A stretch of DNA of 38,102 bases from Clostridia bacterium (GTDB lineage Bacteria; Bacillota; Clostridia; Christensenellales; Aristaeellaceae), in NCBI GenBank assembly GCA_030529995.1, contig JAUMVT010000019.1, positions 1 to 38,102 of the forward strand. Direction: 5' to 3'. Position numbers and translations under genes: made by a program. Below are positions 1 to 38,102 of the stretch, one piece after another. Numbering within the stretch: position 1 is the stretch's first letter; each line of letters starts with the position of its first letter. The notes under the pieces were generated by a model. The model searched no databases. It was not told the origin of the DNA and worked only from the letters and a program-made list of their open reading frames with translations.

Positions 1-48
1 CGAACGCATCAACCGAAACGAGCGGCTGTAAGCCGCGACGATTGAGGT

Positions 49-86
49 TGCGGAAGTTCTTTTGACACAAAAGCTTCCCTCTCGCA
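49..86. repeat. Extragenic hairpin repeat, copy 1 (TTTTGACACAAAAG core)
   Basis: An inverted repeat: GAAG (53-56) and CTTTTG (59-64) pair with CAAAAG (68-73) and CTTC (74-77) across an ACA loop, with an outer TGCG/CGCA pair (49-52 and 83-86). The core TTTTGACACAAAAG recurs at about 30158-30171 in another intergenic hairpin. No U-run follows, so it is not an ordinary terminator. The function is unknown. Confidence 0.55.
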
Positions 87-117
87 AGTCGCCCTCGTCC
101 AATGCATCGTCCGCACA

Positions 118-146
118 TTGACGCATGGCAGGGAAAATGGTATAAT
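118..146 (+). promoter_or_regulatory. Promoter of tRNA-Leu
   Basis: TTGACG (118-123) and a perfect TATAAT (141-146) are separated by 17 bases. The -10 box ends 10 bases before the mature tRNA, as expected for a stable RNA promoter. Confidence 0.85.
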
Positions 147-156
147 ACCCGTATGC

Positions 157-237
157 GCTGATGTGGTGGAATGGCAGACACCAGGGACTTAAAATCCCTT
201 GCTGAAAGGCGTGCGGGTTCGAGTCCCGCCATCAGCA
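157..237 (+). tRNA. tRNA-Leu (anticodon UAA)
   Basis: The acceptor stem GCTGATG (157-163) pairs with CATCAGC (230-236), followed by discriminator A237. The anticodon stem AGGGA/TCCCT (183-187 and 195-199) encloses loop CTTAAAA, giving anticodon TAA, which reads UUA/UUG leucine codons. The TTCGAGTC T-loop and a class II variable arm (TGCTGAAAGGCGT region) are present. CCA is not encoded (CGC follows the discriminator), so it must be added by a nucleotidyltransferase. It has its own promoter and terminator. Confidence 0.97.
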
Positions 238-250
238 CGCTGATTTTCAG

Positions 251-280
251 GGCGGCACGGACATACCGTGTTGCCTTTTT
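251..280 (+). terminator. Terminator of tRNA-Leu
   Basis: GGCGGCACGG (251-260) pairs with CCGTGTTGCC (266-275) using G-U pairs, and is followed by TTTTT. It lies 13 bases after the tRNA. Confidence 0.85.
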
Positions 281-288
281 CAATATGC

Positions 289-337
289 AAAAAGGCTCCG
301 GGTTATGCCAGCATTGCAGGCATGGCTCGGAGCCTTT
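289..337 (-). terminator. Terminator of the dehydrogenase gene
   Basis: On the minus strand AAAGGCTCCG (337-328) pairs with CGGAGCCTTT (300-291) around an inner GCCATGCC/GGCAT-type stem, ending in a U-run (293-289). It lies just past the stop codon at 360. Confidence 0.8.
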
Positions 338-359
338 GCATTTGGGATGGTGCTTTGAA

Positions 360-1313
360 TCAGATTTCGTCCAGCCGGGCGATATTCTCACGAATATGCT
401 GGCAGCTCTTGTGGAAGCCTTCTTCCTCCGCTTCGGACAGGTTCAGGGTGTAGACCTGCTCCACGCCGTTGGCACCGATGACGCAGGGGAGAGAGGTGAA
501 GATGCCTTCCTCGCCGTATTGCCCCGTCATCAGGGTGGAAACGGACAGCACGGCGTGCTCATTATGGAAAATAGCGGAGCAGATGCGTGCCGTGCAGTTA
601 GCCACGGCATACTCCGTGCAGCCCTTGCCGGCGAAGGTCACATAGCCGCCCTTTCGTGCACGCTCTTCCACCTCGGCACGGTCGAAGCCGTACTGCTCCG
701 GGTACTCCTTGGCCAGCTCGGAAAGCCGCTTGCCGGCGATGGAGGCAGCCTTCCATGCGGCAACCTGGGAGAAGCCGTGCTCGCCGATCATGTACGCGTC
801 AATGGACTTGGGGCTGATGTTGGTCACCTTGGAAATTTCCGACCGGAGCCGGGCAGAGTCCAGACCGCAGCCGGTGCCGATGATTTTCGTGGGGGTGTAG
901 CCGGTCAGCTTCCAAATGGCGGTGCACACCACGTCGCAAGGATTGGCCACGGAAACAAGAATGCCGTTGAAGCCTGCACCCACAATCTGGTTGGCAAAGG
1001 TGCGGGCGGATTCCGTGGTGGAGAAGAGCTCACCGTCCCGATTGGTGGCGCTTTGTGCAACATGGCCGGCACAGTTGATGATAATATCGCAGTCGGCAAG
1101 ATCTTCGTACCGATTGCTGCAGTTCACGATGCGGGTGTTGTAGGGGACGAAGCTGAGGGAGTCGTGGAGATCCTGAGCCTCGGAGATCACCTTCTGATCG
1201 TGGAGGCCGCATAGGTACAGTTCATCCGCAATGCCCTGCAGGAGAATGCTGTTGGCTACGTGGGCGCCTACGTGCCCCAAACCAATGATACCGATTTTCC
1301 GTTGAGCGCTCAT
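360..1313 (-). CDS. L-lactate / L-2-hydroxyacid dehydrogenase family protein
   Basis: A cytoplasmic NAD-dependent 2-hydroxyacid dehydrogenase of the LDH/MDH superfamily, 317 aa, full length. The Rossmann motif GLGHVG is at residues 11-16. Catalytic residues are visible: Arg92 in TNRD, Asp152 and Arg155 in GLDSARLR, and the proton-relay His179 in IGEHG. The substrate loop (AGHVAQSATNRD) does not carry the usual LDH Gln or MDH Arg in its standard spacing, and the GEHGFSQ motif resembles L-2-hydroxyisocaproate dehydrogenases. The true substrate (pyruvate, oxaloacetate or a branched 2-oxoacid) is therefore open. The start is ATG 1313 with AAGGA nine bases upstream; an in-frame TTG at 1319 lies too close to that site. 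It follows nifJ on the same strand with no clear promoter of its own, so it may be co-transcribed and act as an NADH sink for pyruvate-derived products. Confidence 0.85.
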   Translation of the reverse strand: MSAQRKIGIIGLGHVGAHVANSILLQGIADELYLCGLHDQKVISEAQDLHDSLSFVPYNTRIVNCSNRYEDLADCDIIINCAGHVAQSATNRDGELFSTTESARTFANQIVGAGFNGILVSVANPCDVVCTAIWKLTGYTPTKIIGTGCGLDSARLRSEISKVTNISPKSIDAYMIGEHGFSQVAAWKAASIAGKRLSELAKEYPEQYGFDRAEVEERARKGGYVTFAGKGCTEYAVANCTARICSAIFHNEHAVLSVSTLMTGQYGEEGIFTSLPCVIGANGVEQVYTLNLSEAEEEGFHKSCQHIRENIARLDEI

Positions 1314-1340
1314 AATCAAAATTCCTTTCTGTGCTTTTGA

Positions 1341-1405
1341 GGCATTTCTATAGACCGACGAAGTGTGTCGGCCTATAGAAATGCCCCCGCCCGGAAGGGC
1401 GGGGG
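1341..1405 (-). other. Double hairpin between nifJ and the dehydrogenase gene
   Basis: Reading the minus strand from nifJ, a very GC-rich hairpin (CCCCCGCCC/GGGCGGGGG, 1405-1384) is followed at once by a 19-bp stem (1385-1367 with 1359-1341). That stem is perfect except for one pair, which is a G-U wobble only on the minus strand; this points to a minus-strand RNA. No U-run follows either stem. A partial terminator or an mRNA-processing or stability element between the two genes is the likely role. Confidence 0.6.
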
Positions 1406-1417
1406 TAGCAGTCGGAA

Positions 1418-5083
<3,666 letters not shown>

Positions 5084-5089
5084 GCTTTC

Positions 5090-5118
5090 ATTATATGCTT
5101 TTCTGCTCCTCATGTCAA
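5090..5118 (-). promoter_or_regulatory. Promoter of nifJ
   Basis: On the minus strand TTGACA (5118-5113) and TATAAT (5095-5090) are separated by exactly 17 bases. This is a perfect sigma-A consensus, in line with a very highly expressed enzyme. Confidence 0.9.
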
Positions 5119-5210
5119 TTCAAAGCGGGGGAAAAATCACGGGTTCGGAAGGACCACGGGGCAAAGTTTTCCGGGCACTTTCCAGCAATCTTTCTTCATT
5201 TTACTTTTTC

Positions 5211-5239
5211 TTGACAAAGCCATTCTTTGCGCCTACAAT
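5211..5239 (+). promoter_or_regulatory. Promoter of glyQS
   Basis: TTGACA (5211-5216), 17 bases, TACAAT (5234-5239). It is divergent from the nifJ promoter and about 90 bases away. The leader is short (about 27 nt) and no T-box was seen. Confidence 0.88.
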
Positions 5240-5272
5240 ACCCATAGTACTGACCAAATAGGAGGCAACACC

Positions 5273-6652
5273 ATGGCAGAATTGACGATGGATAAGCTGG
5301 TGGCTCTGTGCAAGAACCGGGGCTTTATTTTTTCCGGCAGTGAAATTTACGGCGGCCTGGCCAATACCTGGGACTTTGGACCCCTGGGTGTGGAGCTGAA
5401 GAATAATGTAAAGAAGGCCTGGTGGCAGAAGTTTGTACAGGAAAGCAAGTACAACACCGGCCTTGACTGCGCTATTCTGATGAACCGGGAAGTGTGGGTG
5501 GCCTCCGGTCACGTAGGCGGCTTTAACGATCCCCTGATGGACTGCAAAGCCTGCAAGGCTCGCTTCCGTGCCGATAAGCTGATTGAGGACTTTACCCACG
5601 GGGACGAGACCGGTGACGGCTGGACCAATCAGGAGCTGGAAACCTACATTGCCGAGCATGACATCAAGTGCCCTGTCTGCGGCAAGAAGGACTTTACCGG
5701 CATCCGTCAGTTCAACCTGATGTTCAAGACCTACGCCGGCGTAACGGAAAACGCCGCCAACGAGATTTATCTCCGCCCGGAAACGGCTCAGGGCATTTTT
5801 GTGAATTTCCAGAATGTGATGCGCACCACCCGGAAGAAGCTGCCTGCCGGCATTGCCCAGATCGGCAAGAGCTTCCGCAACGAAATTACCCCCGGCAACT
5901 TCATCTTCCGCGTCCGTGAGTTTGAGCAGATGGAGCTGGAATTCTTCTGCAAGCCCGGGGAGGATCTGGAGTGGTTCAACTACTGGCGTTCCTTCTGCCG
6001 CGAATGGCTGATGAATCTGGGCATCAAGGAAGACAGCCTCCGCCTGCGGGATCACGAGCCGGAGAAGCTGGCCTTCTACTCCAAGGCCACCACGGACTTC
6101 GAGTTCCTCTTCCCCTTCGGCTGGGGCGAACTGTGGGGCGTGGCAGACCGTACAGACTATGACCTGACCCGGCATCAGGAGCATTCCGGCAAGTCCATGG
6201 AATACAAGGATCCGGTGACCAACGAGAAGTATGTGCCTTACTGCATCGAGCCCTCTCTGGGCGTGGAGCGTGCGGTGCTGGCCTTCCTGTGCAATGCCTA
6301 TGACGAGGAAGAACTGAAGGACGGCGACGTGCGCACGGTGCTGCACCTGCATCCTGCTCTGGCTCCCTTCAAGGCGGCCGTGCTGCCTTTGCAGAAGGCC
6401 AAGCTGGGCGGCCTTGCCAGTGAGATTCATCAGGAGCTGGCCAAGTACTTCCCTGTGGACTATGACGAAACCGGCTCCATCGGCAAGCGGTATCGCCGGC
6501 AGGATGAAGTCGGCACGCCCTTCTCCATCTGTGTGGACTTTGAAACGGAAGCAACCGGCACGGTCACCATCCGCGATCGGGACACCATGCAGCAGGAGCG
6601 GGTCGCTGTGGCGGATCTGCGGAAGTACATCGAGGACAGAATGCGGTTCTGA
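5273..6652 (+). CDS. glyQS: Glycyl-tRNA synthetase, alpha2 (eukaryote/archaea-like) type
   Basis: Charges tRNA-Gly with glycine in the cytoplasm. At 459 aa it is the single-chain class II homodimeric enzyme, not the alpha2-beta2 GlyQ/GlyS pair. N-terminal residues [23 protein letters not shown] are typical of this family. Class II motif 2 (FRNE, residues 201-204, continuing into [10 protein letters not shown]) and motif 3 (GVER, 330-333) are present, and a C-terminal anticodon-binding domain (about 355-459) contains the [19 protein letters not shown] motif. Two CxxC-type pairs (CKAC near 98 and CPVC near 133) could hold zinc in the insertion domain. GGAGG sits before ATG 5273. It is a monocistronic unit between its own promoter and terminator. 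Confidence 0.97.
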
Positions 6653-6686
6653 TGCCAATCACTTTGGCGAAGAGTAATGTTCGCTC

Positions 6687-6728
6687 AATGACCGGGAAAA
6701 CGGTTCGGCCGTTCTTCCGGTCATTTTT
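6687..6728 (+). terminator. Terminator of glyQS
   Basis: AATGACCGG (6687-6695) pairs with CCGGTCATT (6717-6725), with an inner AACGG/CCGTT stem, followed by a T-run to 6728. Confidence 0.85.
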
Positions 6729-6760
6729 GTGTGAGAAAGACATAGGGTGCCGGCACCATC

Positions 6761-6789
6761 TTGTGAAGGTACCAAAATCCCGGTATAAT
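6761..6789 (+). promoter_or_regulatory. Promoter of recQ
   Basis: TTGTGA (6761-6766), 17 bases, perfect TATAAT (6784-6789), about 25 bases before the Shine-Dalgarno sequence. Confidence 0.75.
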
Positions 6790-6820
6790 AGGGAAGCAGA
6801 TCAGGGAAGGAGGGAGCACC

Positions 6821-8350
6821 GTGGACAAGCTGGAGACGCTGAAGTATTACTTCGGTCACAATACTTTCCGCCCCGGACAGGAAACACTGGTGGATGCTCT
6901 CCTTGCCCGTCGGGATGCTCTGGGCATTATGCCTACCGGCGCGGGGAAAAGCATGTGCTATCAGATTCCTGCCTTAATGACCCCGGGCATTGCGCTGGTG
7001 ATTTCGCCCCTGATTTCCCTCATGAAGGATCAGGTCATGAGCCTGATTGCCTCCGGCGTGCCTGCCGCCTATCTGAACAGCAGCCTGACTCCGAAGCAGC
7101 TGGATCTTGCTACGGAGCGTGCCTGTCAGGGGGCGTACCGCATCATTTATGTGGCGCCGGAGCGGCTGGATACCCTGTCCTTCCGCCGATTCGCCATGCA
7201 GGCGCCCATCAGCCTGATTGCCGTGGACGAAGCGCACTGCGTCTCCCAATGGGGGCAGGATTTCCGCCCCAGCTACCTGAAGATTGCCGACTTTATCGAA
7301 TCCTTGCCTAAGCGTCCTCCGGTGGGGGCGTTTACGGCCACGGCCACCAGCAAGGTGCGCAGCGACATCATCCGCCTACTGCGGCTTCAGCATCCGGTGG
7401 AAGCTTCCACCGGCTTTGACCGTCCCAATCTGTTCTTTGACGTGCTGCGTCCCAAGGATAAGGAGGCAGCCCTGAAAGATCTGCTGCGGAAGCGGAAAAA
7501 TCAAAGCGGCATTATTTACTGCGCCACCCGGCGAAATGTGGAGGAAGTGGCTGTCAAGCTGGAAAAGGCAGGATATCAGGTCGGTACTTACCATGCCGGC
7601 ATGAGTGACCGAAACCGGCAGGAGAATCAGGAAGCCTTTCAGGAGGATCGGATTCAAATCATGGTGGCCACCAATGCTTTCGGCATGGGCATTGATAAGT
7701 CCAATGTGAATTATGTGATTCACTACAACATGCCCCGCTCCATGGAGGCCTACTATCAGGAGGCAGGCCGTGCCGGACGGGACGGCAGCAAGGCGGACTG
7801 CATTCTGCTTTACAGCGGTGCGGACATCTTCACCGCCAAGTGGATGATTGACCACGCAGAGCCCAATGAAGCATTAACCCCTGAGGAGCGGCAGGCAGTG
7901 CGGCAGGAAGACCTGCGGCGCATGGAGGATATGATTACCTACTGCACCGGGGGCACGTGCCTGCGGAGCTATATTCTCCGTTACTTCGGGGAGAGGGCTC
8001 CGGATACATGCACCACCTGCGGCAACTGTGTCCGGGATCAGGCACGGGAGCATCTTTTCCCGTTCAAGAAAAAGCCTGCCGTCCCCAAGCAGGAAGAGGA
8101 ACAACCGGTGGATCCGGACAACCTCTTCGAACTGCTGCGGCACTGCCGGCTGGAGCTTGCCCGGCAGAATCATGTGCCTCCTTATATGATCTGTGCGGAC
8201 AAGACCCTGCTGGACATGGTGCGCAAACGTCCCCGCAATCCGGACGAAATGCTGGATGTGGACGGCATGGGCGTAAAGAAGATCGGCAAGTACGGATCGG
8301 CTTTCCTGCTGGTACTTCGCCGGTATGCGGCCAGCCATCCCGGGGGTTGA
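6821..8350 (+). CDS. recQ: ATP-dependent 3'-5' DNA helicase RecQ, short form
   Basis: Unwinds DNA in recombination and fork repair. SF2 motifs are intact: Gln20 in RPGQ, Walker A PTGAGKS (38-44) and DEAH (136-139). The zinc subdomain has Cys375, Cys380, Cys397, Cys400 and Cys403. A C-terminal HRDC domain starts near residue 434. Only about 30 charged/proline residues separate the last zinc cysteine from HRDC, so the winged-helix (RQC) module found there in E. coli RecQ, which is about 100 aa longer, is absent. The start is GTG 6821, seven bases after AAGGAGG. The stop codon overlaps the -35 box of the plsX promoter. Confidence 0.95.
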   Translation: MDKLETLKYYFGHNTFRPGQETLVDALLARRDALGIMPTGAGKSMCYQIPALMTPGIALVISPLISLMKDQVMSLIASGVPAAYLNSSLTPKQLDLATERACQGAYRIIYVAPERLDTLSFRRFAMQAPISLIAVDEAHCVSQWGQDFRPSYLKIADFIESLPKRPPVGAFTATATSKVRSDIIRLLRLQHPVEASTGFDRPNLFFDVLRPKDKEAALKDLLRKRKNQSGIIYCATRRNVEEVAVKLEKAGYQVGTYHAGMSDRNRQENQEAFQEDRIQIMVATNAFGMGIDKSNVNYVIHYNMPRSMEAYYQEAGRAGRDGSKADCILLYSGADIFTAKWMIDHAEPNEALTPEERQAVRQEDLRRMEDMITYCTGGTCLRSYILRYFGERAPDTCTTCGNCVRDQAREHLFPFKKKPAVPKQEEEQPVDPDNLFELLRHCRLELARQNHVPPYMICADKTLLDMVRKRPRNPDEMLDVDGMGVKKIGKYGSAFLLVLRRYAASHPGG

Positions 8351-8375
8351 AATCTTTTCACGGTTCTGTTAAAAT
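8347..8375 (+). promoter_or_regulatory. Promoter of plsX-acpP
   Basis: TTGAAA (8347-8352), 17 bases, TAAAAT (8370-8375). The -35 box overlaps the recQ stop codon. A hairpin (TTTTGTC/GACAAGG, about 8395-8414) lies in the leader. No FapR-type palindrome was recognised. Confidence 0.65.
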
Positions 8376-8455
8376 AAAGTGTCAATCTATCGCCTTTTGT
8401 CCCAGGGGACAAGGGGTTCCTTCTTCATTTGTCATCATCCTAGGAGGACGAAACC

Positions 8456-9463
8456 ATGCGTATTTTCCTGGATGCCATGGGTGGCGACAACGCCCCTCAG
8501 GCTCCCGTCGAAGGTGCCATCGAGGCTCTTCGGCGTTTCCCGAACCTTGAAATTTCTCTCGCCGGCAAGCTGGATGCCATCACCCCTCTGCTGGCGGATG
8601 CGGAGGACGTTCGCAGCCGCATCACCTTGGTGGATGCACCGGAAGTGATCACCAATGATGAAAGCCCGGTCATGGGTGTGCGCACCAAGAAGCAGTCCGC
8701 CACGGTGATCGGCATGCTTCAATTGCGGGATCAGCAGGTGGACGGCTTTGTGTCTGCCGGGTCTACCGGTGCGGTGCTGGCCGGCGGCATGTTCCGCCTG
8801 GGGCGGATTCCCGGGGTGGAGCGTCCTGCTCTGGCACCTTTGCTGCCCAACGGCAAGGGTCACTTTCTGCTGATTGACTGCGGCGCCAATGTGGACTGCC
8901 AGAGCGACTGGCTGGTGCAGTTCGGCATCATGGGCAACGCCTACATGAAGGGCGTTATGGGCATGCAGGAGCCTCGTGTGGGGCTGATTAACATCGGCGC
9001 GGAGTCCGAAAAGGGCAACAAGCTGGTGAAGGAAACCTATCCCAAGATGGAAAATGCGCCCTATCACTTCATCGGCAATGTGGAAGCCCGGGACATTACC
9101 GGGGACGCGGCGGATGTGCTGGTGTGCGACGGCTTCAGCGGCAACCTGATCCTGAAGTTTATGGAAGGCGTAGCCGGCACCCTCATGGGCATGATTAAGA
9201 AAGAAATGATGGCAGATACCCGGGGTAAGGTGGCAGGGGTGATTGCCAAGCCTGCCTTCCGCCGGGTGAAGAAGGCCATGGACTACACCGAAGTGGGCGG
9301 CGCCCCCTTGCTGGGTGTGAACGGTGCGGTGACCAAGGCGCACGGCTCTTCCAACGGCCATGCCATTGCCTGCGCCATTGCCCAGTGCATGAAGATGGTG
9401 GACGGTCACGTGGTAGACATTATCCGGGACGGCATGGAAAAGCTTGCCGCCGAAGAAGCGTAA
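8456..9463 (+). CDS. plsX: Phosphate acyltransferase PlsX
   Basis: Converts acyl-ACP and phosphate to acyl-phosphate, the acyl donor for PlsY in phosphatidic acid synthesis; a peripheral membrane-associated cytosolic enzyme. The 335 aa match the family length. The N-terminal signature MRIFLDAMGGDNAP and the conserved GSTGAVLAGG, DCGANVD and CDGFSGN(L)ILK motifs are all visible. TAGGAGG precedes ATG 8456. acpP, its substrate carrier, begins 58 bases after the stop, and rnc follows; this plsX-acpP-rnc order is common in Firmicutes. Confidence 0.96.
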   Translation: MRIFLDAMGGDNAPQAPVEGAIEALRRFPNLEISLAGKLDAITPLLADAEDVRSRITLVDAPEVITNDESPVMGVRTKKQSATVIGMLQLRDQQVDGFVSAGSTGAVLAGGMFRLGRIPGVERPALAPLLPNGKGHFLLIDCGANVDCQSDWLVQFGIMGNAYMKGVMGMQEPRVGLINIGAESEKGNKLVKETYPKMENAPYHFIGNVEARDITGDAADVLVCDGFSGNLILKFMEGVAGTLMGMIKKEMMADTRGKVAGVIAKPAFRRVKKAMDYTEVGGAPLLGVNGAVTKAHGSSNGHAIACAIAQCMKMVDGHVVDIIRDGMEKLAAEEA

Positions 9464-9521
9464 GGCATTTTTCCCGCAAGGGATTATGCATAGAATGGAT
9501 CCGTGAAAGGAGTATATGAAC

Positions 9522-9749
9522 ATGATTTTTGATACGGTTAAGAAGATGATCGCTGCTCAGCTGAAGGTGGATGAAAACACCGTGACCCGTGAGTCCCGCC
9601 TGGTGGAGGATCTCCACGCTGACTCTGCCAACGTAATGGTCATGATTATGGATCTGGAAGACAAGTTCGGCATCGTGGTGGAGGACGACCAGATCATGAA
9701 GCTGAAGACCGTGGGCGACGTGGTGGACTACATCGAGAAGAATCAGTAA
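9522..9749 (+). CDS. acpP: Acyl carrier protein
   Basis: Carries fatty acyl chains on a 4'-phosphopantetheine arm. A 75-aa acidic four-helix protein; the modified serine is Ser35 in DLHADSANVMVMI (most ACPs have DSLD, here DSAN). The start is taken at ATG 9522 because AAAGGAG (9506-9512) is nine bases upstream and MIFDTVKKMI fits the family. An in-frame ATG at 9516 is only three bases from that site. It is co-transcribed with plsX and followed by a terminator. Confidence 0.95.
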   Translation: MIFDTVKKMIAAQLKVDENTVTRESRLVEDLHADSANVMVMIMDLEDKFGIVVEDDQIMKLKTVGDVVDYIEKNQ

Positions 9750-9756
9750 TCACATG

Positions 9757-9799
9757 GCGGGTTCGGCAGCATTGCATTTGCCGGGCCCGCTGCTTTTTT
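9757..9799 (+). terminator. Terminator after acpP
   Basis: GCGGGTTCGGCA (9757-9768) pairs with TGCCGGGCCCGC (9779-9790) through G-U pairs, followed by a run of T (9794-9799). Confidence 0.85.
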
Positions 9800-9850
9800 G
9801 ATGCTCTGCAGGGAGAAAATCCTGACCCGGTTTTTTCCCTCCAAAGCATC
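9800..9850 (+). promoter_or_regulatory. Long hairpin in the rnc leader, possible RNase III self-cleavage site
   Basis: GATGCT (9800-9805) pairs with AGCATC (9845-9850), then a 4x4 internal loop, then AGGGAGAAAA (9810-9819) with TTTTTTCCCT (9831-9840) including one G-U pair. The loop is 11 nt. The 16 pairs sit directly ahead of the rnc ribosome binding site. RNase III cutting a stem in its own leader is known in E. coli; its use here is inferred. Confidence 0.5.
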
Positions 9851-9875
9851 GCTTTCATGAAAGAGAGGAAACATC

Positions 9876-10544
9876 ATGGAAACGATCACCATGCAGCAAT
9901 TGATGACCAACATCGGCTATACCTTTCACAATCCCAAGCTGCTGTATCAGGCGCTGACCCATCCGTCCATGGGGGAAAATGATAACCAGCGGCTGGAGTT
10001 TCTGGGGGATGCGGTGCTGGAATTTATCCTCAGCAATGATTTGTATCTGGCGCACCCCAAGGATCAGGAAGGGGCACTGACCCATCAGCGTGCCCTGCTG
10101 GCCTGCGAGGCGGCACTGAGCCAGGTGGCGCAGGGGCTGGGCATCGGTCAGGCACTGATGATGGATCGGGGAGAAGAGCTGACCGGGGGCAGGGAAAAGC
10201 CCAGCGTGCTGTGTGACGCCATGGAGGCGGTGCTGGCGGCCGTGTACCTGGATGGGGGGCTGGAGCCTGTGCGGCAGATTGTCCACCGCTTCTGGCCCAA
10301 GCCGGAGGATGTGCACCGCCCCTTGCAGGACAGCAAGAGCGCCCTGCAGGAACTGCTCCAAAAGGATGGCTCGGAAGCCCCTACCTACGCCATTGTGGAG
10401 CAGTACGGTCCGGATCATGCCCGCACCTTTGTGGCGGTGGTGACCCGGTACGGCAAGGTGCTGGCCAAGGGTTCCGGTCACAGCAAGAAGCAGGCGGAAC
10501 AGGCAGCGGCATTGGCGGCACTGGAAGCCATGGGGGAAAGATAA
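9876..10544 (+). CDS. rnc: Ribonuclease III
   Basis: Cuts double-stranded RNA in rRNA processing and mRNA decay; a cytoplasmic homodimer. 222 aa, full length. The catalytic domain has NQRLEFLGDAVLEF (Glu41, Asp45) and the second metal pair Asp114 and Glu117 in CDAMEAVLAAVYLDGG. A double-stranded-RNA-binding domain occupies about 153-220 (KSALQELLQ ... GSGHSKKQAEQAAALAAL). ATG 9876 has GAGAGGA upstream. No promoter was found between the acpP terminator and rnc, so read-through or a promoter inside acpP may supply it. A strong hairpin in its leader suggests self-control. Confidence 0.96.
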   Translation: METITMQQLMTNIGYTFHNPKLLYQALTHPSMGENDNQRLEFLGDAVLEFILSNDLYLAHPKDQEGALTHQRALLACEAALSQVAQGLGIGQALMMDRGEELTGGREKPSVLCDAMEAVLAAVYLDGGLEPVRQIVHRFWPKPEDVHRPLQDSKSALQELLQKDGSEAPTYAIVEQYGPDHARTFVAVVTRYGKVLAKGSGHSKKQAEQAAALAALEAMGER

Positions 10545-10551
10545 GAGCAAA

Positions 10552-10592
10552 TTCGCAGCGTGTTGATGAGGAAGCATGCTGCGAACTTTTTT
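10552..10592 (+). terminator. Terminator of rnc
   Basis: TTCGCAGC (10552-10559) pairs with GCTGCGAA (10578-10585), followed by CTTTTTT. Confidence 0.85.
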
Positions 10593-10679
10593 ATTGTTAC
10601 AATTTCCGCGGTTTAGGGAAGGAAATGCATCCCTCCAACGTTTTTATTGGTAGGAAACCTCCTAAAGGCGGTGGAAACG

Positions 10680-11273
10680 ATGGATGAACTGACCCTGCGG
10701 CGAGCCAAGGATGGAGACAGCGGTGCCTTTGAAGAGCTGGTAACACCCTATGAGCAGATGCTCTGGCGGCTGTGCTGGCGCTATACCCGCCATCAGGCGG
10801 ATGCTCAGGACTGCGTGCAGGAAACCATGCTGAAGGCATGGCGTCAGCTGCCCAATTACCGGGGCGAATGCAGCGTGGAAAGCTGGCTGTACCGGATCTG
10901 CGTCAGCTGCTGTATGGATTTCCTCCGCAAGCGGAGCAACAAGCAGCAGGATTCCGTAGACGCCATGACCGACCTGGGCTATGATCCCCCGGATCCGCAG
11001 CCTTTGCCGGAAGAGAAAGTGATTGCGGCACAGGAAAAGCAGGACGTGCATCAGGCCATTGCGGAACTGCCCCCCACCATGCGGGAAGTGCTGGTGCTCA
11101 GCGTGCTGGAAGGCAAGTCCTATGAAGACACGGCACGGCTGATGGGCATCAGCATCGGCACGGTGAAGAGCCGGCTGAACCGGGCTCGGCAGAAAATTAC
11201 GGAAAAGCTTCAGCAACTGGGAACAAAAGGGACACACTCCTCGTCTGACCATGTGAAAGGAGGGCACGAATAA
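10680..11273 (+). CDS. ECF-type RNA polymerase sigma factor
   Basis: A 197-aa sigma-70 family protein of the extracytoplasmic-function group. Sigma region 2 (DAQDCVQETMLKAWRQLPNYRGE, then SWLYRICVSCCMDFLRKR) and region 4 (LPPTMREVLVLSVLEGKSYEDTARLMGISIGTVKSRLNRARQKI) are both clear. The start ATG 10680 has only a weak GGCGGTGG upstream, so translation may be modest. The stop overlaps the next start (TAATG), which implies translational coupling with the DUF4349 membrane protein, the probable anti-sigma factor. The regulon and signal cannot be read from the sequence, and no convincing self-recognition promoter was found upstream. Confidence 0.92.
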   Translation: MDELTLRRAKDGDSGAFEELVTPYEQMLWRLCWRYTRHQADAQDCVQETMLKAWRQLPNYRGECSVESWLYRICVSCCMDFLRKRSNKQQDSVDAMTDLGYDPPDPQPLPEEKVIAAQEKQDVHQAIAELPPTMREVLVLSVLEGKSYEDTARLMGISIGTVKSRLNRARQKITEKLQQLGTKGTHSSSDHVKGGHE

Positions 11274-12349
11274 TGATGGATGATCGAGACGCTCTCCGCC
11301 AACAGCTGAAGGTGCTGGAAGACGATGTGCCCCCTATGCCCGAGGGGCTCCATCAGCGCTGGATGCGTGCAGTGGAGGAGGAACCTATGGACAAGACGCC
11401 GCCGGGAAAGAAAACTTCCCAGTGGAAGCGGCTTCTGGCCGTGGCGGCGGCAGCCGTGTTTGTCATTGGGGGCGCCATTTGGGCGAAAGACGTAAACCTG
11501 GGGCAAAGCAAGAATAGCTATGTCCTCCTGCAGGAGGACAGCGCAACCGAGGATACGGTTTCCTACAGCAGTAATAGCAGTATGCTCATGTCCACCGGCA
11601 CCACCGGCGCAGGGGCATCCCTGTATACCAACAACGATGAAGGCGGCTATGGGGGCGAGGACAACATTGCCTCCCAGCAGGAGACGAAAATCATTCGCAC
11701 GGTGAGCCTGACCTTGGGCACCACCGCCTTTGACGATACCCTGAGCAGCATCAAGCAGGCCTGCTTTGATGCCGGGGGACGGGTGGAGTATGCCAGTGAG
11801 TACGGCAGCACATCCCAGCGTTCCGCCAGCCTGACCCTGCGGATCCCTTCCGAGCAGCTGGATCTTTTCCTGGAAGGAACAAGCGGCTGGGGGCGGGTGA
11901 TTCGCCGCAGTGAAACCGCCGAAGACGTGACGGAAAGCTACTACGACACCAAGGGACGGTTGGAAACCCAGCAGGCTCTCATGGCAAGGCTGAAGGAACT
12001 GACGGAAAAGGCGGAAAGCCTGGAGGACATCCTGAGCCTGGAAAGCCAAATGGCTGACACCCAGTACCAGATTGACCGGCTCACCGGCATCCTGCAAAGC
12101 ACGGACAGCCAGGTATCCTATGCCACGGTGAATGTGTCCGTGCAGGAGGAGAAGGCCGCCGACACAGCCCAGAACACGGAAGAATCCCTGCTGTCCCGCA
12201 TGGGCAGCGCCCTGAAGGTGGGGGCTGACGCTTTTGTCAGCTTCCTGTCCGATGCACTGGTCTTCCTGGTCTATGCCCTACCCTTCCTGGGTGTGGTGGC
12301 TGTGGTGGTCATCACGGTGCTGATTGTGCGCAAAAAGCGGAAAAAGTAA
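11273..12349 (+). CDS. DUF4349 membrane protein, probable anti-sigma partner
   Basis: A 358-aa membrane protein. An N-terminal cytoplasmic segment (1-51) has an anti-sigma-like LxxLEDDVPPMPEGLHQRWM stretch, followed by a transmembrane helix (about 53-71), a Ser/Gly-rich linker, and an extracellular DUF4349 domain (about 137-295). That domain has the family features IIRTVSLTLGT, SASLTLRIPSEQLD, YYDTKGRLETQQA and a coiled-coil region. A second transmembrane helix (about 328-350) ends in RKKRKK. Its start overlaps the sigma factor stop by one base. DUF4349 proteins commonly accompany ECF sigma factors; sequestration of the sigma factor by residues 1-51 is an inference. A terminator follows. Confidence 0.88.
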   Translation: MMDDRDALRQQLKVLEDDVPPMPEGLHQRWMRAVEEEPMDKTPPGKKTSQWKRLLAVAAAAVFVIGGAIWAKDVNLGQSKNSYVLLQEDSATEDTVSYSSNSSMLMSTGTTGAGASLYTNNDEGGYGGEDNIASQQETKIIRTVSLTLGTTAFDDTLSSIKQACFDAGGRVEYASEYGSTSQRSASLTLRIPSEQLDLFLEGTSGWGRVIRRSETAEDVTESYYDTKGRLETQQALMARLKELTEKAESLEDILSLESQMADTQYQIDRLTGILQSTDSQVSYATVNVSVQEEKAADTAQNTEESLLSRMGSALKVGADAFVSFLSDALVFLVYALPFLGVVAVVVITVLIVRKKRKK

Positions 12350-12363
12350 ATCAAAATGTTGCC

Positions 12364-12397
12364 ATCCCCTCGGTTCATTGAAACTGAGGGGATTTTT
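12364..12397 (+). terminator. Terminator of the sigma/DUF4349 operon
   Basis: ATCCCCTCGGTT (12364-12375) pairs with AACTGAGGGGAT (12382-12393), then TTTTT. A closely similar hairpin sits between the two CPBP genes. Confidence 0.88.
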
Positions 12398-12441
12398 CAT
12401 GTCGTTTCCAAAAAAAGACAGAAAATTTTTGCCGATCGATA

Positions 12442-12471
12442 TTGCTTTTTCCAACAAAGTTATGATAGGAT
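12442..12471 (+). promoter_or_regulatory. Promoter of CPBP gene 1
   Basis: TTGCTT (12442-12447), 18 bases, TAGGAT (12466-12471). It is conserved with the second copy. Confidence 0.55.
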
Positions 12472-12501
12472 AAAGATTGCAAAATGAAAGGAGAAACTGT
12501 C

Positions 12502-13371
12502 ATGTTGATGAAGTTTCGAAAGTCCCATCCCATCTGGTTCTCCGTGGTGGCTGCAATCCTTTTCATGGTATTCGGTATGCTTCTGGGCTATTTGGTTGTC
12601 ACCGTCATCCCTGCCCTCAAGAATGATGGCAACGAGTTTGCCCTGACCTTCGCTGTGGAGCTGCTAACTGCTCTGCTCATGGTGCTGCTGCTTCGCCTGC
12701 ATCACCGTACGGAGCTGGTGACACGGCGGGGAAGCTCCTTCAAAAATTGCTTCTTTGTCTGCCTTGTGCCCCTGCTGTTTAACATTGTTTCCTTTGTGGC
12801 ACAGATTGCGCAGGCCGTGCAGGATCATACGCCCCTGAACCCTGCAAGCACCATTTTGTTCTACGTGCTGGCCATGGTTGCGGTAGGCATTGCTGAGGAA
12901 TTCATGGCACGGGCAGTCATTTCCGAAACCCTGCTGGAGCACTTCGGCACGGATTCTCTGGGCAGTGTGTGGAAGGCTGCCGTGGTCAGCGGTCTGATCT
13001 TCGGTCTGCTGCACCTGACCAACCTGATGTCTGTCAATTCCGTGAAGGGTGTGCTGATTCAGGCACTGAGTGCCTTTGCCGGCGGCCTCATGTATGCGGC
13101 TGTGTACTACAGAACCGGCAACATCTGGGCTCCTGCCTTGCTCCACGCATTGAATGACGTGGCGGCGGGCATGTCCGCCGGTGTCTTCACCTACGAATCC
13201 GGCATGATGAGCAGCGTTGAAGGTCTGGAAGGTGCCGGCTGGCTGATTCTGCTCGTTCCCCTGCGGGAGCTGCTGATTGCCGCCTTCCTGCTGCGCAAGC
13301 AGAAGCTGCCCCAGCTGCAGCAGTGCTGGACCGGCCTTGTGGAAAGCAAGGAAGTCAGCGAAAAGGAATAA
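12502..13371 (+). CDS. CPBP-family intramembrane glutamic protease, copy 1
   Basis: A 289-aa polytopic membrane protein of the CAAX-protease/bacteriocin-processing (CPBP, Abi) family. The three active-site motifs are complete: EEFMAR (Glu132, Glu133, Arg137), FGLLH (Phe167 to His171) and HALND (His215, Asn218). About seven or eight hydrophobic segments are visible. The start ATG 12502 has AAAGGAG nine bases upstream; an earlier in-frame ATG at 12484 overlaps that site and is unlikely. Family members process peptides, act in bacteriocin self-immunity or scaffold signalling; no bacteriocin gene is nearby, so the substrate is unknown. It is a tandem paralogue of the next gene. Confidence 0.88.
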   Translation: MLMKFRKSHPIWFSVVAAILFMVFGMLLGYLVVTVIPALKNDGNEFALTFAVELLTALLMVLLLRLHHRTELVTRRGSSFKNCFFVCLVPLLFNIVSFVAQIAQAVQDHTPLNPASTILFYVLAMVAVGIAEEFMARAVISETLLEHFGTDSLGSVWKAAVVSGLIFGLLHLTNLMSVNSVKGVLIQALSAFAGGLMYAAVYYRTGNIWAPALLHALNDVAAGMSAGVFTYESGMMSSVEGLEGAGWLILLVPLRELLIAAFLLRKQKLPQLQQCWTGLVESKEVSEKE

Positions 13372-13386
13372 AACGATACCGTTCCA

Positions 13387-13420
13387 TTCCCCTCGGCTTC
13401 TATAGCTGAGGGGATTTTTT
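13387..13420 (+). terminator. Terminator between the CPBP genes
   Basis: CCCCTCGGCT (13389-13398) pairs with AGCTGAGGGG (13404-13413), then ATTTTTT. Each CPBP gene therefore forms its own transcription unit. Confidence 0.88.
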
Positions 13421-13472
13421 CATGTTCCCGTAAAGAATCTTGTAAAAAGCGAAAAGAGGCTTGCTCTTCCGC

Positions 13473-13501
13473 TTGTTTTTCCTGCAAGGTGATGATAGGA
13501 T
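13473..13501 (+). promoter_or_regulatory. Promoter of CPBP gene 2
   Basis: TTGTTT (13473-13478), 17 bases, TAGGAT (13496-13501). It is the duplicated counterpart of the promoter at 12442-12471. Confidence 0.55.
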
Positions 13502-13531
13502 AAGGATCGTAAAACGTGAGGAGGGACTGCC

Positions 13532-14404
13532 ATGCTGTCCAAATTCCGGGAATCCCATCCTATCTGGTTCTGCCTTGCGGCAGCGGTTGTTTTCATGGCT
13601 TTCGGTTTCGCACTGAGTTACCTGCTTTCCTTCATTCCCTACTTTGCCGGGGAAGATATGATGGCCAGTCAGGTGCTCGTCATTGTGATGGAGACGCTGA
13701 CCTCCCTGCTGATGCTGCTGGTGCTCCGGCAGATTCATCGCACGGAGCTGGTGACACGGCGGGGAAGCTCCTTCAAGAACTGCCTGCTTGTCAGCCTGTG
13801 TCCCCTGATTATGTCTGCTCTGTCGCTGGTGGTGCAGCTGTCCGTGGCGGCGGAAGGCGGCGAGAAGCTGCGCTCTGCAGGCTTCATTGCAGCCTACGTA
13901 CTGTCCATGATGATGGTGGGCGTGTCGGAAGAATTGATGGCTCGGGCGGTCATTGCCGAAACCCTGCTGGAGCACTTCGGCACGGACTCACTGAAGAATG
14001 TGTGGAAGTCCACGGCGATCAGTGCCCTGATCTTCGGCCTGCTGCACCTGACCAACATGCTGTCCGTCAACTCCGTGAAGGGCGTGCTGATTCAGGCACT
14101 GGCTGCCTTTACCGGCGGCATCCTGTATGCGGCTATTTACTACAGAACCGGCAACATCTGGGTCACGGTGCTGCTTCATGGCCTGAATGACGTGGTGGCC
14201 GGTCTTGGCGCAGGCGTGTTTACGTATGAGGAGAGCGTGGCCAGCGGCATTGAAAGCCTTGGCGGCGCCGACTGGAATGTGCTGGTGCTCCCCACCATCG
14301 AAGCACTGGCCGGCATTTACCTGCTGCGGAAGAAGAAACTGCCCCAGCTGCAGCAGTGCTGGACGGGCCTTGTGGAAAGCAAGGAAGTCAGCGAAAAAGA
14401 ATAA
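13532..14404 (+). CDS. CPBP-family intramembrane glutamic protease, copy 2
   Basis: A 290-aa paralogue of the preceding gene with the same layout. Active-site motifs EELMAR (from Glu133), FGLLH and HGLND are intact, so both copies appear functional. The central and C-terminal thirds are very similar to copy 1, while the first extracellular loop region (FIPYFAGEDMMASQV against TVIPALKNDGNEFAL) and the segment before EExxxR differ, which may change substrate choice. The ATG has GAGGAGG nearby. Transcription starts from a duplicated promoter and ends at a separate terminator. Confidence 0.88.
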   Translation: MLSKFRESHPIWFCLAAAVVFMAFGFALSYLLSFIPYFAGEDMMASQVLVIVMETLTSLLMLLVLRQIHRTELVTRRGSSFKNCLLVSLCPLIMSALSLVVQLSVAAEGGEKLRSAGFIAAYVLSMMMVGVSEELMARAVIAETLLEHFGTDSLKNVWKSTAISALIFGLLHLTNMLSVNSVKGVLIQALAAFTGGILYAAIYYRTGNIWVTVLLHGLNDVVAGLGAGVFTYEESVASGIESLGGADWNVLVLPTIEALAGIYLLRKKKLPQLQQCWTGLVESKEVSEKE

Positions 14405-14422
14405 AATAAAAGGAAACATTTC

Positions 14423-14455
14423 AGCCCCTGCTGCGGTTGTGCGGCAGGGGCTTTT
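14423..14455 (+). terminator. Terminator of CPBP gene 2
   Basis: AGCCCCTGC (14423-14431) pairs with GCAGGGGCT (14444-14452), followed by TTT. Confidence 0.75.
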
Positions 14456-14482
14456 CATATGCCCGTGGCAAGGATGCCCTTC

Positions 14483-14511
14483 TTGCAATCCCGCGTCAAA
14501 CGTGCTATCAT
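14483..14511 (+). promoter_or_regulatory. Promoter of the Cys-rich protein-dinB operon
   Basis: TTGCAA (14483-14488), 17 bases, TATCAT (14506-14511). The expected transcript start near 14518 rules out longer upstream reading of the first gene. No LexA box of the Firmicute type was recognised. Confidence 0.65.
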
Positions 14512-14547
14512 GAGGGCAATCAATCAGGCGAAGGGATGTTCGAAGGT

Positions 14548-14796
14548 ATGCGGTGCAGCTGTAAAGAATGCGGAACCTACATGGTACAGGCGGAAAGTGA
14601 TCATCTGGGGTGCATCTGCCCGGACTGCGGCTATCGCTGCAACGATTGCCTGGGCACCAACACCGTGGTATCCAGAGAGGCACTCCGTTCCCTGGCCTTC
14701 GACCCTCGGTTCAGCCCGGAAGCACTGGCTTCCTCCTTTGAGCCCCATGAAGAGGAGGACTCTGATGGGGACGATCGATACGGCGATGACTACTGA
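14548..14796 (+). CDS. Small Cys-rich (zinc-ribbon-like) protein upstream of dinB
   Basis: I do not recognise a named family. The 82-aa protein has eight cysteines in its first 34 residues: Cys3, Cys5 and Cys8, then CICPDCGYRCNDC with Cys22, Cys24, Cys27, Cys31 and Cys34. This looks like one or two treble-clef or zinc-ribbon sites. The C-terminal third is strongly acidic (FEPHEEEDSDGDDRYGDDY). ATG 14548 is preferred with AAGGG 12 bases upstream; ATG 14536 (four residues longer) is possible but abuts the same AAGGG. The gene overlaps dinB by 32 bases, so the two are translated together and the product may assist or regulate the polymerase. That role is inferred from position only. Confidence 0.7.
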   Translation: MRCSCKECGTYMVQAESDHLGCICPDCGYRCNDCLGTNTVVSREALRSLAFDPRFSPEALASSFEPHEEEDSDGDDRYGDDY

Positions 14797-15982
14797 CCGA
14801 ACCATCCTGCATTGCGACTGCAATAATTTCTTTGCCTCGGTGGAGCTGCTGGAGCATCCTGAATTGAAGGATGTGCCGGTGGCTGTGGCAGGAGACCCGG
14901 AAGGCCGTCACGGCATTATTCTGGCAAAAAACATGCCTGCGAAAAAGTACGGCGTGCAAACAGCGGAAACCATTTGGCAGGCCAAGCGCAAGTGTCCTGA
15001 CTTGGTGCTTTTGCCGCCTCATCACGAAAAGTATGCCCAAATGAGTCGGCGGATCAACGCCATTTATTTGGATGTCACCGATCAGGTGGAACCCTTTTCC
15101 GTGGATGAAAGCTGGCTGGACGTCACCGGCTCCCGGAATCTTTTCGGCACAGGGGTAGAGATTGCCGATCGGCTGCGAAAGCGTATTCGGGAGGAAACGG
15201 GCATTACCATTTCCGCCGGGGTCAGCGATAACAAAACCTGGGCGAAAATGGGCAGTGATTACAAGAAGCCGGACGCCACCACCCTCATTACCCGGGAAAA
15301 CGTGGAGGATATCTTGTATCCCCTGCCTGTGGGGAATCTGCTGTTTGTGGGCAAATCCACGGCGGAGATGCTGAAGCGGCTGGGTATTGCCACCATCGGA
15401 CAGCTGGCGGCCATGGATCCTGCTGCATTAAATACCCATTTGGGCAAGCAGGGGGAAAGTCTGTGGCGCATGGCGCACGGACTGGACGACAGTCCGGTGC
15501 GACGCTGGGGGGAGCATGACCCGGCCAGAAGCATCGGCAGGGGCGAAACCTTTCCCCGGGATCTGGTGGGGCGTGAGGAATGCCGGGCAGGCCTGCTGCC
15601 TCTGTGTGATCAGGTGGGGTATCAGCTGCGCAGGCAGGGACTGAAGGCACGAACGATTACCCTGCAAATCAAGGATCCCCAGCTGAAGGTGATTTCCCGG
15701 CAGAAAACCCTGGACACGCCCACCAGCCTGAGCCGAACCATTTACCAGACTGCCTGCGCCATTTTGTCGGAATGCTGGCGGAGTGATGCGCCTGTTCGGC
15801 TGATGACGGTGACTGCTTCCGGCCTGATGCCGGAGGACGAAGCCGTGCCCACTCAGCTTTCCTTTCTGGAGGAACCCCGGGAGGATGATCCTCGGCGGAT
15901 CAAGCTGGAAGCCGCCATTGACCGGGTGCGGGATAAATGGGGAAAGAATGCCGTGAAGCCGGCCACCCCGGAAATTCAATAA
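14765..15982 (+). CDS. dinB: DNA polymerase IV (Y-family, DinB)
   Basis: A translesion polymerase, 405 aa. Metal-binding Asp18 in HCDCNNFFASVE and the catalytic pair Asp114-Glu115 in FSVDESWLDV are present, as are the steric-gate region NNFF, the palm/thumb HhH segments (PVGNLLFVGKSTAEMLKRLGIATIGQLA) and the little-finger domain. A beta-clamp-binding motif QLSFL starts at Gln364 near the C-terminus, so the enzyme can be recruited to the replisome. The start ATG 14765 is chosen for the GAGGAGG seven bases upstream, which lies inside the preceding gene. A terminator follows. Confidence 0.95.
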   Translation: MGTIDTAMTTDRTILHCDCNNFFASVELLEHPELKDVPVAVAGDPEGRHGIILAKNMPAKKYGVQTAETIWQAKRKCPDLVLLPPHHEKYAQMSRRINAIYLDVTDQVEPFSVDESWLDVTGSRNLFGTGVEIADRLRKRIREETGITISAGVSDNKTWAKMGSDYKKPDATTLITRENVEDILYPLPVGNLLFVGKSTAEMLKRLGIATIGQLAAMDPAALNTHLGKQGESLWRMAHGLDDSPVRRWGEHDPARSIGRGETFPRDLVGREECRAGLLPLCDQVGYQLRRQGLKARTITLQIKDPQLKVISRQKTLDTPTSLSRTIYQTACAILSECWRSDAPVRLMTVTASGLMPEDEAVPTQLSFLEEPREDDPRRIKLEAAIDRVRDKWGKNAVKPATPEIQ

Positions 15983-15989
15983 ATACAAG

Positions 15990-16027
15990 AAGGCTGCAAG
16001 AAAGGATCATCTCTCTTGCAGCCTTTT
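15990..16027. terminator. Terminator between dinB and the MATE gene
   Basis: AAGGCTGCAAGA (15990-16001) pairs with TCTTGCAGCCTT (16014-16025), then TT. It sits between two converging genes and may serve both, though the U-run is better on the plus strand. Confidence 0.75.
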
Positions 16028-16054
16028 GCTCTATACAGCCTTCTGCTAATCCTG

Positions 16055-17404
16055 TTACGCTGCGGCCTTCTGCTCGTCTTTTTTCTTCAGCCACAGGAAG
16101 TAGCCAACGTTCAGCACCACGCCCACCGCCGAGGCAATGGGGGCGGCAAGGCCGATACTGGTCAGACTGGCATTGGGCTGAATGCTCATGATATAAGCCA
16201 GCGGCAGGCGAACCAGCAGGGTCTGCACCAGTGCCTGTGCCATGACGAACACGGTCTTGTCATGACCGTTGAAGAAGCCCATCATGCTGAACAGAATGGC
16301 GGTGACCAGACATTCCGGAGCAAAGCCCTTCAGGTAATCGTAACCCCGCTGAATCACGCTTTCTTCTGTGGTGAAGATGCCTGTCAGCAGATCGCCCTTG
16401 AACAGTACCAGCACAAACATCATGCATCCGATGATCAGCCCCACGGCAATGCCGCAGCCCAGCGCCTGCCGGGCACGCTTCTCGTTGCCTGCACCCACGT
16501 TCTGGGACACAAAGGAGGACATGGACTGCATCAGGGCGCTGGGCACCAGCATGGCAAAGTTAACGATTTTGCAGGCTACACCGTAGCCGGAGGAGGCTTC
16601 CAAGCCCAGCTTATTCACAAAGGCGCACAGGGCCAGGAAGGAAAACTGGGTCAGCAGCTCCTGCAGGGCAAGGGGCATACCGATTTTGAAGGCCTGCCTG
16701 CACTGGGAGTTGAAGCTGAAGTCGTGTTTGCCGATGATGAAGGGCATGCCCTGTTTCTTCAGCCGGAGCAGTGCAAACACCACGCTGATGGCCTGAGCCG
16801 CTACCGTAGCCCAGGCTGCACCGGCGGCATCCATGTGAAACACGGCTACCAGCAGCAGATCGCCGAAGATATTGACCACGCAGGCCACCGCCACAAAGAG
16901 CAGGGGAGACTTGCTGTCCCCAAGCCCCCGGAAAATGGCGGAAAGCACGTTGTAGGCCACAATGAAGAAGATGCCGCCGCCGCAAATGCGCACATAGGCT
17001 GCCGTCTGGGTTACGGCTGCTTCCGGCGCCTGCATCAGCACGGAGATGGGCCGGGCAAAGCCCACCATGACGATGAACAGCACGGCGGAAATGATGGCGA
17101 ATACAATGGTGGAACCGCCGATGACCCCGCCGATCTGCTCGGAACGCTTTTCCCCAAGGTACCGGGCAATAAGCACTGTAATGCCCATGGACAGCTGGGT
17201 AATCACGAAAGTCACAAGGTTCAGCACCTGACTGCCGGTGGATACGGCGGACAAGCCTTCCGTGGTGCCGAAGTGCCCTACTACCAGCAGGTCGACCGCA
17301 CCGTAGGCGGCCTGCAGAATCAGGGCACCCAGAATGGGCAGCATGAAGGCAACCAGCTTTTGCAGAATGTTGCCTTGGGTGAAATCAGACTCAGAATGAT
17401 TCAA
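16055..17404 (-). CDS. MATE-family multidrug/cation efflux transporter
   Basis: A 449-aa integral membrane antiporter that exports cationic compounds using an ion gradient. Twelve hydrophobic segments are visible in two pseudo-symmetric halves, with the MatE features GAVDLLVVGHFGT near residue 35 and AIFRGLGDSKSPL near residue 160. It starts at TTG 17404, seven bases after GAGGAGG, and overlaps the end of the MarR gene by 14 bases, so the two are translationally coupled. A MarR repressor controlling an adjacent MATE exporter is a common self-inducible resistance unit. The substrate is not predictable. Confidence 0.93.
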   Translation of the reverse strand: MNHSESDFTQGNILQKLVAFMLPILGALILQAAYGAVDLLVVGHFGTTEGLSAVSTGSQVLNLVTFVITQLSMGITVLIARYLGEKRSEQIGGVIGGSTIVFAIISAVLFIVMVGFARPISVLMQAPEAAVTQTAAYVRICGGGIFFIVAYNVLSAIFRGLGDSKSPLLFVAVACVVNIFGDLLLVAVFHMDAAGAAWATVAAQAISVVFALLRLKKQGMPFIIGKHDFSFNSQCRQAFKIGMPLALQELLTQFSFLALCAFVNKLGLEASSGYGVACKIVNFAMLVPSALMQSMSSFVSQNVGAGNEKRARQALGCGIAVGLIIGCMMFVLVLFKGDLLTGIFTTEESVIQRGYDYLKGFAPECLVTAILFSMMGFFNGHDKTVFVMAQALVQTLLVRLPLAYIMSIQPNASLTSIGLAAPIASAVGVVLNVGYFLWLKKKDEQKAAA

Positions 17405-17846
17405 CGTTGATCCTCCTCACACACATCACATCATAGAACTTGCCGATGGTACGAATCATGCAGTCCGCCTCTTCATCGGAAATATCGCCCATGGCTTCCG
17501 TCAAGGCCCGGAAGAAACGCTGATCGTACTTTTCGTTCAGCGCTGCACCTTCCTCGGTGATGGAAAGATAGGTGACCCGGCCGTCCTCCTCCGAGGCGAT
17601 TTTCTTCAGGTATCCCTTCTGCTCCATGTCCTTCACCGTGCGGGTGACTCCGGGACGGGGCAAACTCAGTGCGTCGCTTACGTCGGAAATGCGGACGCAG
17701 GGTTGTTCCTTTTCCAGCTTGCGGATGGTATCCAGCACATGCATATAGGATGGGGTGACCCCGTTGGGCAGCGGGGGCAGCATGTCCCGAATCCGCTTCG
17801 CCTGATAGCAGGCGTCCAGCATTCGCTTGACCTTTTCTCCCGTCAT
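17391..17846 (-). CDS. MarR-family transcriptional regulator
   Basis: A 151-aa dimeric winged-helix regulator. The wHTH spans about 50-100 (VRISDVSDALSLPRPGVTRTVKDMEQKGYLKKIASEEDGRVTYLSITEEG), with the wing Asp-Gly-Arg typical of MarR. ATG 17846 is used because GGAGG lies five bases upstream. Its promoter contains a 7-bp inverted repeat over the -10 box, so self-repression is likely, with release by a ligand that the downstream MATE pump exports. The divergent ABC exporter starts 176 bases away and could be under the same control. Confidence 0.92.
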   Translation of the reverse strand: MTGEKVKRMLDACYQAKRIRDMLPPLPNGVTPSYMHVLDTIRKLEKEQPCVRISDVSDALSLPRPGVTRTVKDMEQKGYLKKIASEEDGRVTYLSITEEGAALNEKYDQRFFRALTEAMGDISDEEADCMIRTIGKFYDVMCVRRINVESF

Positions 17847-17870
17847 ACGTCCTCCAATGATTATCAAATG

Positions 17871-17889
17871 TAATTACCATGAGTAATTA
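17871..17889. promoter_or_regulatory. Probable MarR operator
   Basis: TAATTAC (17871-17877) and GTAATTA (17883-17889) form a perfect inverted repeat with a five-base spacer. It overlaps the -10 box of the minus-strand promoter, a classic repressor position. Confidence 0.7.
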
Positions 17890-17913
17890 TAAGAAGATTC
17901 AGCGGAATGTCAA
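17886..17913 (-). promoter_or_regulatory. Promoter of marR-MATE
   Basis: On the minus strand TTGACA (17913-17908), 16 bases, TATAAT (17891-17886). Both boxes are perfect, so strong repression is needed to keep it off. Confidence 0.85.
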
Positions 17914-17960
17914 GGGAAAATTTCCTGCACTAAAGGGGAGGAAGAGTGCTGCAAATCTCC

Positions 17961-17989
17961 TTGCACGCCTTCCTGTTCAATGATACAAT
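17961..17989 (+). promoter_or_regulatory. Promoter of the ABC exporter
   Basis: TTGCAC (17961-17966), 17 bases, TACAAT (17984-17989), divergent from marR. Confidence 0.75.
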
Positions 17990-18021
17990 GGAAAGCGTTC
18001 GAGGAAAGGAGCATTTGACTG

Positions 18022-19794
18022 ATGGAGAGCCAGCATATCATGAAAACCTCGGAGCTGATCCGGCGGTTTCTCCCCTATTTCCGTAAATACAAGGGCACGG
18101 TAGCCTTTGACCTGTGCTGCGCCGCCTTTACCACGGTGTGCGAATTGGTGCTGCCCATGCTGGTGCGCTCCATTACCCAGCGTGCCACCACGGATCTTGC
18201 CTCCCTGACGCTGGAATTTATCCTGACCCTAGGGGGCACTTATATGCTCCTTCGGGTGATTGACGCCTTGGCCAATTATTTCATGCAGTCCGTTGGCCAC
18301 ATTATGGGTACCAAGCTGGAAAACGACATGCGGGCAGATTTGTTCCATCACCTGCAGGAGCTGTCCTTCAGCTACTACAGTGAAACCAAGGTGGGGCAGA
18401 TCATGGCTCGGATCACCTCCGACCTGTTTGAAGTAACGGAATTTGCCCACCACTGCCCGGAAGAGTTCCTCATTGCGGCGGTGAAGATCACGGCCAGCTT
18501 TGTGATTCTCTGCGGCATGAATGTGCCCCTGACCCTGATGATGTTTGCCGTGGTGCCTCTGATGGTGGTGTTCACCCGGTACTACAATCAAAAAATGCGC
18601 CGCGCCTTCAAAATGCGCAACGCTCAGGTGGGCGAAATCAATGCCCAGGTGGAAGATAGCCTGTTGGGCATTCGGGTGGTCAAGTCCTTCGCAAATGAAG
18701 ATATTGAAGAAAAGAAATTCGACGAGGGCAACAAAAAGTTTCTGGAGCTGAAGGCACTTTCCTATCGGTACATGGCGGCCTTCGGCACCTCCAACCGAAT
18801 CTTTGACGGACTGATGTATATCGTCATTGTGGTGGGCGGCGCCCTGTTTATCAAAAACGGCACCCTGACCGCTGCCGATTTTACCGCTTACCTGCTTTAT
18901 GCCCAGATGCTGCTGGCAGCCATCCGCCGCCTGGTGGAGTTTACCGAGCAGTTCCAGCGGGGCATGACCGGCGTGGAGCGGTTCTGCGAAATCATGGACG
19001 CTCCGGCGGAAATTCAGGATGCCCCCGATGCGCAGCCCATTGGCGAGGTGAAGGGACAGGTGGAATTCCGTGATGTGGGCTTCCACTACGCAGGGGAAGA
19101 TCATGCCGTGCTCAGTCACCTGAACATGGAGGTGGAGCCGGGCAGATCCATTGCGCTGGTAGGCCCTTCCGGCAGCGGCAAAACCACCCTGTGCAACCTG
19201 ATTCCCCGATTCTACGATGTGACCGAGGGCAGCATTCTCATCGACGGCAAGGATGTTCGCTCCCTGACCCAGAAGAGCCTGCGGAACGCCATCGGCATGG
19301 TGCAGCAGGAAGTGTATCTGTTCTCCGGCAGCGTGTATGAGAACATCGCCTACGGCAAGCCCGGCGCAAGCAGGGAAGAAGTGGTGGAGGCTGCCAAGCT
19401 GGCCGGTGCGGATGAGTTCATCCGGGCACTGCCCCAGGGGTATGACACCTTTGTGGGTGAGCGGGGCGTGAAGCTTTCCGGCGGACAGAAGCAGAGGATT
19501 TCCATCGCTCGTGTGTTCCTGAAGAATCCGCCCATCCTGATTCTGGACGAAGCAACTTCCGCGCTGGATAACGAAAGCGAGCATCTGGTGCAGCAGTCTC
19601 TGGAGAAGCTGGCCCACGGCCGCACTACCTTCACCATTGCCCACCGGCTGACCACCATCCGGGGCGCAGATGAAATCTGGGTGCTGACGGATAAGGGTGT
19701 GGAGGAAAAGGGTTCCCATCAGGAGCTGATCAGCAAGGGCGGATTGTATGCCCACTTATATGAAATGTATACCGATCGAATGGAGGCACAGTAA
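18022..19794 (+). CDS. ABC exporter, fused TMD-NBD half-transporter
   Basis: A 590-aa type IV exporter half (MsbA/LmrA/Sav1866-like). Residues 1-310 hold six transmembrane helices. The nucleotide-binding domain has Walker A GPSGSGKTT (from Gly381), the signature LSGGQ (from Leu485), Walker B with Asp509-Glu510 (LILDEATSALD) and the switch His541. All ATPase residues are intact, so a homodimer would be active. AAAGGAG precedes ATG 18022. It sits back-to-back with marR-MATE and is likely to export lipids, peptides or drugs; the substrate is unknown. The following gene begins four bases after its stop and is probably co-transcribed. Confidence 0.93.
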   Translation: MESQHIMKTSELIRRFLPYFRKYKGTVAFDLCCAAFTTVCELVLPMLVRSITQRATTDLASLTLEFILTLGGTYMLLRVIDALANYFMQSVGHIMGTKLENDMRADLFHHLQELSFSYYSETKVGQIMARITSDLFEVTEFAHHCPEEFLIAAVKITASFVILCGMNVPLTLMMFAVVPLMVVFTRYYNQKMRRAFKMRNAQVGEINAQVEDSLLGIRVVKSFANEDIEEKKFDEGNKKFLELKALSYRYMAAFGTSNRIFDGLMYIVIVVGGALFIKNGTLTAADFTAYLLYAQMLLAAIRRLVEFTEQFQRGMTGVERFCEIMDAPAEIQDAPDAQPIGEVKGQVEFRDVGFHYAGEDHAVLSHLNMEVEPGRSIALVGPSGSGKTTLCNLIPRFYDVTEGSILIDGKDVRSLTQKSLRNAIGMVQQEVYLFSGSVYENIAYGKPGASREEVVEAAKLAGADEFIRALPQGYDTFVGERGVKLSGGQKQRISIARVFLKNPPILILDEATSALDNESEHLVQQSLEKLAHGRTTFTIAHRLTTIRGADEIWVLTDKGVEEKGSHQELISKGGLYAHLYEMYTDRMEAQ

Positions 19795-19798
19795 GCTT

Positions 19799-21250
19799 AT
19801 GATCCTGACCAAAGCGCAACCGGGGGACGAAAAGGAAATCCGGTCCCTGTATGACAAAGTAACGGAAAGCATGCAGCAGCAAGGCCTGAACCAGTGGCAG
19901 ATTGGTTCCTATCCCGTGCCGGGCATGGCAGAGGCGGATGTTCAGGCAGGCCGCATGTATGTGGTGCGGCAGGGCGGCCGGATTGTATGCGCCGTCACCG
20001 TGGACAAGGAACAGGATGCTCAGTATGCCAATATTCCCTGGCTGTTCGGCGTAAAGCCCGGCTGCTTCCATCGGCTGGCCATTTTGCCGGAGGCGCAGGG
20101 TCAGGGACTGGGCAAGCAGGTGCTGGACGACGTGGAGGAAATCCTCTGCGCCCAGGGCTGCGACAGTCTTCGCTGCGACACCATGGAGACTAACCGGCGT
20201 GCTCTTTGCCTGTACGAAGGTCGGGGCATGCGCCGGGTAGGTGCCATTCATTATCCCCCGGATGAAAGCCGGAATTTCCCTTGCCTGGAAAAGCCGCTGA
20301 CGGATGACTGCCCCCTGCTGCCGGTGCCCATGACCCCTGCCTTCCGGGGGGGCAGCCTGACCCCTTGGGGCGGTACCAAGCTGAAGGATGTATACGGCAA
20401 GGCCATCACCCAGCCCACCGGGGAAAGCCTGGAAGCCAGCTGCATTCCAGGCTTGGAAAGCACCGACCCCACCGGGATGAAGCTGCCGGAGCTGATCCGG
20501 AAATACGGCGCAAAGTTTGCCGGCAAGTACGCAGGCAAAACCTTCCCCCTGCTGCTGAAGCTGCTGGATGCCAAGGATGCCCTGTCCGTGCAGGTACACC
20601 CGGATGATGCCTTCGCCGCCGCCAACGAAAACGGCAAGCTGGGCAAGACCGAGGCTTGGCTGATTCTCTCTGCCGAGGAAGGCAGTCAGCTGGTGTACGG
20701 CATTCGCCCGGGTACCACCCGGGAGGAGCTGCGTGCCGCCTGTGAAAAGGGCGCGGCGGTGGAGCTCCTCCTTCGCCGGGTGTCGGTGAAGCCGGGAGAT
20801 GTGTGCTACATTCCTGCCGGCTGTGTTCATGCCATTGGCGCAGGCATTGTACTGTACGAAATTCAGCAATCCTCTGACGTGACCTATCGTTTCTATGACT
20901 GGGATCGGGTGGACGCCAAGGGCAACAAGCGGGAGCTGCATCTGGATAAGGCACTGGCGGTAACGGATCTGTCCTTTGCCGGCGACGGCGTGCCTGCCCC
21001 GGATGCCCCTTGCGCCCGGGTGCTGGATAAAACCTTCTTCACCCTGGATCTGCTCCGTGGGGATAACGGGGTGCAGCTGCCGGAGATTCAGTCCTTCGCC
21101 TTCTTCACAGCCCTAGATGCAGGATTGACCCTGACCTGGGAGGGCGGCGCCTATGCCCTGCGCAAAGGCGAAACCTTGTACCTACCTACCACCTGCCCCC
21201 GGTGCACCCTGCAGGGCAAGGGTCGGGCGGCCATGTCCATGCCGAAATAA
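19799..21250 (+). CDS. manA: GNAT N-acetyltransferase fused to mannose-6-phosphate isomerase
   Basis: A 483-aa two-domain protein. Residues 1 to about 165 form a GNAT acetyltransferase with the acetyl-CoA motif RLAILPEAQGQGLGK (92-106). Residues about 178-483 form a Firmicute-type (about 310 aa) cupin phosphomannose isomerase, converting mannose-6-phosphate and fructose-6-phosphate. The isomerase Zn ligands are present: His267 in QVHPDD, Glu285 in GKTEAWLI and His344 in CVHAIGAG. The start ATG 19799 lies four bases after the ABC exporter stop, with GGAGG 12 bases upstream. Reading is continuous through the junction (LEKPLTDDCPLLPVPMTPAFRGG), with no start or stop signal between the domains. 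The acetyl acceptor is unknown. Confidence 0.88.
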   Translation: MILTKAQPGDEKEIRSLYDKVTESMQQQGLNQWQIGSYPVPGMAEADVQAGRMYVVRQGGRIVCAVTVDKEQDAQYANIPWLFGVKPGCFHRLAILPEAQGQGLGKQVLDDVEEILCAQGCDSLRCDTMETNRRALCLYEGRGMRRVGAIHYPPDESRNFPCLEKPLTDDCPLLPVPMTPAFRGGSLTPWGGTKLKDVYGKAITQPTGESLEASCIPGLESTDPTGMKLPELIRKYGAKFAGKYAGKTFPLLLKLLDAKDALSVQVHPDDAFAAANENGKLGKTEAWLILSAEEGSQLVYGIRPGTTREELRAACEKGAAVELLLRRVSVKPGDVCYIPAGCVHAIGAGIVLYEIQQSSDVTYRFYDWDRVDAKGNKRELHLDKALAVTDLSFAGDGVPAPDAPCARVLDKTFFTLDLLRGDNGVQLPEIQSFAFFTALDAGLTLTWEGGAYALRKGETLYLPTTCPRCTLQGKGRAAMSMPK

Positions 21251-21257
21251 AGCAATT

Positions 21258-21298
21258 GGCTGGCGCAGAGTGATTTCTCTGCCCAGCCGTTTCTTTTA
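21258..21298. terminator. Terminator between manA fusion and CDF gene
   Basis: GGCTGG-GCAGAG (21258-21270) pairs with CTCTGC-CCAGCC (21277-21288), followed by TTTCTTTT. It lies between converging genes. Confidence 0.8.
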
Positions 21299-22171
21299 CG
21301 CTTCCACCGGGTTTTCATGAATCATGATGTGCTTGATTTCCGGGTGATTGGCCTCCACGGCGTGATGCACCTGTTCCGCAATGCTGTGCGCCTGGGACAG
21401 GGGCAGACTGCCGTCCACACCGATTTCCGCATCGATGTACACCATGCTGCCGAACTTGCGGGTGCGCAGGGCATCCAGCCGGGCAACGCCCTGCTGCTTG
21501 CAGATGAAATCACTCAAAGCCTGCTCATAGCTGTCCGGGCAGGCGGTGTCCAGCATCTTTTCCAAAGCGTCCTTCAAAATGTCGAAGGCCACCTTCAAGA
21601 TGCACAGGCAGATGGCCACGCAGGCAATGGGCTCCATGATGGAACAGCCCAGCATGGCACCGCCGATACCCACCAAAGATCCGATGGAGGACAGGGCGTC
21701 GGAACGATGGTGCCAGGCATCCGCCATGAAGGCGGAAGAATTCAATTTCTTGGCATAGTAACGGGTGTACTGGAACATGGCTTCCTTGGCGATGATGGAC
21801 ACCAGCGCAGCAATGAGGGCAATGGGCGCGGGATCAATCGCAGCACCGTTTCCATCTGCCAGAATTTGCTGAATGCCGCCCCAGCCGATACCCAGACCTG
21901 TTGCCAGCAGGATGATGCCAAGCACCATGGAGGCCACGCATTCCAGCCGATCATGCCCATAAGGATGCTGCCGATCCGGGGCTTTTCCCCCGAGGCGAAC
22001 CCCCAGAAAGGCAATGAAAGTGGCTGCCACATCCGACAGGGAATGCACCGCGTCGGATACCATGGCGCCGGAATGCCCGGCAATGCCTGCATACAGCTTG
22101 AAAGCCACCAGCAGCATGTTGCCCACAATGCCCACCTGGGTGAGCCGGGCAACGATTTTCTTTTCCGTCAT
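21296..22171 (-). CDS. Cation diffusion facilitator (metal efflux) transporter
   Basis: A 291-aa CDF antiporter exporting divalent metal ions for protons. Six transmembrane helices (about 12-205) are followed by a cytoplasmic metal-sensing domain with His-rich HHAVEANHPEIKHIMIHENP at the end. The transport site is HxxxD/HxxxD: His43 and Asp47 in VHSLSD, His154 and Asp158 in AWHHRSD. Also present is HPYGHDRLE (69-77). GGAGGG lies six bases before ATG 22171. The gene is controlled by a NiCo-type riboswitch with an overlapping terminator, pointing to Co2+, Ni2+ or Fe2+ as the physiological signal, although the HD-HD site is also compatible with Zn2+. Confidence 0.94.
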   Translation of the reverse strand: MTEKKIVARLTQVGIVGNMLLVAFKLYAGIAGHSGAMVSDAVHSLSDVAATFIAFLGVRLGGKAPDRQHPYGHDRLECVASMVLGIILLATGLGIGWGGIQQILADGNGAAIDPAPIALIAALVSIIAKEAMFQYTRYYAKKLNSSAFMADAWHHRSDALSSIGSLVGIGGAMLGCSIMEPIACVAICLCILKVAFDILKDALEKMLDTACPDSYEQALSDFICKQQGVARLDALRTRKFGSMVYIDAEIGVDGSLPLSQAHSIAEQVHHAVEANHPEIKHIMIHENPVEA

Positions 22172-22216
22172 TGTAATCCCTCCGCAAAAAACAGTCCGCT
22201 CCTTGCCGGGGAATAG

Positions 22217-22254
22217 AAAAAACCTCCCCGGAACATACTACTGTCCCGCAGAGG
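22217..22254 (-). terminator. Regulated terminator of the metal riboswitch
   Basis: On the minus strand CCTCTGCGGGACA (22254-22242) pairs with TGTTCCGGGGAGG (22235-22223) with one mismatch, followed by six U (22222-22217). The 5' arm contains the conserved TCTGCGGGACA end of the aptamer, so a folded aptamer excludes the terminator and metal should switch the gene on. Confidence 0.8.
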
Positions 22255-22317
22255 CTGAAGTCTCCTTCTGCTGTCGCCCTTGGGCAACCCGGCTGACGTT
22301 GCCGCCGCCTGTTCAGT
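22240..22317 (-). promoter_or_regulatory. NiCo (czcD) riboswitch aptamer
   Basis: The minus strand carries the family's conserved blocks in order: ACTGAACAGGC, CAGCCGGG, a short stem TTGCCC-AA-GGGCGA, CAGCAGA, a P4 stem closed by TCTGC, and GGGACAGT, whose end pairs with the initial ACTG as P1. These match the four-way-junction NiCo class known to bind Co2+ and Ni2+ (Fe2+ has also been proposed). It stands between a promoter and a CDF metal exporter, exactly the known context. Confidence 0.85.
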
Positions 22318-22368
22318 TTGTACTGTTGATTCCGCTACATGCGCAATGCAGTGCAAAGAGCCAAGGAC

Positions 22369-22397
22369 AGAGTAACACGCAGAACCGGGAAAGTCAA
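22369..22397 (-). promoter_or_regulatory. Promoter of the riboswitch-CDF unit
   Basis: On the minus strand TTGACT (22397-22392), 17 bases, TACTCT (22374-22369). The transcript would start about 45 bases before the aptamer. Confidence 0.7.
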
Positions 22398-22464
22398 GCA
22401 GAAAATTATCATACAGAAACTCTGAAATGATGCAATCCAGCCGTGGAAATTCCCTTGCCCACCC

Positions 22465-22492
22465 TTGCAAATCCGGCGAATTTGTGTATAAT
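22465..22492 (+). promoter_or_regulatory. Promoter of the ileS T-box transcript
   Basis: TTGCAA (22465-22470), 16 bases, perfect TATAAT (22487-22492). Divergent from the CDF promoter, about 70 bases away. Confidence 0.8.
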
Positions 22493-22498
22493 GGATTT

Positions 22499-22757
22499 GT
22501 TTCACTGGGAAGGGGACGGTGCGCCCTGCGCCTGAAGCGAGCCGGAGAGCGGTGTAAGTCCGGCAGGAAGGCAGCGCAGCACAAATCACCCCGGAGTGAG
22601 GCGATCCGATGCGTTGCCGGTAGGGTCGTCCGGGTGCTCCCGTTACAGGGCGAATGAGCGGGCAGTTTCCGTTGGAGAGATTGCCAAATTGGGTGGTACC
22701 GCGGATTTCCTTTGATGATGAATCCGTCCCAGCAGGTTTTCTGCCGGGCGGTTTTTT
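22499..22757 (+). promoter_or_regulatory. T-box leader of ileS (Ile specifier)
   Basis: The signature T-box sequence TGGGTGGTACCGCGG is at 22690-22704. Its antiterminator uses GGATT/AATCC and GGG/CCC pairs up to about 22730. The competing terminator is CCGTCCCAGCAG (22724 onward) with CTGCCGGGCGG (22741-22751) and TTTTTT (22752-22757). A long Stem I lies upstream, and ATC at 22585-22587, followed by A, is the likely specifier codon for tRNA-Ile. Uncharged tRNA-Ile should stabilise the antiterminator and turn ileS on. Confidence 0.9.
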
Positions 22758-22804
22758 ATTACCCGGCGTTCAATTTCCTCAAGTGTGCAAGGAGGCAAGC
22801 AACC

Positions 22805-25800
22805 ATGTACAACAAGGTATCTACCGATGTAAGCTTTGTGGAGCGGGAGCATGAGATCGCTCAGCAGTGGAAGGAGCAGGACATTGTCCGCAAGTCCTTC
22901 AAGCTGCGGGACGGCAGCGGCGAGCACTTCACCTTCTTTGACGGCCCCCCTACGGCCAACGGCAAGCCCCACATCGGTCACATTGAAACCCGGGTGATCA
23001 AGGATCTGTTCCCCCGGTTCTGGACCATGAAGGGCAAGAGCGTCACCCGGAAGGCCGGCTGGGATACCCACGGTCTGCCTGTGGAGCTGGAAGTGGAAAA
23101 GCTGCTGGGTCTGGACGGCAAGCCCCAGATTGAGCAGTACGGCATTGAGCCCTTCATCGGCGAGTGCAAGAAGAGTGTGTGGAAGTACCTCCATGAGTGG
23201 GAAAAGATGAGCGATCAGGTAGGCTACTGGGTGGACATGGAGCACCCTTATGTTACCTACCACAATGACTATATTGAGAGCGAATGGTGGAGCCTGAAGA
23301 CCATTTACGATAAGGGCATGCTCTACCTGGGGCACAAGATTGCTCCCTACTGCCCCCGCTGCGGCACGGCACTGAGCAGCCACGAGGTGGCACAGGGCTA
23401 TAAGAATGTAAAGGAAGTTTCCGCTATTGTCCGCTTCCGCTGCACGGATGAGGAGAATACCTCCTTCCTGGCCTGGACCACCACCCCTTGGACCCTGCCC
23501 AGCAACCTGGCGCTGTGCGTGAATCCCGGAGCAGTGTACTGCAAGTTCTCCTGCGAAGGGGAAAACTTCATCATGGCCAAGGCACTGGTGGAGAAGGTCT
23601 TCGAGGGCAAGGAAGTTACCATGCTTGCCGAGATGCAGGGCAAGGATCTGGTAGGCCGCACCTACGAACCCTTGTATCGCTTTGTGGAGCCGGAAGGCGG
23701 CAAGGCGTGGGTGGTGATTGCGGATAACTACGTTACCATGGAAGACGGCACCGGCATTGTTCACATCGCTCCTGCCTTTGGTGAGGACGATAACCGGGTC
23801 TGCAAGCAGAACGGCATTGCCTTCGTCAATCTGGTGGATACCCAGGGCTGCATGGTGCCGGAAACCAAGTGGCCGGGCGTGTTCGTGAAGAAGGCCGACC
23901 CCATGGTGCTGGACGACCTGAAGGAACGGAAGCTGCTCTTTGCCGCTATTCCCTTCGCCCATGATTATCCCTTCTGCTGGCGCTGCGATACCCCTCTGCT
24001 GTACTATCCTCGTCCTACCTGGTACATCAAGATGACCGCCGTGCGGGACAATCTGGTGCGCAACAACCGTACCGTTAACTGGATGCCCGATCACATCAAG
24101 GAAGGCCGGATGGGCAACTTCCTGGAGAATGTCATTGACTGGGGTCTGAGCCGTGAACGGTACTGGGGCACGCCTCTGCCTGTGTGGAAGTGCGACTGCG
24201 GCCATGTGCATGTGGTAGGTTCCATTGAGGAACTGCGGAAGATGGCCGTGAAGGATCCGGGTCCGGATATCGAGCTTCACCGCCCCTACATTGACGCTGT
24301 GACCCTCCGCTGTGAAAAGTGTGGCGGGGAAATGCACCGGGTGACCGACGTCATCGACTGCTGGTATGATTCCGGCTCCATGCCCTTCGCTCAGTGGCAC
24401 TATCCCTTTGAAAATAAGGAGAAGTTCGAGCAGAATTTCCCTGCCAACTTCATTTCCGAGGCCATTGATCAGACCCGGGGCTGGTTCTACACCCTGGAGG
24501 CAATCTCCACCGTGCTCTTTGACCGTGCGCCCTTCGAGAACTGCATTGTCATGGGTCACGTGCAGGATGCGGAAGGCCACAAGATGTCCAAGCACTTGGG
24601 CAATGTGGTAGACCCCTTCCAGATGCTGGACAAGTTCGGCGCAGATGCTCTCCGCTGGTATTTCTACACCACCACGGCTCCCTGGCTGCCCAAGCGGTTC
24701 TCCGAAAAGGCTGTGATGGAAGGTCAGCGGAAGTTCCTGGGCACCCTGCGGAACACCTACGCTTTCTTTACCATGTATGCCCAGATTGACGGCTTTGATC
24801 CTCTGCAGCATCCGCTGGACAAGGTGGAACTGAGCCTGATGGACAAGTGGATCCTGTCCCGGCTGAACACCCTGATTGCCCGGGTGGATGCCGACCTGAC
24901 CGCCTATCGCATCACCGAGCCTGCCAACGCCATTGCGGACTTTGTGGATGAGCTGAGCAACTGGTATGTCCGCCGCAGTCGTGAACGGTTCTGGGGCAAG
25001 GGCATGGCCGGGGACAAGGAAGCGGCTTTCGCCACCCTGTATCATGTGCTGGTGTCCCTGAGCAAGCTGATTGCACCCTTTGTGCCCTTCCTGGCAGAGG
25101 ATATTTATCAGAATCTGGTGGTGAACAACGTGCCCGGCGCACCGGAGTCTGTGCACCTGTGCGACTATCCGGTCAGCGACGCAAGCCGCATTGATACCGA
25201 CATGGAAGAGCAGATGGAAGCACTGCTGGAGGTTGTGCAGCTGGGCCGCGCCTGCCGCAACGCCGCCAACATGAAGGTTCGCCAGCCTGCTGCCCGGCTG
25301 TTTGTCAAGGGTGCGTCCTTCACGGAGGCCTATCAGGTGCTGTGCGAGGACGAACTGAACGTGAAGCAGGTTGTCTTCACCGACAGTGCCCGGGATTACA
25401 CCACCCATAAGCTGAAGCCCCAGCTGCGTACCTTGGGGCCTAAGTACGGCAAGCTGCTGGGCAAGATCAGCGCCCACCTGAGCCAGATGGACGGCAACGA
25501 CGTGGTGGAGGCCTTCGAGCGGGGCGAAACCGTATCCTTCGATGTGGAAGGTACAACCGTAACCCTGGCCAAGGACGATGTGCTGACCGAGCCTATGCAG
25601 AAGGAAGGCTTCACCGCCCTGGAAGATCACGGTGTTACCGTGGTGCTGGATACGGTGCTGACCCCTGCACTGCTGCAGGAAGGCTATGCCCGTGAAATGG
25701 TCAGCAAGATTCAGACCATGCGGAAGGATACGGACTTTGAAGTCACCGACCGGATTGATGTCCGCTATGACTGCGGTGAAACCTTGGCCAAGGCTGTGGA

Positions 25801-25936
25801 GCATGGCAAGGATATGATCATGAAGGGCGTGCTGGCACTGTCTCTGGAAAAGGGCGATGCCGACGAAAGCTTCATTGTCAAGGAATGGGATGTGAACGGC
25901 GAGAAGGCCGTCATCGGCATTAAGAAGCACAACTAA
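22805..25936 (+). CDS. ileS: Isoleucyl-tRNA synthetase
   Basis: A class I synthetase charging tRNA-Ile, 1043 aa. HIGH (56-59) and the KMSK loop (KMSKH, 593-597) are present, with the CP1 editing domain (WTTTPWTLPSN from Trp224) and the DWGLSRERYWGTPLP signature. Length over 1000 aa and KMSKH instead of KMSKS suggest the eukaryote-like class common in some Clostridia, a class linked with lower mupirocin sensitivity; that phenotype is inferred. The start ATG 22805 follows AAGGAGG; reading could extend upstream only through the leader terminator, so longer forms are rejected. Expression depends on the T-box leader. Confidence 0.97.
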   Translation: MYNKVSTDVSFVEREHEIAQQWKEQDIVRKSFKLRDGSGEHFTFFDGPPTANGKPHIGHIETRVIKDLFPRFWTMKGKSVTRKAGWDTHGLPVELEVEKLLGLDGKPQIEQYGIEPFIGECKKSVWKYLHEWEKMSDQVGYWVDMEHPYVTYHNDYIESEWWSLKTIYDKGMLYLGHKIAPYCPRCGTALSSHEVAQGYKNVKEVSAIVRFRCTDEENTSFLAWTTTPWTLPSNLALCVNPGAVYCKFSCEGENFIMAKALVEKVFEGKEVTMLAEMQGKDLVGRTYEPLYRFVEPEGGKAWVVIADNYVTMEDGTGIVHIAPAFGEDDNRVCKQNGIAFVNLVDTQGCMVPETKWPGVFVKKADPMVLDDLKERKLLFAAIPFAHDYPFCWRCDTPLLYYPRPTWYIKMTAVRDNLVRNNRTVNWMPDHIKEGRMGNFLENVIDWGLSRERYWGTPLPVWKCDCGHVHVVGSIEELRKMAVKDPGPDIELHRPYIDAVTLRCEKCGGEMHRVTDVIDCWYDSGSMPFAQWHYPFENKEKFEQNFPANFISEAIDQTRGWFYTLEAISTVLFDRAPFENCIVMGHVQDAEGHKMSKHLGNVVDPFQMLDKFGADALRWYFYTTTAPWLPKRFSEKAVMEGQRKFLGTLRNTYAFFTMYAQIDGFDPLQHPLDKVELSLMDKWILSRLNTLIARVDADLTAYRITEPANAIADFVDELSNWYVRRSRERFWGKGMAGDKEAAFATLYHVLVSLSKLIAPFVPFLAEDIYQNLVVNNVPGAPESVHLCDYPVSDASRIDTDMEEQMEALLEVVQLGRACRNAANMKVRQPAARLFVKGASFTEAYQVLCEDELNVKQVVFTDSARDYTTHKLKPQLRTLGPKYGKLLGKISAHLSQMDGNDVVEAFERGETVSFDVEGTTVTLAKDDVLTEPMQKEGFTALEDHGVTVVLDTVLTPALLQEGYAREMVSKIQTMRKDTDFEVTDRIDVRYDCGETLAKAVEHGKDMIMKGVLALSLEKGDADESFIVKEWDVNGEKAVIGIKKHN

Positions 25937-25943
25937 TGATGCA

Positions 25944-25985
25944 GGGGCTGCTTCTTCATCGTGAGAGATAGAAGCAGCCCCTCTT
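25944..25985 (+). terminator. Terminator of ileS
   Basis: GGGGCTGCTTCT (25944-25955) pairs perfectly with AGAAGCAGCCCC (25970-25981), followed by TCTT. Confidence 0.82.
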
Positions 25986-26042
25986 GTATGTTTCAACTTT
26001 CGGCAGGAATGATCTGCTTTTGTTACAGTAGGAGAATCAATC

Positions 26043-27344
26043 ATGAAATTTGCATTCATCGGGCAGGATATTCCCACCCTGCTGCCCACCCTTCTGACCG
26101 ACCTGCTCTTTGCGGGGAAAGAGGCGGCTGATGTGTGGGTGGAGGAAAGCAACCCTGCCATGCAGGATGTGCTGGATCGATACGGCAAGGCCATCATCCT
26201 CCGCAGCAAGCTGCCTGCCACCATAACCGTCTCGGCGGAAAGATCACAGGTGTTGCAGGGGGCGGACTGCGTCCTCTATGCCGGGGACGTACAGCCTGCC
26301 AGCCGCTTCGCCATGGATCGGGGGGCTCTTGCCGGCACGGATGAAAAAGATCCGGGGCTGACGGAGCAGGCTCGCGTCAACGGCGGCATCGGGGGACTGA
26401 TGCATACCCTTCGTGCCGGGGAAGCGGTGCTGAACCTTTGTGAGGCCATGCAGGAACACTGCCCGGAAGCATTGGTGATCAATCTGGGTCAGCCTGTGGC
26501 ACGAACCACGGATCTGTTCCTGCATCAGGGCTTCCGCTGCTTTGCCTTGGGTCGCAATCCCATGCGGGGCGCCAACGGCGTGGATTCCCTGTGCAAGAAG
26601 ATGAGCCGGAAACCGGACACCGTCCATGCGGAAACGGCAGGCCTTCCCGGCTTTGCCTTCCTGACGGAGCTCAGGGACAAGGCCACCGGCAAGGATCTGC
26701 TGCCTCAGATGAAGGAGCGTGCGGAAAAGGAGGAGCTTGGCCGCCTCAGCCGCCGCTGGCTGGATTGGTACGGTGCCCTCCCGGTAGGAGACGTGACGGA
26801 TCATGCGGAATTCCTGCCTGCCCAGCCGGACTATATTCCGGAAGAAGAGCCTGTCTTCGGGGAAACCGTGGAGCAGCGGAAAGAAAGAATCCTGCATATG
26901 AATACTATCGGCACCTATGGAGCATCCTCCCAGGATGGTGCCATGGCACAGGTGGTGCTGCTGAGCAAAGCACCGCCCATTCGTCCCATGAAGCTGGCAC
27001 TGGCGTTGCTTCGCAAGGAAGATCTGGACATGGAAGCCGTGACCCGGCGCAACGACGGCGAGTTGCCACAGCTGCCCGGATATGCTATCATAGAATCACG
27101 GCTGACCCTGAAGGCAGGGGAAGTTGTTCCTCATCAGTGGCTTTTGCCCGGCGCATTGGCGGAGGTCTGCGGTGAAATTGCCGAAACCAATGCCTTGGCG
27201 GCGCAGGCTGCCGCAGGAGATCGCTCCGCCCTGCGGGAATGCGTGGAGCTGGATCCTGCCCTGGCAGGACTGGATCGGCTGTACTGTCAGGATCTGATTG
27301 ATAAAATGATTGAGCTGCACAGAGATGTGCTTCCTCGTTTGTAA
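26043..27344 (+). CDS. GH4-like (alpha-galactosidase/6-P-glucosidase fold) protein with altered active site
   Basis: A 433-aa protein that follows the glycoside hydrolase family 4 layout from end to end: N-terminal Rossmann strand KFAFIG, a GLPGFAFLTELRDKATGKDLLPQM block, TDHAEFLP, and the C-terminal helices PxxVxP...LPRL. Hallmark residues are replaced. The NAD loop GxGS reads GQDI. The NP motif reads NLGQP (Gln150). The metal Cys segment (GLCHS in active enzymes) reads ALGRNP (168-173). The metal-binding Asn-His of GLNHF is Pro202-Gly203. It therefore probably lacks the NAD/Mn2+-dependent glycosidase reaction and may bind a ligand or do other chemistry. TAGGAG precedes ATG. It is 17 bases ahead of the methyltransferase gene and likely shares a transcript with it. 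Confidence 0.75.
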   Translation: MKFAFIGQDIPTLLPTLLTDLLFAGKEAADVWVEESNPAMQDVLDRYGKAIILRSKLPATITVSAERSQVLQGADCVLYAGDVQPASRFAMDRGALAGTDEKDPGLTEQARVNGGIGGLMHTLRAGEAVLNLCEAMQEHCPEALVINLGQPVARTTDLFLHQGFRCFALGRNPMRGANGVDSLCKKMSRKPDTVHAETAGLPGFAFLTELRDKATGKDLLPQMKERAEKEELGRLSRRWLDWYGALPVGDVTDHAEFLPAQPDYIPEEEPVFGETVEQRKERILHMNTIGTYGASSQDGAMAQVVLLSKAPPIRPMKLALALLRKEDLDMEAVTRRNDGELPQLPGYAIIESRLTLKAGEVVPHQWLLPGALAEVCGEIAETNALAAQAAAGDRSALRECVELDPALAGLDRLYCQDLIDKMIELHRDVLPRL

Positions 27345-27361
27345 AGGGAAGGAGAAGGTGC

Positions 27362-28237
27362 ATGTTCCTTACCGATGCATGGCAGGACTATGAGGTGCTG
27401 GATACAGGCGACGGGGAAAAGCTGGAACGGTGGGGGAATGTGATTCTTCGCCGGCCTGATCCCCAAACCATCTGGCCCAAGGCTGACCCGGCACTGTGGA
27501 AGCAGGCGCAGGCTCACTATCACCGCTCGGAAAAAGGAGGCGGCGAGTGGGAGTTCCTGCAGAAGCTGCCGGAGAAGTGGGTGGTTCATTTTGATGACCT
27601 GAGCTTCTGGGTGCGCCCCACCGGCTTCAAGCATACGGGACTGTTCCCGGAGCAGGCTGCCAACTGGCAGTGGATGGGGAATCTGATCCGCCAAAGCGGC
27701 CGCCGGGATGTGAAGATACTGAACCTGTTCGGCTACACCGGCGGTGCCACCCTGGCCTGCGTAGCGGCAGGCGCCCATGTGACCCATGTGGATGCCGCCA
27801 AAGGCATGGTGCAGTGGGCGAAGGAAAACCGGGAGCTTTCCAAGCTGCCGGAAACCAGCTGCCGCTGGATTGTGGAGGATGCCCTGCACTTTGTTCAGCG
27901 GGAGATTCGCCGGGGCAATCACTATGACGGGGTGCTGATGGATCCTCCCAGCTACGGCAGAGGACCCTCCGGCGAGGTGTGGAAGCTGGAAAATGAGCTG
28001 TACGGCCTGGTGGATACCTGCGCCCGGGTGCTTAGCGACCAGCCCCTGTTCTACCTGATCAACAGCTATACCACAGGCTTTCAGGCCAGTGTGCTGAGCA
28101 ACATGCTGGGCAAGTGCGTGACCCCTCGTTTCGGCGGCAAGGTGGACAGTCAGGAGCTGTGCCTGCCGGTGACCACCGGGGGTGTGCTGCCCTGCGGCGC
28201 CAGCGGAAGGTGGAGTTATGCCGAAGATCGTCTATGA
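27362..28237 (+). CDS. Class I SAM-dependent methyltransferase (RlmI/RlmK-like)
   Basis: A 291-aa methyltransferase of the 23S rRNA m5C/m2G-like group. The SAM-binding motif I is NLFGYTGGATLACVAAGA (about 121-138), motif II THVDAAKGM, and the catalytic/adenine-binding DPPSYGRG (about 198-205). It lacks a visible N-terminal PUA domain, which distinguishes it from E. coli RlmI. GGAGAAGG sits before ATG 27362. Its last 20 bases overlap the start of the pseudouridine synthase gene, so both RNA-modifying enzymes are probably made together. The RNA substrate is not determinable here. Confidence 0.85.
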   Translation: MFLTDAWQDYEVLDTGDGEKLERWGNVILRRPDPQTIWPKADPALWKQAQAHYHRSEKGGGEWEFLQKLPEKWVVHFDDLSFWVRPTGFKHTGLFPEQAANWQWMGNLIRQSGRRDVKILNLFGYTGGATLACVAAGAHVTHVDAAKGMVQWAKENRELSKLPETSCRWIVEDALHFVQREIRRGNHYDGVLMDPPSYGRGPSGEVWKLENELYGLVDTCARVLSDQPLFYLINSYTTGFQASVLSNMLGKCVTPRFGGKVDSQELCLPVTTGGVLPCGASGRWSYAEDRL

Positions 28238-28892
28238 AGATAATCAAGTCATTGTGGCGGTGAAGCCGCCCAATATGCTTTCCCAGGCAGATAAAACCGG
28301 GGATACGGACATGCTTACCGAGCTGAAGCAGTACGTGAAGGTCAAGTATCAGAAGCCTGGCAATGTGTATCTGGGGCTTGTACATCGGATGGATCGCCCT
28401 GTAGGGGGACTCATGGTGTTTGCTCGCACCAGCAAGGCGGCCGCCCGGCTCAGCAAGCAGATGCAGCAGCACCTGATGGGTCGGGAGTACCTGTGTGTGG
28501 TCACCGGGGAAGTGAAGGATTCCTTTACCCTGATGGATTATCTGGTGAAGGATGAACGGCTGAACCGGGTCAGCGTGTGCGAGGCGGACATGAAGGGAGC
28601 CCAGGAAGCGGTGCTCCACGGCAAGTGCCTGGGACGCAGACAGCAGACGGCACTGTGCGCCATTCAGCTGGAAACCGGGCGCAACCACCAAATACGGGTG
28701 CAGATGGCTCATGCGGACGCACCCCTGTGGGGGGACAACCGATATGGGGACGGGATTCCTGGGCAGCAGATTGCTCTGTGGGGATATAAGCTGACCTTTG
28801 AGCATCCCACCACCCACGAGGTCATAACCTTCTATGATCTGCCTCACGGCTCCGTGTGGGACGTGTATCAGGACATTCTGGAAAAGATATGA
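28218..28892 (+). CDS. RluA-family RNA pseudouridine synthase
   Basis: Isomerises uridine to pseudouridine in rRNA or tRNA. 224 aa, catalytic domain only, without an N-terminal S4 domain. The catalytic aspartate is Asp59 in HRMDRPVGGLMVFA (the family's HRLDxxTSG). KPPNMLSQ near residue 18 and the ETGRNHQIRVQMAHADAPLWGDNRYG block are typical of short RluA/RluD-like enzymes. The start ATG 28218 lies inside the preceding methyltransferase gene with GGTGGAG upstream. The exact target uridine is unknown. Confidence 0.9.
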   Translation: MPKIVYEDNQVIVAVKPPNMLSQADKTGDTDMLTELKQYVKVKYQKPGNVYLGLVHRMDRPVGGLMVFARTSKAAARLSKQMQQHLMGREYLCVVTGEVKDSFTLMDYLVKDERLNRVSVCEADMKGAQEAVLHGKCLGRRQQTALCAIQLETGRNHQIRVQMAHADAPLWGDNRYGDGIPGQQIALWGYKLTFEHPTTHEVITFYDLPHGSVWDVYQDILEKI

Positions 28893-28943
28893 GTACAAAA
28901 GTGCCGAAGAGCTGTTTTCCCTTTGGCACGGCATTGCTGATAA

Positions 28944-30119
<1,176 letters not shown>

Positions 30120-30147
30120 GAAAATCAGTTAGGCTTAGGGCAGCGTG

Positions 30148-30181
30148 CGGGAGGAACTTTTGACACAAAAGTTTCCTCCCG
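30148..30181. repeat. Extragenic hairpin repeat, copy 2 (TTTTGACACAAAAG core)
   Basis: CGGGAGGAACTTTTG (30148-30162) pairs with CAAAAGTTTCCTCCCG (30166-30181) across ACA, with one bulged T. It shares its core with the hairpin at 49-86. It follows tgt by 28 bases and lacks a U-run. Confidence 0.65.
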
Positions 30182-30234
30182 TAAATTGTTGTTCAGATTC
30201 GGCAATTCATCGGTGCAGAGGCCTTGCAGAGTTG

Positions 30235-30263
30235 TTGACACGGAATTTTCTTGGCGGTATAAT
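30235..30263 (+). promoter_or_regulatory. Promoter of the flavinylation operon
   Basis: TTGACA (30235-30240), 17 bases, TATAAT (30258-30263): a perfect sigma-A promoter, so the operon should be well expressed. The roughly 90-nt leader has stems GAATC/GATTC (30271-30286) and GGCGGC/GCCGCC (30288-30304); no known riboswitch class was recognised. Confidence 0.9.
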
Positions 30264-30364
30264 AGACCATGAATCTGTATGGATTCAGGCGGCTTCATGC
30301 CGCCGATGCAGAATGAACAATTCCGGTCGGCTCTGCCTTCCGGTGATATACCGACAGGATGAAA

Positions 30365-30736
30365 ATGAGCAAAAAGAACTGGATGATTCCCGGCTTGCTG
30401 GTGCTGGCAGCGGTGGTGCTGCTGCTGATTACTTACTTCGGGGGTATTACGAAGGCAGAGGAAGACATGGTGATCATCACCGTGAACGGTGAGGAGTATG
30501 CCCGTATCCCTCTGTCCAGCCCTCAAACGGTGACCATTGACCAGGGAGACGGAATCGTCAATGTGGTGGAAATCAGCGACCACGGCGCCGTGATGCTGTC
30601 CTCCACCTGCGATAACCAGCAGTGCGTCCACATGGGCGAGGTCACGCTGGATAACTGGGAGACCCGACCCAATCAGGCGTTCATCATCTGCCTGCCCCAT
30701 CGGGTAACTGTGGAATTGGCGGTGAAGGAAGAATGA
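30365..30736 (+). CDS. Membrane-anchored NusG_II domain protein
   Basis: A 123-aa protein with an N-terminal membrane anchor (about 7-27) and one extracytoplasmic NusG domain II (PF07009/DUF1312) at about 33-120. Family features are visible: SSTCDNQQCVHMG with Cys82, Cys87 and His89, then ICLPHRV with Cys109. These Cys/His residues could form a disulfide or bind a metal or cofactor. The start ATG 30365 is preferred over 30359 because AGGA is then suitably spaced. Its stop overlaps the apbE start region (ATGATGA). NusG_II proteins recur beside ApbE and FMN-binding proteins in anaerobes; the precise role is unknown. Confidence 0.88.
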   Translation: MSKKNWMIPGLLVLAAVVLLLITYFGGITKAEEDMVIITVNGEEYARIPLSSPQTVTIDQGDGIVNVVEISDHGAVMLSSTCDNQQCVHMGEVTLDNWETRPNQAFIICLPHRVTVELAVKEE

Positions 30737-31731
30737 TGAAACGAATCCTGTGTGCCCTGATGGTGCTGATGATGCTCCTGGGGCTGAGCGGCTGCGCTGC
30801 GGCAAACACCACCGTGGAAAAGACTACGGCCACCGGCTTCTACTTTGATACGGTGGTAACCCTGACCATCTACGGCGGGGAGGAAGGCTTGACCGATACC
30901 CTCCTGGCGGAGTGTGACCGGTATGAAAAGCTGCTGAGCAAAACCATTGAGGGCAGCGATGTCAGCCGCATCAACAACGCCCACGGGGAAACGGTGACCG
31001 TGGATGCGGAAACCTGGCAGATCCTGAAGCGAGCCAAGGAAATCAGCGACCTGACCGGTCATGCTTTTTCCGTGACCATTGCCCCCCTGACGGCCATGTG
31101 GGACTTTACCGGCGGTACCATGCGGATGCCTACGGATGAGGAGCGGATTGCTGCCCTTTCACTGGTAGACGATGACAAGCTGGTGCTGGGGGAAAACAAC
31201 ACTGTCACCCTGCCAGAAGGCATGGAGATCGACCTGGGCGGCATTGCCAAGGGCTACATTGCCGATCAGCTGGCAGCCATGGTTCGTGGCAAGGCGAAGA
31301 GCGCCTTGCTGAACTTCGGCGGCAACGTGTATGCCGTGGGGGAGAAGACCGACGGCAGCGCCTTCCGGGTAGGCATTTGCGACCCGACCAACACCTCCAC
31401 CCAGCGGGCGGTGGTGCAGGTGAAGGATCGCACGGTGGTGACCAGCGGCACCTATGAGCGGTTCTTTGTGAAGAATGGGGTAACCTACCATCACATTCTG
31501 GATCCGAAAACCGGCTCCAGTGCCGTGACGGATCTGACCAGCGCCACCATTGTGGGCACCAGCTCCATGGATGCGGATGCCTTTGCCACGGCCTGCATTG
31601 TGCTGGGCAAGGAAGGCGCCCTGAAGCTGCTGGAGGACAATGGGCTGGACGGGGTGCTCATTGACACGGACAACCAAGTAACGGCCACATCCGGCTTTGC
31701 GGATCATTATCCGCTGAGCGTGGTGGAATAA
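30736..31731 (+). CDS. apbE: ApbE-family FAD:protein FMN transferase, lipoprotein
   Basis: Transfers FMN from FAD onto a Thr/Ser of target proteins through a phosphoester, outside the membrane, using Mg2+. 331 aa with a lipoprotein signal ending LSGC (lipidated Cys20). Family motifs are complete: ETWQILKRAKEISDLTGHAFSVTIAPL, DLGGIAKGYIADQL (from Asp166), LLNFGGNVYAVG, TSGTYERF, HILDPKTG (His253) and the metal-site SMDADAFAT (Asp279, Asp281). The start is ATG 30736 (or 30733), overlapping the preceding stop, so the two are coupled. The next gene encodes seven ApbE-type target motifs and is its obvious substrate. Confidence 0.95.
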   Translation: MKRILCALMVLMMLLGLSGCAAANTTVEKTTATGFYFDTVVTLTIYGGEEGLTDTLLAECDRYEKLLSKTIEGSDVSRINNAHGETVTVDAETWQILKRAKEISDLTGHAFSVTIAPLTAMWDFTGGTMRMPTDEERIAALSLVDDDKLVLGENNTVTLPEGMEIDLGGIAKGYIADQLAAMVRGKAKSALLNFGGNVYAVGEKTDGSAFRVGICDPTNTSTQRAVVQVKDRTVVTSGTYERFFVKNGVTYHHILDPKTGSSAVTDLTSATIVGTSSMDADAFATACIVLGKEGALKLLEDNGLDGVLIDTDNQVTATSGFADHYPLSVVE

Positions 31732-31779
31732 ATGGATTCATTAAACAACGGGGAAGGTTCCCCGATGGAGGGACATCGC

Positions 31780-34263
31780 ATGGAAAACAATACGCCCAAG
31801 AAAAAGCAGTTTCCGGCCTATGTGACCCTGACCATCATTGCAGTGATCGCTGCGGTGGTGCTGGCTGCAACCAACCAGCTGACCAAGGGCCCCATTGCGG
31901 AACATGAAATGGCGGCATTGAAGGAGACCTTCGGCACGGTCATGCCTGCCGAGAGCTATGAGCAGGTTGACTTGGATGCTGCCTACACCGATGACGGTGT
32001 GGACAGCCTGTACAAGGCACTGGATGCAGACGGCAATCTGGTGGGCTATTGCGTGAAGGCAGCCAAGACCGGTTATGCCAACAGCGTGGCCGTGACCTTG
32101 GGCGTGAATACCGATGGTACCGTAGCCGCCTGCGTGGTGGGCGATACCAACTTCCAGGAAACTGAGACCTTGGGCGGCCGCTGGAAGAAGGAAGAAAATC
32201 TGGAGCAGTTCAAGAGCCTGAGCGCTGTGGACGGCGGCAGCATTGAAGCCCTCAGCGGCGCTACCGTAACCTCCAAGGCCGTGTTGGGCGCAACCAATGC
32301 TGCCCTGAAGTGCGTGGCAGAGGTTGCCCTGAATGCCAGCCAGACGACGGAAGTCGCCTTCGGCGAGGGCAAGACCACCACGACCGCTTCTCAGCCTGCC
32401 CTGACCGGCGAAGTGCACACCGGCACCGCCAAGGGCTTCGCCAGCGATGTGACCGTCAGCGTTACCTTGGATGAGAACAACACCGTGACCGGCATCCGCA
32501 TCGATGCCAGCGGCGAGACCGCAGGCTTCGGCCAGCGTACCATGGAGGATGCAGACTATCAGGCACAGTTTATCGGCAAGACCCTGCCCCTGCAGGATGG
32601 GGACGTGGATGTGCTCAGCGGCGCAACCTTCACCTCGAACGCTGTGGTGGAAGCTGTGAATGCGGCACTGGAAGCACCTGCCACCGAGTATGAAACCATG
32701 GTGGGCACTGCCAAGGGCTTCGGCGGAGACGTAACCGTGACCCTGTCCATGGATGGGGATACCATTGCGGCCATCAGCATTGACGCCTCCAGCGAGACCC
32801 CCGGTTTCGGTCAGCGCACCATGGAGGATGCGGATTATCAGGCACAGTTCATTGGCAAGACCCTGCCGGTGGAAGGCGTGGATGCCCTTAGCGGTGCAAC
32901 CATTACCTCCACTGCTGTGGTGGAAGCCGTGAACAGCGCCGTGAAGACGGACGCTGATGCAGCGGAAGAGCCCGCTGCTCAGACAGAAGAAGCAACCGCC
33001 GCTCCCGTGGCGGAAGCCACCGGCACGCCTGTGACCGGCACGGCCAAGGGCTTTGCCAGCGATGTCACGGTGACCGCTACCGTGGATGACGGCGTGATCA
33101 CCTCCATCACCATCGATGCCAGCGGCGAGACTGCCGGTTTCGGCCAGCGTACCATGGAGGATGCGGACTATCAGGCACAGTTCATCGGCAAGACCCTGCC
33201 CCTGAAGGACGGGGATGTGGATGTGCTCAGCGGCGCAACCTTCACCTCTAACGCTGTGGTGGAAGCACTGAACAGCACCGTAACCGAAGAAGCAACTGAA
33301 GAACCTGCTGCTCAGACGGAAGAAGCCACAGCCGCTCCCGTGGCGGAAGCCACCGGCACGCCTGTGACCGGCACGGCCAAAGGCTTTGCCAGTGACGTCA
33401 CGGTGACCGCTACCGTAGACGGCGAAGTGATCACCTCCATCACCATTGATGCCAGCGGTGAGACTGCCGGTTTCGGCCAGCGTACCATGGAGGATGCGGA
33501 TTATCAGGCACAGTTCATCGGCAAGACCCTGCCCCTGAAGGACGGGGACGTGGATGCGCTCAGCGGCGCAACCTTCACCTCCAATGCTGTAGTGGAAGCA
33601 CTGAACAGCACCGTTCCTGCCTCCATGCCTGAGGAAGAGGAAGGGGAAGCTGTCACCGCCGTTGGCGAGGCACAGGGCTTTACCAGCACCGTGACGGTGA
33701 CCGCAACCCTGGACAGCGAAGGCAAGATTACCGCCATCACCATTGATGCCAGCGGCGAAACCCCCGGTTTCGGTCAGCGCACCATGGAGGATGAAGACTT
33801 CCAGAACCAGTTCATCGGCAAGACCGGTCCCTTCACCCTGGGTGAAAATGTGGATGCCCTGACCGGCGCAACCATTACTTCTACCGCTGTGGTGGAAGCA
33901 CTGAACAATGCCGCCGTGCCTGCCGATGCAGCCGAGGACGAAGCCACTGCCACTGACCTGGCTACGGCCACGGATGCGGCCACCGCTACCGACCTGCCCC
34001 TGGAGGCAGAGGCGGACGGCTTTGCCAGCAAAGTGAAGGTTACCGTTACCTTGGATGCAGACGGTGCCATCACCGACATCACTGTGGATGCCAGCGGCGA
34101 GACTGCCGGTTTCGGTCAGCGCACCATGGAGGATGAGGATTTCCTTGCCCAGTTTATCGGCAAGAAGCTGCCCCTGACCCTGGGCGAGGACGTGGACGCC
34201 CTCAGCGGCGCAACCCTGACTTCCACCGCCATTGTGGAAGCACTGAACAGCTTGGTGAAGTAA
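31780..34263 (+). CDS. Membrane-anchored protein with seven FMN-binding (flavinylation) domains
   Basis: An 827-aa extracytoplasmic protein. An N-terminal transmembrane anchor (about 11-34) is followed by an RnfG-like FMN_bind domain (about 40-180, with NFQETETLGG) and six shorter FMN_bind domains. Each ends in an ApbE acceptor motif [S/T]GATxTS; acceptor threonines are 162, 283, 374, 487, 598, 698 and 812. The short domains share GFGQRTMEDADYQAQFIGK. Thr/Ala/Glu-rich linkers (PAAQTEEATAAPVAEATGTP, ATATDLATATDAATATD) separate several. Seven covalent FMNs would make an electron-transfer chain or capacitor at the cell surface, as in Listeria PplA, which has two. The start ATG 31780 is chosen for GGAGGG seven bases upstream. 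A CGGGGAA/TTCCCCG hairpin (31749-31764) lies between it and apbE. Confidence 0.9.
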   Translation: MENNTPKKKQFPAYVTLTIIAVIAAVVLAATNQLTKGPIAEHEMAALKETFGTVMPAESYEQVDLDAAYTDDGVDSLYKALDADGNLVGYCVKAAKTGYANSVAVTLGVNTDGTVAACVVGDTNFQETETLGGRWKKEENLEQFKSLSAVDGGSIEALSGATVTSKAVLGATNAALKCVAEVALNASQTTEVAFGEGKTTTTASQPALTGEVHTGTAKGFASDVTVSVTLDENNTVTGIRIDASGETAGFGQRTMEDADYQAQFIGKTLPLQDGDVDVLSGATFTSNAVVEAVNAALEAPATEYETMVGTAKGFGGDVTVTLSMDGDTIAAISIDASSETPGFGQRTMEDADYQAQFIGKTLPVEGVDALSGATITSTAVVEAVNSAVKTDADAAEEPAAQTEEATAAPVAEATGTPVTGTAKGFASDVTVTATVDDGVITSITIDASGETAGFGQRTMEDADYQAQFIGKTLPLKDGDVDVLSGATFTSNAVVEALNSTVTEEATEEPAAQTEEATAAPVAEATGTPVTGTAKGFASDVTVTATVDGEVITSITIDASGETAGFGQRTMEDADYQAQFIGKTLPLKDGDVDALSGATFTSNAVVEALNSTVPASMPEEEEGEAVTAVGEAQGFTSTVTVTATLDSEGKITAITIDASGETPGFGQRTMEDEDFQNQFIGKTGPFTLGENVDALTGATITSTAVVEALNNAAVPADAAEDEATATDLATATDAATATDLPLEAEADGFASKVKVTVTLDADGAITDITVDASGETAGFGQRTMEDEDFLAQFIGKKLPLTLGEDVDALSGATLTSTAIVEALNSLVK
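32965..33614 (+). repeat. 333-bp tandem repeat inside the multi-flavin gene (domains 4 and 5)
   Basis: Bases 32965-33281 and 33298-33614 align without gaps at an offset of exactly 333 bases (111 codons) and differ at few positions, mostly silent. Each unit contains a linker, one FMN_bind domain and one SGATFTSNAVVEALNST motif. The near identity points to a recent in-frame duplication, unlike the more diverged domains 2, 3, 6 and 7. Confidence 0.85.
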
Positions 34264-34272
34264 ACACAACCG

Positions 34273-34306
34273 AAAAGGAGACCGTCATGACTCGGTCTCC
34301 TTTTTT
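34273..34306 (+). terminator. Terminator of the flavinylation operon
   Basis: AAAAGGAGACCG (34273-34284) pairs with CGGTCTCCTTTT (34293-34304), followed by further T. Confidence 0.88.
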
Positions 34307-34330
34307 GGTTCAACATAGGAGGAAGATCAT

Positions 34331-34648
34331 ATGGAACGCTTTGCTTGGATGGGACGCATCAAGCCCGGTATGCAGCAGGAGTATAAGCGGCGGCATGACG
34401 CCATCTGGCCGGAAATGGTGGAGGTGCTGAAGGCGGCCGGCATTCGAAACTATACCATCTGGTCGGACGGGGATCGGCTCTTCGGCTACTATGAATGCGA
34501 AAAAGGCATTGCCTTTGCGGAAAAGACCCAGGCGGAAAGCCCTGTGGTGGATCGGTGGAACGATTACATGCAGGACGTGCTGGAACTGGAGATGGATCCC
34601 GTCACCGGAGCACAGCCGAAGCTGGAGCAAATGTTCTTTCTAGAGTAA
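34331..34648 (+). CDS. rhaM: L-rhamnose mutarotase
   Basis: Interconverts the alpha and beta anomers of L-rhamnose. 105 aa, full family length, dimeric alpha/beta barrel. The conserved His22 in EYKRRHDAIWPEM, the NYTIW strand, and the C-terminal DRWNDYMQDVLE and MFFLE features match RhaM. AGGAGG lies nine bases before ATG 34331. It begins only 25 bases after the preceding terminator with no promoter visible, so it may depend on read-through. No other rhamnose catabolic gene is in the window, which makes it an orphan. Confidence 0.9.
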   Translation: MERFAWMGRIKPGMQQEYKRRHDAIWPEMVEVLKAAGIRNYTIWSDGDRLFGYYECEKGIAFAEKTQAESPVVDRWNDYMQDVLELEMDPVTGAQPKLEQMFFLE

Positions 34649-34652
34649 CCCC

Positions 34653-34681
34653 TTGCGAAACAGGCTAAGATATGGCAGAAT
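34653..34681 (+). promoter_or_regulatory. Possible promoter of guaA
   Basis: TTGCGA (34653-34658), 17 bases, CAGAAT (34676-34681), about 20 bases before the Shine-Dalgarno sequence. The -10 box is weak. No purine riboswitch was seen. Confidence 0.45.
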
Positions 34682-34712
34682 AGAAGGGCAATAGATCCGA
34701 GGAGGAAACGAT

Positions 34713-36254
34713 ATGTCGGAGACGCAGAAGATCGTCATTCTGGACTTTGGCGGCCAGTATACCCAGCTGATTGCACGGCGGGTACGTGAGTGCAAGGTGT
34801 ATTCCGAAGTGCTTCCCTACCATGCATCGGCAGAGCAGATTCGAGCCATTCATCCCTTGGGCGTGATTCTCAGCGGCGGCCCTGCCAGTGTGCTGGCGGA
34901 GGATGCACCCCAGTGCGACCCGGCGGTGTACACCCTGGGTGTGCCGGTGCTGGGCATTTGCTACGGTATGCAGCTGACTGCCCATCTGCTGGGCGGCAAG
35001 GTAGAGGCTGCCAAGCAGCGGGAGTACGGCCGGATTGCCGTTACCATGGACGATAAGGCTACCATCCTGAAGGATATGTCCGATACGTCCAGCAACTGGA
35101 TGAGTCACACCTATCAGGTGAAGGTTTGCCCGGAAGGCTTCCATCCCATTGCTCACACGGAGAACTGTCCCATCGCTGCCATGGCGGATGACGCTCGGCA
35201 CATCTACGGCGTTCAGTTCCACCCGGAAGTAACCCATTCCGATGAGGGACGGACGATTATCAGCAACTTCCTACATATCTGCGGCTGTGCAGGGGACTGG
35301 ACCATGGCAGCCTATGCCCAGACGGCCATTGCCCGCATCCGGGAGACCGTGGGCGAGCAGGGCACCGTGCTGCTGGCACTGTCCGGCGGTGTGGATTCTT
35401 CGGTGGCGGCGGCACTGATTTACAAGGCCATCGGGGATCGGCTGACCTGCGTGTATGTGGATCACGGCTTTATGCGCCAGGGCGAAAGCGAGCAGGTCAC
35501 GGAAGTGTTCAGCAAGCTGTTCCCTGTGCGGTTCATTCCCGTGGATGCCTCCAAGGAATTCTTTGCCGACCTGGAAGGCGTAACCGATCCCGAGCAGAAG
35601 CGGAAGATCATCGGCCGGGACTTTATCCGTGTCTTCAAGCGGGAAGCGGAAAAACTGGGCAAGCTGGACTACTTTGCTCAGGGCACCATCTATCCCGATG
35701 TGATTGAAAGCGGCCAGGCCACCGGCGCCGCCGTGATCAAGAGCCACCACAACGTAGGCGGCTTGCCCAAGGAACTGGGCTTTACCGAGCTGATCGAGCC
35801 TCTGCGGATGCTCTTCAAGGATGAGGTTCGGGCTCTTGGCGAAACCCTTGGCCTGCCTCATGATCTGGTGTGGCGTCAGCCCTTCCCCGGCCCCGGCTTG
35901 GCCATTCGTGTCATGGGTGCAGTGGATCCTGAAAAGGTGGCTATCGTCCGTGCTTCTGATGCCATCCTTCGGGAGGAAATCAAGCGCGCCGGTTTGGATG
36001 GAGACATTCATCAGTACTTCACCGTGCTGACCGGTGTCCGCAGCGTGGGCGTCATGGGGGATGAGCGTACCTATGATTACACCGTCGCCCTCCGTGCCGT
36101 AACCACTGACGATTTCATGACCGCCGACTGGGCACGGATTCCCTACGATGTGGTGCGCATCATTTCCGCCCGCATTGTCAATGAGGTCAAACACGTCAAC
36201 CGGGTGGTGCTGGATGTAACCACCAAGCCCCCGGCCAGTATCGAGTGGGAGTAA
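34713..36254 (+). CDS. guaA: GMP synthase (glutamine-hydrolysing)
   Basis: Aminates XMP to GMP using glutamine and ATP. 513 aa, both domains complete. The class I amidotransferase has Cys83 in GICYGMQ, with His170 and Glu172 in VQFHPEV. The ATP pyrophosphatase P-loop is SGGVDSS from Ser224. The C-terminal dimerisation domain ends in the invariant TTKPPASIEWE. GAGGAGG precedes ATG 34713. The 3' end of guaA is a known insertion point for genomic islands, and the DNA beyond the stop changes character here, but the gene itself is not disrupted. Confidence 0.97.
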   Translation: MSETQKIVILDFGGQYTQLIARRVRECKVYSEVLPYHASAEQIRAIHPLGVILSGGPASVLAEDAPQCDPAVYTLGVPVLGICYGMQLTAHLLGGKVEAAKQREYGRIAVTMDDKATILKDMSDTSSNWMSHTYQVKVCPEGFHPIAHTENCPIAAMADDARHIYGVQFHPEVTHSDEGRTIISNFLHICGCAGDWTMAAYAQTAIARIRETVGEQGTVLLALSGGVDSSVAAALIYKAIGDRLTCVYVDHGFMRQGESEQVTEVFSKLFPVRFIPVDASKEFFADLEGVTDPEQKRKIIGRDFIRVFKREAEKLGKLDYFAQGTIYPDVIESGQATGAAVIKSHHNVGGLPKELGFTELIEPLRMLFKDEVRALGETLGLPHDLVWRQPFPGPGLAIRVMGAVDPEKVAIVRASDAILREEIKRAGLDGDIHQYFTVLTGVRSVGVMGDERTYDYTVALRAVTTDDFMTADWARIPYDVVRIISARIVNEVKHVNRVVLDVTTKPPASIEWE

Positions 36255-36340
36255 TCCCAAGAGTCAAAAAAACCTTGAAAATACAGGACTTTTTGAGCCT
36301 TGATACCCCTCGTGGCAACGATTTGGCAACATCATTTCAT
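36241..36340. other. Candidate island junction downstream of guaA
   Basis: The guaA end (ATCGAGTGGGAGTAA) is followed by AT-richer sequence with a TCAAAAA/TTTTTGA inverted repeat (about 36264-36290) and two TGGCAAC direct repeats (36313-36319 and 36324-36330) offset by 11 bases, about one helical turn. Such repeats resemble arm-type sites of tyrosine integrases. No integrase gene is in the window, so this is an inference. Confidence 0.4.
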
Positions 36341-36353
36341 TATTCATAAAAAT

Positions 36354-36394
36354 AGAGCTATCTGATTTCAAATGAAGTCAGGTAGCTCTTTTTG
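36354..36394. terminator. Bidirectional terminator
   Basis: AGAGCTATCTGA (36354-36365) pairs with TCAGGTAGCTCT (36378-36389) and is flanked by T-runs on both strands. It can stop guaA transcripts on the plus strand and the small minus-strand reading frame that ends at 36396. Confidence 0.82.
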
Positions 36395-36395
36395 T

Positions 36396-36530
36396 TTATT
36401 TATTTCGTTCTTCTTTCAATGCTTCGACGAGCATATCACTCAGTCCTTGCGACGGCGTGATTTTGTGCCACTGACCGGAGGTATCGTATTTCGGATAGTA
36501 ATAACGCCAGCGGTCGTATACTCCTTTCAC
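36396..36530 (-). CDS. Small minus-strand reading frame, hypothetical or gene remnant
   Basis: Reads as a 44-aa hydrophilic peptide (VKGVYDRWRYYYPKYDTSGQ, then WHKITPSQGLSDMLVEALKE and ERNK) from GTG 36530, ending two bases before a terminator on the same strand. The frame stays open for about ten codons further upstream with no better start, and the GTG lacks a well-placed ribosome binding site. Protein-like composition and the matching terminator support a real or formerly real gene, possibly the C-terminal stub of a longer one. I do not recognise the family. Confidence 0.4.
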   Translation of the reverse strand: MKGVYDRWRYYYPKYDTSGQWHKITPSQGLSDMLVEALKEERNK

Positions 36531-36541
36531 CTCGCAATCTG

Positions 36542-36570
36542 TTGCGAAATCACAGATTCTGTGTTATGAT
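36542..36570 (+). promoter_or_regulatory. Promoter and palindromic operator of the XRE regulator
   Basis: TTGCGA (36542-36547), 17 bases, TATGAT (36565-36570). The spacer contains the perfect palindrome CACAGATTCTGTG (36551-36563), well placed for self-repression by the XRE protein. Confidence 0.65.
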
Positions 36571-36598
36571 ATAGAAAACATGTTCGAAGGTGATAGAC

Positions 36599-36850
36599 AT
36601 GGCTGTTTCTTATAGACGTTTGTGGGAACTTCTGGCTGATAAAAAGATAAGTGCGGCTGACCTCCGCAAGGCTTCCGGGGTAGCACCGAATACGATGACA
36701 AGGCTGCACCGTGACGAGGAAGTTTCCTTGGATGTGCTCGGCAGGATTTGCAGCGTGCTCCATGCAGATTTCGGAGATGTGGTCGAATATGTTGATGAAG
36801 GGAATGAGCAGCATGACACCGGAGGAAAAAGCTCGGCAGACAATCGATGA
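36599..36850 (+). CDS. XRE-family helix-turn-helix regulator
   Basis: An 83-aa DNA-binding protein. MAVSYRRLWELLADKKISAADLRKASGVAPNTMTRLHRDEEVSLDVLGRICSVLHADFGDVVEYV is a complete Cro/C1-type HTH of the compact kind found with mobile elements and restriction-modification genes. ATG 36599 is used, with GAAGGTGAT upstream. It overlaps the following methyltransferase gene by 38 bases. It probably acts as the controller of the module, acting on the palindrome in its own promoter, so that methylase expression is timed. Confidence 0.9.
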   Translation: MAVSYRRLWELLADKKISAADLRKASGVAPNTMTRLHRDEEVSLDVLGRICSVLHADFGDVVEYVDEGNEQHDTGGKSSADNR

Positions 36851-37784
36851 AAAATTGATCGATGTTAGCAGCTACCCGGTTGCGCAGGTGCTGGATGTGC
36901 TGCTTCAAGATAAAACGACAAAGAAGAACATCATATGGGCGACCGATACCTATGAGGAGTTTGGCGAGAAATTCACGGACAAGGTGCAGCTGGATGCAAA
37001 CGCCTTCCTGCAGCGACCCGACATCATCCGCCCACGCATACAGAAGTCGCAGGAGGCGCAGGCCCAGCGGACGCGAAAAAAGGCGGAGGTATTCACGCCG
37101 GCATGGCTTTGCAATCAGATGAACAATCATTGCGATGCCGACTGGTTCGGACGCAGCGGCGTGTTCAACACGGAGAATGCCGACCATACTTGGACGGTGT
37201 CGGAGGGGAAAATTGAATTCCCGAAAAAAAAGAAGTGGCAGCGCTATGTGGATTCCCGCCGGCTTGAAATCACCTGCGGTGAGGCGCCGTACCTTGTTTC
37301 CCGATACGATGTATCAACGGGAGAGCTGATCGTCCCGCCCATACGGCGCATTGGAATGCTTGACCGTAAGCTGCGCATCGTGAACGAGAATACGGAGGGC
37401 TATGACGACTGGCTGAAATGGACGATCCGTGCATTTGAGGCCTGCTACGGCTATGAGTATCAGGGCGACAATGTGCTGATTGCACGAATCAATCTGCTGC
37501 TGACCTTTATGGATTACTACGAGGAACGCTGGGAGCGGCGGCCGGACGACAAGCTCCTGCGGCAGATGGCGAACAAGATTGCCTGGAACATCTGGCAGAT
37601 GGACGGGCTGAAGGATACCGTACCGCTCGGAAGACCATATGAAGAATGTCACCAGATGATGCTCCTTGATATATTCGGGGATATGGGAGTCGAAAAAGAC
37701 GGTGAGCCGGAAGCCGTGCCGTGCAGGATATTGAACTGGAGAAGCAAAAACTCCATACTTTTCAAAAAGCTGAAGGAGATGTGA
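36813..37784 (+). CDS. Restriction-modification DNA methyltransferase, motif X/I part
   Basis: A 323-aa protein carrying the first part of an N6-adenine methyltransferase of the Eco57I/type IIG kind: motif X-like VFTPAWLCNQM (from Val93) and a SAM-binding motif I variant EITCGEAPYL (TCGEAPYL at 154-161), followed by LDRKLRIVNEN and YGYEYQGDNVLIARINLLLTFMDYYEERW. The catalytic NPPY motif is missing here and occurs in the next gene. The start ATG 36813 has AAGGG ten bases upstream and lies inside the XRE gene. The stop TGA (37782-37784) is followed after one codon by the next ATG in the same frame. Base composition is lower in GC than the chromosome to the left. Confidence 0.8.
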   Translation: MTPEEKARQTIDEKLIDVSSYPVAQVLDVLLQDKTTKKNIIWATDTYEEFGEKFTDKVQLDANAFLQRPDIIRPRIQKSQEAQAQRTRKKAEVFTPAWLCNQMNNHCDADWFGRSGVFNTENADHTWTVSEGKIEFPKKKKWQRYVDSRRLEITCGEAPYLVSRYDVSTGELIVPPIRRIGMLDRKLRIVNENTEGYDDWLKWTIRAFEACYGYEYQGDNVLIARINLLLTFMDYYEERWERRPDDKLLRQMANKIAWNIWQMDGLKDTVPLGRPYEECHQMMLLDIFGDMGVEKDGEPEAVPCRILNWRSKNSILFKKLKEM

Positions 37785-37787
37785 GCC

Positions 37788-38102
37788 ATGGGAAAGAAAT
37801 TGTTTGATTATGTGATTGGAAATCCGCCGTATAACGAGGATTTTGAAAACTCGGGAGATAACGGTAATTTTGCAAAGCCCGTTTATAACAATTTTATGGA
37901 CGCCACCTACGAGGTGGCAGAAAAAGTGGAACTCATCCACCCCGCTCGCTTTCTCTTTAACGCTGGAAGTACGCCAAAGCCATGGAACGAAAAAATGCTT
38001 AATGACGAGCATTTTAAAGTTATGAAGTATGAAGCTGATTGCACAAGGGTCTTCCCCAACACGGATATTAAGGGCGGTATTGCAATCACTTACCGAGATA
38101 AG
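37788..38102 (+). CDS. Eco57I-type DNA methylase, NPPY part (cut off by the window end)
   Basis: The first 105 residues are visible and the frame is still open at the window edge. MGKKLFDYVIGNPPYNEDFE contains the catalytic motif IV (Asn12-Pro-Pro-Tyr15) of N6-adenine methyltransferases, and HPARFLFNAGSTPKPWNEKM and VFPNTDIKGGIAITYRDK are typical of Eco57I-family methylases that may be fused to an endonuclease. AAGGAG (with nine bases of spacing) precedes ATG 37788, so independent translation is likely. It probably works together with the preceding motif I protein as one split enzyme. Confidence 0.85.
   Translation, partial: MGKKLFDYVIGNPPYNEDFENSGDNGNFAKPVYNNFMDATYEVAEKVELIHPARFLFNAGSTPKPWNEKMLNDEHFKVMKYEADCTRVFPNTDIKGGIAITYRDK

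Follow-up and report, generated by a model that had tools for sequence, protein, structure and literature searches.

Where would a protein that carries seven flavins obtain its electrons, and to what would it pass them? The window (the whole 38,102-nucleotide stretch of DNA analysed) raises this question with a compact operon for a NusG_II protein, an ApbE lipoprotein and a protein with seven FMN_bind domains, hereafter the FMN protein. The best reading of the sequences is a multi-flavinylated RnfG, displaced from its usual position and linked to NusG_II and ApbE, that would send Rnf electrons outward.

Anatomy of the operon

The following features were located in the window:

30235-30263, + strand: sigma-70-like promoter, TTGACA-N17-TATAAT, 12/12 consensus match
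30359-30736, + strand: NusG_II (DUF1312) membrane-anchored protein, 125 aa; PF07009 72.7 bits, cut-off 29.6
30733-31731, + strand: ApbE FAD:protein FMN transferase, lipoprotein; PF02424 272.8 bits, cut-off 25.6
31780-34263, + strand: predicted RnfG carrying six further FMN_bind domains, 827 aa; seven PF04205 stretches, seven acceptor Thr
31780-32379, + strand: predicted RnfG proper (residues 1-200), TM helix and FMN domain, acceptor Thr162; matches 7zc6_G, and the relatives' RnfG model at 125.1 bits
32434-34257, + strand: six short FMN_bind domains in tandem, joined by linkers; PF04205, acceptor motifs and structure model
34273-34304, no strand assigned: 12-pair stem-loop from a stem-loop scan, possible terminator

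The perfect promoter claimed in a preliminary description of this DNA was borne out: three promoter-like sites were found in the scan versus 1.8 expected in shuffles, and this was the sole site matching at all 12 positions. Terminator-like sites as a class were at chance level (5 found versus 4.7 expected). The two upstream genes had also been named correctly, as both products exceeded their family cut-offs and the N-terminus of ApbE ends in the lipobox LSGC. The NusG_II protein has an N-terminal TM helix and three cysteines (84, 89 and 111) that are invariant among 23 aligned sequences. Its structure model (pLDDT 92.8) matched 4esn best, and at E <0.001 the fold search returned only DUF1312 and NusG proteins (4esn, Lin0431, 4obi and Aquifex NusG); therefore, no function was assigned from the fold. 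ApbE scored 120.8 bits against the NCBIfam equivalog of the E. coli type, under its cut-off of 498. It was the single ApbE match across the draft genome and thus, by sequence search, the only flavin transferase found there.

The full ORF of the FMN protein runs from 31732 to 34263 (843 aa), but the 827-aa start at 31780 was preferred because GGAGGG lies upstream of it and relatives start at a matching MENN. One RnfG-like and six short FMN_bind domains had been proposed, together with an HMM check of the repeats, and both came out in favour: in the genome scan all seven stretches exceeded the PF04205 cut-off (47.4 to 70.6 bits), and all seven [S/T]GAT motifs are present, with acceptors Thr162, 283, 374, 487, 598, 698 and 812. 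The first domain is RnfG-like (TIGR01947 positions 2-186 of 187); the short domains arose by duplication, and the two most alike share 92% identity over 300 nt. The structure model has seven separate domains and low-confidence linkers. A hydropathy peak lies at residues 11-29 and the N-terminus is Lys-rich; from these charges we infer that the FMN domain of the RnfG-like part lies outside the membrane. Cysteines occur only at positions 91, 118 and 178, and the protein has a TM anchor and no lipobox. Neither CxxCH heme motifs nor an LPxTG sortase motif were found in it. TonB_C (PF03544) scored 37 bits over the whole protein with no single stretch passing, which we take as an effect of the repeats.

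Assignment of the N-terminal domain to RnfG

Against an RnfG model built from 17 relatives' RnfGs, with the window protein excluded, residues 1-200 scored 125.1 bits over positions 20-214 of 220; the runner-up among the FMN_bind proteins of this genome scored 69.2 bits. The solved RnfG 7zc6_G was matched collinearly (E 8.3e-12, residues 9-178 on 5-180), as was the solved RnfG chain 9eri_G, and RnfG/NqrC chains ranked first in a fold search with the model of the FMN protein. On TIGR01947 the N-terminal domain alone reached 71.9 bits, under the curated cut-off of 102, as do several in-slot RnfGs of relatives (e.g. G005, 77.8, and G041, 71.2); the 276 bits of the whole 827-aa protein are raised by the repeats. 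These comparisons show residues 1-200 to be an RnfG, with TM anchor and FMN domain. Canonical RnfG (7zc6_G, 9eri_G) has in common with it the N-terminal TM helix, the FMN domain, the SGAT acceptor and about 170 collinear residues, but carries one FMN domain versus seven here, and its gene usually lies between rnfD and rnfE.

The second-best match, encoded on contig C61, could in principle be the true RnfG and the seven-flavin protein something else; this coiled-coil FMN_bind protein of 365 aa has, by eye, a hydrophobic stretch at its N-terminus. However, it scored 56 bits worse, covered only model positions 61-206 of 220, and the part before its FMN domain scored as coiled coil. It was rejected as RnfG on score and partial coverage, and this alternative is very improbable.

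The Rnf cluster and displaced RnfG in relatives

The operon had been described as lacking Rnf, which is rejected at the level of the genome: rnfC-D-E-A-B, without rnfG, was found on another contig of the same draft genome, which is 92% complete (rnfCDEAB on C81, the FMN gene on C66). Genes rnfD (8022-8963) and rnfE (8956-9597) of this cluster (L013) overlap by 8 bp. Sequence searches of the draft genome turned up no second Rnf cluster, and this one is without rnfG. The remaining Rnf subunits are present, and no better RnfG than the FMN protein was found. The 827-aa protein is very probably the working RnfG of the cell's Rnf, its membership of the complex being predicted.

A survey of 49 genomes with RnfD, the present one included, revealed the same arrangement elsewhere. 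In a scripted recount, the D-to-E cluster was without G in 21 genomes (displaced being defined as no G between rnfD and rnfE); in the other 28, G either occupied the slot or was part of a fusion with D. Outside the slot, full-length matches to TIGR01947 turned up in 20 of the 21 slot-less genomes versus none of the 28 with G in place (Fisher p 7e-13, relatedness ignored); the sole slot-less genome without G elsewhere was G021, and G012 holds two candidates. The window protein served as a seed for the RnfG gene models used for relatives. In six RnfD-bearing genomes (G042, G048, G050, G052, G053 and G058), TIGR01947 gave no match at E 1e-9, though our own model finds G between D and E in them; failure to match at that threshold thus does not establish that G is missing.

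The 21 displaced G domains, from 20 genomes, formed one side of a branch found in 76% of 200 bootstrap trees, with support (82/98) under the tree tool's mark of 95/80; "away" in this tree means that rnfC was not on the same fetched stretch. Three of the 21 have a single FMN domain, so that displacement and lengthening are separate events. The gene order is NusG_II-EetB-unknown-ApbE-G-FAD synthetase-rnfC-rnfD in G004, and ApbE-FAD synthetase-G (11 domains)-NusG_II-rnfCDEAB in G010. In G008, G009, G021, G029 and G034 the rnfC-bearing contig starts with a cut FMN_bind fragment adjoining rnfC, and G probably lies just upstream of rnfC. Contig ends leave the distance from G to rnf undefined in many genomes; G and rnf are clearly apart, both inside contigs, in G000, G012, G013, G023 and G025.

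The FMN protein might instead be a stand-alone extracellular electron wire of the PplA type that draws on a different membrane donor (Ndh2/quinone or a NapH-like Fe-S protein); its RnfG likeness would be ancestral only, and Rnf would run without it. PplA is a lipoprotein, unlike the FMN protein. Rnf would then be left without any RnfG, yet nearly all such genomes (20/21) hold this kind of protein; its N-terminal domain is a full-length RnfG, beyond mere FMN_bind, and the tree group takes in copies directly upstream of rnfC. What favours a wire is that the operon has no transmembrane electron donor, and that NapH-like membrane Fe-S proteins, which could be alternative electron donors, are encoded on C32 (beside an AhpC/TSA-family redoxin) and C53. 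An EetB homologue in the genome also fits, EetB being known from the Listeria EET cluster (PMC9973259). On this evidence the wire is quite unlikely. Three elements of the preliminary description survive: the layout of the operon, its tie to ApbE and the suggestion that an unlinked membrane enzyme supplies the electrons. A carrier unconnected to Rnf does not, given its RnfG first domain, a cluster without G, and relatives in which the genes adjoin rnfC.

NusG_II and flavin delivery

EetB (PF07456) was looked for in the window and none was found, so its reported absence nearby holds for the window but not for the genome, where a homologue lies on C72 (9755-10177) directly after a second NusG_II. 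Of the 38 named loci in which our own model finds NusG_II, 24 have it next to EetB; these loci overlap the genome set (the content of L183 matches G023) and the two sets are not independent. From both observations NusG_II seems to belong to a flavin-delivery module and not to be, as had been supposed, the only partner of the carrier. NusG_II may correspond to EetA. PF07456 is EetB in PMC9973259; for an equation of NusG_II (PF07009) with EetA, the papers searched contained neither NusG nor PF07009, and neither EetA nor PF07009 is mentioned in the PMC8238504 main text.

Candidate acceptors and proposed mechanism

Besides the operon, the genome encodes 12 fumarate-reductase-like FMN_bind/FAD_binding_2 proteins. 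Exported flavin reductases are reportedly used for respiration by gut bacteria. Other FMN_bind domains were more numerous in genomes with a multi-domain RnfG (26 versus 23 genomes, p 1e-4), also inside the family (23 versus 10 genomes, p 0.0014), phylogeny being ignored in both tests. The counts are whole-genome matches minus RnfG domains, compiled by hand from different models and some cut contigs.

The tail could alternatively serve Rnf itself as an electron buffer or reach-extender (a flavin capacitor) that hands nothing on to other enzymes. By these counts, no other FMN_bind domain occurs in six (G004, G008, G011, G033, G046 and G052) of the 26 genomes whose RnfG is multi-domain, so reductases cannot be the sole acceptors, and the domain number varies widely, from 2 to 11, as a repeat under loose selection would. 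Against a buffer, all seven genomes with at least eight other FMN_bind domains have a multi-domain RnfG, and all seven acceptor motifs are kept in the window protein. We regard the buffer as unlikely.

The operon likely provides the cell's own Rnf with its external subunit, RnfG, and with the means of maturing it; the tail of this subunit would pass electrons to extracytosolic acceptors. ApbE would attach FMN to the seven threonines, and also to RnfD and exported reductases, drawing on FAD that the EetB-type protein of C72 exports. The N-terminal domain would dock on RnfD/RnfA/RnfE and, like canonical RnfG, take electrons from the extracytosolic side of the RnfA/E [2Fe-2S] cluster. Their return to RnfD would be the ordinary ion-pumping Fd:NAD+ path; alternatively, they would run along the tail of six tethered flavin domains to acceptors outside the cytosol, for which the 12 fumarate-reductase-like proteins are the most plausible candidates. 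Taken singly, export through the tail is somewhat favoured, and that its acceptors are mainly FMN_bind reductases is a tentative proposal, a little under even.

Comparison with known systems

Multi-flavinylated RnfG inside rnf clusters has been published (Meheust et al. 2021, PMC8238504), where a second electron path to extracytosolic acceptors was proposed for it. Up to 13 FMN_bind domains are reported there, so that seven is within the known range. Both forms are RnfG lengthened by extra FMN_bind domains, but here the gene lies away from rnfCDEAB, beside NusG_II and ApbE. As the RNF cluster call in PMC8238504 requires RnfB, this operon would, by that method, not count as RNF. The Listeria EET module (PplA, FmnB, EetA and EetB; PMC9973259) likewise has an ApbE-type transferase and a flavinylated external carrier, the latter predicted here, and an EetB homologue is in this genome; here, however, the carrier would be a TM-anchored seven-domain RnfG, EetB is on another contig, and the donor would be Rnf. 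SaFMN3 and CbFMN4 (PMC10339131) also have FMN_bind domains joined by flexible linkers, and CbFMN4 domain 1 (E 0.013) and SaFMN3 domain 2 (E 0.039) were among the fold matches of the FMN protein model. They carry three and four flavins, respectively, versus seven here, and neither is placed in an Rnf complex in the parts of PMC10339131 drawn on.

Rnf judged by gene neighbourhood can score complexes of this kind as lacking RnfG. According to the published survey (PMC8238504), what multi-flavinylated clusters do is generally unclear; if one class of them is displaced RnfG, that class gains a definite source of electrons and can be tested directly. It is possible, though we advance it as speculation, that Rnf in this Clostridia family was rebuilt as a respiratory outlet: RnfG would have left its slot, probably once, and gained a variable flavin chain, becoming a tethered hub that sends low-potential electrons to many exported flavoprotein reductases, with ion pumping coupled to reduction of external metabolites and not of NAD+ alone. 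If the tail feeds exported reductases, this would suggest a way for such anaerobes to use external organic compounds in respiration via Rnf.

Operon organization and the FMN protein

In agreement with the preliminary description, a promoter and genes for a NusG_II protein, an ApbE lipoprotein and an 827-aa FMN protein were all located in the window:

30235-30263, promoter, 12/12 match
30359-30736, NusG_II protein
30733-31731, ApbE, its start overlapping the NusG_II stop
31780-34263, FMN protein

The NusG_II protein is a membrane-anchored domain in which cysteines C84, C89 and C111 are invariant across 23 sequences, and the ApbE is the only one found in the draft genome. Directly upstream of the promoter (30147-30181) lies a palindrome, TTTTGACACAAAAG, flanked by arms GCGGGAGGAA and TTTCCTCCCG; the palindrome was found again at window position 60 and at L016:8740 (L numbers denote fetched stretches). 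At 36711-38102, two ORFs in succession, the second with an NPPY motif, resemble by eye a DNA methylase or restriction system truncated at the end of the contig; a Pfam scan of the first gave no match.

The claim of seven FMN_bind domains, each with an acceptor site, was borne out: Pfam identified seven FMN_bind (PF04205) stretches, each with one [S/T]GAT motif, and by HMM score in the genome scan 7/7 lay above the cut-off, the lowest being the first domain (residues about 98-177; 47.4 bits). The short domains duplicate each other: at the DNA level the copies share 60-92% identity with their reference copies, and most are spaced by 280-340 nt. The predicted model (mean pLDDT 71.7, pTM 0.29, alignment of 7 sequences) has a long N-terminal helix (13-54) followed by seven compact domains with low-confidence linkers in between, a layout similar to the beads-on-a-string form outlined for other such proteins (PMC11334425).

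Assignment of the first domain to RnfG

Residues 1-200 of the FMN protein matched solved RnfG chains over the chain length (7zc6_G, E 8.3e-12; 9eri_G, E 1e-9), and a fold search using the whole model placed RnfG and NqrC chains at the top. A profile was constructed from 17 single-domain RnfGs of relatives, all encoded between rnfD and rnfE, and used to score own-genome loci containing all 25 FMN_bind matches. Residues 1-200 scored 125.1 bits over positions 20-214 of 220, and the runner-up reached 69.2 bits (positions 61-206). On these sequence comparisons, the first domain is assigned as RnfG.

The Rnf cluster of the genome

Search with PF03116 found one RnfD in the genome, on contig C81, with rnfC, D, E, A and B all near it. 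None of the 25 FMN_bind matches lies on this contig, and because rnfD and rnfE overlap by 8 bp, no gene was lost between them through an assembly gap. In the draft, which is 92% complete and may have an rnfG in its unseen part, the Rnf cluster is without RnfG. The carrier had been described as having neither Rnf nor EetB nearby; this holds insofar as both are on other contigs, but the genome does have rnfC, D, E, A and B (C81) and EetB (C72).

Displaced RnfG in related genomes

Sixty genomes (our own, 35 of the family and 24 of the order; G numbers) were searched for RnfD, ApbE, RnfG and NusG_II, and the fetched stretches were mapped. RnfD was present in 49, in 28 of which G follows, or is fused to, each mapped RnfD, with no additional full-length match to the RnfG model TIGR01947 (E up to 1e-9). 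The D-to-E cluster was without G in 21; a full-length TIGR01947 match was found elsewhere in 20 of these, and the remaining one, G021, has a cut FMN protein immediately upstream of rnfC. No TIGR01947 match at E 1e-9 was found in the 11 genomes without RnfD, nor in six RnfD-bearing outgroup genomes. The position of the displaced G relative to rnfC was settled for only 11 genomes: six have it on the stretch that carries rnfC, upstream of that gene (G001, G004, G006, G010, G018, G028), and in five the two are clearly not linked (G000, G012, G013, G023, G025).

A tree was built from 54 G domains. One branch, with support 82/98 and present in 76% of 200 bootstrap trees, sets the 21 displaced domains (from 20 genomes) apart from the others; this split is favoured, although the tree tool did not star it, and the root serves for drawing only. 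The window protein clustered with those of G002, G023 and G032 (100/99), and each of these three genomes has the order NusG_II-ApbE-G. Therefore, G probably departed from its slot once, and in some lineages parted from rnf jointly with ApbE and NusG_II. A single FMN domain is present in 3 of the 21 displaced G rows; in-slot RnfGs also gained extra domains, with four or more in G024, G031, G033 and G055.

RnfD-RnfG fusions as one ORF (526-572 aa) were seen in five genomes (L131, L133, L134, L135, L137) and group together in the RnfG tree (95/92); a sixth, L138, is shorter (480 aa). Second rnfD-G-E-A clusters occur in L132, L139 and L140, with rnfC and rnfB not found on the fetched stretch.

Neighbouring genes and flavin supply

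Among the best 80 of 236 named loci found with the window ApbE, 18 combine ApbE with a multi-domain RnfG, and our own model also finds NusG_II in 12 of the 18; neither rnfC nor rnfD is seen on any of their fetched stretches, many of them short. By their titles, the records are of uncultured Clostridia or Clostridiales, among them several of ruminant gut origin, and include one each from Christensenella sp. UBA2853 (L178) and Candidatus Excrementavichristensenella (L190). NusG_II is present in 38 of the same best 80, and EetB (PF07456) adjoins it in 24 of the 38; in our own genome EetB comes straight after a second NusG_II on C72. EetB was shown in Listeria to be the FAD-exporting substrate-binding subunit, and is reported to adjoin Rnf genes in 572 genomes, most of them Clostridia (PMC9973259). 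Relatives can have these genes in a single cluster. The gene order in G004 is NusG_II, EetB, a protein without Pfam match, ApbE, G, FAD synthetase, rnfC, rnfD; that in G010 is ApbE, FAD synthetase, G (11 domains), NusG_II, rnfCDEAB.

A FAD synthetase gene (PF06574) also adjoins apbE or multi-domain rnfG at L121:11518-12204, L155:7227-7898 and L145:5195-5788, an arrangement consistent with FAD being supplied to ApbE locally. Five ORFs of 333-383 aa, their N-termini signal-like, lie between or near EetB/NusG_II and ApbE (L145:1532-2533, L108:4604-5752, L154:7898-8926, L158:6494-7549, L100:12032-13030); of three scanned, none reached the Pfam cut-off.

Possible electron donors and acceptors

Canonical RnfG is proposed to shuttle between RnfA/E and RnfD with electrons on its FMN (PMC12174285). 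The linker-tethered extra domains would exchange electrons with the FMN of the RnfG domain, and may also do so with outside partners. The genome encodes 25 FMN_bind domains in 17 proteins, seven of them in the window protein. Twelve of the 17 carry FAD_binding_2 (fumarate-reductase superfamily), and by eye the N-termini of most of these look like signal peptides; two of the twelve have two FMN_bind domains and one is truncated where its contig ends. Two others have C_GCAxxG_C_C and, by eye, a Tat-like N-terminus; the rest are one with a coiled coil and one small protein.

Other FMN_bind domains were more numerous in genomes with multi-domain RnfG (median 2, n=26) than with single-domain RnfG (median 0, n=23; p 1e-4), and likewise inside the family (23 versus 10 genomes; p 0.0014), an association whose statistics ignore descent. 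Multi-domain RnfG is present in each of the seven genomes that carry at least eight other FMN_bind domains, but 6 of the 26 genomes with multi-domain RnfG lack other FMN_bind domains altogether.

Two NapH-like Fe-S membrane proteins of the genome are possible alternative electron donors; on the stretches read, neither has an FMN_bind gene beside it. At L257:3510-5422 a NapH-like membrane Fe-S protein adjoins a redoxin of the AhpC/TSA family whose N-terminus is signal-like, possibly another outward electron path of the genome.

Multi-domain RnfG inside rnf clusters has already been published, as has the proposal of a second route for electrons (PMC8238504). In open PMC papers, covered mostly by listing or abstract, we found no description of RnfG encoded away from its cluster alongside ApbE. 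The window FMN protein represents a clear reassignment and not a new kind of system, and its reassignment as RnfG makes a sharp test available.
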